A stretch of 64,000 nt of DNA from Artemia franciscana (Eukaryota; Arthropoda; Branchiopoda; Anostraca; Artemiidae): NCBI RefSeq assembly GCF_032884065.1, contig NC_088866.1, positions 58,487,866 to 58,551,865 of the forward strand, written 5' to 3'. This document shows, one piece after another, positions 1 to 64,000 of the stretch. The translations under genes were made by a program, and so were the position numbers. The notes under the pieces were generated by a model, which saw only the letters and a program-made list of their open reading frames with translations, was not told the origin of the DNA and ran no database searches. The number at the start of each line of letters is the position of its first letter. Position 1 is the stretch's first letter.

Positions 1-2540
1 ATGAATTTTACTTGTAGTTACAGGAGCAAATAGACAGGGTACCAGGTAGAAATATGGTGTTTTTGCTAGGAGATTTTAACTCCCAGGCTGGTAGAAATAG
101 GGACAGCCTATTTCTACCAGCCTGTCTAGCCTAGGTAAGTTTGGTGTAGAAAAAGAAAACAGTAATGGCTACAGACTTTTACAATTTCGTAGGCATAACA
201 ACCTAGTAATAACCAATACTGTGTTTGGTCATAAAATGGCCCATAAGTTGACATGATATTTACTTGATAGTAAGACAGCAAATCTTATTGATTATGTTAT
301 TGTAAACCGAAGACTAGCAGGATCAATACAAGATACTAGGGTGTATAGGAGTGCTGTTATTGATGTTAAAAGTAAAGATCACCATCTAGTAGTGTCTAAG
401 GTTAATTTAAAGCGTGAATTTCGGAAGGGTAGCTACCTCCCGGAAAGTTATGATGGTGGTAGACTCCAGAATGAAAATTTGAGAGAAACCTCCCAGGAAC
501 AGTTGGACACTAAACTTGAGAGTTTAAAATTTGACAATGGAAGATGGATGGAATAATTTTAGAAAAACGATTTGTGAAGTTGCTGATGGTGTCTTAGGAA
601 AGAGTGTTAAGACTGCACCTAGGAATATTAGTAAAAAGCTTTATGTTTAATAGAGAGTAGAAGGGGTTTGCACAAGAATTATCATAGGGATAAGTAATAT
701 GAAAACAAAAGAAATGTAAAGAAAGTGGAGAAAGCATTAGAATATGAACTAAGGAGATGCGAAGTGGATGCCATGGATAAAATTGCCGAGGATCTGGAAA
801 ATGCAGCTAGACGCTATAAAAGTAAAATATTATACCTAGCATGTTAATAAATTAAGAGGTAGTAGTCAATCCGGACTAGTCCCAGTTAAAGATAAGAATG
901 GAGCCCCAATTAGTGATAAAGAAAGAGTTAAAGAAAGATGGGCGGGATATTTTGAGAATGTGCTAAACCGAGATACAGTTGCAAGAAAAGATATAGATGA
1001 AAATGAAATAGTTTGTGATACCTTGGATATGAAGGAAGATTTGTTTTGTGAGGAAGAATTAGCGACAGTACTAAAAGGATTAAAAAATAATAAGACTCCA
1101 GATGCTGATAGTGTGATAAACGAGTTTCTTAAATATGGTGGCTCTGAGGTTAGAAATAAGCTACTGAAGAATGTGAATATGATGTTTGAAAAAGGGGAAG
1201 TAGCTAACGATTTTAGGAAAACCTTAATTAAACCACTGTATAAGAAAGGTTACAGCCTTTATTGTTGAAGTTGTTCTCTGTAGGTAGCAAATTACTTAGT
1301 AATATGATACTTTTTAGACTGAGAGATGCTGTAGACAAAGTTTTAAGGGAAGAACAGTGCGGTTTCAGAAAAGTTAGAGGATGAGTCGACCAGGTTTTCA
1401 CTCTTAGGCTAATAATTGAGAAGTCCTTTGGTTGTCAAACACCTTTGGTCCTCAGTTTTATCGATTATGAGCCAGCTTTCGATTCTGTTGATAGAAGACC
1501 GTTAGCAAAGGTGAATATGTTCGAGAATAATACTGCTGTGGTTAAGGTAGGAAATGAGGTTAGCAACTGGTTTTGTATTAAATCAGGAGTTAAGCATGGT
1601 TGTGTTCTATCCCCCTTTATGGATCATTTTCATAGAATTTGTCTTAAGGAGCACAGGAAAGGCAATTGCAGACCACAGAATCAAGTGGGGAGGAAAAACG
1701 GTCCTGGACTTAAATTATGCTGATGATTTAAGCATAATAGATGAAAGTGTGAGCAAAATGAATGAAATTTTAGAGGTTTTGCGAGTTGAGGGTGCTAGAA
1801 TAGGTTTGAAAATTAATGTTAATAAGACTAAATCACTAAGGCTAGGAATAAGTGAAGATGAAAAGGTGACTTCGGGTACCGAAAATATTGATAAGGTGTG
1901 CAGCTTCACTTACCTTGGTAGAATTATTAGTAAAGACGGTGGGAGCAGTAAAGACGTTAAAAGTAGAACAGCTAAGGCTCAGGGTGTTTTTCACAATTAA
2001 AAAAAGTTTGGAAGAATGGGAAGATAAGTCTGCAAACCAAGATTAGAATATTGGAAGCTACAGTGATGACAGTGGTCAAATATGTCTCTGAAGCATGGGC
2101 GCTCCGGAAAGCGTGCGAAAATTTACTAGAGATTTTCCAGAGAAATTGCCTACGGATTGTTCTGGATATCCGGCTGACTGACTGTATTTAAAACAGTAGG
2201 CTGTACGAAAAATTTAGTTCAATCCTGCTTTCTTGGGCTATAATGAAAGAAAGCTTGAGATGGCTAGGCCACGTTCTGCGGATGAAAGATGACAGTTTAC
2301 CGAAAATTGCCCTTTCTGGCCAACCGTCTGGGGCTACACGGAAAGTTGGTCGTCCTCTTCTGGGTTGGGAGGATGTCATAAATAAAGATTTAAAGGAAAT
2401 TTGAACTTCCTGGGAGGATGTAAAGAGGGAAGCCTTGAACATAATAGGTTAGAGGAGGAGCGTCAGTAGCTGTGTTGGCCTCAGGCGGCTTGGCACAGCA
2501 GTGAGTCATTAGTCGCAGTAGGAGAAGTAGTCTTAGAGGC
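1..2540 (+). mobile_element. Decayed RTE-like LINE, copy A (endonuclease + reverse transcriptase)
   Basis: This is a non-LTR retrotransposon relic entering from the left edge. Its frames are broken by several stops and shifts. The apurinic endonuclease C-terminal half is readable: a LLGDFNSQAG-type motif near 55-90, an IDYVIVN-type motif near 287-310 and a DHHLVVS motif near 380. The RT domain follows, with FIDYEPAFDSVDR at about 1457-1495 (catalytic region A) and YADD at 1716-1727 (region C). Downstream come a KINVNKTKSLRLG segment and the thumb-like TYLGRIISKDGG. The C-terminal WLGHVLRMKDD / GRP-x-LGWED segment is at about 2256-2400. Endonuclease plus RT with this C-terminal segment is typical of RTE-type elements in many invertebrates. 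It is inactive. The 3' end near 2540 is TAG/GTAG-rich, as in copy B. Confidence 0.85.
86..122. repeat. 15-bp perfect hairpin inside the LINE endonuclease region
   Basis: Bases 86-100 and 108-122 are exact reverse complements (GGCTGGTAGAAATAG) around a 7-base spacer. The right arm interrupts the expected endonuclease reading after GDFNSQAGRN, so it looks like a local inverted duplication, for example a replication or reverse-transcription template switch, rather than a functional stem-loop. Confidence 0.7.
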
Positions 2541-2545
2541 AGCCT

Positions 2546-2858
2546 TAGAGGTAAAGTTGTTTACGAAATCACAGTATTGTCTGCACAGAGTAGGCATAGG
2601 TTACCTCGAAAAAATCTCGTCAGATTAAGTAGACAAAGAGACTAATCTAGTGCTGGTTTAGGCCTACTGGTTACAGAATTTCACTTTCTTTACCCTCCCC
2701 TACATTTTAAATAACTATAAAGATAATTATACAGAAGTTTATGGTCAAACAAAATTGCCAACCGCTAGATGGTGTTAGTGATCTTTATTTTCGATAATAT
2801 TAGTTTAAACTCTTTAGCTTCTCATGCTCTTTGGTACTCTTCCTTTTTTTCTATACAG
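2546..2858. other. Unassigned noncoding spacer
   Basis: I see no gene or repeat that I can name here. It lies between the LINE 3' end and a possible splice acceptor whose pyrimidine tract starts near 2838. Confidence 0.5.
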
Positions 2859-2950
2859 CAGGCTCTGGTCTAGGTACTCCGATTCGCGTAGACAGACTGT
2901 CATCCGTATTGGCAAAAGAACAGAAACCTAGTATAATTGTAAAAGCATAG
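2859..2950 (+). CDS. Candidate terminal coding exon, unknown protein
   Basis: A pyrimidine-rich tract ending in CTATACAG (2851-2858) is a good 3' splice site. The frame starting with a split codon at 2859 reads GSGLGTPIRVDRLSSVLAKE and then a further ten residues ending IIVKA before TAG at 2948-2950. The residue mix is protein-like rather than AT-driven. I do not recognise the family and I see no partner exon in the window. It could be the last exon of a + strand gene lying mostly to the left, or a chance open frame. Confidence 0.3.
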
Positions 2951-3660
2951 CTTAAATCCAAAATAGCTAGTGTCATAAAAGTAACATTGTTTTCAATGCA
3001 TTTTTTTATCAAATTGTCCCGTTTCTGTGGTTTGCATACAAATTTATATATATACAACAAAAATTGTGTTTCACAAGTACGCTATTTTGAATTTCTCAAG
3101 GGGTTATATCACTGACTATGGTAGGTGAGCCCAGTGAACACAGTTTGCGGCTCTAGCGCTTCTTCTTGCATTTTTAACCTTATTATCTGTCCCTTGGAAC
3201 CTTCATTGATTCTCTTTGCATCCGATCCTCCCTCGTCGCCATCACTGTACCAAAAGAGTCTAAATATGTACTCCCTTTTAATAATCCAGTATATTTGAGA
3301 CATCGAAATAAGGCAGTTTTAATTTGTCTGTATTTTATTTAACCACAAACAGATTTGCTTGTAAACATATCTTGATTGAAGCATTAACGGGTCAGCTATT
3401 CAAACTGTAAAGTGTCCTTTGGGCAGGAAAAATCTGCTGAAATCACCTCTCATTTAAGCAGAAACAGACCGCTAGACTTTTTGTATGCATTTGATTATAA
3501 CTAATAAACCACTTCGTCAACCAGAAACGAAAAGCAAGTAACTAAGACTTGGCCCTAATCACTGATTATACAAGCCTACTCAAATATGTCCTTAAGTTTT
3601 TTGTATTAAGTATGAAGTCAGTAAATAATACAGAATTGACGGGGAACCAAACTAATGGTT
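2951..3660. other. Unassigned noncoding sequence
   Basis: No coding exon or repeat recognised. If 2859-2950 is a real terminal exon, its 3' UTR would lie here, but I see no convincing AATAAA close by. Confidence 0.5.
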
Positions 3661-4660
<1,000 letters not shown>

Positions 4661-4849
4661 TAAAAAATTGTTTGTCCCAAGCTCAGTTGGATTGAATTCG
4701 TATGTCAGAATTATAAATAATAAAAAAAGAAGATTACCAGCAAAAATAATTAATTGGAAGGGGGAAAAGATTACGGTGTTTACCAGTGACTGGAAAAACA
4801 GTAAATACCAACGGTAGCGCAGTGGACTCATATCTAATTGGCAATGCGA

Positions 4850-5281
4850 GGCCATGTACTGGCATGTTAATAAATTGAGAGGGAGTACTCATTCTGGACT
4901 TATCATAGTTAAAGATAGGAATAGGGCCACAATTAGTGATAAGGAAAGAGCTAAAGAGAGATGGACAGAGCATTTTTAAAGTGTGCTAAAGTGGGATAGA
5001 GTTACAGGGTAATATATTAAGGAAAATTAAAAAGTTTATCACACCTTGAATGAGAAGGATTGTGAGGAAGAATTAGTGACAATACTAAAAGGATTGAAAA
5101 AAATAATAAAGCTCAGGCGATGATAGTTTGGTAAAAGAGTTTCCTAAATATGGCGGTTATTAGGTCAGAAATAAGCTACTAAAGATTATGAATATGATTT
5201 TTGAAAATGGAAAGTATCTAATGATTTTAGGAAAATTCTAATTAAATCCTTATATAAGAAAAGCGATAACAGTGAGTGCAA
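4850..5281 (+). mobile_element. RTE-like LINE copy B, 5' segment
   Basis: This is homologous to 838-1255 of copy A. It includes the HVNKLRGS stretch, the ISDKERAKERW segment before the RT domain, and the lead-in to the RT ending at a KSECK-like stretch. It has stops (for example TTTTTAAAG near 4974) and frameshifts, so it is dead. It is interrupted at about 5281 by foreign sequence and resumes near 6481. Confidence 0.75.
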
Positions 5282-6480
5282 GGCCGTAGTTTGCTACGGG
5301 GGTAAGGCGGCAATCACCCCTCATATATTTTCTGCCCCGACCCCAGTTTGCCCACTGCTGAAATTTAGTTACTTCCAAATCTAGTCACAACTAAGATAAG
5401 CCTGCATAATTCAAGGATCCATAGAAACTGGTCAGTGGTATGGTCATTGATCCCCGGGGATTAAATGTGGCCCCTGGAGAACGTCGAGTATTCATATAAA
5501 TATCATTAATTACTGACAGAACAACAAAGTGTTAAACTTTGAAACAAACAGAATACTGAAAAAGGCACTGTGCACTACAGAAAAAATTGAAAAGGGAGAA
5601 TCCTACAAAACATTATTCATTTGTATTATTTATTTGGTAGAAAGAAGTTTTTTTTATAGTTGAATCGAAATGACGAAACTGAAACATAATCTTTCGTTTC
5701 CAGTGGAATACCGTTTCATATTTTCACTTCAACGTATTCTATGATCAGAATTTCTAAGATCATCAAAGGTCAGTGCCATTTGGAGAGGGCCAGTGTGGAA
5801 GTACATAATTGTGAAGAGCCATTAATCTCTCTTTAAATATCAAAGTCCCAAGTCTCCGGCAAAGGGGCATATTTATTATTTATATAGATGCCATAAATTA
5901 TTTTATAGGTTTTATTACCTTTCACAGCCTAGTTGCAATATCGCTGTAAATAATTTTTTTCCAAGAGGAACGTCTGTGTACAGTTACAAGGCTAAATTGC
6001 CTTATCTTAATTTCTGTCCGACTGCAAGATTGAATTTTTCGGAATAACAAAATTCACCCTGTCTGCTTGGCTACTTTTGTTGGGATTACATAACATAAGC
6101 GAAGTTTCATTATATTGTTCGTTAACTTTTCAATCTGAGTTTGTAATAAGGATGCGATGTCTTGCGTCTCGCTTTTAGAAGCCGGAAGGAGGATGCTCAC
6201 AAAAAAGGTGTCAGGGTATTATGCGTGTTTATTGGGACGATAAACTTTTATTTTAAAGGAATGATGAGGAAGATACGGGGTGGGGTGCTACGTTACAAAA
6301 TGTTTAGTTGCACTATGCTCGATAAAGCACGGTTGTATTAAAAAAAAATTATATCTCATTTTTTATGGACAAAACTTCAGCAATTATTTGAAAATCGTTC
6401 ATTGGGACTAATTTTCGCGACTCCCTTTAGACTAGTCTGTGCCCCCCTGGTGAGGCGGGCCTCCCAGTTTGGAAAACGCT
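5282..6480. mobile_element. Insertion in LINE copy B with hAT-like right end
   Basis: About 1.2 kb without RT homology separates two parts of the same LINE. The right boundary ends CAGTTTGGAAAACGCTG, whose reverse complement starts CAGCGTTTTCCAAACTG, the form typical of hAT terminal inverted repeats. The left boundary lacks a clear matching repeat, and part of the host RT (equivalent to about 1256-1515 of copy A) is missing. The insertion was therefore accompanied by deletion, or the left end was lost. No transposase frame is visible, so it is probably non-autonomous. The class assignment is an inference from one end only. Confidence 0.4.
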
Positions 6481-7036
6481 GTATTAAAGTGATTAGTGCT
6501 ATGTACGAGAATAACACTGCTGCGGTCAAGATAAGAAATAAGGTAGGAGTGCGGTAAGGTAGGAATTAAGCTGGGTTATGCTCTTTCCCCCTTTATATGA
6601 ATCATTTTTATAGATTTTGTCTTAAGGAGCACAGGAAACGCAATGGGAGACCACGGAATCAAATGGGGAGGAAACAATCTCCTGGACTTAGATTATGTTG
6701 ATGATCTAAGCATCCTAGGTGAAAGTTTGAGCAAAATGAATGAACTTTTAGAGGTTTCGCGAGTTCAGGGTGCTAGAATAGGTTTGAAAATTAATGTTAA
6801 GAAGACTAAGTCACTAAGGCTAGGAATAAGTAAAGATGAAAACGTGACGCTGGGTAACGGAAAGATTGATCAGGTGGGCAGCTTCACTTACCTTGGTAAC
6901 ATTATTAGTAAAGACGGTGTGAGCACTGAAGAAGTTAAAAGTAGAATATCCAAGGCTCAGGGTTAAAAGAAAATTAGAAGAATAGGAAGATAAGTCTGAA
7001 AACCAAGATTAAAATATTGGGGGTAATAGTGACGAC
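6481..7036 (+). mobile_element. RTE-like LINE copy B, RT core segment
   Basis: The RT resumes with VISAMYENNTAAVK (about 6490-6531). The catalytic box is YVDD at 6694-6705 instead of the YADD of copy A. It continues through LKINVKKTKSLRLGISKDEN and TYLGNIISKDGVS, then stops at about 6966 and reaches the nested insertion at 7037. An open frame survives from 6643 to 6966. YVDD is a known tolerated RT variant, but the many stops elsewhere make the copy inactive. Confidence 0.8.
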
Positions 7037-7582
7037 GGTGTCACTGCACTTTCGAGTACTTTCTTTCTCCGGCTTAAGCTCCGCCGTTTCAACAGTAATG
7101 TCCTGCCCGCCCTCTTCTATGCTTCTGAAACATAGCATCTCAACCACAAACAAGAGAGGAGAATTCAGTCTTTTGGAAACATGTGCCTACGTAGACTTCT
7201 CAGCATCCACCGGACCCAGAAGGAAACGAACGAGCACATTAGAAACATTAGAAACATTAGAAACATCACAGGTCAACCCTCCCTCATCGAGACCATACGA
7301 AGGCACAGATGGAGCTACCTTGGACACTTGCTATGCATGGATGATTCCAGAATGCCCAAATCTACATTTTTCTGGTTACCTGAAGGCACCCGCCGCAGAG
7401 GAAGACCCAAAAATACACTTTGTCGTACCTACAACAACGACCTGTGACACCTTCACGCCTCAATACAGCCAGAGTGGGAAGATACCGTCGCAGTAGCAAG
7501 TTTCAGAGACGACTGGAGATTCTTCTTGGACGCCTTGGACGCCTTGGGCGCCTCTGGAGGCACAGGAGGATCTAAGGTCTAA
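7037..7582 (+). mobile_element. 5'-truncated second-family LINE nested in copy B
   Basis: The insert is bounded by 15-base near-identical flanks, 7022-7036 and 7583-7597 (GGTAATAGTGA-C/T-GAC), a probable target-site duplication. The readable C-terminal segment includes SNVLPALLYASET, MCLRRLLSI, TGQPSLIETIRRHRWSYLGHLLCMDD and RRRGRPKNTLCRTYNNDL, a different LINE lineage from the host. A short in-frame triplication of an RNI codon set lies near 7240-7265. The 3' end carries two TCTAAGG units, the short 3' tandem tail expected of RTE-like elements. Severe 5' truncation fits target-primed reverse transcription. Confidence 0.75.
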
Positions 7583-8052
7583 GGTAATAGTGATGACAGT
7601 GGTCAAATATTAGTATGAAGCATGGGTGCTCTGTAAAGCGAATGACGATTTGTTAGATGTTTTCCAGAGAAAGTGCCTACAGATTGTTCTGGGTACCCGG
7701 GTGACTGACCGTATTTCAAACAGTAGGCTGTAAGAAAAATTTGGTTCAATCCCGCTTTCTAGAGTTGTAATGAAAGAAAGGTTTTGGTGGCTAGGGCACG
7801 TTCTGAGGATGAAGGATGACAGATTGCCGATGATTTTCCTTTTTGGTCAACCGTCTAGGGCTAAACGGAAAGCAGGTCGTCCTCGTCTGGGTTGGGAGGA
7901 TGCCCTGAAGAAAGATGTAAAGAAAATGGGAACTTCCTGGAAGGGTGTCAAGAAGGAGGCTTTGAATAGATTCGGATGGAGAAGGAGCGTGCGCAGCTAT
8001 GTTGGCCTCGGGTTGCTTGGTGTTGCGATGAGTTGTTAGTAGTAGTAGTAAT
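7583..8052 (+). mobile_element. RTE-like LINE copy B, 3' end
   Basis: This continues copy B after the nested insertion. Stops break the LLDVFQRKCLQIVLGTRVTD region. An open frame from 7770 to 8039 then encodes the WLGHVLRMKDDRLP segment, the AKRKAGRPRLGWEDALKKD stretch and the RRSVRSYVGLGLLGVAMSC terminus, ending with TAG. The element ends in a (TAG)n microsatellite at 8038-8049, a usual RTE 3' signature. Confidence 0.8.
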
Positions 8053-8075
8053 GGTAATACTTCTTTTCATGGTTG

Positions 8076-9010
8076 GATATTACCCTGTTAGTATAGTGGA
8101 TTGACTCGGGCCTTGAGATTCAAGAAACTGCGATTCCATCTAGTCTATCATATCGGGCTTTGCCCTTTCGGAGCGTCTTCGACCCTGAAGGTAAATATAG
8201 CCAAGAAACTGTTACAATTTTGCCGTGTAGTTTTCTCTTTGGATGGCTTTGTGCTAATGTTAAATTTACAGAACTTACAAGTGGTTGGTCAGTCGCTGAA
8301 AGCTGATATGAAGAGGGCACATGGTGGACAGATGTCATAAAGGTGTTGGGAAGGACGAAGGACAGACAGAAACGCGAAAACCAAAAACCCCGGAAAACCC
8401 ACAGATTTGTTGTTGGTAAACTTGATCCCACAAAAAAAGAAATAAATGAAAAATCTTATGATTCGAACCAACAAAGAAAATTAAAGGGATTCTGTTTTCA
8501 AACGAGGACTTATTTATATTGCAATATTAAATCTCTTTCTTGGATTGGGTGTATCTCCTGCCAGTACAGTGGGTTGATTCGGTACTGGAGATTCTAAAAA
8601 CTGCGATTCCATCATGTCTGTCGCATCGGGCCTTCGCCCTGTCGGAGTGGTTTCCAACCTGAAAGCAAATATTGCCAAGAAACTGTTACGGCTTTGCTCT
8701 GCCGTTTTGTCTTTGGTTTGCTTGTTGTACTGTGAGATTCTGATGAGTAGTAAGGGCACTGGGCTTTGCAAGTGGTTGCTGAGTCACTGCAAGCTGATAT
8801 GGGAAGGACACAGGGGTAGACATATGGAAAGGTGCAGGGGAAGACGAAGGAGAGACAGAGACGCGAAAACCAAAGCCCAGGAAAAACCCACAGAGTTGCC
8901 GCTGGTATTCTTTATCCCATAAAAAAAATTAAAAACCTTAGATTTGAATCAACAAAAGGTAGTTTTTTTCAACACAAAAGGGTTTTGTTTTCAAAGGAGA
9001 ACTTATTCAT
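8076..9010 (+). repeat. Tandem pair of ~470-bp tRNA-like SINE candidates
   Basis: Two diverged direct copies begin near 8076 and 8549. The first carries TAGTATAGTGG at 8089-8099 and the second CAGTACAGTGG at 8562-8572, a spacing of 473. Both resemble a pol III A box. GATTCAAG at 8117-8124 is a weak B-box match at tRNA-like distance. Shared segments include CTGCGATTCCATC, the CCTGAA-x-GTAAATAT-type stretch, AGAAACTGTTAC, and an A-rich end with CCCA(C)AAAAAAA followed by a TTGTTTTCAAA module. Open frames are not conserved between copies. A tRNA-derived SINE is the best guess. Confidence 0.45.
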
Positions 9011-9033
9011 ATTGTATTTTATTGTATTTTTGT

Positions 9034-9258
9034 CTTTTTACGCTAAAGTTGTTTACTGTTAGCTCTTTACGCTAAAGTATTTTACTGTTTTAAAAAGGAG
9101 AGTTAAGAGAAAGAGTCAAACTTTAGCGTAAAGAGCGGGGCGTTGAGGAGGAAAAGTCCTTTTCATATGCGGAGTAATTTCTGTTCGTTTTAAGTTGTTT
9201 TTTTTTTTGTCGCTCCTTACTTTCAGTTAAAAAAAACTTGTTTTTTTTTTATTTAATA
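9034..9258 (+). mobile_element. Half foldback of the composite element family
   Basis: The right arm (about 9117-9258) carries CTTTAGCGTAAAGAGCGGGG, TCTGTTCGTTTTAAG, TCGCTCCTTACTTTCAG and the T-rich end TTTATTTAAT. The left arm is reduced to two duplicated CTTTACGCTAAAG stubs (9037-9050 and 9064-9078). Compare the intact foldback at 32991-33285. Confidence 0.8.
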
Positions 9259-9527
9259 AAAATAAAGATCAAAGAGCTAGTAAAAGATTCCGTGCACATT
9301 CCAAAGTTTGGTAATGCAGTGTCTAAGTGAAAACCTCGATCTGTCAGTGCACGCTCGTGGTTCTATATACATAGAAGATCCCCTTGCTCCATAATCATAC
9401 TCACATTGGTTAGATAATTACATAGCATAAAAAATTTTCGTTAGAAGTTTGGCAAAATACTTAATACAAAACATCATTCCATGAAAAGATAATAATAATT
9501 CCACAAGTAACATATTAAGGAAAGAAT
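9259..9527. other. Unassigned noncoding spacer
   Basis: Nothing recognised. Confidence 0.4.
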
Positions 9528-10006
9528 ATATACTTTTGACTGGTGATTTTGATGGTAGGGCTATCGGGGAAGGGATGAAAGTTTTTAGGATACGCAGCGA
9601 ACTGGTTTTATACGTGTTTTAAACATATTCAGGAAAATCAGGGGACAATAACTCAGATAAGAATGGACTAGCGCAAAATATACTGACCATTGCATGAAAA
9701 GGTCAAATGCTTGACCTTGAAATAAATTTTGAAATAAATATTTGAAATAAATTTCAAATGCTGCAATGTTCCAACATTTAGATGTAACAATACAATATAC
9801 TTTTGACTGGTGATTTTGATGGTAGGGCTATCGGGGAAGGGATGAAAGTTTTTAGGATACGCAGCGAACTGGTTTTATACGTGTTTTAAACATATTCAGG
9901 AAAATCAGGGGACAATAACTCAGATAAGAATGGACTAGTGCAAAATATACTGACCATTGCATGAAAAGGTAGAATAAATTTCAAATGCTGCAATGTTCCA
10001 ACATTT
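9528..10006 (+). repeat. 267-bp-period tandem duplication
   Basis: Bases 9528-9703 and 9795-9970 are the same 176-base sequence with a single mismatch (GCGC versus GTGC near 9671/9938). A following GAATAAATTTCAAATGCTGC block is also shared, so the whole unit was duplicated recently. It lies in the presumed last intron of the L44-like gene. It has no coding sense. Confidence 0.85.
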
Positions 10007-10288
10007 CTCCCCAACTTCAATAACTCCAGTTATTGGAGTTCCAGATTCTACAAAGAAGGCTCTTAAGTGGCAAACAGAGGAGAGCATAATTCCTTCAACT
10101 TCAACTTCTTCCCAACTTCATCCGCAATTTAGCAGTGTGTTCCTTCCAACTCATATTCTGTTCAACTAGCAAACATCTCATTGTAGATGTAGATCCTAAA
10201 TAAGTAGATTCATTTGTGCTACTGTAAGATGGTGGCGGAATCTATTTTGTGTATTCAAGCATTGCTCTAGTTCAACTTTTTTTTCTAG

Positions 10289-10416
10289 GATTTGGAGAAA
10301 CCCCTGAAATTGCCGAGACTATGTCTGCACATGATGCTCTAAGAAAAATGTATGGCCTAGAAGAGAAAATGTTGCCTCTCCCTTTTGGTAAAAAGGCAGA
10401 ACGTCTAGTTTTGTAG
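10289..10416 (+). CDS. mRpL44: Terminal exon, mitochondrial ribosomal protein L44-like
   Basis: MRPL44 is a component of the mitochondrial large ribosomal subunit. It has an RNase III-like domain followed by a C-terminal double-stranded-RNA-binding domain. A pyrimidine tract ending TTTTCTAG (10281-10288) precedes an open frame that begins with two bases of a split codon. It reads (G)FGETPEIAETMSAHDALRK, then MYG and an acidic/basic tail ending ERLVL before TAG at 10414-10416. The GxGET...AE...A...ALRK-YG pattern matches the second half of the MRPL44 RNA-binding domain; the short tail is usual for the family. About 42 residues are encoded here. Upstream exons are not recognisable in 1-10288 and may lie outside the window. 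The family call comes from remembered pattern, not from a search. Confidence 0.6.
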
Positions 10417-11296
10417 TTTTTTAATGTTATGTATAAAATTGTTTACGGTCTTTTAATTTTCAAGTGCTGTCAGATTTTTTGTGTTTGGCTAAAAAAGAAA
10501 TTTTCTGAGAATATACTAAATTCGCTATTGAACATTTCAATTGCTATTGTCTTTCATCTTGTTTAGCATCACAAGTTTAAAGGAGGCATTGGTTCAATTT
10601 ACTTATATTTTATTTTCTTTCTTTACCGTGAAAATTAGGCTTAAAGTTAAGTTGGGACTTGGGAGTAGAAAAAGGAAGTTAGGTAGACTCCCAAGGTCCC
10701 AAGTCCCAATTATGAAGCCATGATTTTTAAGGGCTTGAATTTTCCTGGCCCATTTTGCCTTCTTAGCTCATTGTGTGGCTTAACTAGAGTCAAAACACCA
10801 TCGAATATCATAATTGACACTAAGTTTTGGATGTTGCTAACTTGAAGATTTTGTAGTGTTAGGGATTTTGCAGTGTTAGGACTCGCCTTTAAATCCCAAT
10901 AAATTCCTATATTTTAATGCACTCCTATAAAATGCCTATATTTTGGCTAAAATCCTATTATTCCTATATTTTTGGCTGAAGAGCACTAAGAACATTGCTC
11001 ATGATTTGCAATTTTCTGTCTTTTGGTGTAGATTGATAATTAATTACAACTGTTGAGCTGTTTGAACTTAACTAATGCTTTGTGTTGGGCTTAGTAAGCT
11101 GCTTCTGCCTGGGCTATGCTGTTGTGTTGACTTAGTAGCCTATGTTTTGTTTTTTGTCATGTTGGGCCTGTCCGAAATGAGCGGAGATCAGTATATAGGC
11201 TAGCAGTCTCTGCTTAATGAGACTGGAGTTCTTGCGACTTATGTGTTTCCTGGCTGAACGCTGGCTGGTTGATGTGAATACGGCCCAGTTATTCAA
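10417..11296. other. 3' flank of the L44-like gene and unassigned sequence
   Basis: This holds the presumed 3' UTR. No canonical AATAAA is obvious close to the stop. Short CCTATATTTT repeats occur at about 10905-10975 and recur near 12705-12760. Confidence 0.4.
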
Positions 11297-11629
11297 ATGG
11301 GCTATTCTAAGATAGTTGCTAATCGAGGGAAGTATAATAGACGTGCACTGGGTAGGCTATATGCTACACTCTGTGATCAATCTGTCCTTTATCTATCTGG
11401 TCTTTATCCCCTTCTAAAGAAAAATGATGTTAATCAGATTCGGACTTTTTATTTCAGATATTGTAAATTTTTACTTTATCTCCCCCCTTGGTATAGCAAT
11501 GGTAAGATAATTCGTAAGTTTGATGTCCCTGATAGAAGTGCAAAGTTGGCCCTCCTGCATGGAAGGTTGTCGGAATCAGTTTTTTATCGTTTATCGCTTC
11601 ATCATCCTTTGGTCCGTCTGTTCTGTTAA
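11297..11629 (+). mobile_element. LINE C-terminal fragment (Jockey/CR1-type)
   Basis: A 110-codon frame reads LYATLCDQSVLYLSGLYPLL, IRTFYFRYCKFLLYLPPWYS and IIRKFDVPDRSAKLALLHGR, ending in a stop at 11627-11629. The segment sits after the RT domain in a non-LTR family unlike copies A and B. The 5' part is truncated and no RT catalytic motif is present upstream. A CACTTGGT/ACCAAGTG hairpin (11658-11676) follows and may belong to the element's 3' end. Confidence 0.6.
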
Positions 11630-11739
11630 TCTCATTGTAGCATAGTGTTTTTATGGCACTTGGTATTAACCAAGTGAATTTAGCAATCGCAAATTCTGTC
11701 TGTCTGTCGGTCCTGGTTTTGCTACTTTAGGCACTTCCA

Positions 11740-12640
11740 GGTAAGCTAGGACGATGAAATTTGGCATTCATATCAGGAACTGGACCAGATTAAATTAGAA
11801 ATAGTCGTTTTCCCGATTTGACCATCTGGGGGGGGGGGTGAGTGGGGGGCCCGTTAATTCAGAAAAAATGGAAAAATGAAGTATTTTTAACTTACGAACG
11901 GTTGATCAGATCTTAATGAAATTTGATGTTTGGAAGGATATCGTGTCTCAGAGCTGTTATTTTAAATCCCAACCGGATCTGGTGATATTGGGGGAGTTTT
12001 GGGGGGGAACCTAAAATCTTGGAAAACACTTAGAGTGGAGGGATTGGGCTGAAACTTGGTGGGAAAAATAAGCACAAGTCCTAGATAGATGATTGACATA
12101 AACAGAACGGATCCGCTCTCTTTGGAATAGTTGGGAGGGGCAGGGGGTGATTCTGAAGAGTTGGAAAAATGAGGTATTTTTAACTTACGAACGGGTGATC
12201 GGATCTCAATGAAATTTGATATTTAGAAGGATATCGTGTCCCAAAGCTCTTATTTTAAATCCCGGCCGGATCTGGAGACATTAGGGGGAGTTTGGGGTGA
12301 CCTAAAATCATGGAAAACGCTTAGATTGGAGGGTTTGGGCTGAAACTTGGTGGGAAAAATAAGCACAAGTCCTAGATACATGATTGACATAACCAGAACG
12401 GATCCGATCTCTTTGGGGTAGTTTGTGGGCGGGGGTTGATTCTGAAAAATTAGAAAAATGAGGTATTTTTAACTTACGAACGGGTGATCGGATCTCAATG
12501 AAATTTGATATTTAGAAGGATATGGTGTCTAAAAGCTCTTATTTTGAATCCCGACCGGATCTGGTGACATTGGGGGGAATTTGGGGGGACCTAAAATCAT
12601 AAAAACGCTTAGATTGGAGGGATCGGGATGAAACTTGGTA
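11740..12640 (+). repeat. ~290-bp tandem repeat, about three units
   Basis: The phrase GAAAAATGA(A/G)GTATTTTTAA starts at 11871, 12164 and 12453, giving periods of 293 and 289. Each unit continues with TTACGAACGG, TTAATGAAATTTGAT, CCGGATCTGG and a GTGGGAAAAATAAGCACAAG block, and contains a G-run that varies in length. It follows a LINE 3' fragment directly and may derive from its 3' UTR. Confidence 0.85.
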
Positions 12641-14900
12641 ATTTATGTGACCAGGCATCTCACGCCATCTACCATAGATCTGATCCCGAGGACTTCCGAA
12701 TCCTATATTTGGCCTATATTTGGGCCCGGGAAATCCTATAAAAATAGGACAGAGCCTATAATTTGAAACGAACCGACCTGTCCGAACCCTGGATTTTGTT
12801 TCTTCACTCATGATTACTTTTTCTTTAGATTTTGTTTTACTTAGTTCAACTATTTCTAGGCTTTCTTGTCTTTTGTGTTTTTGAGATCTTTTTCTCTACT
12901 TTATTTTTTTTACCATTTGTCAGGCAATGATTTTTGGATTAGTGACAACTTTGATTTCCTTATTTGCCGTTTTCCTCCCAAAGTATATAGTTTTATTCTT
13001 CAAGCACAGTTGCGTGGGTCAGTCCCAGGCTGTAAACTTTTTGGGGGCTTGTAATTAAACAACAAATAGCTTCTTAATAAAGTTTGCCAAACAGCTACCC
13101 TACATACGATCCAACGGTAATCACAAGCAAACTGTCTGGATTGACTATTTCCGTTTCTTTATCTTTAACTACTGAGAGAAAATCAACTTTTCTTCCTCTT
13201 GTTAAACTTGTCTTTGGCGCAGTTATCTTTGGGAACCAACAGATTGTTTATATTCAAGTTTGTATGGGCGAAAAGCGTTGCTAAATTTAACTAGTTCGTT
13301 TTTCTTATCACGGTTTTACACGGAGGCATAGACGAAAATATGGCGTGCTTTTACCTTGGTACTTTACTCGTTTGTTCACTTTGCCATATTTTTAGTAAAA
13401 CAAATGTGTGTGATTAAGTTAACTTACAAATTAGCGAGATAAGTAATGTTTGCAAAATTAATAAAGCACAATGTTTGTGCTTCCGGGATGAAATATTTTC
13501 GTAAAAAATCCAAATTTCGTTTTGGCTTCAGACCATTTTAAATGTTTGTGTATGAAATATTCGTTCTTTCCGATAAAAATTTGCTACTTGAATAATTGTC
13601 AGTTGCCAACACAAAACGGCTTGCTACCATATAAAAAAAAGTAACGGCAAATAATTACATTTTGTTTCTATTTTAATATTAATTTTACACAAGATAATCA
13701 GCTTACTTTTTATAATTGTTTAATTAGCTGTATGAAAGTGGTTTAAAATCGCTTTTGCGGTTCATCTGATCAAGTGAGAAAGTGCAATATGCAGAAAAAT
13801 ACACCATGTGGGATTGTTGACCTACTATTGTTAGCTGGCTGGTATTTAACTTATATTTAATATTTAACTATAATTTAACAAAATTATTGTAATAAAGCGT
13901 GATTACTTAATGGAGTGTCAATTATGAAAGAGGAGGGACAATAGCTCCCTTGATTTTTGTCCTTATCCACATCAATGAACAAGGTGCTGATTTGCGTAGA
14001 GTTGATGAGAATGTTATTCTTTATTAATTAATTTTAAAAAAGTATTTGTACAATGAATATCTTTTCCATTACCTTTCCGAATTCCCCCCCCCCCCCGAGC
14101 AAATTTGTTCTTTCATAAATACACGATAATTGTGATTGTTCCAGTAAACAATTTTTAGACAGACTTAAAATGCAAAAATTTCAATAATCTGTTGAAAATT
14201 CGGCATATTCAACAAAATGTAATCCATGTTTCATTTTCATCAACATCCACTCTCCATTATTCTCTTTTTGTGATGAAAAGTTCCTGCAAAATTTCAATGG
14301 GCGTACATTAGAACGCCCGGCGCATTCCTCCCCCCCCCCCCAGAAAATTCCGTCTGGAAAAGTATACCCACATGAGAAATTAAGCAGCCAGAGGGAAATT
14401 AGGACAAATAAAAAGAATGAAGAAAAGAAAGGATTCTGGAATATTCGAACCATATTCCAAAATACATATAGAATATATGCTGCAGAGCCGAGATTCCCAA
14501 CGTGGGTGCAGGCCCCACTGGAGGGGCATGGCAAAATTTTGGGGAGCTACAAGAAGTAAGTGCACCCTTTGGCTGACTATACCTTTAAGTTTTGATTCTG
14601 AAAAAAATTTACGTGAATGGCGTTACATTTATCTGTGTTTAAAGATTAAAAAAGATGTGTAGCTTTGCAAGAACGTCATGCATTGCATAAAAGGTGTTTT
14701 ATACAGACAATCTTTTTAAATTTGCATAAAATATGCCTGGAGGATGATCCGAACAGAATGCCAAGTTAATCACCTTTTAAGGCTCCTTCAGATGAATACA
14801 CGTAAAATTTTATAAAATAAAAAAATCTAGAGTGGGAATCAGGATTTTAGATTTGCCTAGGTGGGACATGGCCTTTAATCGGTTTTGAACCACTGATGTA
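12641..14900. other. Unassigned sequence, mostly noncoding
   Basis: No gene supported. There are C-runs at 14088-14096 and 14331-14341. The stretch at about 14330-14420 resembles the CC-TGGAAAATTT material seen inside the composite and foldback elements, so it is probably an eroded copy. The frame at 12866-13054 has no homology I can name. Confidence 0.4.
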
Positions 14901-14904
14901 TATT

Positions 14905-15230
14905 CAAACGGTTTGTGGCAACACACTGTAAGTAAGGAGCAAGTCGGACCAATAGTAAGCGAAACCCTAAAACAAAGCGGCTTTGATAACTATTGGTACA
15001 TGGAAAGAATTGGTTTTTTATGCTCATTCCAAATATATAAAGTTTATTGAGTTTTATTGTACATATCAAACGCGACGATCCTGAGTATATTTGCCTGTTT
15101 CTCGAAAAATGCTGACCTCCCCCCCCAAAAAAAGGCAGGAGATCGTAGCAAAAATCACACCATTAAATTTAGCATGTTACAGAGCCTAACTGTGGAGGTT
15201 TCAAGCTCTTTTCTTCAAAATGTGGAGCTT
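14905..15230 (-). mobile_element. Eroded 3' part of a composite element
   Basis: This diverged - strand copy begins with the terminal hairpin region, then GTAAGGAGC, and keeps the AATCACACCAT and GGTTTCAAGCTC-type stretches near 15162 and 15199. It is clearly older than the copies at 18030 or 56517. Confidence 0.6.
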
Positions 15231-16060
15231 TGTATTTCCTTTAGTCTACTTGACTCCATTATATATGATTATATTTACTCTCTTATTACTGATATTGGAC
15301 TCACGGATAGAAATATGCATAAAAAAAATCTTGAAAATAGAACACCTTGAAATCATTTTTAACCGTAAATAACCAAATTTCGTCATGCTATCTTGTTTAA
15401 GTAGTTTAACATTCTATCGGTTGACCACTTTTTATTACGTGATTTTTATCTATTACCTTACTGTTCCGTTGGTTTTTCAGGTAGCAAATTATTGAGGAAT
15501 TTGTTCACTGGTTTGATTAACTGTTAAATATAGCTCCCTTGGAGAAAGCATCATGGCCCCAGCCCCCTCCTTTGACATACCTACGTACAAAGCTATGCTT
15601 GCTAAAAGGGAATGCCCTTTCAACAGAAGTAATCTCATAAATACCGCTGGTAAATTATAGTCGCAGCGGTGGCTACAACAATCAAAGGATGAAACACGGC
15701 CCATAGTAACGATTTTTTTTAAAGTGTTTAAAAAAAAGACTAGCAAGTGAGAAAAAATTGACACTTCTAGCTGATTCAGGAATGGTAACTATTGTCTCGA
15801 TTAGTCTTAATAGTAACATGTTATTTTTTATAAAACCGATTTATGGGAATTTCAAAAAATAGTCTGCAACCCAAGATCATATCCAGGGGGCCGAGTCTGA
15901 CCCTCCTCTCCCTCCTGATTTTGTCCGACTCATAAAACCATAACAAAATGCACATCAATGAATTTTGATGCGTTTTTGAATTTTTTTGTAAACCCCCCGA
16001 AAAAAATAAATCTTCCCGAAAAAAAATTAAATCCTGGATACGCCCTTACTGAAACCCCCT
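15231..16060. other. Unassigned noncoding sequence
   Basis: A CAGGTAGCAAATTATTGA stretch near 15478 has a relative near 21144, so part is repetitive. ATATCCAGG (15881) and CCTGGATA (16033) form a possible short inverted pair bounding a small degraded element. No gene seen. Confidence 0.35.
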
Positions 16061-16140
16061 AAAAATGACGTTGGATCGAAACAATATGTACACTATTGGA
16101 ATCTTCATGGCCGAAAACTTTTCACTGGAAACTTACAGCC

Positions 16141-16318
16141 CTGGCTTGAAAAACAAGAAAAATCACCTTTTAGCATGGATAGCACTTATGTGTCCTGTTT
16201 TTCCCGGTTTTTTTTTCTCCACTGCTAACGGTGGACTGGAACATCATAGAAAGCTTTTTAAGGCTCATCTGAAAGGAAATTTCTGTATATACTTGCTTTT
16301 GTAAGAATAAATCCCAAT
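16141..16318 (+). repeat. Dispersed repeat, + copy (partner at 22250-22440)
   Basis: The shared stretch has GGCTTGAAAAACAAGAAAA, CTGGAACATCA or its CTAGAACATCA form, and TTTTTAAGGCTCAT or TTTTTAATGGCTCAT. The copy at 22250-22440 is in opposite orientation and differs at many sites, so this is a moderately old repeat family. Confidence 0.6.
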
Positions 16319-16400
16319 CAGTGAGCTACATCCATAGCTGAGGACAAGGGTAATCTTCTTCCGTCTCTTTCAACGGTTCTATTACCATTTTTTATTTATG

Positions 16401-17670
16401 TTAAATAAAAAAATCTACTGAAAGTAAGGAGCGTCATTAAAACTCAAACGAACAGAAATTATTCCGTATTTGAAAGGGAATGTCCCCTCCTCAACGCCTC
16501 GCTCTTGACGCGAAAGTTTTTTATTGTTTTAAAAAATAGAGCTGTAAGAAAGAGTCAAAATTTAGCAAAGAGCGAGGCGTTGAGGAGGGGACAGCCCCTT
16601 TCATATACGGAATAATTTCTGTTAATTTAAGCTTTAATGTCGCTCCTTACTTTCAGCAGAAGAAACTTGTTTTTTTATTTAATTTCTTATCGTTTTTTAA
16701 ATAATGTCAGGAAATCCGACCCTACCTCCACGGAGAAATCTCCTCACCATGGTTCAACACTGGTGAAAATTTGCCTCGGATAATTACTCTTAACCACTCC
16801 GCGCATAAAATTGAGACGGAAAAGAGAAATCAAGACATATAAAAAGAATTTCGTACAAGAATTCTGGCGAATTCCCGCAGCGTATAATTTCCCCTGACAA
16901 GTTCACTCCCTGGAAATTTCCCTCCCCATGGAAAATTACCCCGTTAAAAAAAAAAACAGAGAAAATTTTCCCCTCCCACCCGAAAATGTATTCATGCATC
17001 CCAATAACAAATACTATGCGTAAACAATGGGCAAATTTTGTAAGTTAAAGACCTTTCCCCTCGGGCTGTGGGGGAGGGGGAGGTCATGCCATACCCAAAG
17101 GCATAGTTATTGGACCTTTCAACTACGGTTAACAAAATGTCTATATCAAAACCTTGATCGGAAAAAAATGGCAGGGGAGGCGGTCTTTTTCGGTCATTCA
17201 AAAAAACACTAGAACTTTTAATTTCCATTCGAATGAGTTCTCTTCCGATATTCTAGGACTACTGGGTCGATACCATCACCCCTGGGAAAAATAAACGAAT
17301 AAAAACGCATCCGTGATCTTTCTTCTGGCAAAAATACAAAATTCCACATTTTTGCAGACAGGAGCTTGAAACCTATTCAACAGGGATTTCTGATACGCTA
17401 AATCTGATGGTGTGATTTTCATTAAGATCACTTGACTTTCAAGTGGTGATTCATCCCTTTTTCGAAAATCAGGAAAATTTTCTCAGGTTCGTAACCTTTG
17501 ATGGGTAAGACTAAACTAAATGCAATTTATGTATTTGAAATCAGCATAAAAAGCAGATTCTTTTAATGTATCTATTGGTATCTAAATCCTTTTTTAAACC
17601 GTTTTCAGAGTCTTGGCTACTATTGAGCTGGATCGCTCCTTACTCATAGTTCGTTACCGCGAACTGTTTG
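16401..17670 (+). mobile_element. Composite foldback element, internally deleted copy
   Basis: The foldback occupies 16401-16682. It is joined to the 3' half of the element, lacking most of the middle module present at 18326-18900. The copy ends in the hairpin AGTTCGT-TACC-GCGAACT near 17647-17667. Diagnostic blocks include GTAAGGAGC, CTTTAGC-AAGAGCGAGG, AAATTTCCCTCCCCATGG and GACCTTTCAACTACG. Confidence 0.8.
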
Positions 17671-17689
17671 AACCGCAGTTTTCTCAGAT

Positions 17690-17985
17690 TTTTTCTTTTG
17701 GTTCTTATTACGTATATGAGGGAATTGCCCCCTCCTCAGTACAACACTCTTTCCACTAAAATGTTTGAGAATTTATAAAAAAAAAGCTTATTATTCTAAT
17801 TAAACGGTCCTTGTGTGTCAGGAGTTATTCTTAAATAATTGGAACAAAAAGTCAAACAGCGTAAAGAGTGAGGTACTGAAAAGGGGGCAGCCCCCTCATA
17901 TACGTAATAATTTCTGTTCATTTTAAGTTGTAATGTTGTTTCTTACTTTCAGTTGGAAAAAAGTTGTTCTTTTTTATTTAATAAC
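17690..17985 (+). mobile_element. Isolated internal module of the composite element
   Basis: The stretch TATGAGGG...CCCCTCCTCAGTAC runs to CAGCGTAAAGAGTGAGGTAC, then CCCCCTCATATACGTAATAATTTCTGTTC and TTACTTTCAG. It is the second inverted module of the family without the rest, directly downstream of the 16401-17670 copy. Confidence 0.7.
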
Positions 17986-18029
17986 CACCACAAGCCAAAA
18001 ACATACAATATCTTCGGTTTATTATCACA

Positions 18030-19768
18030 TTAAATAAAAAAAACAAGTTTTTTGAAATGAAAGTAAGGAGCGACAATAAAACTTAAAACGAACAGAAATT
18101 ACTCCGTATATGAAAGGGGCTTTTCCCCCTCGACACCCCGCTCCTTACGCTAAAGTTTTTTATTGTTTTAAAAAGTAGAGTTGCGAGAAAGAATCAAACT
18201 TTAGCGCAAGGAGCGGGGTGTCGAGGAGGAAAAGCCCCTTTCATATACGGAGTAATTTCTGTTCGTTTTAAGTTTTAATGTCGCTCCTTACTTTCATTTC
18301 AAAAAACTTGTTTTTTTTTATTTAATTTCTGAAAGTTTTTGAATTAATGCATGTCTGATTTTGACTCTCCGTACATAAATTATTAAAATGAAATTTGCAT
18401 ATTAATTCTTTTTTTGGCTAAATGGCTTTCTCTTAGTTTTGATCAGACGATTTGAGAAACAAGGGGTGGGGAAGGAGGCCTAGTTGCCCTCCAATTTTTC
18501 GGTTACTTAAAAAGGCAACTAGATCTTTTAATTTTTAACGAACGTTTTTATTAGTAAAAAAATACGTAACTTAAGAATTAACTTACGTAACAAACTTTTA
18601 TATACTTGTATTTTTGATTATATATATGAAAGGGTTGGTCCCCTCGTTAATACCTTGCTCTTCACACTAAATCTTGTTTTGTCCCAATTCTTTGAGAATG
18701 ACCCCTGAATCAGAAAGGCCTAGAATAAATAGTTGAAATTACTTAAAAAAATTTTAGCATAAAGAGCGAAGTATTTATCTCCTCCTAAATACCTCGCTCT
18801 TTATGCTAAAGTTTTTTTTTAAAATCCCTCATATGCGTAATAATCTCTGTTCGTTTTAAGTTTTAATGCTTCTCCTTACTTTCAATTGAAAAAAAAATTT
18901 TTCATGTTTATATTTTCATTGTTTTTTCATAGTAATGCTAGAAAGTCCTGCGCCCTTTGCATTGAATTTCTCTTCCCCCATGAAATATTCCTCCAAGGAA
19001 AGATCCTCCCATATAGCCCCCTCCCCTGAACCCCACACCCAAACCACAAAAATCCCCCTGATAACGTCGGTACACTTCCCAGTAACTATTACTGTATGTA
19101 AACATTGGTCAAAGTTTGTAACTTGCAGCCCCTCTCCCAGGGACTGTGGGGGGTAAGTCATCCCCAAAGACATAGTTATTATGGTTTTTGACTATTCGGA
19201 ACAAAATGGCTATCTCAAAATTTTGATCCGTTGACTTTGGAGAAAAAATGAGCGTGGGAGGGGGCCCAGGTGCCCTCCAATTTTTTGGTCACTTAAAAAG
19301 GGCACTAGAACTTTTTATTTCCGTTAGAATGAGCCCTCTTGCAACGCTCTAGGACCACTTGGTCGATACGATGACCCCTGGGAAAAAAAAAAAACAAAAA
19401 ACAAATAAACACGCACCCGTGATTTGTCTTCTGGCAAAAAATACGAAATTCCCCATTTTTGTAGATTGGACCATGAAATTTTTTCTATAGGGTTCTCTGA
19501 TACGCTGAATGCGATGGTGCGATTTTTGTTAAGATCCTATGACTTTTAGGGGGTGTTACCCCCTATTTTCCAAAATAAGGCAAATTTTCTCAGGCTCTTA
19601 ACTTTTGATGACAAAGACTAAATTTGATGAAACTTATATATCTAAAATCAGCATAAAAACCCAATTCTTTTGATATATCTTTTAGCATCGAAATTCCGTT
19701 TTTTAGAGTTTCGTTTAATATTGAGCCGGGTCGCTCCTTACTACAGTTCGTTACCACGAACTGTTTGA
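18030..19768 (+). mobile_element. Composite foldback element, full-length copy
   Basis: Parts in order: foldback 18030-18325 with arms of about 125 bases, TTAAATAAA at the left tip and GTAAGGAGCGAC near it; an intermediate region with GGCTAAATGGCTTTCTC; a second inverted module at about 18620-18890; a G/C-rich region with TTCTCTTCCCCCATGAAATA; the GAACCCCA and ACTAGAACTTTT blocks; and the 3' hairpin ACAGTTCGT-TACC-ACGAACTGT near 19742-19763. No coding frame is shared between copies. Confidence 0.85.
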
Positions 19769-19876
19769 TAAAAATCATAGTTAAGAAGCTGCTTAAGATA
19801 AAATTAAAAGCTAAGATTGGCCGAAAAACAACACAAACAAATTGTTGTTAACATCGGCCATTATTTAACAAAATTC

Positions 19877-20680
19877 TAACTTTAGTGTAAAAAGCAAGGT
19901 ACTGACGAGGGGAAGAAACTTCCTCATGTACGTAATATGAGAGGGTTCACCCCCTCGTCAATGCCTCCCTCTTTACGCTAAAGTTTGAATTTGGTTCCAA
20001 TTCTTTAAGAATGCCCCCTGAATCCCAAAAGCCGTTTAATTAGAATAAATAGCTCTTTTGAAATTGCTAAAAGCACTTTAGCACAAAGAGCGAGATATTG
20101 ACGAGGGGTCGAACCCCCTCATATACGTAATAATTTCTTTTTGTTTTGAATTTTAATGTTGCTCCTTACTTTCAGCTGAAAAAACACTTTTTTTAAGTTT
20201 AATCTCAAATTATTTTTTAAATAATGCTGAGAAATCCAGTGACCCCTTCATGGAAATTCTCTTCCCCCGTGAAAAATCCCTCCATGGAAAGATCCTCCCA
20301 CCCCTGGGGAAAAAAACAAATAAACACGCATTCGTTATCTTTCTTCTGGCAAAAAATACAAAATTCCACATTTTGGCAGATATGAGCTTGAAAACTCTAT
20401 AGTTGGGTTTTCTGATACGCTGGATCTGATGATGTAATTTTCAATAAGGTTCTACAACTTTTAGCGCGTGTTTCCCCTTTTTTTTCGAAAATAAGGCGAA
20501 TTTTCTCAGGCTCGTAACTTCTGATGGGTAGGACTAAAGTTGATGAAACTTGTATATTTAAAATCAGCATAAAAATCCAATTCTTTTGATTTATCTATAT
20601 TGTCAAAACTTCGTGTTTAGATTTTCGGTTACTATTGAGCCGGGTCGCTCCTTACTTACAGTTCGTTACCACGAACTGTT
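19877..20680 (+). mobile_element. Composite element, 5'-truncated and internally deleted
   Basis: This starts in the second inverted module, keeps the GAAATCCAGTGACCCCTTCATGG block, then jumps from AAGATCCTCCCA to CCCCTGGGG near 20300, skipping roughly 340 bases present in full copies. It ends in the terminal hairpin (to 20680). Confidence 0.8.
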
Positions 20681-20955
20681 TCATTGTTTTAATAATTGAA
20701 TCAACTATCAAATACAGTAAGTATCAAACTATAATTTCGATTCCTGGTTCCCGTCTTAGTAAAAAATTTATAACTACGATCAAATTAGTCATTTTTCTAT
20801 TTAAATTATATCAATGTAGCTAATTGGAATGGACTGGGATTCCCTTTTGTCCTCAGATGCAGCTTTAGCTAGCTTCATGGAAATTTATTGTGGTATTTTT
20901 GACATTACTTCTGCTGGAAGGTTTTTCCTGTCATATATGACAGTGGAAAGCAACT

Positions 20956-21035
20956 TCCCTTGTACGAATGCAGGGGGGGGGCTGAATTCCTTCCTTCCCT
21001 TGTACGAATGCAGAGAGGGCTCAATTCCTTCCCCA
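20956..21035 (+). repeat. Short direct repeat with CCTTGTACGAATGCAG
   Basis: CCTTGTACGAATGCAG followed by a G-rich stretch and a TCAATTCCTTCC-like end occurs twice, near 20959 and 21001. It lies just beyond the poly(A) signal of the - strand gene. Confidence 0.7.
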
Positions 21036-21164
21036 CAAATGTAGTGATAGTCCCATAAATCCCTTTGCTTTCTGTTTATCATGTCTGTTACCACGTTTTC
21101 AGTTTTCCTATTACCTCACTCTCTTGTTTTTTGTCTTTTTTCCAGGCAGAAAATTATTGAAAAA

Positions 21165-21406
21165 TTATTTTATTAATTTATTTAATTGTTAAATATAATA
21201 AATATCAAACGATTAGTTGTACTGTATTTACATGTTGATCACTAATATAAACACACAGTTCTTTAGCACAGTTTTGGTTATGTAAACAAAAATGTTTAGA
21301 GATGCACTCAGCTGTTTTAGGTCAACATCGATGCGCACTTTTGAATTCTTAACCATCACTGAAGATGCTTTTTCTTTACTTGTTGTTTTCTTTTTGTCTA
21401 TAGTGT
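21165..21406 (-). other. Probable 3' UTR and poly(A) signal of the cysteine-rich gene
   Basis: Downstream of the TGA (21407-21409) on the - strand there is about 230 bases of non-repeat sequence and then AATAAA (+ strand TTTATT at 21169-21174). The distance suits a compact 3' UTR. Confidence 0.5.
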
Positions 21407-21462
21407 TCATTCTAGACTTTTAACCAGACGTTGTAATTCCATTTCTGGGATTTCTGGAAGAC
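21407..21462 (-). CDS. Cysteine-rich secreted protein, terminal exon (exon 5 of those seen)
   Basis: On the - strand a clear acceptor (CTCTTATATTTCAG) ends at 21463. The first two bases complete the glycine codon left open by the exon at 26847-27002, and the frame reads (G)LPEIPEMELQRLVKSLE followed by TGA at 21407-21409. The phase match and the acceptor support this as the true end of the gene. The tail is a short amphipathic, acidic/basic segment without cysteine. Confidence 0.7.
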
Positions 21463-21975
21463 CTGAAATATAAGAGGTGCAATTTAAACACTAATCAGCC
21501 AAACCTGGGGAAAGGGTCGGAAACTAAGTTTATTTTGGTCTCTTACTTTTTCAAATCCTTCATAAGGAGGATCCTTGAAGAGGAATTCAACCTCACCCCC
21601 CTTTTTGTGACCTATTACTATATCGAATAGACATTTACTAGCGGCGGAGTAAAGGCAACAATTGTTTACTATCCTATTTGTAAGGGAGGTTACTGATCTG
21701 AAATACTCACTAACCTTCAGGTACCTGTCGCGTAGTATCACTTAATTGTTTTCAGATTATTGATTTGCTAGAGATTATGGACTCTTACTTATTACAAAGT
21801 AAGATACAATGTTGTGGGTACCAGACATAAGGACAACTGGTAAATAGTTTTGTAGCCAGCCTTTTTCGTAATAACCATACCGATCTTTTATACAACTATA
21901 CCAGCCTATACAAAGTTAAGCTGCTTCATTTACTATAATACCTTGTCAAAGAATAATTATTTTGCATCATCGTGC

Positions 21976-22081
<106 letters not shown>

Positions 22082-22249
22082 CAGCTACTATGGGCTAGAG
22101 TTTGTTCCTTATTATAACTGCCACCATAATTTACAATTCGAAAGATAGGCGTTTATAAATGTTTCATTTACTTATTACGTCATATGTGGCTACAGCCTAT
22201 GATTATGGTGTCATGCACCAAGCTTGTACATAAAGTTTTTTTGTAAAAA

Positions 22250-22440
22250 TATTTCATATTTTTTTTTATTACAAAAGGCAATAGATGTGGCAATTTCATT
22301 TTAAATGAGCCATTAAAAAGTTCTCTTTGATGTTCTAGTGCCCCACTAGCTGATGAAGAAGAACGGGACAAAAAAGATGGCGATGCAGAATATTGCAGTT
22401 CAAGCAAATTTTCTTGTTTTTCAAGCCAGTAGATTTTCCA
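22250..22440 (-). repeat. Dispersed repeat, - copy
   Basis: Reverse-orientation relative of 16141-16318, with the CTTGTTTTTCAAGCC end near 22413-22427. It is diverged. Confidence 0.6.
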
Positions 22441-23389
22441 CGTCAGTCAAGGCAATTGACGGTAAGTTTCCTATATAGCGGTTTCGGACAAGGCAGTTCT
22501 AATTGAATACTTTTTGTTTTGATCTGATACTTTTTTTTTAAGAGTTGTGGGCTATTGTATTTCTTAGTATTGGACGTGATCATCCCTTACTAGGTTTCTA
22601 GCTACCGCTGCAACCCAGATGACTATTTAAGGTTTGACTACACTATTTTTTAAGTATTTTTTTACTCAAATAAATAAAATTAACCACTAAGATATTAAAC
22701 CTTACTTCAGAATCTATAATATGAGTATTTAGCATAGGCTTTTGCTGGTCCAGAGCAACTGAAGATATGAGCTTCGTCTTCTGAGAATCCAGTTCTCCGC
22801 AGGTCTCTCTTGGAACACCAACCTCGATTGGGTAAGAACCTTCCGTGCAAGAAAGCTGGGAATCACTCTTTTCTCGGAAAGATTTTATAACGCCCTACTC
22901 GATGATCCCACTTTGTAAATATTACAATTAAACCCTTCAGTGAATATGAAAGCTTACCGTACGCTGGTACTTCGGAAGGCTGTTGGCATCGCAACCCAGG
23001 GTGTTGCAGGCACCACCAGCGCAGAAATATAACCTTGTCGAAAACCTGGAACATCTTTATGTAGCTGGAGCCGAGTGACCGTTTTATGACTTTTATCTGA
23101 TGATGTACTGGTACTATATGCTTTGTGCCGTGGCAAGCCAAGGATATGGTCACGTTTGAAATAGTTTTAGTTTCTAACGTCCATTGTCTTTATAAACAAG
23201 CAATAATTGTTTATTTTCTCTCGAAAGCGACCCCAAATTTTTTCGCGAAAATTGGTATCTTGGGATATTCTCGCATAAAAAACGATCTAGATAGGTCAGA
23301 AACCTGAAAAAATTCGTTAAGAGCCTTAATTGTGGAAAAATGAGCTTCAATAATCAAAAATCTTTGAACAGCATTAGTATGAAACGACA
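22441..23389. other. Unassigned intronic sequence
   Basis: A GC-richer island at about 22790-23130 stands out. Open frames on the - strand there end at a donor-like GTAAGC near 22965, but no good acceptor or family match was found. Confidence 0.4.
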
Positions 23390-24460
23390 TTAAATTGTGG
23401 AAAGATTAAGAAACTGGTAATTGCAAAAATATTTGTATATATTTTAAAAAGGTATTCAAACGATTGCAAAACCTTAAAAAAGAAAACCAAAAGTTTGAAG
23501 CTCAGTTGAAATCGTTTTTAAAAATCGAACAAGCTTTAATAATCAAATATGTTTAAAAAAAATTTAGTATGAAAATACAGCAAATGGTCTGCGGTTAGAC
23601 GACAAGCGACAATGAGAATCCATATATGGTGGCTGGTGGCTGGTAATTGCGAAAATATTTGTATATATTTTAACAAGGGATTACAACAATTCAAAAACCT
23701 TAAAAAAGAAAATCAAAAGTTTGAAGCTTAGTAGATATCGTTGTTAGAAATCGGTCTTGATCTAATAATCAAATACATTTGAAAAGACTGCAATATCAAA
23801 AGATAGCATATTGTCTGCGGTAAGAAGACAAGCAACAATGAGAATTCATACATAGAAGCGTGCCGCGTGCCGTTCATGCAGAAGATTATATTAAATTGCT
23901 TAAAGAGGAAAAAAACTGGCAATTGCAAAAATATTTGCATATATTTTGACAAGGGATTACAACAATTCAAAAGCCTTAAAAAGAAAACGAAAATATTGAT
24001 GAATTATATCATTCTCCCTCCCCCCACTACAAGAGTGAATTTATCGCTATTGGGAAAATTGAAGATTTTTATGCACGGATAAGTTTACCTTAAATTGCTT
24101 AAAGAGTAAAAAAATGGTAATTGCAAAAATATTTATATAATTTTTTACAAGATATGACAACAAATCAAAAACCTTAAAAAAGAAAACAAAAGTTTGAATT
24201 CTAGTAGAAATCCTTGTTAGAAATCGGAATTGCAGTAATAGTCAAATATCTTTGAAAAGGTCAGTATGGAAAGAGATTAAATTGCGTAAAGAGCAAAAAC
24301 GGGTAATTGCAAAAATATTTGTATATATTTTAACAAGGGGTTACAACAATTCAAAGGCCTTATAAAAGAAAATTGGAAGTTTGAACCCTAGTAGAAATCG
24401 TTGTTAGAAAAATATTATTACCGAATTTTTTTTCTTACAAGTATAAGCAACGTCTTTTTA
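23390..24460 (+). repeat. Degenerate ~190-280-bp tandem repeat, five units
   Basis: The phrase GG(T/C)AATTGC(A/G)AAAATATTT starts near 23417, 23641, 23918, 24116 and 24303. It is followed each time by a TTTTAACAAGGGATTACAAC-like stretch and an AAAACCTTAAAAAAGAAAA block. A partial unit appears near 24745. Unit length varies by inserted segments such as the GTCTGCGGTTAGACGACAAG block shared by two units. Confidence 0.8.
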
Positions 24461-25031
24461 AAACATGAAAAGTTGAAAAAATTTTAAGTTCAGTTCAGAA
24501 TTGCTCAAGTTATTGTTAAAACTGCAAACATATTTACGGTGTCTGAGCAATAATTTTAATGTTTTAATTCAAACCAGAAAAAAAAAACCTGAAAAATTTT
24601 AAAGTTAGTTGTTTTTTGTTAGGTAAAATCCACCCGCTACGTGATAAAGCTTACATTTTTAAACGCAGCGAGTTATATAATGTCAATAACAAGGCCCAAA
24701 AAACTAAGATTTGCAATTATTATAGTTGATGATTCGGTATTTTGATAAGGGATTACAACAATTCAAAAACCTTAAAAAAGAAAAACAAAAGTTTCAAGCT
24801 TACTACACATCGTTGGTAGAAATTGGACTAGCTTCAGTAGTATACTTTAATTCAGTATAGCAATAACAAAATGGAATCTCTAAAATGACTAATAGGTTCT
24901 GGTAGTAAATGATAAACCTTTTCTAGAAAGCCTTTCGTGTTTGATCAGAGCTTGAATCCCCACTTTCATTCCGTATTTTGAGTGTTTTGCTTATGGGGAT
25001 TGTAAGTATTTTAGACGATGATTATGATGTT

Positions 25032-25246
25032 AGTAAAACAGTTCAAAATAGGGATGATACCTTTTTATTGACAGTGAAATATAAAATTATTTAACTGGAT
25101 ATTTCGAACACATATACAGTGTTCATCATCAGCAGTGTTTTACTGCTGATGATGAACACTGTATATGTGTTCGAAATATCCAGTTAAATAATTTTATATT
25201 TCACTGTCAATAAAAAGGTATCATCCCTATTTTGAACTGTTTTACT
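25032..25246. mobile_element. Perfect 104-bp inverted repeat with hammerhead-like core (Penelope-like?)
   Basis: Bases 25032-25135 and 25143-25246 are exact reverse complements around a 7-base spacer. The right arm carries CTGATGA (25146-25152), a GAACAC/GTGTTC stem and GAAA (25173-25176), the conserved core order of a hammerhead ribozyme. The left arm carries the same core on the - strand. Hammerhead motifs are known from the terminal repeats of Penelope-like elements. The flank after the right arm (TTTCGTCATGGAAAGGCAGTG) recurs at 52464, so the element extends asymmetrically. Helix I pairing is not evident, so activity is unproven. Confidence 0.65.
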
Positions 25247-26846
25247 TTCGTCATGGAAAGGCAGTGTGGTCTTCGAAGTTATCTAGATTATGATATTTTA
25301 TGGAATTTTTTACGTTAGCCTAGTGTGAAAGAACTTATTTAAGTATGAAAGGTTGTAGTTAATGTACCGTAACTTAACCAGGTAGCATACAAAATTACGC
25401 ATGTAATGTGAAAGTCGCTTATCTTGCAGTGCGGTCACCTCACTTATTTTAAATCCAGTAGACAGGTTCTTTTTGTCTTTGGCTGAATCTTTGCTTTGCA
25501 AGATTGGTCCATAGCGATGTCAACTTGAATTTGATAATGCAGTCATTATTGGCCCAAAAATGTGTCGAAATCCAAACAACTCCTTAACTAGCCAATTTTG
25601 TCCGATATATACAGGTGCGAAATCGTTATGCACTGAAAAGCATTACCACCGTGTGCACCCACTAGAACCTCTATGGTGGTGAAGTTGTAGAAAGTTTTTC
25701 CTAGGGGGAGGGGAGCAAAGCCTAAAAATATTTTTACCATCACTTTTTGCAAAAACTACCATATAATGAGCTTTCTATGTTTTTTGGTTTTGCAAGGGAT
25801 AGCTTAAGCGGGGTTCAAAAAACTAGTGTTGTTATTTTAACGCTTATTGATATCCCGAATTGTTTTTCATATAATCCCTCAGAAGTTATGGATATTATAA
25901 ATAAAATTACTATAAATTACCCTTGTACCTATTTTTGTAATAAATTGTACTATTTTTGGAAGAATTTTGAAGGGCTGTTTCTGAGGATTTAACAGTATGT
26001 CAAAATTGCCCATTTGGGGCTTAACAGAAATCCTAAGAGGTAGTAAAAATAATTCATCCACTTGATAGAATTTTCAGGGAGTGATGATTAGCATATATGC
26101 TTTTCCAAAGGTCCAAAGCTCAAAACCATAATCCTAAAATCCTGGGAAAATTCCAAGGAGTTGCAGGTCTGGCATTTTGATTAAGGAGCTACTTGGGTTT
26201 TCACCAAGCAAGTTCTGTACTATCAATATTGAAAAAAAAGTAATCTATTACTTACAGTTTAACATTCGCATACAATTTTATTTAAGAAATCCTGTGTATT
26301 GGAGGATACTAAAATATTTTTTGGCCCCTGCAACCATCTTAGGTTTAATCATGCCTGAAAACCACGATTTTCACAGATTTTTCCTTTGCTTGTTTCGAAA
26401 TTATTAAGTTATTAGGGCAGTATCACATTTTCATCAGTGTTGTACTGCTGAACCAAGAAATTACCAAGCAAAACTAATTACTTGAATTTGACAACGCTTT
26501 TTGTCCCTGAAAAGTTCAACAATCTGCTCATTATCAAAGACTACTATAACTTTTGAGCTAAGCAGCACCTTCTTCACCTTTTTGGTCCCATATCTTTTTA
26601 GTATGTTTTTTGTTTACTTTTTATCCACACTGTCATTTTTTGTTTAGTTTTGCAACCGTTACCCTACTATCAAAAATTACGTAACTGCTTATTAAAGTTT
26701 TTTAGAAATTAATTCCCTGATTTTTCAAAATTTGTTGAGATGCATATGACTGTGTAAATTTTCTACTTAACCAATTCAAAGAATCAGGTTTCACTTTCAC
26801 TATCCTTGGTATTTAAAGCAAATGAACATAATTATGAAATTCTTAC
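25247..26846. other. Unassigned intronic sequence
   Basis: The first ~35 bases match the flank of the 52-kb palindrome. Otherwise no gene or repeat is recognised. Confidence 0.4.
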
Positions 26847-27002
26847 CTAGTTGTGCTAAATGAAGATCTGCTAGTCTTTTCTGTCTGGGTCTTAGCTTTC
26901 TTTTTAAAATAGCCCTTCGTCCTCCAGTGACGCACATCATGCCATATACTCTGATGCCTGGAACGTGGGCGTACGCTGGCTGATCATGGCTCATAGGACC
27001 CT
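26847..27002 (-). CDS. Cysteine-rich secreted protein, exon 4 (of those seen)
   Basis: The - strand acceptor TTTCTTGCTAG ends at 27003 and the donor GTAAGA starts at 26846. The first two bases complete a glutamate codon opened by the exon at 40797-40947. The exon reads EGPMSHDQPAYAHVPGIRVY, then GMMCV with the tenth cysteine, then a strongly basic stretch RRAILKRKLRPRQKR, and ends AQL plus one base. RQKR fits a furin-type cleavage site (R-x-K/R-R), which suggests possible removal of the C-terminal tail in the secretory pathway. The alternative acceptor two bases downstream would run into a stop after four codons, so 27002 is preferred. Confidence 0.8.
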
Positions 27003-27544
27003 CTAGCAAGAAAAATTTTATTCAAAACAAAACAAAATGTTTAAAGTAGCAGCACTTTTTTTTGCACGACTTTAGCGCCAAAAATTGTCGGTTAATCCTT
27101 CCGTGTATATGTTTTTGTAAAATCTGTAATCGAATTCATAAAATTTTGTAGCTGATAAATTTGAGCTTATGGTATTCAAATAAAGTATTGCAAACTTTCT
27201 GAAAAAATGTGTTCATAGCATTCAAGCTGCATATTTAACTTCATAACTTGCATGATTTATAAGATGCCTGGCTTTGACTGAAATTCGTAGTTTTTAGTTA
27301 TCTTTTTTCTTTTTACTCCTACGCCCTGAGCTTTATTTAAAAAAATGTATCTCAAAATGTGTAAAAATTGAAATAATTCCGATATTTGATCCTTATACTA
27401 ATTTACTTTGATTTGTAAAACAGAAAATCCTAGACCGAAAATTCAGTCCTCGTTATCATCAATTTAGGGAGACTTCAGATTACTATAGAGTAAACATAAG
27501 TACTGTAACTCCATATGAAGTTAATTATTATTTTAACTTAATTC

Positions 27545-28010
27545 TATAGAAAGAAATAAAGAAAGAAATTTTATTTGAGCCCTACGGCCATACACAACAT
27601 GATTTAATAATACAACACTGCACAGAACACACACTCAATATAAAACAATACTTATTTTCATTCACTCGGGCTCGACTGAGCCTCTCCCGCCTTTTCCACA
27701 TATCGTGCCATTTTGCATATGGTTCCAGGCATCGAAGACCTCAGGATATCAGAAAGCAGCACCAACCAATGGTCCCCCCAAATTTCATCCCTAAGACTTT
27801 CAAGCTCCTGGCACTCCATGAGGAAATGGGCTAAATTATTATCCTCTTTTCCGCAATACCCACACTTACCATTTGTACCCTTTTTTTTAATTCTATATGA
27901 AGTCTAATATGATAAATAGTTGAGCAATTGTTTCAGAATATCTTCAGGTGCACGGTTGAGCTGCTGTCTATAAAAAAAAAGCTGCACTGCAAATGGGGTT
28001 CGATCCTATT
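27545..28010 (-). mobile_element. LINE 3' end with zinc-knuckle-like segment
   Basis: The - strand frame ending at TGA (27662-27664) reads GKCGYCGKEDNNLAHFLMEC and then QELESLRDEIWGDHW, a CxxC...H...C pattern typical of the C-terminal domain of many non-LTR elements. Upstream, SETIAQLFIILDFI continues the domain but is broken by stops. The 3' UTR ends in a CAAATAAAATTTC stretch followed by TTTC/TTTA repeats (27541-27580). It is truncated at the 5' end and dead. Confidence 0.7.
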
Positions 28011-28029
28011 TCAAATTGTTACTTCAATC

Positions 28030-28092
28030 ATTAATGCACGTTTATTATTTTAATGCACGTTTTTAATATAATGCACGTTTGTTCGAGGAGGA
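28030..28092 (+). repeat. Three short TAATGCACGTTT repeats
   Basis: The 12-mer occurs near 28032, 28050 and 28070, separated by AT-rich spacers. Confidence 0.7.
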
Positions 28093-28114
28093 GAGTTCAA
28101 AGGGGTCGATTTAG

Positions 28115-28429
28115 ACCCCTTTTCCAAAAAATTTTTGGCATTACGAGCTAGGAAGAATTCGAATTGGCTGTGGAGAAACCAAAATCTTGCCTGTATCACA
28201 AAATGTTGTCATTCCTAGAGGCAATAAGCTTGTTTCTACTTCCTCAACTCGGAATATTTCAAATTTTCAGCAATTGAATACCGTGGGAGAATTAGTGGTG
28301 AAGTCTAGCGTAACGGAAAATTGCAAACAACGGATGCTGTTGTTTTACAAAATTTTGCAAACAAAAAAAAAAAATGCCAGCAATAATATTATAAGGCCTT
28401 TTGCCAAAAATGCACCTGAAACTCATTAA
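28115..28429 (+). other. Open frame of unknown meaning
   Basis: A ~105-codon open stretch without a good ATG includes RIRIGCGETKILPVSQNVVI and VGELVVKSSVTENC, and is less AT-biased than random frames here. It could be a fragment of a degraded element or an unrecognised exon. No splice partner or family is known to me. Confidence 0.2.
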
Positions 28430-28438
28430 AATAATTTC

Positions 28439-29850
28439 AGTGGTTTTATTCTCATGCTACTTCTTTGGCGAATATTTTAATAGAATATTGAATATAAAAA
28501 ACATTCTCAACTTCATTCTTCTGACATCAATATCCGTTAATGATGAGAAATAAGTCCGTCATATCTATGTTGAAGGGCAAATCGCTGAATTTGGTTTTTA
28601 AAATTTTGGCCACCTTGCCTATATTATTCCGTTTTTCTTAGTTGTATCTTAATAGTTGTTATAGTTGGAAACTCAAAATAATTAAATTTATTTTTCGATG
28701 CAGTTAAACTTTTTTCTGAAACATTCTTTGGAAACTCCCCTAGAACATCTTCTGGTCAGTAGCTAGAAATTCATTAACATATATTATGTACTACATGATA
28801 ATATTTACGCGCACTGGAATTACTGGGAATAAAATCATTGTTTTTTTTATTTCTTCAAGGAAATTACAAAAAAAAATTATTGTTTAAAATTTCAGGAATC
28901 AATTGCCCTTTTACTCTCCCCTAACTAATTGGCCCTCCTGTGTGGTAAAAGTATACCACGAGGGTTATAAAACGTGACGTTTCAAGACGTAAACCAGCTG
29001 GTGGAGAGTGTATAGCCCTTCAGGTAATACCTATTATATTGCTGTATTTTGCTAAGACAGTTCTAAAGTAATATATACACTACGATGCTTAATAAAAAGT
29101 TATTTATCTGCTACAATAAAGCTGTTGAGTTTATTTGTTGTTGATGTCCTTATTATTTCGTTCTGATAAGATTCTAATATGTAGTTTCGATTCCCCATCT
29201 CCTTCTACGATTTTTTTTCCCTCGAGAAATATTTTTTCTAAAAATGAGATTAAGGGTGACGAGGTTTGGAGAACTGTCGGCATCACATCTTGCGATTTTA
29301 TGACTTATTTACAAGATTAAGTGCAACCTTAAGTGCAACTTCAAGTGCAGCCGAACTGAGAATAAATTTGTCGAAGTCGTCAGAGTTCGCAGTTCATTAG
29401 TTTTATTAGTTGCTCAAAATCTTGGAGATGCCCTTGTATAAGCATGCACTCAGGAGTTTAGTTTTTGGTGGCGGGGGGGGTATATAATCGTCGGAAAATC
29501 CCATAAGAGACAACTCTGATGATAAACATGTAACAAATAATACAGTTTTGGAATTAAGGAGCCTTGAGGTGCCCCTGGACGTGTGCTTGAGTTTTACCCT
29601 ACGGCTCTGAAGCACTGTGTGCCGTTCGAACAATATTCAAAAGAGAATATTTAGTAGATTTAAACGACCTCAAATCTTCTGAATAATTCAGGAATTGTGG
29701 TTCTAAAAGTTAAAATCTTATTTTTATCTCCCAAAGCATTATTTTAATCACTCCTAGTAACAGACAGTAGACCAGAAGGCAGAAATAATTTCTGAAATTC
29801 ATCTATTATTTTTTTGAAGGGTGTAAAATAATTTCAATGTCTTCAAGGCA
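28439..29850. other. Unassigned intronic sequence
   Basis: No gene or repeat recognised apart from a G-run near 29473. Confidence 0.4.
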
Positions 29851-30232
29851 TAGCTGACTCCTACACAAATGAGCCAAATCCTAATTTTCTTTGAGTGTCA
29901 TTATTACGACTCTTACTACAATTAAGAATTAGGCAAAATTGCAGTTTAGCAGCTTCTTCTAAGGAAACATGCTAATAAAATAAAGCTAGTAACAGTGAAT
30001 ACTGTTACGTTGAAAAAGAGGACAAACAAAAATCTAATTACTCAAAATCTAGTTACTTCCTTGCAATATCCTCAACCCATGGCTCACTCCTCATGTCACA
30101 CAAATGAGCAAAATCCTAATGTTCATTAATTCCTTATTATGACTTCTATAGAATTATGACTTACCATAACGAATTAGGTAAAATTGCAGTTTATCAGCTC
30201 TTCTGAAAGAAAGATGTTAATAAAATAAAGGT
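29851..30232 (+). repeat. Direct repeat, ~150 bases, period ~232
   Basis: An ACACAAATGAGC(C/A)AAATCCTAAT stretch followed by TTATTA(C/T)GACT and a GAATTAGG(C/T)AAAATTGCAG block occurs at 29851-29998 and again at 30083-30232, with moderate divergence. Confidence 0.75.
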
Positions 30233-31340
30233 ATATCTCAAAGATAACTGGAGAAAAATAGAAAATCTTAGAGCTAGAAATGGGCTTTCGGGATAAACGC
30301 CTCTTCCCCTCCTCCCTATCAAATAAAATAATAAACCCATTGGGATCCGGGTATGCAGGAGACCTTTGAACCTATCTCTGCCTTTGAAATGTCAAAATTT
30401 TATGATTTTCCAGTGACTTTTTATTTTTTATTTCTTGATCTGTACCTTATGTTCACACCCCTCCTTATAAAGCCTGTTTAAACTACAAAATGTGAAAAGC
30501 CAATGTATGTTTATGTATGTAATATGTGTGTGTGTTTCAAAGCTGATAAACCCATACACAAAAAATATAAAAAAAAAATTAATATTTACAGGCCTCTAAA
30601 ACTTTTAAAGTCGAAATTATCTATTGCCGCTCAATGTTTAAGAAATATACTTTTTTCAAGGAATACACATTTTTTTTCAGTATTTGGGTTAAAATTGCCG
30701 TCCAATCGCACTCGACTGTCATAAACTGTCATTTAGAGTTGATCTTATTGAAGCACCGAAATGTTGTGAAGCGGGAAAAGCTGACCCACTTTTCTTTATT
30801 CATTTTTTCGCCATTTTCTTTTCCGTTTCTTTGTTGCGTTTTGATTGCATTAAAGGAAATCCTTTCTTTAAGGATACCTTACTTTAAATATAAAAAGAAA
30901 ATTTAAAACGTCCGGTTGTCAAATTGAAAAGAGTAAAACCAAAAAGTGATGCCAATATAGATGAATAAAAATTGTTGAAGATTTTATAATTAAATAAGAA
31001 AATGGTTTAAAAGCGCATTAATTTTTAAATTATTAAAATTTAAATAAAGGATTTTTTATTTTTCTTAGTTACAAGCCCTAAAACTCCTCAAATAAAGACA
31101 AACTTTGACCCCACGTTGCTGTTCACAGAAGAGCAAGGTCGAGTCTGTTCCAATTGTCCTGTACATGAATTACTATCAATGAATAAATGAGACCAAATCG
31201 AAAATAAACTATAGCTCCTTCGCAATTTGTTTGGGAAAAAAAAAGAATCAAGCTAAACTTAAAACGAACAGAGACCACAACAAACAGGAGAAGAGCTAAT
31301 GCCACCTAAGTGTTTTGAGCTGACCCCAGAAAATGCCCAC
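30233..31340. other. Unassigned intronic sequence
   Basis: AT-rich; no gene supported. Confidence 0.4.
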
Positions 31341-31344
31341 AGCG

Positions 31345-31600
31345 TATTAATAACGATCATATTCTTAAATCTAAAAGTATTTGAAAAAAAAACCCGCGGA
31401 CAGTTTTCTAGCCTGAAAATTATCCCTCCTGCGGAAAACTCGTCCGTGGAAAATTCCACTCGATGGAAATTCTGCCCAGCAAAAATCTTTCCCCATTGCT
31501 GAAGATCCCCCCCTGACAGTTCTCCCTGGAAAATTTTCCCCGTATGTGAAATAACGATCGTATTTTCAAATTTAGAAGTATCTGAAAATCAGGTTATGAT
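31345..31600 (+). repeat. Direct repeat bracketing CC-TGGAAAATTT-rich sequence
   Basis: A TAACGATC(A/G)TATT-type stretch running to AAGTAT(T/C)TGAAAA appears at 31349-31385 and 31551-31587. Between them lie irregular repeats of TGGAAAATT with C-runs, like those in the arms of 36136-38243 and in the middle of composite elements. Confidence 0.6.
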
Positions 31601-32990
31601 ATTTAACCTACCCGTTGGGCGTTATTGGATAATTAATGTCCAGAAAATGTCGATAGTGGGAACGGAAGTAACTGCCGAGCATTTGTAGGGGTCTCCGATT
31701 TCAGTGAACGCGAAAAGTATTCGAAAGAGTAAGAGGGCCTTCGGCAGGAGGGGAGGCGGGTAGGAGGATTCTTTCTTAAAACGTCAGCAAGAGTGTACTC
31801 AACAATTTTTTTAAGTTCCTGGGTGATCGGATGATCAGTGTAGCAATGCATATAGGAAGCGCAGACACACAGAAACATAGACGCACATTCGATTTTTATA
31901 CAGATAGAAATTGAAAAATAATTTCTTTTAATGTATTTTGTTTTTCCAGTAAAGTGCAAATGACGCTCAGGCCTTTAGAAGGCTTAGTCTTACCATTGTC
32001 TTTGGAAATTTCTATTTATTTTAAGTTTGACTGGATTGTTCGTTGTAATTTCTGTCCCTTTTGGGTCTTATTTATTCGTTTTAAGTTTGAATTACTGTAT
32101 TAATTTGTTTCTGTTCACCTTTGGTCAAATATATTTTTTTTTTACTTTATTATGGACAACTTGTTTTTTCGAAAATAGTTTATTATTAACTAATTTATGC
32201 TCGTTTTTAAACGGCATCGTTTTTTTAGTGGTTAATAAAAGTAATATTTGTAAAGTCTTCTTTGGATTTTCTACTTGGGAATTAAGATTAGCTCTTTAAA
32301 TTTTAGACAAAATTTTGCAGCGAAAAAACGTAATTAAATAGATTGAAAATCTGCATAATTTTTACCTTCTGTATGGCTGAAGACATATTGTCCCTCGTCG
32401 TGTTATGACCTTGAATATAGATGAAAATTGATCCATCATTTTACTAAAGAATCTTATCATATTATATTTTGTTGTAATTGCTTGTTTGTTTCAAGAGATG
32501 CATATTGAAGTTATTTATTAAAAAGAGTTCTGTTTCACTGTTGACAAAATTACAAATAAAAAATGATGTTAAGGAGAAAACAACCACATTTGTTTCCTGA
32601 TTAAGGCTTTCTTGGTGGGAAAACATATTTGTTCATGCTCTGAAATTTTAATGCAGATCAGCGGAAAAAACAGGAGAAAAAAAATTTAATATTTTGTATA
32701 AGAATATGCAGATTCAGGAATGATTGATATTGTTTTAATCAGTAATAATAGCTTATTTCGGAAAAAAATTTGAAAACTTGTAAAAAGAGCCGGAAACACT
32801 GATAAGTTTACCTTTTTCAGTTTAATTTCTCCAGCACTGGTAAGGCATTAGAATATCGTAGAGAACTGTTTGATGTTATTTGAAAACAAATATTCACATT
32901 TAAACACTTTTCGTAATTTCATCATGACAACACCATCATGAAATGCCTTACAGCGCCAAAATCCAATTTTAGCGTCATTTCTGGAGTGTA
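31601..32990. other. Unassigned intronic sequence
   Basis: AT-rich; nothing recognised. Confidence 0.4.
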
Positions 32991-34681
32991 TTAAATAAAA
33001 AAAAGTTTTTTTAACTGAAAGTAAGGAGCGACATTAAAACTTAAAACGAACAGAAATTACTTCGTATATGAAAGGGGCTTCTTCCTCATCAATGCCCCGC
33101 TCTTTACGCTAAAGGTTGACTCTTTCTCTCAAATTTTCTTTTTAAAACAGTAAAAAACTTTAGCGTAAAGAGCGGGGCGTTGATGAGGAAGCAGCCCCTT
33201 TCATATACGAAGTAATTTCTGTTCGTTTTAAGTTTTAATGTCGCTCCTTACTTTCAGTTAAAAAAAACTTGTTTTTTTTATTTAATTTCTGAACGTTTTT
33301 GAAGCAATGCATGTTTTGATTTTGGCTCTCAACAGAGGAATAATTAAAACGAAATTTGCATTTTTTTTTTTTTTTTTGGCTAAATGGCTTTCTCATAATT
33401 TTGATCGAATGATTTTGAGAAAAAAAGAGCAGGGGAGGAAGCCTAGTTGCCCTCCTATTTTTTGGTTAATCAAAAAGGCAACTCGAACTTTTAATTTTTT
33501 ACGAATCTTTTTATTAGTAAAAGATTTACGTAACTTATAGATTAGCTTACGTAAAGAACTTTTGTATTCTCATGTTTTTATTACATATATGAGGGGGTTC
33601 GCCCTCTCGTCAGTACCTCGCTCTTTACACTAAAGCTTAAAGTTTGTCCCAATTCATTAAGAATGACCCCTGAATAACAAAATCCGTAGAATAAATGGTT
33701 GAAATTACTAAAAATACTTTAGCGTAAAGAGCAAGGTATTAGGAGGAGGTGAGCCCCTCATATGCGTAAAAATTTTTGTTCGTTTTAAGTTTTAATGCTG
33801 CTCCTTACTTCCAGTTGAAAAAACTTTTCGTATTTATTTTTTCATTTTTTTTTTAATAATGCTAGAAAATCCTGCGCTCTCTTCATGGAAATTTTCTTCC
33901 CCCATGACAAATTCCTCGATGGAAATTTCCCCCAACATATACCCCTCTTGTCAACCCCTCCCCCAACCAAAAAATCCCCCTGCAAACGTCTATACACTTC
34001 CCAATAAGCATTACTATATGTAAGCACTGGTCAAAGTTTGTAACTTGTAGCCCCTCCTACGGGGACTGTGGGGGAGTAAGTCATCCCCAAAGACATAGTT
34101 ATAAGGTTTTTCGACTACGCTGAATAAAATGGCTATCTCAGAATCTTGATCCGTTGACTTTGGGAAAATAATTAGCGTGGGAGGGGGCCTAGGTGCCCTC
34201 CAATTTTTTGGTCACTTAAAAAGGGCACTAGAACTTTTCATTCTGTTAGAATGAGCCCTCTCGCAACATTCTAGGACAACTGGGTCGATACGATCACCCC
34301 TGGGGAAAAAAAACAAACAAACACGCATCCGTGATCTGCCTTCTGGAAAAAAATACGAAATTCCTCCTTTTTTTTAGATAGGAGCTTGAAACTTCTACAG
34401 TAGGGTTCTCTGATACGCCGAATCTAATAGTGTGATTTTCGTTAAGATTCTATGACTTTTAGTGAGTGTTTTCCCCTATTTTCTAAAAAAAACGCAAATT
34501 CTCTCAGGCTCGTAACTTTTGATGGGTAGGACTAAACTTGATGAAACTTATATATTTAAAATCAGAATTAAAAATTAATTCTTTTGATATATCTCTTAGG
34601 ATCGAAATTCCGTTTTTTAGAGTTTTGGTTACTATTGAGCCGGGTCGCTCCTTACTACAGTTCGTTACCACGAACTGTTTG
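32991..34681 (+). mobile_element. Composite foldback element, full-length copy
   Basis: The foldback is 32991-33285: left arm to about 33115, spacer of about 45, right arm from about 33158. The second inverted module lies near 33590-33810 (CCTCGCTCTTTACACTAAAG against CTTTAGCGTAAAGAGCAAGG). The C-rich TGGAAATTTCC region follows near 33880-33970 and the 3' hairpin is at about 34657-34678. It shows the same order of blocks as 18030-19768 and 56517-58250. Confidence 0.9.
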
Positions 34682-35324
34682 AAAGGCTTAAAACCATAAA
34701 AGATCTTCCACTGAAATTTCCATGCTCGAAAATTATCACGCTAGTGTTTAATATCCCCCTCCTTTATACTTCCCTGCCTTTTCGCTTTTGCAATTGGAAA
34801 GCAAAAAAAAAGCTTCGAAAAAACTACAAGTGAAATTAATTTATTTGAGCACAAAGCTGATTCTGTAATGTTAGAAGCTATTTACTTTCAGTTTGACACT
34901 AAAATTATTTACGAAAAAAATTCTTGGAAATTATGTAAAAGTGCTTGATACCCGAAAGTGCCTTCTTTTTCTTTCTCCTTTTCCCCAGCCCTGGCCGGTC
35001 ACTGGAACATCGTAGGGGTTCTGAAATGGATAACCTTCAGAGGCTCTCGAAATTAGTGTTTTATCACACTCTCCCCTCCCCCCTGTAAAGGTGTGCATTA
35101 ACTGGTGACTGGTTTGATGTTGCATAACATACTTCACACAAAATTTCCAAATGAAAAGGCGATTGGTTCACAATTCAAACCTGCTTACAAATATAATAGT
35201 CGAAACCGTCACAATATTATTTTAGGATTTTTTTCAGCAGATATTTCTGAGCCTGGAAAGTTTTGGTTTCTTCCCAATACCTTTCATCTTTTTCAAGTTC
35301 TTTCTGACTTTTCTGTATTCCTAG
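34682..35324. other. Unassigned intronic sequence
   Basis: A CACTGGAACATCGTAGGGGTTCT stretch near 35000 loosely resembles the dispersed repeat at 16141. Otherwise nothing is recognised. Confidence 0.35.
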
Positions 35325-35459
35325 ACTAGAGACTACATCCCATTAAATATAACTCCAGCCAGGGTACAAGTTGTTTCTAACCTTAGAGATGAGGCCCAAA
35401 TTCGACGACGCTCCCTACTTACCATTCACACATCAGATGAAAATAATTCCAATATTTGA
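35325..35459 (+). CDS. Candidate terminal exon, unknown protein
   Basis: A long pyrimidine-rich tract ends in TTCCTAG (to 35324). From 35325 an in-phase frame of 44 codons reads TRDYIPLNITPARVQVVSNL, then RDEAQIRRRSLLTIHTSDEN, ending at TGA (35457-35459). A second frame across 35380-35610 is also open and protein-like, which weakens the case. If real, it would be a + strand gene nested in an intron of the - strand gene. No family recognised. Confidence 0.25.
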   Translation, partial: TRDYIPLNITPARVQVVSNLRDEAQIRRRSLLTIHTSDENNSNI

Positions 35460-35749
35460 CCAAGTAGAGGGAAAGAAATCAAAACCTGGTCATTTAAATG
35501 GAAACTGGACAAAGTCCTACTTGAACGGAGCAGTTATTAGCGACGCCATGCACGAGAAGATACACGCAAGCAGCATCCCGAAAGAGAAGGGTTTTTTCTG
35601 TCCCCAGTGACAGAAATTAATTGCAGTCGCGGCTTCGCTGCTACTTTGTCTTTGGTCCAAATTAGTTTAGCTCGTCAAAATAGGTAACCTAAGTTAGAAA
35701 ATCCAAACGAAGAGACAAGCATATTTTGAGCTTCTCATCAGTATTAGTT

Positions 35750-36127
35750 CAAACTTAATCTTAGGCCTTGGGTTGAGTTCAGTGATACAAGGCTTAATTT
35801 AAATATGGTTGAGTAACATAAGGGTTAAGTCAGAAGAGGGTTGATTTAAACGGGGGTCCAGTGGCAAGAGTTTTTTTTTTTTTTTGTTTAATGGAGTTGT
35901 ACAGGGGCTCTGTCAAACGAGGTTTCAATTAAATGGGGCTAAGTTGCATGGGGCCCAGTTAAACAGGGGTTCAGTTCCACCAGTGCCTAGTCAAATAGGA
36001 TTGAGCTGCACAGGTGTCTAGTTGCACGATGATTCCGTTAGATAGGGCTGAGTTGCACGTGGATCCAATCAAGCAGGGATTCAATTGCACAAGGATTCAG
36101 TTAAAAGGGATTGAGTTTCGCATACGC
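35750..36127 (+). repeat. Degenerate G-rich minisatellite
   Basis: Irregular units of about 22-45 bases combine GGGGCT-AGTTGCA, CAGTTAAA(C/A)AGGG and GATTCAGTT. It abuts the left end of the 2.1-kb foldback element. Confidence 0.7.
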
Positions 36128-36845
36128 TCAGTTACGGCGGCCAGCTTTTACCCCCCGGAATTTACCCTCCCAAAAAACACCCTCGGCTTTTAACCCTCTG
36201 AAAATACCCCCTGTGGAAAATTTCCCCTGGAAATCCCCCCTCTGGAAAACCCCCTTTCGTGGAGAACACTTCCCCGAGGAAAATACACCGCCCCCGCAAA
36301 ATACCCCCTGTGGAAAATAAGGCTTTCCAAATTTGATAATTCTATTTGAGTTTTTTTTCTGTAGAAGGAAGGAATGTTGGTACTTGTGTATTATACGTCG
36401 CTCACTCAAGTTTACGCTGCGTAAAACTCGAGAACAAACCGGATAGTTTCTTTCAGCTTAGCGTGAGAAAAGTCACATACAAGTGACAGAATAGATGGGA
36501 TATATATGATTTGGGCTGTACATTTGCACATAAACTATATGGGGGGAGTATAAACTATGTGGACATTTTAAAGTCAGAAAACAGTTCTTACTTCATAATA
36601 TGCAAAATTATTGTACCTAACACACTTTGCATGCAGACCCGCTATACTTTACCCCCCCCTCCTTATTGTACAAATATATAGCCCAAATTAGTTTCTAAAG
36701 TAACAAAGAAACTAACGAAGAAACTGGTCTGTTCTCGAGTTTTACATATCGTAAAGTTGAGTGAGTGGCGTATAATACACAAGTACCGGAATTTTTCATG
36801 GAGAGAGAGCCGGATTTCCCGGTATTATCTAAAAGCGATGAGAAA

Positions 36846-37191
36846 TTAAATAAACAAGTTTTTTTCAACTGAAAGTAAGGAGCAACATCAAAACTTAAAA
36901 AACAAACAGAAACTATTACATATATGAAAGGACTTGTCCTTTCCACAAGGCCTTGCTCTTTACGCTAAAGTTTTGATTTTTTGTCCTAATTCTTTTTGAA
37001 CAATTCCTGAAACACAATGGCCGTTTAGTTATATTAATAAGCTTTATACTAAAATTCTGTAATAAAACTTTAGCGTAAGGAGCGCGGTCTTGAGGTGGAG
37101 GCAACCGCTTTCATATACGTAATAATTTCTATTCGTTTTCAGGTTTGATATTGCTCCTTACTTTCGGTTGAATAAACTTGTTTTTAATTTA
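36846..37191 (+). mobile_element. Composite-family foldback inside the 2.1-kb foldback
   Basis: TTAAATAAACAAG at the left tip, GTAAGGAGCAAC, CCTTGCTCTTTACGCTAAAG and the mirrored right arm to TTTTTAATTT. The module is diverged from other copies (AACAATTCCTGAAACACAATGGCC-type loop). Confidence 0.8.
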
Positions 37192-37314
37192 GCTTCTGCT
37201 CGTTTCTAAGCGATCGGAAATTATAATTACGGTACTTGTGTAAATATGCCACTCGCTCAAGTTTACGATATGTAAAACTCGAAAACAAACCAGTTTCTTT
37301 GTTAGTTTCTTCGT

Positions 37315-37640
37315 AATCAAACAGTTCGTGGTAATGAACTTTAGTAAGGAGCGACCCGACTCAATAATAATCAAAACTCTAAAAAATGGAATTTTGATAG
37401 CAATAGTTACATCAAAAGAATCACATTTTTACGCTGACGCTAAAGTACGTCTCGCTCTTTACGCTAAAATTCTTTATTGCTTTAGAAAGTAGAGTTGTGA
37501 GAAACAGTCAAACTTTAGCGTAAAGAGCGAGGCGTTGAGGAGAGGAAAACTCCTTTCATATACGGGATAATTTCTGTTCGTTTTAAGTTTTAATGTCGCT
37601 CATTACTTGCAGTTGAAGAACTTGTTTTTTTTATTAATTT
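37315..37640. mobile_element. Composite-family fragments: reversed 3' end then half foldback
   Basis: 37319-37430 is the - strand 3' end of a composite element (hairpin, GTAAGGAGCGACCCG, AATGGAATTTTGATA). It is fused at about 37435 to a + strand foldback fragment with CTTTACGCTAAAA, CTTTAGCGTAAAGAGCGAGG and a T-rich end at 37640. Confidence 0.75.
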
Positions 37641-38346
37641 TTTTTAGAAACGAATTTGGGCCATGCAAAGTGTGTTTGGTACAGTTATTCTACATATTAT
37701 GAAGAAAGAACTGTTTGTTTTTTTTACACTTCAAACTGTCCAAATACTTTCCCTCCCCCTCTTATGTTTAAATATATAGCCCAAATTAAGTATTTCCTAT
37801 GTATTCTGTCACCTGTCTTTGTTTTGTCTCACGCTAAGCTAACGAAACGAACGAAGAAACGAACGAATAAACCGGCTTGTTTTCAAGTTTTACACAGCGT
37901 AAAGTTAAGTGAGTGGCGTATAATACACAAGTACCAAAATTCCTATCCACAACAGAAAACAAACTCAAATAAAATTCTCAAGTTTGTAAAACCTTATTTT
38001 CCATAGGGGTTATTTACCGGGGAATATTATCCGCGGGGGGGGGGGTACTTTCTATGAACGGTGGGGGTATTTTTCAGAGGAGGGGGTTTCAGGGGGCTAT
38101 TGTACACGGAGGGGTATTTTCCTGGGGTGGATAAACGCTGGGGGGGTATTTTCCGTGGAATTTACTTTCCTCGGGGGGAAATTTTCCGCGAGGGTATTTT
38201 CTGCGGGGGAGTATTTTCTGGGAGGTATAAACGCCTAAAAACTTCAGTTACACTCATACCCTTTTTATACACTGTATAACGTCAATGCAATACAGTCTTG
38301 TTTTTTATGCTCTTTAAATGTATTTGAATGTGACACCACTGACATG

Positions 38347-38348
<2 letters not shown>

Positions 38349-38434
<86 letters not shown>
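38349..38434. repeat. (AT)n microsatellite
   Basis: Alternating A/T for about 85 bases. Confidence 0.95.
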
Positions 38435-38442
<8 letters not shown>

Positions 38443-40796
38443 TTTTAATAAGGGCTCCAAAGTAAACTCAGACGAAGGTTGCACGTCCTGGCCATGACCC
38501 ACCAAAAAATTGTCATGTCCCACTGGTTGGGGATGTGCCCCACGTTGGGAGTCACGGTTCTAAAGAATCTAGAAATCGGGGCTACATAGCGTCTTTTGCT
38601 TTAATCGGGTACGCCTGTTGCTTTCAGAGTACAACATAGAGAAATTATTGGAGTCTTGATCTAGAAAACGATCCATAAGAACACGCCCGAAATACAACTA
38701 TTTAGGAGCTAAAAGGCATTTGATCCATTTCCAATCCTCCTAAGATCCCTCTCCCTACTCCCCCAAAAATATATAGTTTACTTGGCCCAAAAAGTCGTCT
38801 CAAGAATTTTCAAGCTAATTCCACACTAAGGATAAAACATGCCCCCCCCCCTTTCCATTATAAAACTTGTGAGTAAACAACAGTTAACTTGCAGAATTTA
38901 CGGTCCATGTACCAAGTGTTGTGTGGGGGGAGAGGGGTAAAAATGGCACAGAAGGATGACTGGTTGTCCTCCAACAATTTTTGACTGTTAGAAAAAATTA
39001 AAACTTTAAATTTACCATCTTCAATGTTCATTTCTATTCCGCACATAATAGAGATAGGGTATTTTGATAACCTGGATTCACCCAGCATCTTTTGATTTAG
39101 CTCCTCCCTTTTCCCCAAGTCATATTTCAACGTCCACTAGCACCCTCAATATTCCCTGAAATATGCAACTGAATAACCTAAGCTGTTCCTTTGGTATTGT
39201 AGATACGCCTATTTTACAGCCTGGCAGTACAGAGTGCCTTTCGATTTTTCTCTCTACCTTACCGCACATAAATTTTAAGTCTCATGTTAGCTTAGAGTAT
39301 ATAACCGTAATTTCTATATGAGTTAAAGACTAAAAGTGTTCCTCCTCCCCAAGCACAGATTTAAACTTCTCTTACCCCACTCTTCCTCCTCCTTTTTCCA
39401 TCAGTAGGCCTACCTGAAAGTTTCAACTATACCGAACAAGCTGTTCCCAAGGTGTTGTAGAAATGCTATTTTGATGACCTGTATATACCTGATGTCTTTC
39501 AATTTACCTCTGCCCCTTCCTCATGTCAAAATTTATAGTCCGCGTGACCTTCCTCTTCAATACACCTTCAAAGTTAAGCTTAATCCCTTAATTAATTCCC
39601 AAAGTATTTTAAATCTTAAAAACATTAGGTACACGTAGCGTCTTCTAATTTACACGGATATGCATGTAGTATCCAGAAAATACTTTTGAAAAAAATTGAA
39701 AATTTAGCATTGTGATTTACCCGTAACAGCTGGTTCGAAATATAAATTATCAGGATAAGTAATCAAAGTTTGGATCCATTTCTGGGCCCCTTAAAACCCT
39801 CTTCTTAAGGAACTCTTAGATTTTTTTTGTCCCAAAGAACGAATTCTGAAAGTTTTGCGGAAATTTTCGAATACCAAGGATAAGACATGTCCCAATTTTC
39901 TATTACAAAACTTTTATATAAGAAGGACAACGTGCGGAATTTGTAGCTCTTGCCACAGGGACTGTGTGTGGGGGTGTGGTATGTTATCACAGAATGTATA
40001 TGTTTGACTCTGTTGAACAAAATGGCTTTAGCGCCAGTCACAATTTTCATATTATATAAATCATTGAAATTGACCTCAGGAAAAGTAATGGGTCCCAATA
40101 GTGAAGGTCAGGGACTAATACATCTTCTCAAGCGTACACGAAGCGTTTAATTCAGCTTAGAACCTGACATAAAAAAGGAGCTTGGACCTCCAGTTGAATT
40201 CTTTGTGCAACCGCGAACCATCTTGATCACAATATTGTTTTTCATATTTGGCTATCAACAAGATTCGACGTCGTGCACAAGCACTCTCAAGTCTATTAAC
40301 TTAGAACCTAAAACTCAGGCCTAAAAACATTACGCTACAATGGCGAGGCAGGTCAAGATAGATAAAATAGCTAGGAAAAGGTTTTTCAGCCAAAAAAGGC
40401 CGCCACGACAAGCAAAACTCAGAAAAATGATTCATAAATCAGAATCGACAGCAAAGTTGGGCTGTTTAGAAGGCAATAATTTTCTCGAAAGGAAGTACTC
40501 CTCAAGTTCACCCAGCAGTGCTGGCAGTGGTGGTTCTGGTTAGGCATGCTCGTGAAAGCTCCGCCCTGATGGTATTATAAGGCCAAACAAGCAGGACTTC
40601 TCTTATAGGGACAGGGGCGGAAGAAGCAGCTTATGACTGAGTGGAGACCATAAACCATCCCACGACACAAGAGTAGCACCAGTCTCTTACACCTAACCTA
40701 TCTTCGTCAGGGAATTAAAGCGTAAAAAAAGGGAAAAGAGTAAAAACCTGAGTAGCTTGGGAAAAACGACAACAGTATTTATAAGAGTTAACTTAC
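38435..40796. other. Unassigned intronic sequence with weak repeats
   Basis: Stretches near 38820-38945 and 39870-39985 share an order of blocks (AAGGATAA-ACATG, TATTACAAAACTT-like, a GGGACTGTG/GTGTTGTG G-rich end), suggesting an eroded ~1.05-kb duplication. The frame at 40340-40543 is a basic, low-complexity open stretch without support. Confidence 0.35.
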
Positions 40797-40947
40797 CAAA
40801 ATATGACTTTCCCTCGCATCGGCAAATAGCAAGGTATTGTGCCTTTCCTGTTTTAACATTCTGTAATGCCAGAAGAGCCCAGTCCTGTGGAGAGCGACAT
40901 GGCCGAATTTGCGAAACATTTTCACAAGTTTTTGCTAGAGTTTTCGC
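40797..40947 (-). CDS. Cysteine-rich secreted protein, exon 3 (of those seen)
   Basis: The - strand acceptor TATTCTTTTCCAG ends at 40948 and a consensus donor GTAAGT begins at 40796. Starting in phase 0, it reads AKTLAKTCENVSQIRPCRSP, then QDWALLALQNVKTGKAQYLA, then ICRCEGKSYF plus one base. It contains four cysteines (C-x8-C-x24-C-x-C). The C...C...DW-x-L...CxC order, followed in the next exon by PGIRVYGMMC, resembles the second domain of Argos/giant-lens, a secreted EGF-receptor-pathway antagonist of arthropods. The match is by architecture only, and a related but distinct secreted family is equally likely. Confidence 0.85.
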
Positions 40948-41049
40948 CTGGAAAAGAATAGTTTGATTAATTGTTCAAAACACAAGTATATTAAGGTAAA
41001 CTCGTAGTTACATCAATTTTTTTTTTTAGTTTTTGTTTAATACATTTTA

Positions 41050-42215
41050 AGGTCTTTGATCAAGCATATGTAAAGGGTTAGATTGTCCTACCAACAAGAA
41101 TGAATGGGACAGAGTGATTTCTAAATTTGATAATTGAGCAACTCTTAATTGCCCCATCTCGTCAGATGAGTGGTCTGACCACTATTCAGTTATATTTTCC
41201 AAAGTGAATTAGGCAGTGCACGCATTTTACTCGAAACTCTTGATTTGGTTATCCCACCTTCCTTGACAGAATTAGTGTTTATTATCTTAATAAATTGCCC
41301 GTCTTTGTTTTTCCACTTCCAGTTTCTTTTCCAAATGTGTATCTGTTGTTCTCTAGTTCCTGATAGCTTTTTTGAGGAACTAACACTTCCGTTCTTAAAC
41401 GAGGTAAGAATCCATTGGACTCTTCTTCTTACAGGCCAATCCCTCTTGCTTGTAATCTTAATAGAATCCTTGAATATATCCTACTTTCTTTCATCAATTT
41501 GAATGCTAATTCAGGGGAGAAACAGCTCAGTTTTCGGTCTGGCATAATTTGTCAGCGCGCTCACCGTGCTCTGGCCCGCCTTCATTAAGATGCTTCTGCT
41601 AAAGGTATAGTCTTTATATTTGTGCCCTTGATCATTCTAAGGGTTTCGATAGTATTGTAAACAGTCAGGCTCTTTATTCTCTTTACAGTCACGGCATTAA
41701 CAATTCACTTTTTTTCTTAAGTTTTGGTATAGTAAATCTTATCATCGAACTAAAACTTATGGCGCCCTTATTCTTTTATTGTCCCTGTTCGTTGGGGTTT
41801 ACGGCAGTTTCGAGTATTATCTCCAAGTATTTTTAAATTTTGTATTTCTAGTATTCTTGAGAATATTTATTCTATTTGTTTTGTTGGGTTAACTGATATT
41901 TCCTAAATTGCTTATGCTGATGATATTCTTCGAATTAGCCGGTCTAAACTCAGACTATCGCAGATGGCTCATAAAGTTTATTATTCTTTTACTAAAATCG
42001 GTCTTTCAATTAACGTTGGTAAATGTGAGTATCTTTTTTTCAATTTTCCATCCCCTACGAAAGTTCCAAGAAAAGGCTCTAAGAAATTTTCCATCCCTCA
42101 TGTAGATCCGATGCGGTGGTTGGGTACTAAATTTACCAAAAATTTTAAAGCATTTCGTGAGCGTGCCCTCCGGAAGGCTAGAACAAAGATCCAATTGGTT
42201 ACTCTAAAATTGTAA
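41050..42215 (+). mobile_element. Jockey/CR1-like LINE relic
   Basis: This is a broken non-LTR element with the endonuclease C-terminal SDEWSDHYSVIF near 41164-41200. An RT entry segment CQRAHRALARLH is near 41551-41587, a DHSKGFDSI-like catalytic region A near 41630-41655, and YADDIL near 41911-41930 in the middle of an ~100-codon open stretch. That stretch continues KIGLSINVGKCEYLFF and RWLGTKFTKNFKAFRERALR. Frameshifts and stops interrupt every domain. The family resembles the 11297-11629 fragment more than copies A and B. Confidence 0.75.
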
Positions 42216-42267
42216 CCAATCAAGGCAAATACACTTGTATTGCCATTGGTGCGATGTGAGTGGGTTA

Positions 42268-42318
42268 TAAATAAATGTTATTATTGTTAATATTACTATT
42301 ATTACTATTGTTATAATG
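42268..42318 (+). repeat. ATT/TTA-rich microsatellite
   Basis: Imperfect trinucleotide ATT/TTG repeats. Confidence 0.7.
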
Positions 42319-42424
42319 AATAGTCTGTTTGTTGAGGCTGGAACAATATACGACACCTGGTACCGTGGTACTTAACCTTGGTACTTGCTCCGTATTTCTA
42401 TTAAATTAAAAACAAGCTCTTTCA

Positions 42425-42560
42425 AATGATTGTTAGGAGCAACATTAGATCTTAAAAAGAACAGAAATTATTCCGTATGAGGGCGATCTCCTCCTCCCCA
42501 ACCCCTCGATCGTTACGCTAAAGTGTTAACGCTCTTTAAAAATACTTCTTATTTAAAATA
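42425..42560 (+). mobile_element. Eroded fragment of composite foldback
   Basis: It keeps GTTAGGAGCAACATTA, AAAGAACAGAAATTATTCCG and CGTTACGCTAAAGTG. It is highly diverged and lacks the right arm. Confidence 0.6.
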
Positions 42561-42849
42561 ATGGGCTTTGTGTTTGAGCAGTTGTTCCTATAGAATTGGG
42601 TTAAGACCTTTAGTGTAAAAAAGTGGTGGATTAGTAGTGGCGCCCGTCTGCTTTTACAATGGCCTATAGGTGCTACTCTTTTCTCCCCTTAATCAAGAAG
42701 TCGCTTTAATGACGATTTCCTCAGATGAAGACAGAGGTGCATATTACGTAGTAGGGTCTGCTTGTTACCTAAAAGGTGATGTTTAATTTTGTTCGTCATA
42801 TAATAGTTTCTTTGATTCTTAAAATAACTTCAGGGCCCGCCAGTGGGGA

Positions 42850-43350
42850 GCCTTCAAAACGCCGATGCCTAGCAAGCAATTACATTAGGCCTCATAGCAT
42901 TCACTTCCGACGGGGGCCCATAGCAACCAATTCCAATAGGGACCTAGCATCCAATTCCATTGGGATTCCTAACATTCAATTTCATTGGGCCCCAAAACTA
43001 ACCAACAGGGATCCCTAGTATCTAATTCCATCGTGGGCCCCTAGCAATCAATTTCATCGGGCTCCTGCCCTAATCACCGGGGGGCAGTATCTTGTTCCAT
43101 CGGGGTCACCCTAGCAACCAATTCCAACGGGGAGCCCTAGCATCTAACTTCACCGGGCTCCTAACCTAACGAAACTACTGGAGGGCAGCATCCAATTCCA
43201 TTGGGGTCCCCTAGCATTCAGTTTCATCGGCCCCTAACCTAATCATCGGGGCTCTAGCATTCAATTCAGCCTGGGGCCCTAGCAACCAACTCCAACGGAG
43301 GCCCTAGCATCCAATTAATTTGGGAATCCCCTGGCAACCAATTTCACCGA
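42850..43350 (+). repeat. CCTAGCA-CCAATTCCA minisatellite
   Basis: About 18 degenerate units of 24-30 bases combine CCCTAGCA(A/T)CCAATTCCA with (A/T)(C/T)GGGG. Unit length and sequence vary. Confidence 0.85.
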
Positions 43351-43559
43351 CCAGACGTTTTTCAGGACGTTTCAAGATTTCCTTGGTTGTTATGTAATAG
43401 GGGAATGTTTACTTATGTTAAAGATGACGCATTAACGCGTGAGTTGTTTCTTCAGGGGCCTGTGTGGAACCACCGCTTATAACTGAGGAGGACAAACACT
43501 GGCTGTTACGTAATGACGATGCACACGTGGGATGTTACATAATACCTTAAAAGATTTCA

Positions 43560-45150
43560 TTTTCGTTAATGGTGTTTTTTTCAAGGGAACATTCATTAAC
43601 AAAATATTTTTTCCCCATGATGACTCGAAAGGGATTCCCCCCTCAGTGGAATGGAGCGCTAACTGATTGCACGCTAGAAGAATATCTTGCTGGCACATAC
43701 TAGAATGATTAGATGAATTGCGTGTTCCCATATGGCTGCAATAATTGACACGCAGAGGGGGAAATCGATTACTGAAAATCGCTTACATTTGAAGTACACT
43801 TACTTGTTAAGTAATACTTTAGAGGATGTTATCAGATACCATAAGAGGCTTGTTCTTAGCACCGTTTTTATTAATCGTCTTTAACTCTATTGGAACTTGA
43901 ATGTGTATCAGAGATAAAATAAAAACGAGAGCATCATTATGGCTAGAATACGGTACACCTTCATATTTGATCAAAAGCCTTTCTTTTTCCTCTTTACTAC
44001 GCAGAATCTACCATAAATTTTAGAGGCAATCTTGAACGACCATACCAATTTACATAGACTAAAAGATGATTAAATTTAGTATACGATTACCTGTTGAAGT
44101 TTTATCCTGGATCAATAAACATAAAAGATACAAATATTTATTGTACTTACAAATTCTCTTAATAAAAAAAAATTAAAAGCATTATTAAAACAGAGAAAAA
44201 AGCAATTCAAACTCTAAAATGGAAAAAACAAAACGAGAAAAAACTTTATAAAGGATAAATATAAACAAAATAACCATGAATTAAAGAAAGGCAGGGATCA
44301 TGCCAGCCAATTCCAGAGGGGAGGATTATTATTAGAGGTAAAAACCTCATGAAATTTTTTTAGGGATTTTAATGAAAATGCCTTGCTTCTTTGAGCCAAG
44401 ACTAGCATCCCCTCGTTGACAATCGCACATTTGAATAATATTTTCTCTCCAAATTTCACAAAATCTCGGTAGAGGTAAATTTAAACCACACGAAGATATC
44501 TTTGAGGGCTTTTAATGAAAATATCTTGTTTGTTTACTGAACGTTAGATTTCATTCCCCTCAGTGAAAAATTCTGTTAACACATCTCAGCTTAACTTTAA
44601 GCTCTATAAAAGTTTAGTTCAAACAATTCACACAAACATGATGATATGCGGATGACCTGTGGCACCCCAATAATATTTTTTTATCATTCATATGGTAATT
44701 TTCGAAGAAAATTAATAAAATTATGCTTAAAGTTTTGTGTTTTTGCAAACCACCACCCAATATAATGCCATCCATAGCAATTCAAGAAACCATGGCAATA
44801 TATGACTGCCCCATGACATCCCTACTATACGTATTATTATTCCTAAAAAATTTTTTCAAAAATGTTCTTGCTAATATTATGATTTAAATTCAATAGTTCA
44901 TGTTTTACAAGAAGACCCTAACGTTATATTGACGTTATCCTGACGTTTGTCGAATTTATTAGCCAAGTAACATCCTTTGAAGCATTACTTAACAAACAGT
45001 TGTGCTTCAAATGTAAGCGATTTTCTGTAATCGATTTTACCTTCTGCTCGTCAATTATTGCAGCCATATGGCTGCAATAATATATACACGCAATTCATTT
45101 AATCATTCAAGTATGCACAAACAGGGGATTCCCCTAGCGTGAAATAGGTT
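43560..45150. repeat. Inverted-repeat pair with ~190-280-base arms
   Basis: 43560-43840 and 44960-45150 are inverted copies. Shared blocks include TACATTTGAAG with its partner CTTCAAATGTA, AATCGATTT/AAATCGATT, GCAGCCATATGG/CCATATGGCTGC, and GATTAGATGAATTGCGTGT with ACACGCAATTCATTTAATC. The 45.06-kb arm has an extra ATGGCTGCAATAATATATAC insertion. It may be the terminal repeats of a ~1.5-kb nonautonomous DNA element. Confidence 0.65.
44170..44570 (+). repeat. Left member of an inverted pair flanking the satellite block
   Basis: Reverse-complement relative of 49850-50165. Shared blocks are AGCAATTCAAACTC, CCAATTCCAGAG(G/A)GGA(T/G)G, a TTTAATGAAAATA(C/T)CT-like stretch and GTTAGATTTCA(T/C)TCCCC. 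Confidence 0.6.
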
Positions 45151-45189
45151 ATCATGTAGAATGTATTAGCCGAATCAAAATATTAGAAA

Positions 45190-48100
45190 CTTGCAAGAAT
45201 AAGGCAATACCGGAAAGGATTGTCATTATATCTCACAAGACTTTGAAAATGCAAGACAAGATTTTGCAATATTTAAATATGATTTGAAATATGATATTTA
45301 ATATGATTAAATATGATGCAATACTTTGATAATAGTATTTAAGACTTTGATAACATTTGACAAGATTTTGATAGTATAAGACAAGATTTGACAATCTTTA
45401 TAGTATAATACAAGAGCTTGGTAATGCTTGGCAAGATTTGAACATCCTGATAGCAACAGACACGATTTGCTCGTACTGTGTTATATTTAGTAATATTAGA
45501 CACGATTTAGATAACATCATGTTATATTTGACGGTATCAGATACGTTTTGATATTACCAGAAAAACATTTTTGTTAATCTTAGGTAGAATTTTCATAATA
45601 CCATGCATAATCTTGTTAAAAACTTGTAGGATTTTTGACAAAACTCTGCAAGGTCTCAATAATTTCATAGAGGATTCTCATTATACCATGTGGAATTTTG
45701 ATAATGTAGCACAAGATGTTTCATAATTTTAGGCATTATTTTGATAGTATCACAAAAGATTTTGGCTATGGTTGATAATATTTTGACATTACGTGATACG
45801 ATTTTGCTAGCATCATTCTAGATTTTTATCGTAACTTGCAAAATTTAGGTACTACTAGAAAGGATTGTCATAATTTCTCACAAGACTTTGAAAATGCAAG
45901 AAAATATTTTGTAACATTCAAGCATGATTTGGTAATATCAAGTAAGACTTTGATCATATTATGTAAGGTTTTGATACTTGACATGATTTTGATAGCACTA
46001 TGTTAAACTGTGTTAATTGGTATCAGGATTTTGATAGCACCATATTCTATTTTGGCAATGTCAGACGCGGTTTGATTGTAGCTGTAACTATCTCGTTAAT
46101 GTCATTTAAGATTTTGATAATACCATGCAAGATTTCGGTAATAATTTTCATTATATCCGTCAAGATTTTCATAATATTTTGCATAGTATCTGATAATGTC
46201 AGACAGGATGTTTATAGTAACACACATCATTTTGGTAGTTCCTGGCTAGATTTTGATAATCTTGATAATAGGAGATACAGTTTTTTTGCAGTAAGTTAAA
46301 TGTTGGTTATAGCCGACAAGATTTTGATGAAACCGTTCTAGATTTTGACAATATCAGACATGTTTTGATAGTACCAGAAACTATTTTATTAATATCAGGC
46401 AAGATTTTGATAATACCGTGTAAGATTTTTTAAATAACGTTCATGATTTTGGTAATACCACATCAGGTATTGATAATGCAGTAGAGTATTTTTGTATATC
46501 AGGTGAAATTTTGATAGTATAGTACAAGATGTTTGATAATTTCGAACTAGATTTTGATAATACCACACAAGAATCGGGTATTGCCTGATAATATGTTGAA
46601 AGTAAAAGACACGATTTTGCTAGAGCCATTCTAGATTTTGATAATAGCCTGCAAGATTTATGTAATGCCCGAAATGATTCTCTACAAGATAAGATTTTAT
46701 AGTATGTAACAAAATTTGGTAATATCATACAAGATTTTGGTAATAATTGGCGAGATTTCGGTAATCTTGATTATAGCAGACACGATTTCATATTACTACG
46801 TTAAATTTTGGTAATAGCAGACATGATTTTGATGACACCAGATTTTGACAACATCAGACACGTTTTGATGGCACCAGAAAATATTTTATTAATGCCAGGT
46901 AAGACTATGATAATACCATGCATGATTTTGTTAATAGCTTGCATGATTGTCGTAATGCCTCTTCAAGTTTTGATAATGCAATAGAGGATTCTTGTTATAT
47001 CAGGTGAGATTTTGATAGTATCGTGCGAGATGTTTTATACTATCAGACATGATTTTGATACTAACACACAAGATTTGGTGATACTTTGTGAGATTTTGAT
47101 AGTAAGAGAGGCGATTTTTCTATATCCATTCTAGATTCTGATAACTACTTGCAAGATTTAGGTAATAATCAAAATAATTCTCATAATATCTCACAAGACT
47201 TTGATAATGTAAGACTTGGCAATATTTAACATGATTTGGAAATATCATGCAAGCTTTTGATATTATCATGTAAGGTTTGACAATCTTTGACAACATTTTG
47301 ATAATCTTGATAATAGCAGATACGACTTTGATGGTACTTTGTTGAGTTTTGTCAACAGGTGACATGATTTTGATAGCATCATATTAGATTTTGGTAATAG
47401 GAGTCACATTTGGTTTGATAATAGCACACACGATTTCATATTACTACGTTAAATTTTGGTAATAGCAGACATAATTTTGATGACACCATTTTAGATTCTG
47501 ACAATATCAGACACGTTTTGATGCCACCAGAAAATATTTTATTAATGCCAGGTAAGACTATGATAATACCATGCATGATTTTGTTAATAGCTTGCATGAT
47601 TGTCGTAATGCCTCTTCAAGTTTTGATAATGCAATAGAGGATTCTTTTTATATCAGGGGAGATTTTGATAGTATCGTGCGAGATGTTTTATACTATCAGA
47701 CATGATTTTGATACTAACACACAAGATTTGGTTATACTTTGCGAGATTTTGATAGTAAGAGAGGCGATTTTGCTATATCCATTCTAGATTCTGATAATTA
47801 CTTGCAAGATTTAGGTAATAATCAAAATAATTCTCATAATATCTCACAAGACTTTGATAATGTAAGACTTGGCAATATTTAACATGATTTGGAAATATCA
47901 TGCAAGCTTTTGATATTATCATGTAAGGTTTGACAATCTTTGACAACATTTTGATAATCTTGATAATAGCAGACACGACTTTGATGGTACTTTGTTGAGT
48001 TTCGTCAACATGTAACATGATTTTGATAGCATCATATTAGATTTTGGTAATAGGAGTCACTTTTTGGTTTTTGATGATAAGATTTCGTTGAAAACTTGCG

Positions 48101-48230
48101 AAATTATGATAATACCATGTAAGATTTTGCTAATAAATTGCAGGATTCTGATAGTACCGTGTGTGGTTTTAATATTATCATAGAGGATTCTCATTATATC
48201 AATCGAGATCTTAATAATCAGAACTGTAGA
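45190..48230 (+). repeat. AAGATTTTGATAATA satellite with a 648-bp higher-order unit
   Basis: About 3 kb of degenerate ~30-base units built on CAAGATTTTGATAATA(C/T)CA. The last 1.3 kb is a higher-order duplication: CACGATTTCATATTACTACG starts at 46781 and again at 47429, and the 600-plus bases after each are nearly identical by eye. Another pair (GGAAAGGATTGTCAT near 45218 and 45852) suggests older multimers. Open frames on the - strand are by-products of the repeat. Confidence 0.9.
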
Positions 48231-48560
48231 ATCCGAAGGAGGGGGTTGCAGACGTAGTAGGACCGGAATTTGAATTTGAGTTGGAATTTGTGGGACCGAA
48301 ATTGGATTCAGTGGAACCGTGAAATCAGGGACAAAGGTTTTGAAACCAGAACTGACAGAATCAACATTGATGGAACTTGGGGTAGGAGTGGTTCTGATCG
48401 AGTTTGGAGCTGAATTGGGGGAATTAGAACCATGGAGTCGAGGACAGAAGTAGCGGAACTAGAACTGACGGAGCCAGATTCGCTGGAACCGGGTCTGGAA
48501 TCAGTTGAACTGGGATGAAAGCTAGCAGAATTAGAGATGGCACCTTTGTAACTGGGGGTC
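48231..48560 (+). repeat. GGAAC/GAACTGA-type minisatellite
   Basis: Degenerate units of about 21-27 bases on GAAC(T/C)(G/A)G(A/G)AT or TTGGAACTGA patterns. It joins the two larger satellites. Confidence 0.6.
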
Positions 48561-49850
48561 AGAAGCAGGGTTTTGGAAATGGATATAGTTTATTTAAAAA
48601 AAAAATTAAAAATGTCTTAGCAATGATGAGGGGTGCTAGAGGGTGTCAGAGGGTAATTCATAGTGTGGAAAGGTGGCGTGAACTGACCTGGCGTATCATT
48701 GACGGTTGGCTTGCAAAAACATGAACTAATGGATTTAATATTTGATTTTTAACCAGAAAGAATTTGGACAATGTCTTAGGGATGATGAGGGATGCCAGAG
48801 GGGCTGACATAGGGTGATACGGTGGTGTGGATTGACATGGTACATCACGTTGGGGGGTGGCTTTCAAAAATGTGAACCATTAGATTTAAATCAAAATTTT
48901 ATAATACAATTTCTGGAAAGTGTCTTAGAAATGATGATTGGGGCATAGTGTGCCATAGGGCTAGTCGTGGCAAGGCGGCCTTAATGGGTATGGCGTGTCA
49001 TGGAGGGTAGGTTGTGAAAACATGAACCAATGGGTCCAAAGCATGATTTAAAAAAAAGGTCTTGATAATGTCTTAGGAGTGATGAGGGTGCTAGAGGGTA
49101 CCAGAGGGACTCTAATAGTGTGATACAGCGGTTCGATTTGGCATGGTTTGCCACGGAGGGTTGGCTTGTGAAAAGGTGAATAAATGAATTTAATGTAGGA
49201 TTTTTAACATGAATATATATAGAAATGTTTTAGGAATGAAGAAGGGATGCTGGACTTACCAGAAGGGCAGTCTTAGTGTTGCACGGTGGCGAGAATTGAG
49301 ATGGTGTATCATATTTAGGATAGCTTTCGAAAACGTGAACCATTGGATTTAATGCATGATTTTTCAAGAACATAACTGAAAATGTCTTAGGAATAAAGAA
49401 GATGTCCTAGAGGGAGCCAGATGGCCGGTATTCGTGTGGCACTGTGGCGAGAATTGCGGCGGTATATCACGTTCAGGTTGGCTTGCCAAACATTTACCAT
49501 TGGATTTAAATATAAATTTAATCAAGAACATTTTTGAAAAAAAACTATTGAGAATGAAAATACGCACCATACGGATGCCTTGGGTTGCCATATATTGCCA
49601 TGGTGGCGCGAAATACCGTGGAGTGCATCATATTGGGTAAAGGCTTGCAAAAACACGAATCAATGGACTTTAAGCATTATTTTATTTTAATTTTTTTGTA
49701 TTTTTTATAACATAATTATATCATATTTTTTTGTAAAAATGCCTTAGGAATGATATTACATATCAATGGGATGCCACGGGCTAGCCACATATTACCATGG
49801 TGGTATGAATTGTTTGGACTAACATTTCCTAGAGCTTAAAGTTAAGATGA
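48561..49850 (+). repeat. ~155-bp tandem satellite, about eight units
   Basis: AATGTCTTAGGAATGATGAG or a variant starts at 48611, 48770, 48918, 49067, 49224, 49381, about 49550 and 49739. Each unit continues with a G-rich AGGG(G)TGCCAGAGGG stretch, (G/C)GGTGG(C/T)G(T/A)GAATTG and a GGCTTGCAAAAACATGAACC-like block. Confidence 0.85.
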
Positions 49851-50165
49851 GAGGTGTTAAAAGAATTTTTTTGACTGAGGGGGAGTGAAATCTAACGCAC
49901 AGTCAAAGAAACGAGGTATTTTCATTAAAAGCCTAATAAATATCTTAATGTGGCTTAAAATTAGCTCTAATAATAAGCATCCTCTCTGGAATTGGTTGGT
50001 AGGATCCCCGACTTTCTTTTAGTTATGGCTCTATTTGCTTCTATTTTATCCTTTTTCAGTTTTTTCACGTTGTTTTTTCTGTTTTTGAGTTTGAATTGCT
50101 TTTTCTGTGTTTTGTTCTTGTTCAATTTGTAAGAATGTGTAAAACAGCTCTTCGCCAATAAAATA
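49850..50165 (-). repeat. Right member of the inverted pair flanking the satellite block
   Basis: Inverted relative of 44170-44570. Together they bracket about 5.3 kb of satellite. Confidence 0.6.
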
Positions 50166-51945
50166 ATGCTAGGTCAAATAAACAAATAGTTTTAGGTAAA
50201 AGGGATTTTTTTAAAAGATATTTTGATTTGGGAAACGGGGCAAACTTTTTTTTTCTCTGATCCTCATGAAAGAATAGTATGTATTTTATCAGAGGGCCCT
50301 CCCCCTTCCCCACATGAGGTGCCAACTTTCCTTGTTTTTTCATAGTTTTTTTTCACTCTCATTTTAGAATAGATTTATCAATTTGGTCAGTTATTGGCAC
50401 CTTTTTCACACTGCCCCCCTCAAAGATTTCGCTCATTGGTGCCCTTGTCACATTGTCCCCCTCCAAAATTTTGCTCTATATCTGCCTGTGTGTCAAGAAG
50501 ATCACACAGATTCAATTTCACAGATCACAGATTCAAGAAGGAAAATAAATAGATTTGAAATATACAAAAACCAATTTTAACAAGTAAACCAAATATAAGT
50601 AAAGATAAAGACTACACTGACTTTCCGTTATGCAAATCACAAAAGGAACAATAATTGGGGATTATTTTAAGACCATGAAAAAATTTCCCAACAGGACCTT
50701 GCGGCTCTATATCTTAGAGCCGTCATTAGCAAAGCACAGATAAATATAAATAAAACATACAATAAAATACATGGTCACTGAAACATAAACCATAACTGAA
50801 ATTAAGACAGTAACAACAGCAATATTTAAGGGAAATTCAATCAGATCTGGTGTAACGGTCTTATAAAAATTCCTGGTTGATTTACCTTTTGTTATTTTTA
50901 AATAAGAGGATATGTATAATTGTAAATAGTTCTTGTATAGTAGCTCAGTAAAGAATAAAATTAGTTAGATAAAACAACTAATTCATCAAAACGAAAGCTT
51001 AACTAATAGTTTCTCTCTGTACCGGTATTATACTTTGATAGTGTAACTATCAATAGTGAAAGCGGATAGTTGGATTGTTATCCAAATTTAATGTTTGGTA
51101 AATCGACTTTTTTCCACCAGAATGGGTTTATCGATAATCAAAATCAGTTATGCATAACAGATGGGAAACTGACCCTAATTTGAATGCTTAGGTGATAAAT
51201 CTTGATTTTCTTACAGCTCTAAAAACGGGTGTAGCAAATTAAAAGGCTTAAATTCATAACCTCCAAACTTCAAAGGGGAGCGAAAGAAAAAAAAATGTGA
51301 TAACTTTTGTTAACTTTGACAACTTGTTTTTACAAGGAGGCATTTTACCTCAGCTATTATGGACGAAAAAAAATAGCTCTTCGCTAATAAATCATAGGTA
51401 AGGCTCTTTCAACTTCAGTCTTTGAACTGAGCACAACGACTACCTCATAATTTTGATGTGCTTGGGGAATTGATGGGTGTGGGAGGGGGATTGGCTGCCC
51501 TCCAGTCACTTTGATTTCTAAAAAGGGCACTGTAACTTACAATTTCCAGTTGAATGAGCTCCTACCAAAGGTTTTGCGACAAGTCAATACAAAGTGCCTT
51601 AGTAAAAAAAAAAAAATACATTATGCCCACACCGTGCCTTACTTAGGCAGTGCTATTGTGCTTACATTTGTCATGTAAGTACGCAGGATAGGGGGCCTTG
51701 AGGACTGTTCCCCATGAATTTATAAATTTTGCAAAATGTTTCCACGGTTCTCATTCAAATTATCACACACTTTTTTGCTCCCCTGTAAAAGAAAATTCTG
51801 CATACGTGCCTGACTTCTGTAACATATATGTGTAAATCAATTGCATTATTGTCAGCCTACAGATGACGTTACTAATACCATCTTGGGAAATATGCTATAT
51901 CAGCAAACCTTTCTAATGTCATAACATTCATAGCTTACTGATTAC
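50166..51945. other. Unassigned intronic sequence
   Basis: CGGCTCTA/TAGAGCCG forms an 8-bp hairpin at 50702-50722. 51440-51590 is an eroded composite-element fragment (GTGGGAGGGGGATTGGCTGC, AAAAAGGGCACTGTAACTT). Nothing else recognised. Confidence 0.45.
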
Positions 51946-52086
51946 CTTAGGAATTTTTCCTAATCCAAGCTCAAGTGTGTGCTGATCGTTGCTGTTAGTA
52001 GAGGCTGAACATGGTGAATTAAACCTGTCAGGACATGCACAAAGAGGTTGTGAGTAATTTAGTCGGGAATATACAGCGTTGCAAAC
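51946..52086 (-). CDS. Cysteine-rich secreted protein, exon 2 (of those seen)
   Basis: The - strand acceptor CTTATTTTAG ends at 52087; the donor GTAATC starts at 51945. This phase 0-0 exon of 47 codons reads VCNAVYSRLNYSQPLCACPD, then RFNSPCSASTNSNDQHTLEL, then GLGKIPK. It has four cysteines (C-x13-C-x-C-x7-C), so with the last cysteine of exon 1 it completes a first domain C-x5-C-x13-C-x-C-x7-C. NYS is a potential N-glycosylation sequon, consistent with secretion. Exons 1 and 2 are both exactly 141 bases with phase-0 borders. Confidence 0.85.
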
Positions 52087-52203
52087 CTAAAATAAGAAAT
52101 TAAGAGTTTATCATAATGTTATTAGATTGGGCGCATTTTAGGCATTTGGACATTTCTTATTTATTTTTTTTTAGGTGACTGTAAATTAAATTTTTTGAAC
52201 TAA

Positions 52204-52464
52204 AGTAAAACAGTTCAAAATAGGGATGAAACCTTTTTATTGACAGTGAACAGATACAAAATTTAACTGGATATTTCGAACACATATAAGTGTTCATCAT
52301 CAGCAGTAAAACTAAAAGACAAGAATTATTTTATTTGGTTTTATTCTTGTCTTTTAGTTTTACTGCTGATGATGAACACTTATATGGGTTCAAAATATCC
52401 AGTTAAATTTTATATCTGTTCGCTGTCAATAAAAAGGTTTCATCCCTATTTTGAACCGTTTTAC
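52204..52464. mobile_element. Palindrome, sister of 25032-25246
   Basis: Arms of about 120 bases lie around a 16-base spacer, with the same outer sequence (AGTAAAACAGTTCAAAATAG) and the same CTGATGA / GAACAC core. The left arm, read on the - strand, keeps GAAA; the right arm (+ strand) has AAAA and a weakened stem (GGGTTC). An extra GACAAGAAT-type segment extends the inner arm. The same TTTCGTCATGGAAAGGCAGT flank follows at 52464. Confidence 0.75.
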
Positions 52465-54335
52465 TTTCGTCATGGAAAGGCAGTGTGGTCTTCGAAGTTA
52501 TCCTTTTTTGAACTAGTTTTTTTTTTTTGTCGAAGCAAATTTTTTTCGAAGAATTGTAATTTTGGTAGATTGTTGCTCTGAAAATAGTCATAGTTCCGCC
52601 ATTCCTGAAACACAAATTTCCCCTTACCTTAAAAAGTTCCATTAACATCTCCCACCACAGAAAATAATTGAAGTTTCAACTATATTGGAAAACAAGGTAT
52701 ATTTACCGAACTACGTTTAGAATTCATTACCTTTTAGTGGAACCTACCGACTAAACGTGTGATATTGCATAAAATAGAAAAGTGTAAAATATATAAAAAT
52801 TATAATAAATTTATATGTAATAGTTTTTCTGCGAGTGAACAAAAAATTGCTACCTAACATCGTTATATAATTTATCTAGCAACTTAAATCATTGTTGGAG
52901 TGTTTGAAACTAAGAGTGTAAGTGAAAGGAACGAAGTATCATGGATATCAAAATACATATATGAAGAAATGATAAAAAAGAGGAGAAAAAGTGGTTTGTT
53001 TAAGATAGCCATTTTTTAAATTTCCTTGGAGGATATCTCCTGAGAAGGCATAAAAAATTTGTATGTATAAAAAGTATCCAAACTATCTATGTATCCAAAC
53101 CTTTTTTTAATCCAAAATGTAGTTGACATTTCATTAGTGTTTAATAAACTGTAAGTGGTAAAGGCTATTTATTAGTCTATTGACTAATTAGAAACTAATA
53201 AATATTAAAAACTAGTTAAAAACTTACTAAAAAAATATTAAAATTATTAATGAATTGAAACCATTTTATTAGTCGCAAAACAAAATCTGAGAGGGTAACT
53301 ATACTTCCCCTGCTACCTCCAATTAACTCTGTGGTTATTTATAAAACTAATTTGTTATTAAATGAAAGCAAAATTCAGGCCTGGTAAAAAAAAACGGAAA
53401 GCAAGCCTTATAGAATTTATTTTTGAATTGGAGAAAGGCCAAATACTTTGCTACTTCTTCGTTCTTTCCTAAGTCATTTGATATTTTACCCCGACCCCTT
53501 GAACTCACTTCAAAATGCTAATTCCAAACAAAAGTCTACCATGTTGAAATCATAACAGATTTTCATTTCATTTCAACTAGTATACAGCAGTGAAACATCC
53601 CAACCGGGGTTTGTAACTTTTCAATATATTATGGTAGCCACAAGATTTTCTTCTAAATTGAGAATCCATGTGCACTAAACAAGTGTAAATAACCACCTTT
53701 TTCGAAAACGCGTTGGAACGATTAACCCCATTTACGGTTCAATATTATTGGACGTAGTTGTGGTTTGTGGTTTTAACTGAGAGTATTTTAATTACTCAAA
53801 TTTTGCATTGTTTTTAGCTCAATCAATATTTTTATTACCAAATTACAAATGACTAACATCATTTTTATACACTCCTAATAAAGGTGTTAATGCCAGATTT
53901 GCCTCTGACTCAATCGTACTATCTGTCTTGGCTTTTCTACAATTAGCCACGGCTTGATGCCCACAACTATTCGATTTTAATTCAGTCCATATGCATTCAG
54001 TCCATATTAATTCAGTCCATATGGATTCTTGAAAATAGTCGATAGTAGACAAGATCAGTGCTCTTGGTTCAAGCATATTAGCCTAGATAATTTCTAAAAC
54101 TTCAAAAGCTTTTAATACAGTTTTAATTCAAAGGTATTTGAAAAAATTATTTTTTTGCAAAGGAAAGGTTTCTTTATTTGGTTTCATTAATTGGCTTTAA
54201 GTACCGTAAGAAAAATAATCTACAACTAATAGGCTAATATTATCCATCAATCCTTATCAAAATTGCACTCAAGCATCCTTTAATCGACTTTTCTGGCTGA
54301 CTCTAGCATTCCCAGATGTAATATGTAAGAAATCC
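52465..54335. other. Unassigned intronic sequence
   Basis: AT-rich; no gene recognised. ATTCAGTCCATATG is repeated three times near 53980-54022. Confidence 0.4.
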
Positions 54336-56040
54336 AACAGTTCGTGGTAACGAACTGTAGTAAGGAGCGGCCCGGCTCAATAGTAACCAAAACTCTAAAA
54401 AATGAAATTTTGATATCAATAGCTACATCAAACGAATCGCATTTTAATGCTGATTTTAAACATATAATTTAATCAAGTTTAGTTTTAACCATCAAAAGTT
54501 ACGAGCCTGAGAAAATAGGGGAAAACAACCCCTAAAAGTCATAGAATCTTAACGATCAGAATCTTAACGAATCACACCATCAGATTCAGCGTATCAGAGA
54601 ACCCCAATGTAGAAGTTTCAAGGTCCTATCTTCAAAAATGTGGAATTTTGTATTTTTTGCCAGAAGGCAGATCACGGATGCGTGTTTATTTGTTTGTTTG
54701 TTTTTTGTTTTGTTTTTTCCAGGGGTTATCGCATCGACCCAGTGGTCCTATAATCTTGCGAGAGGGCTCATTTTAACGGAAATGAAAAGTTCTAGTGCCC
54801 TTTTTAAGTGACAAAAAAATTGGAGGGCACCTAGGCCCCCTCCCACGCTAATTATTTTCCAAAAGTCACCAGATCAAAATTCTGAGATAGCCATTTTATT
54901 CAGCGTAGTCAAAAAACCTTATAACTATGTCTTTGGGAACGAGTTACTCCCCCACGGTCCCCGTGGGAGGGGCCACAAGTTACAAACTTTGACCAGTGCT
55001 TACATATAGTAATGGTTATTTGGAAGTGTACAGACGTTTTCAGGGGGATTTTTAGATTGCGGGGGAGGAGTTGAGAAGAGGGGGATATATTGGGGAAACT
55101 TTCCTTGGAGGAATTTTTCATGGGGGGAGAAAATTTTCATGAAGGGAGCACAGGATTATCTAGCATTATTTAAAAAAATACAACGAAAAAATAAATATGA
55201 AAAAGTTTTTTTAACTGAAAGTAAGGAGAAGCATTAAAATTTAAAACGAACAGAAATTATTACGCATATGATGGGCTCACCTCCTCCTAATACCTCGCTA
55301 CTTTTAAAGCTAAAGTATTTTTAGTAATTTCAACTGTTTATTCTACGGCTTTTGTGATTCAGTGGTCATTCTTAAGGAATTGGAAGAAAATTTAAGCTTT
55401 AATGTAAAGAGCTAGGTTCTGACGAGGGGGTGAACCCCTTTGTATACGTAACAAAAACAAGAGAATACAGAAGTTCGCTACGTAAGCTAATTTGTAAGTT
55501 ACGTATATCTTTTACTAATAAAAACGTTTGTAAAAATATTAAAAGTTCTAGTTGCCTTTTTAAGTAACCAAAAATCGGAGGGCAGCTAGGCCTCCTCCCC
55601 CGCTCCTTTTTTCTCAAAATCACTCGATTAAAACTACGAGAAAGCTATTTAGAAAAAATAAATAAATATGCAAATTTCGTTTTAATTATTCATCTGCGGA
55701 GAGCCAAAATCAAAACATGCATTGATTCAAAAACGTTCAGAAATAAAATAAAAAAAACACTTTTTTAAACGGAAAGTAATGAGCGACATTAAAATTTAAA
55801 ACGAACAGAAATTACTTCGTATATGAAAGGAGATACTTCCTCATCAACGCCCTGCTCTTTACGCTAAAGTTTTTTACTGTTCTAAAAAGTAGAGTTGAGA
55901 GAAAGCGTCAAACTTTAGCGTAAAGAGCGGGGCGTTGATGAGGAAGCATCTTCTTTCATATACGAAGTAATTTCTGTTCGTTTTAAGTTTTAATGTCGCT
56001 CCTTAATTTCCGTTAAAAAAACTTGTTTTTTTTTATTTAA
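54336..56040 (-). mobile_element. Composite foldback element, full-length, reversed
   Basis: The 3' hairpin (ACAGTTCGT / ACGAACTGT) is at 54337-54358. It is followed in reverse by GTAAGGAGCGGCCCGG, the middle modules and the foldback (about 55743-56040) ending at TTATTTAA. It is the mirror partner of 56517-58250. Confidence 0.9.
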
Positions 56041-56516
56041 TTAAAACAAAGACTTATCTGGTCACGTATTAGCTAAAACAATTAGGTGAATGCTCAACTA
56101 ATGTATAATGAGGAAAGTACACCAAATTTAGGAAAATTGAATTTGCATGTAATTTCAATCTGCGATAAATTGAGAAAGGGTAGTTTTTAGGTATAAAGGG
56201 TTGTAGGGGTTGTATGACCAACCTTTTTTTGCTCCAAGGGCCGTTTTATTTTTTTAAAGATTTATTGAGTCTTCTTGACCTTTTATATATTTTACCGAGT
56301 ACTATATCCTCAGTGACTTCATTTGAGTCACATTCGAGACCATTTAACCGTTTTGTGGGACTTCTGGTTCTCAAATAGGTCTTAAGCAGCATCAGTGAAT
56401 AAAAATGAACTTTTAGGGGTAGAAATAATGACAGCTAAAACAAATGATAGTGGCCGCGTTGCAATGCTGCGAAGTCTCAATGGCATTCTTGGGTTTTGTT
56501 GTTGCTTTTTCCACAA
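56041..56516. other. Spacer between two head-to-head composite elements
   Basis: 476 bases with no recognised feature, forming the loop of a potential 1.7-kb-armed inverted repeat. Confidence 0.6.
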
Positions 56517-58250
56517 TTAAATAAAAAAAACGAGTTTTTTTAACTGAAAGTAAGGAGCGACATTAAAACTTAAAACGAACAGAAATTACTTCGTATATGA
56601 AAGAGGCTGCTTCCTCATCAACGCCCCGCTCTTTACGCGAAAGTTTGACTCTGTCTCTCAATTCTTCTTTTTAAACCAGTAAAAAACTTTAGCTTAAAGA
56701 GCGGGGCGTTGATGAGGAAGCAGCCTCTTTCATATACAAAGTAATTTCTGTTCGTTTTAAGTTTTAATGTCGCTCCCTACTTTCAGTTAAAAAAACTTGT
56801 TTTTTTATTTAATTTCTGAACGTTTTTGAATCAATGCATGTTTTGATTTTGGCTCTCCGCAGAGGAATAATTAAAACGAAATTTGCATTTTTTTTTTTTT
56901 GGCTAAATGGCTTTCTCATAATTTTGATCGAATGATTTTGAGAAAAAAAGGAGTGGGGGAGGAAGTCTAGTTGCCCTCCGATTTTTGGTTAATTAAAAAG
57001 GCAACTAGGCAACTAGAAATTTTAATTTTTTACGAATATTTTTATTAGTAAAAGATTTACGTAACTTATAAATTAGCTTACGTAAAGAACTTTTGTATTC
57101 TCATATCTTTATTACATATATGGGGGGGTTCGCCCCCTTGTCAGATCCTCGCTCTTTACACTAAAGCTTAAATTTGTCCCAATTCATTAAGAATGACCCC
57201 AGAATCACAAAAGCCGTAGAATAAATAGTTGAAATTACTAAAAATACTTTAGCGTAAAGAGCGAGGTATTAGGAGGAGGTGAGCCCTCAAATGGGTAATA
57301 ATTTCTGTTTGTTTTAAGTTTTAATGCTGTTCCTTACTTCCAGCTGAAAGAACTTTTTCATATTTATTTTTTCATTGTTTTTTTTTTAAATAATGCTAGT
57401 AAATCCTGCGCTCCCTTCATGGAGATTTTCTTCCCCCATGACAAATTATTGTTGGAAAGTTCCCCCAGAATATACCCCTCTTCTCAACCCCTCCCCCAAC
57501 CAAAAAAATTCTCCTGAAAACGCCTGTACACTTCCCAATAACCATTACTATATGTAAGCATTGGTCAAAGTTTGTAACTTGTTGCCCCTCCCATGTGGAC
57601 TGCGGGGGAGTAAGTCGTCCCCAAAGACATAGTTATAAGGTTTTTCGACTACGCTGGATAAAATGGCTATCTCAGAATTTTGATCCGTTGACTTTGGTAA
57701 AATAATTAGCGTGGGAGGGGGCCTAGTTGCCCTCCAATTTATTTGGTCACTTAAAAAGGGCACTAGAACTTTTCATATCTGTTAGAATGAGCCCTCTTGC
57801 AACATTCTAGGACAACTGGGTCGATACGATCACCCCTGGGAAAAAAAAAAAAAAAAAAAAAAAACAAAAAAAAAAACAAAAAAACAAATAAACACGCATC
57901 CGTGATCTGCCTTCTGCCAAAAAATACAAAATTCCACATTTTTGTAGATACGAGCTTGAAACTTCTACAGTAGGGTTCTCTGATACGCTGAATCTGATGG
58001 TGTGATTTTCGTTAAGATTCTATGACTTCTAGGGGGTGTTTCCCCCTATTTTCTAAAATAAGGCAAATTGTCTCAGGCTCGTAACTTTTGATTGGTAAGA
58101 CTAAACTTGATGAAACTTATATATTTAAAATCAACATTAAAATGTGATTCTTTTGATGTAGGTATTGGTATCAAAATTTCATTTTTTAGAGTTTTGGTTA
58201 CTATTGAGCCGGGTCGCTCCTTACTACAGTTCGTTACCACGAACTGTTTG
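56517..58250 (+). mobile_element. Composite foldback element, reference full-length copy
   Basis: Blocks in order: foldback 56517-56813 (TTAAATAAA tip, GTAAGGAGCGAC, CCCCGCTCTTTACGC and its mirror). Next is a TTTTTGGCTAAATGGC region. The second inverted module has CTCGCTCTTTACACTAAAG (57148-57166) opposite CTTTAGCGTAAAGAGCGAG (57247-57265). A C-rich TTCTTCCCCCATGACAAATT region follows. An A-rich tract lies at 57841-57890, then TTCTCTGATACGCTGAATC, then the terminal hairpin at about 58227-58248. There are no conserved ORFs, no tRNA-like promoter and no LTRs. By elimination it is a nonautonomous DNA element of uncertain class. Confidence 0.9.
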
Positions 58251-58842
58251 ATTAGTGGCCACAGAATGGTCTCACCATAGAGGATGATCTAAGTTTCAAA
58301 GTCGTCAAATTCCATTAGTTGGGTAAATCAAGAAGCGATTTGATCCTTACTTTCTTCTATGCATGTTGGTCGCAAAAAGGATGGGCCTTATATAATAACA
58401 TTGACAACATATTGACTTGAGTTATAAACACAATGAAAGCGATCAGTGAGTTGAGCAAAACGAGTTAAAAAGATTAAGTTATATAAAGCCCAATCCGTTT
58501 TGTGTCCCACAATTTTTGTTATACGAGTGTGCAAAACCATATCCGGGATTTTTGATGGGGGGGGTCCTTCATAAAACAACTCAAAAGCATATAAAGGTAG
58601 TTTTTCGAGTCAGACAAAACTTTAGGGGGAGGGTCCTCAAACCCCTTAGCCCTCTTGGATACGGCATCGTGTATATATTTATATATCTTGCGTGGGGTGA
58701 GAAGTCATAATTTTGTTCGTTCCTGATTTTTATTTGTTTTATGCTCTTCTTTATTTCCTTCTTGTTTCTACTCTAAAGCATTATTTTTACTTTTTAAGGG
58801 ATAAATAAGTGAATGAGAAAATGTAAGAAACATTCCACAAAC
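58251..58842. other. Unassigned intronic sequence
   Basis: Between the composite element and exon 1; nothing recognised. Confidence 0.4.
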
Positions 58843-58983
58843 CTGTTGTGCAGCACACTCTGGTAATAAGTAAATATGTTGATTATGCGGGAAGTAATGA
58901 TATTTAGTAGGTTTTGGATCGACATCCGTATCGGAATCTCTATCTTCAAAAGCTGTTGAATCTTCGAGTTCAATTTCATTATC
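58843..58983 (-). CDS. Cysteine-rich secreted protein, exon 1 of those seen (5' end missing)
   Basis: The - strand acceptor CATTTTTTAG ends at 58984; the donor GTTTGT starts at 58842. This phase 0-0 exon of 47 codons reads DNEIELEDSTAFEDRDSDTD, then VDPKPTKYHYFPHNQHIYLL, then PECAAQQ. The N-terminal half is acidic and low complexity, and the first conserved cysteine comes at the end. Because an acceptor precedes it, at least one more 5' exon is required, presumably encoding start codon and signal peptide. I could not find it in 58984-64000, so it likely lies beyond the window. Confidence 0.8.
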
Positions 58984-59784
58984 CTAAAAAATGATACTTG
59001 TCTGTTAAATGGAACACACCCAAGAAGTGAAGTTAGGTTAATCCTAATGAAATATGCCAAAAATGGTGATAATATCAAACGATCGATAAAAGGATCGATT
59101 GGATGTCCTAAACAAAAGAACGGTAAGTACTATGTGCTTATACGTTAGTTGATCATGTGTATGGGTAGCAGAACCGATTTGTGACTCCAGCCATCAATAT
59201 TATTGACGGCCGAGTATTGACTCAACGACCAAATATACTTCTATAGGTAATAAATAACCAACATTTAAACGTAGCGTATAATTTCCTTGTATTCAGTCCA
59301 GATCTTAACCTAGTTCAGTGTGAATTTAAGCTCATTGTTGACCCCTCCCCCATTCTTACTTTTTTTTACATTTTATAATTTGGCTAATTTATTTGAATGT
59401 TTTATTCAATTTCGAACAGTTTTGTTGTTTAGTTGAAAGGTGGCTTGTCTAACAGATTTAAATGAACCAAATTTGTTTATACTCTATTGATTTTAGTGAT
59501 ACGCTTGACATAGATAGAAATTAAGAGAATGAACCACAAATTGAAAGTAGTTTTGTGGTCTCACTTAACAAAAAAATTGGTTTTAAGAAGTAAATACAAC
59601 TATTTCAAAATTATATTATCAGCACTACATGTTTTAACACAATAAGTTTTACTATTAAACAATACCCCAATTAAGACAGTTAGCTTCTTCATTGTAAAGG
59701 TTCCCCACGGTTCTTTAAAGTGGGGCTTGTGTCTTCTAAAAAATCAATACTAGTTCTCAAATCGAACTTGCATCCTAGATAATA
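58984..59784. other. Unassigned sequence, probably intronic
   Basis: No exon or repeat recognised. Confidence 0.4.
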
Positions 59785-60645
59785 TTAAATAAAGAAAAAC
59801 AAGTTTTTTTTTTACTGAATGTAAGAAGCGGCATGAAAACTTAAAACGAACAGAAATCACTCCGTATATGAAACGGGCTGTTCCCTCTTCAACGCCCCGC
59901 TCTTTACGCTTATGTTTTTTACTGTTTTAAAAAGTAGAGTTGAGAAAAAGAGTCCAACTTTAGCATAAAGAGCGGGGCGATGAGGAGGGAACAGCCCCTT
60001 TCATATACGGAATAATTTTTGTTCGTTTTAAGTTTTAATGTCGCTCCTCACTTTCAATTAATTTTTTTTTTACATTTTAGGAGGAGATGAACCTACTCGT
60101 ATACGTAATAATTTCTGTTAGTTTTAAGTTTTAATGCTGCTCTTTACATCCAGTTGAAATAACCTTTTCGTATTTTGTTTTCATTACTTCTTCTTAAAGA
60201 AAATCCTGTACCCCCTTCATGGAAATTCTCTTCCCCCATGATAAATTCTCCAGGGAAAGATCATCCCACGTAAACCCCTCCCTTTGACCCCCCCCAAGCA
60301 GAAAAAATCCCCCTGAAAACGTCTGTGCACTTCCCAATGACCATTACTGTGTATAAACAATGGTCAAAAATTCTATCTTGAAGCCCCTCCCCCGGGGATT
60401 GTGGGGGAGTAAGTGACCCCCAAAGACATAGTTGCTTGTTTTTCGACTATGCTCAACAAAAAGGTAGTCTCAAAATTTTGATCCGTTGACTTTGGGGAAA
60501 AAATGAGCGTGGGAGGAGGCCTAGGTTCCCTCGAATTATTTTTGCCACTTAAAAAGGGCACTAGAACTTTTAATTTCCGTTGGAATGAGTCCTTTCGCGA
60601 CATTCTAGGACTACTGGGTCGATACAATCACCCCTGAAAAAAATG
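59785..60645 (+). mobile_element. Composite element, 3'-truncated
   Basis: The foldback (59785-60075) is joined to the right half of module two (GAGGAGATGAACCTAC, TACGTAATAATTTCTG). The C-rich region and the CTTAAAAAGGGCACTAGAAC block follow, up to CACCCCTGAAAAAAATG. The remaining 3' part and hairpin are missing. Confidence 0.8.
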
Positions 60646-60754
60646 TGTTTTTCAAAAAAAAATTACTGCTGACATTTACGCCACAGTCTAATTTAAAATT
60701 AACAAAGTTCTTATTTAGGGATGCAGGACTGGCAACTTGGTGAGGTGTTTTAAG

Positions 60755-60885
60755 GATTATTCCTATCACACAGACCAACAGTGGTTTTGTGCAAAGGTTT
60801 TTGAAGATGATTTTCATGGGCAATTTCATCCCCTGAATTCCAGTGTGTCCTTAGTTTTTAATAAAGTTAACAATTTCTGTGATTA
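60755..60885 (+). repeat. Direct repeat, left copy
   Basis: A GATTATTCCTATCACACAGA stretch, ACAGTGGTT(T/C)TGTGC, TTTTTGAAG(A/G)TGATTTTCA and GGGCAATTTCAT(C/G)CCCTGAA recur at 61830-61965, flanking the 61-kb minisatellite block. Confidence 0.85.
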
Positions 60886-60901
60886 TTATCATTATTAGTA
60901 T

Positions 60902-60929
60902 GATATATATATATATATATATATATATG
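60902..60929. repeat. (AT)n microsatellite
   Basis: Short alternating A/T tract. Confidence 0.9.
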
Positions 60930-61690
60930 TAAATAAGTTGTCTGTGTGTTATGTCTGTCGAGTGACGTCATGTTTGTGTGTCGACTGACGTCATGTTTGT
61001 CGACTGAAGAAACTACAGACCGGGACATCGGGACACAAATGACAACCGGGACACCGGGACATCTATCTATATCTATCTTATATATATAAAAATAAGTTGT
61101 CTGTGTGTGTGTGTGTCGAGTGACGTCATGTTTGTGTGTCGACTGACGTCATGTTTGTTGATTGACGAAATTACAAACCGGGACATCAGGACACAAATGA
61201 CGACCGGGACACCGGGACATCTATATATATAAAAATAAGTTGTCTGTGTGTCGAGTAACGTCATGTTTGTGTGTCGACTGACGTCATGTTTGTTGATTGA
61301 CGAAATTACACACCGGGACATCGGGACACAAATGACGACCGGGACACCGGGACATAGGGAATATAAATGACAACCGGGACACTCAAAGAGAAAGCGACCG
61401 GGACACAAGGAATGTTCGATTAGCAATCACCATCAACAAAGCACCGGGACACAAATGACGACTGGGACACAGGGAATATAAATGACGACCAGGACACTCA
61501 AAGAGAAATTACAGACCGGGACACCGAAACACCAATGACGACCGGGACAAAAATGACGACCGGGACACCGCGACACAGGGAATATAAATGACGACCGCGA
61601 CACTCAAAGAGAAATTACAGACTAGGACACCGGGACACAACTGACGACCGGGACACAGGGAAACAACAACATCGGGGACGCCGGGGGGCA
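60930..61690. repeat. TGACGTCA / CGGGACA minisatellite block
   Basis: Three units start with ATAAGTTGTCTGTGTG (60932, 61092, 61226). Each carries GTCGA(G/C)TGACGTCATG motifs: TGACGTCA at 60963, 60986, 61121, 61144 and 61279, with one site mutated to TAACGTCA in the third unit. The rest is an irregular array of GACGACCGGGACACCGGGAC, CACAAATGAC and GGAATATAAATGAC phrases to about 61690. Confidence 0.9.
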
Positions 61691-61736
61691 CAGGGGGATA
61701 TATAAATGATATATTGCATGTTCAAGAGTAAGTAAA

Positions 61737-61737
<1 letters not shown>

Positions 61738-61786
<49 letters not shown>
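61738..61786. repeat. (TA)n microsatellite
   Basis: Alternating T/A tract. Confidence 0.95.
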
Positions 61787-61788
<2 letters not shown>

Positions 61789-61829
61789 TGTCTGTATGAA
61801 TTATGTAAATTATGGACACATATAAGTTA

Positions 61830-61965
61830 TGTGATTATTCCTATCACACAGAACAACAGTGGTTCTGTGCCAATGTTTTTGAAGGTGATTTTCAAAGGCA
61901 ATAGTAGGGCAATTTCATGCCCTGAATTCCAATGTGTAATTAGTTTTTAATTAAGTTAACAATCA
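61830..61965 (+). repeat. Direct repeat, right copy
   Basis: Second copy of 60755-60885, with a GGCAATAGTA micro-insertion. Confidence 0.85.
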
Positions 61966-62129
61966 TTAAGCTAACAATAAAAAATAATATTTTCTTTTTG
62001 TTAGCTTTTGCACAAAAGCCACAGAGGCAAAATTTTAATCATTACTCAGTTGGACATAATACAATCTTCCTGATAATTGGCGCTTTGTCTTTGTTTTATA
62101 TATATAAAACACAAATATATATATTTGTT

Positions 62130-62130
62130 T

Positions 62131-62219
<89 letters not shown>
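62130..62219. repeat. (AT)n microsatellite
   Basis: Alternating A/T for about 90 bases. Overlapping frames encode only Ile-Tyr runs. Confidence 0.95.
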
Positions 62220-62220
<1 letters not shown>

Positions 62221-63783
62221 TTCCCTTGAACTTCCTCTTGTTATTCCTTATCTTCGTTTTCCCCTTTTTGCTATCTTTATTTATTAGAACATTGGACAAT
62301 CGGGAGTGATTCTATTTGTGTTAAGTCTGATTTTTTTTTTCAAGCTGCTCGAGCTCTTGTCTCTTAATTTTCTGTGTTTTTTTAGTTGATTATAAAATCT
62401 CTTAACAAATAAATCAGTCTATTAATATTAATTTAATTTATCAATGCAGTTTATTAATGCATTTCAGCAAAATTAAATGCAATTTCCTATTGAATAAGTG
62501 CGCTACAGTTATTGTCCTGAATACGATTTAGGCAGCAAAATTAAATTCTTGCTTAAAACAAAATCTTACATCCCAAATGAACCCTTAAAAATAACGAAAA
62601 AAATTTTTTTTTGCCATCCTGGTTATAAATAAATCAAGAAATTTATCTGAGATCTTTTTACTGATATGACAATTTATTGATAAATTACAACTTATATTCA
62701 CATTACAATTAATATTACAGTTTATGATTTGATAATGGAATTTATTAATGCATCAGATAAATCCAAAATAATATATGTGTACTCTTATTAATTTTCTTTA
62801 AATATATCGATTATAGTTTTAAGAAATATCCTAAGACTCAAATTCAGAGAAATACAAACTATTATAATAAAGCAAAAATTTGATTTGGTGCCAAGAATTT
62901 GAGGAGTTAACGTTGAGTAAAGTTATCTTAATTGAAGTATTTAAATACTTAATTTTAAAATTGAAGTATTTAATTTTAAAATCAAAGAACAAACAAAGCA
63001 TAAAAAGGAGAAACACAAAGCGAAGAGATAAAACAGAAAAACTGAGATTCTGCTTTAAAAAAAGTGGTGATTCAGAAATCGGTCATTTTTTTTAATTTCC
63101 CTTTGATTTATTGCCTTATGTTCTTTAATTTTCCACTTTTTAAGTTTTTTTATTTTGTTCTCTTTATAGTGAATAATTTGTTAGACGGGGGGGTGTAGCC
63201 ATGCCGCTGCAAGGGATTTTGTTATATCTTTTGTTGGTAAATTAATTAATACTTTTTGTTTTTAATAAGTTCAATTAAAACGAAAAAAAATTGCGTCTTT
63301 TGTTTGCCACCGAACCAGACTACACCAATTGCGACGGAAACGCTGATAAGGAAACCCTTTGTGTGTTCATATGTATTATGCTTGTTTAATGATTTTTTTT
63401 AATATCCGTACAAAATCTATCAGTATCTACCGTAATATCCAATTCTTTCAATCAATTTTGGAACCATGAATTTTCCCAATCCCTGTAAACTCAAGGGTAT
63501 TACACCCAAAAAAATCTCTCCTCGAATAAGGGAGCCGCCGGTCCTAGAACTTAAGCCACATAATCTACTCCCCTGATTAAAACTGGGGCAAGAGCGAATC
63601 TGCGTCCGAATCCAGCTATTTTTTTTTTTTTTTTTCACAAACCGGTTTTCTTTGTCTTGGTGACTATGATGAAGGGGCTACACGATGTTTTTAATCCAAA
63701 AAGTCTGTAAATTATCTGCAATCTTTTCAGCTATGGATAAGTTTTTGGCCATCAACATTACGGTGTAGTTTAAGCTTCGTCAG
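62220..63783. other. Unassigned AT-rich sequence
   Basis: No gene supported. A short + strand frame at 63204-63240 reads MPLQGILLYLLL before a GTAAAT, signal-peptide-like but on the opposite strand to the cysteine-rich gene. Confidence 0.4.
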
Positions 63784-63785
63784 AC

Positions 63786-64000
63786 AGTTCGTGGTAACAA
63801 ACTGTAATTAAGGAGCAACGCAGCTCAATAGAAGCCCAAACTCTAAAAGCGGAATTCCGATATCAGTCGATATATCAAAAGAATTAGATTACTATGCCGA
63901 TTCTAAATCTATAAGATTGTTGAAGTTTAGTGTTACTCATCAAAAACTACTAGTAATATTTGCTGGATTTTCGAAAAAGGGCGTAAACATCTTCAAAAAG
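63786..64000 (-). mobile_element. Composite element 3' end, reversed, running off the window
   Basis: Hairpin ACAGTTCGT / ACAAACTGT near 63786-63807, then TTAAGGAGCAACGC(A)GCTCAATAG, AAACTCTAAAAGCGGAATTC and the rest of the 3' region in reverse, diverged from the full-length copies. Confidence 0.8.

Follow-up and report, generated by a model that had tools for sequence, protein, structure and literature searches.

The ends of Helitron2 and Helentron transposons are thought to act through short hairpins combined with subterminal repeats. In the layout given for Helitron2, a hairpin directly follows the 3' repeat, which is placed 20-30 nt from the end, and another hairpin contains the 5' repeat; an inverted orientation of the Rep-helicase is also known there (PMC3627910). 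For Helraiser, the published study describes the hairpin as a terminator and supports read-through to a later terminator experimentally (PMC4778049). Helitrons are given as 8.81% of the published Artemia franciscana assembly (PMC11492255), and the element family described here may make up part of that content.

We have analyzed an element within a 64,000-nt stretch of the A. franciscana genome (the window, to which positions refer unless stated otherwise). It is quite probably a non-autonomous member of the Helitron superfamily of rolling-circle transposons, of the Helitron2/Helentron (HINE) kind, in which the 5' hairpin has grown to a perfect palindrome of ~290 nt.

Structure of the element

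The boundaries of the element were set by comparison of flanks, and its parts are as follows.

56517..58251, plus strand: whole element, TTAAAT...TTTGA, 1,735 bp, with a host A at the left and a host T at the right
56517..56815, plus strand: foldback head FB1, arms of ~130 nt and a loop of ~37 nt, recognized by inverted repeat, fold and concerted arms
56549..56561, plus strand: left subterminal repeat AGTAAGGAGCGAC, 32 nt from the 5' tip
56769..56781, minus strand: the AGTAAGGAGCGAC 13-mer with 1 mismatch, within the FB1 right arm
56905..57008, plus strand: middle segment M1, a direct repeat of M2
57110..57369, plus strand: second foldback module FB2, left arm truncated, right arm homologous to FB1
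57400..57540 (about), plus strand: C-rich middle, read off the sequence
57661..57766, plus strand: middle segment M2, a direct repeat of M1
57841..57892, plus strand: A-rich tract, internal and not 3'-terminal
58213..58225, minus strand: right subterminal repeat (GTCGCTCCTTACT on the plus strand), 26 nt from the 3' end
58226..58247, plus strand: 9-bp terminal hairpin ACAGTTCGT-TACC-ACGAACTGT, a proposed replication terminator

A sequence-only reading had described a composite of a foldback head, a second inverted module, a C-rich middle and a 9-bp hairpin, ending at 58250. All of these parts are present, those that were tested exceed chance, and the end lies at 58251. The FB1 arms (56512-56646 and 56684-56818) are 93% complementary at a spacing of 37 nt, and the head folds at -133.4 kcal/mol (z -32). 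In a majority sequence of 21 copies, to which the element shows 98.2% identity over 1,705 aligned columns (being itself one of the 21), the left end is an essentially perfect 290-nt palindrome. FB2 contains an inverted repeat (57147-57166 and 57247-57266; z -4.1 for the fold of 57147-57266), and its right arm is a direct repeat of the FB1 right arm, at 78%. The 80-nt core of M1 is 79% identical to 57661-57740, and M1 and M2 are 81% identical in the majority sequence (389-504 vs 1139-1256). At the right end the inverted subterminal repeat is followed by the hairpin, whose fold has a z of -3.7; an A/T hairpin that precedes the left subterminal repeat in the predicted fold is not significant (z -0.97).

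The AGTAAGGAGCGAC motif had been placed at both ends in inverted orientation, in the middle, and in the second module. The two end copies are as described. The supposed middle 13-mer is the one in the right arm of the head, and only a degenerate form occurs in the second module. Within the window, AGTAAGGAGCGAC has 28 matches at up to 2 mismatches (0.63 expected; 0 of 100 shuffles reach 28), and the terminal hairpin has 8 at up to 3 mismatches (0.09 expected).

The family forms 19 merged blocks in the window, covering 11,549 of the 64,000 bases; at least ten occurrences had been noted originally. Full copies had been reported at 18030, 32991, 54336 and 56517; there are indeed four long copies, the third of them a minus-strand copy with somewhat different limits. 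Besides the element itself they are listed here with their identity to the majority sequence.

18030..19768, plus strand: long copy, 88.2%
32991..34682, plus strand: long copy, 94.6%
54333..56040, minus strand: long copy, 92.4%

No ORF longer than 91 aa (stop to stop) is found in these four copies, and the first description of the element as noncoding and lacking a conserved ORF was right.

Termini, target site and empty sites

Thirty loci (L001-L030) were fetched as the best-scoring copies, from 40 scored of 15,133 candidates. Both ends were located by a match rule in 23 of them; 21 copies (1.5-1.85 kb) were aligned and 2 were dropped for length. The resulting majority sequence of 1,710 bp provides the consensus from genome-wide copies that had been proposed as a check. 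The aligned full copies all share both tips and diverge from it by 1.5-4.0%, a range that describes these copies and not the age of the whole family, since only the best-scoring copies were taken. The base before the left tip is a host A in 22 of 23 copies. At 42 distinct right ends, which include old copies and L018, the base after TTTGA is T in 26, A in 15 and C in 1, so that the insertion can be written A|TTAAAT...TTTGA|W, with target A|W. In L018 the hairpin end is duplicated: beyond the right end of this family copy lies part of another hairpin end.

Empty sites, also suggested as a check, define these ends. For 6 of the 23 joined flank pairs a paralogous bridging match was found, at 68-95% identity. 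Five are gapless at the junction (L003, L004, L005, L011 and L030, with an identity of only 68-77% for L003 and L030), and in the sixth, L007, a gap of 2 nt lies 3 nt from the junction. Judged from their flanks, four of the six (L004, L005, L007 and L011) appear to have landed in other members of the family. The comparison thus indicates no target duplication greater than 1 bp; a 1-bp duplication of 'A' is formally possible because A is present at both junctions.

These observations bear on the possibility that the element derives from a cut-and-paste DNA transposon of the foldback or MITE type, with no target duplication or one of 1 bp, in the style of Spy. Such an origin would suit the long foldback, the nearly symmetrical placement of the inverted 13-mers (32 and 26 nt from the tips) and the junctions, which are compatible with a 1-bp 'A' duplication. 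However, the tips (TTAAAT vs TCAAA) are not inverted repeats of each other, the right end bears a hairpin whereas the left bears a palindrome, and the target is merely A|W, while Spy elements insert at AAA|TTT. We regard this origin as improbable.

Under the preferred interpretation as a rolling-circle element, a Rep-helicase supplied in trans would nick the left tip, and one strand would be displaced and copied. The process would stop at the hairpin of the right end, ahead of which lies the 3' subterminal repeat, and the strand would be joined into A|W without target duplication.

Copies in the genome

Exact matches to the 39-nt right end number 16,730 in the genome (8,388 + 8,342), three of which fall in the window, and a 32-nt motif of the head arm has 9,875 (4,968 + 4,907); the backwards-pattern controls gave 0 for each. 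The pairing of head arms and right ends was analyzed in the first 100 places listed of each, all on contig C1. Sixty of these head-arm matches make 30 inverted pairs, spaced by 72-74 bp (exactly 73 bp in 28 of 30), and 40 are single. In C1:0-5.0 Mb, 12 of 19 head pairs are accompanied by an exact right end in the expected orientation, at 1.50-1.66 kb, and 8 of 25 single head-arm matches have one at 1.26-1.77 kb. Two more coincidences are wrongly oriented, and both belong to pairs for which a correctly oriented right end exists as well.

The unit might instead be a nest of at least two unrelated mobile modules, a foldback element and a tail element, copied by the abundant canonical Helitron of this genome. 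The units among those listed whose exact head-arm match has no exact inverted partner (40 of 70), the relatedness of the FB1 and FB2 modules, and a similar tail on a different body at locus L064 would all fit such an arrangement. It is, however, hard to square with the 12 of 19 exact head pairs in C1:0-5 Mb that have a correctly oriented exact tail at 1.50-1.66 kb, or with outer tips common to 21 copies. The flank comparison shows the whole unit as a single insertion, and the 3' end of the canonical Helitron (...CAGCTAG) differs from that of the element. We consider this arrangement improbable.

A retroposed element, either SINE-like or LINE-derived, would be expected to resemble the present one in its A-rich tract and high copy number, and a loose A-box-like pattern is matched in the four long copies. 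The A-box pattern and the GTTCGA B-box core are the pol III box patterns. The core is absent from the four copies, a search of Rfam with 54300-58300 gave no match, the A tract is internal and there is no duplication greater than 1 bp, all of which make retroposition very improbable. No tRNA was found in a search of the window, and the viral contigs contain 0 matches to a 34-nt right end. Segmental or tandem duplication, or a satellite, is suggested by the nearness of several window copies to one another and can be dismissed, given thousands of dispersed copies of which those fetched lie on many contigs, with unrelated flanks and defined ends.

Matched evolution of the foldback arms

In the majority sequence the two FB1 arms are essentially identical, differing in the length of one A-run. 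Among the 21 copies the arms differ by 2.8% within a copy vs 4.1% between copies, a contrast reached in 0 of 5,000 permutations. When three further window copies are added (24 in all), differences from the consensus occur in both arms of one copy 26 times, where 3.6 are expected (maximum 16 in 2,000 shuffles); 66 differences occur in a single arm only, and 1 site is altered in both arms in different ways. The FB1 arms evolve in concert. Differences private to one copy are found in one arm in 34 cases vs both arms in 6, five of the latter from one old copy. Private changes being mostly one-armed, the arms are matched between lineages and not visibly homogenised after insertion.

Base pairs changed on both sides number 22 of 101 in 17 copies, compared with 5.6 (sd 1.8) after shuffling, and 0 of 500 shuffles gave as many; slid controls gave 1-6. 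The sequences in this test are few and related, and the structure was derived from one of them. Such paired changes are equally expected from gene conversion and from selection on the hairpin.

One might speculate, with considerable doubt, that these elements belong to a lineage that uses the long foldback as its initiating end. Its palindrome would be renewed during transposition by hairpin-templated copying of arm from arm, keeping the arms matched despite drift, and its head would be common to non-autonomous members and to Rep-helicase elements of the same genome. In a family of thousands, a palindrome of ~290 nt that is matched in the copies analyzed here offers a natural test of the need for a 5' foldback in rolling-circle transposition. 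It also offers a test of whether single-stranded intermediates repair or re-copy the foldback.

Comparison with known transposons

Several features agree with the description of Helitron2 (PMC3627910). At the right end the 3' repeat stands directly before the hairpin, at a distance of 26 nt from the tip; at the left end the 5' repeat is base-paired with a second copy of itself inside the 290-nt palindrome, the element starts with T, and the 5' hairpin shows compensatory changes. It departs from that description in the position of the 5' repeat, 32 nt from the tip rather than 0-2 nt, and in a 5' hairpin far longer than the short ones described (PMC3627910). Like HINE and DINE-1 elements (PMC4067079, PMC7492417), it is non-coding, with subterminal inverted repeats, an inverted partner of the 5' repeat, a hairpin downstream of the 3' repeat, no visible alteration of the target site and a high copy number. 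In the HINEs of mites, by contrast, the 5' repeat is given as 2-4 nt from the tip (32 here) and the 3' repeat as 38-60 nt from the end (26 here) (PMC4067079), and in those of oysters the inverted 5' partner is given as 7-12 bp, compared with an arm of ~130 nt here (PMC7492417). Helentrons and HINEs also use a TT or T-rich target rather than A|W.

With canonical Helitrons (Helitron1) the element shares a 3' hairpin near the end and insertion after A without duplication, whereas its tips, TTAAAT...TTTGA, lack the 5'-TC and CTRR-3' termini. Foldback (FB) transposons have similarly long inverted-repeat arms, but here there is one foldback at one end, while Drosophila Foldback4 is described as having terminal palindromic repeats of >400 bp at both ends (PMC2955051). 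Unlike TIR transposons and MITEs, the element has no terminal inverted repeats and no duplication of 2 bp or more.

The termini and empty sites thus narrow the class, at first called unclear, to the non-autonomous rolling-circle elements of Helitron2/Helentron type. Given the distance of the 5' repeat and the lack of a TT target, formal membership of Helitron2 or HINE is not established, though the element works like either. It is a variant with a giant foldback in place of the short 5' hairpin and not a new class. An incomplete literature search, which did not extend to Repbase entries, gave no account of so long a foldback in a rolling-circle element, and a search for Artemia together with Helitron gave an Artemia assembly among other papers, while the papers listed from broader searches contained nothing on the family. 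Where PMC7492417 and PMC6431247 speak of foldback, and PMC2955051 of Helitron, other matters are meant.

Origin of the composite form

Two shorter forms with both tips occur in the window.

16401..17671, plus strand: single-foldback form (FB-M2-tail), 1,271 bp, same two tips
37317..37637, minus strand: deletion derivative, 321 bp, both tips kept, left tip TTAAT

The 1.71-kb form (FB1-M1-FB2-M2-tail) probably arose from a tailless copy upstream of a second copy, with replication then probably reading through to the terminator of the downstream copy. The repeated modules and the 1,271-bp and 321-bp forms with the same tips would fit an origin by such read-through.

Rep-helicase genes and the search for an autonomous partner

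An autonomous partner sharing both tips had been proposed as a further check. The partial search made here covered the regions after the genes at L051, L052 and L057-L063 and yielded no Rep-helicase element with both tips; no long transposon was found of which the copies could be fragments. The opposite end of such elements was read only upstream of the gene on contig C10, and the sequences at L031-L050 and L053-L056 include just 1.5 kb of DNA on each side of the domain used in the search and so carry little information on ends.

With the PF14214 profile, 150 of 150 scored sequences passed the cut-off, out of 7,436 candidates in the genome. Among the top matches is a young family of canonical Helitrons (20 loci compared, alike), with the Rep motif RGLPHAH. 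Two of its members, L051 and L052, are 99.9% identical over 5,653 bp and were read through to a 3' end of ...CAGCTAG before a TA microsatellite; the family has no tip in common with the element and was rejected as its helper. The Rep-helicase frame of this young Helitron stays open for 1,688 aa, and peptide repeats of the STPR-like type (PF21107) also occur in it.

The PF20209 profile gave 47 matches from 59 candidates. L057 (G000:C4112:10000-17414) is a Helentron, with a frame open for at least 2,382 aa in which an N-terminal ubiquitin C-terminal hydrolase (UCH) domain stands ahead of DUF6570, Rep (RGSPHIH), PIF1 and endonuclease domains. L058 is a Rep-helicase with the Rep motif RGAPHVH and no match to the endonuclease domain; its UCH domain is C-terminal, at the opposite end of the ORF from that of L057. 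The 3' region of L057 is unlike that of the element, and in the regions read the tips of the element are not the 3' end of either family, so that both were set aside. RPA, tried as a marker of Helentrons, gave 3 matches from 6 candidates and hence no amplified copies.

In a third group of Rep-helicases, on contigs C10 and C9, downstream of the gene lies a segment with a palindrome at its end, the arms of which are 312 nt long (98.4%). At L062 this is a palindrome of ~790 bp with nested inverted modules (1716-2505 of that locus), which ends the segment after the Rep-helicase gene. The tip of the segment is colinear with the left arm of the element: an AT-rich tip, an A-run/T-run hairpin, a stretch resembling the repeat, and CTTAAAACGnACAGnAATTA. 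Global alignment of the element head with the palindrome arm scores 61 (mean 16.9 and maximum 45 in 1,000 shuffles), and the DNA adjoining the inner arm also aligns, scoring 57 against a shuffle maximum of 46. In local alignment the head arm scores 31 with L062, a modest contrast given that L058 and L057 also score 23 and 18. By this homology the segment links the head of the element to Rep-helicase elements, without supplying a partner with both tips.

For four of the eight near-full copies of the palindrome-ended segment, a Rep match on the same strand lies upstream, at 4.2-4.9 kb when measured between starts, and the other four have no Rep match among the 149 listed, in a search with the L058-type Rep as sole query. 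Since half of the near-full copies are without a listed Rep match and the 5' boundary is sharp, the L062/L063 segment may itself be a mobile piece. A further 23 copies, at 98-99%, are shorter and have the appearance of non-autonomous derivatives.

Upstream of the Rep-helicase on C10 there is a family tail, correctly oriented. If this gene were the partner, bounded by that tail, the remainder of the interrupted outer copy was predicted beforehand to lie on the other side, and this prediction failed. The DNA beside this tail is a separate high-copy repeat, with 41 near-full matches at 98-100% (40 scored of 1,489 candidates), of which by eye only the C10 copy lies near any listed Rep match. Because the far flank proved unrelated and the tail-side DNA is a separate repeat, the C10 gene is not claimed as the partner. 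Family sequence at L060 and L061 is read as nested insertions, and a tblastx comparison of the majority sequence with five Rep-helicase loci found only the family DNA in L060 and no coding origin.

Other repeats in the window

Fragments matching the PF00078 reverse transcriptase, below the curated cut-off, occur at 1551-2000 and 6601-6966, and a search of 840-1268 found no protein family. A minisatellite at 60904-61656, composed of TGTCGACTGACGTCA units and AT tracts, resembles the DNA beside the canonical Helitron at L052 and is probably a Helitron remnant. A 289-bp tandem repeat of 2.7 copies is found at 11853-12639, and its unit resembles the left flank of the family copy at L002.
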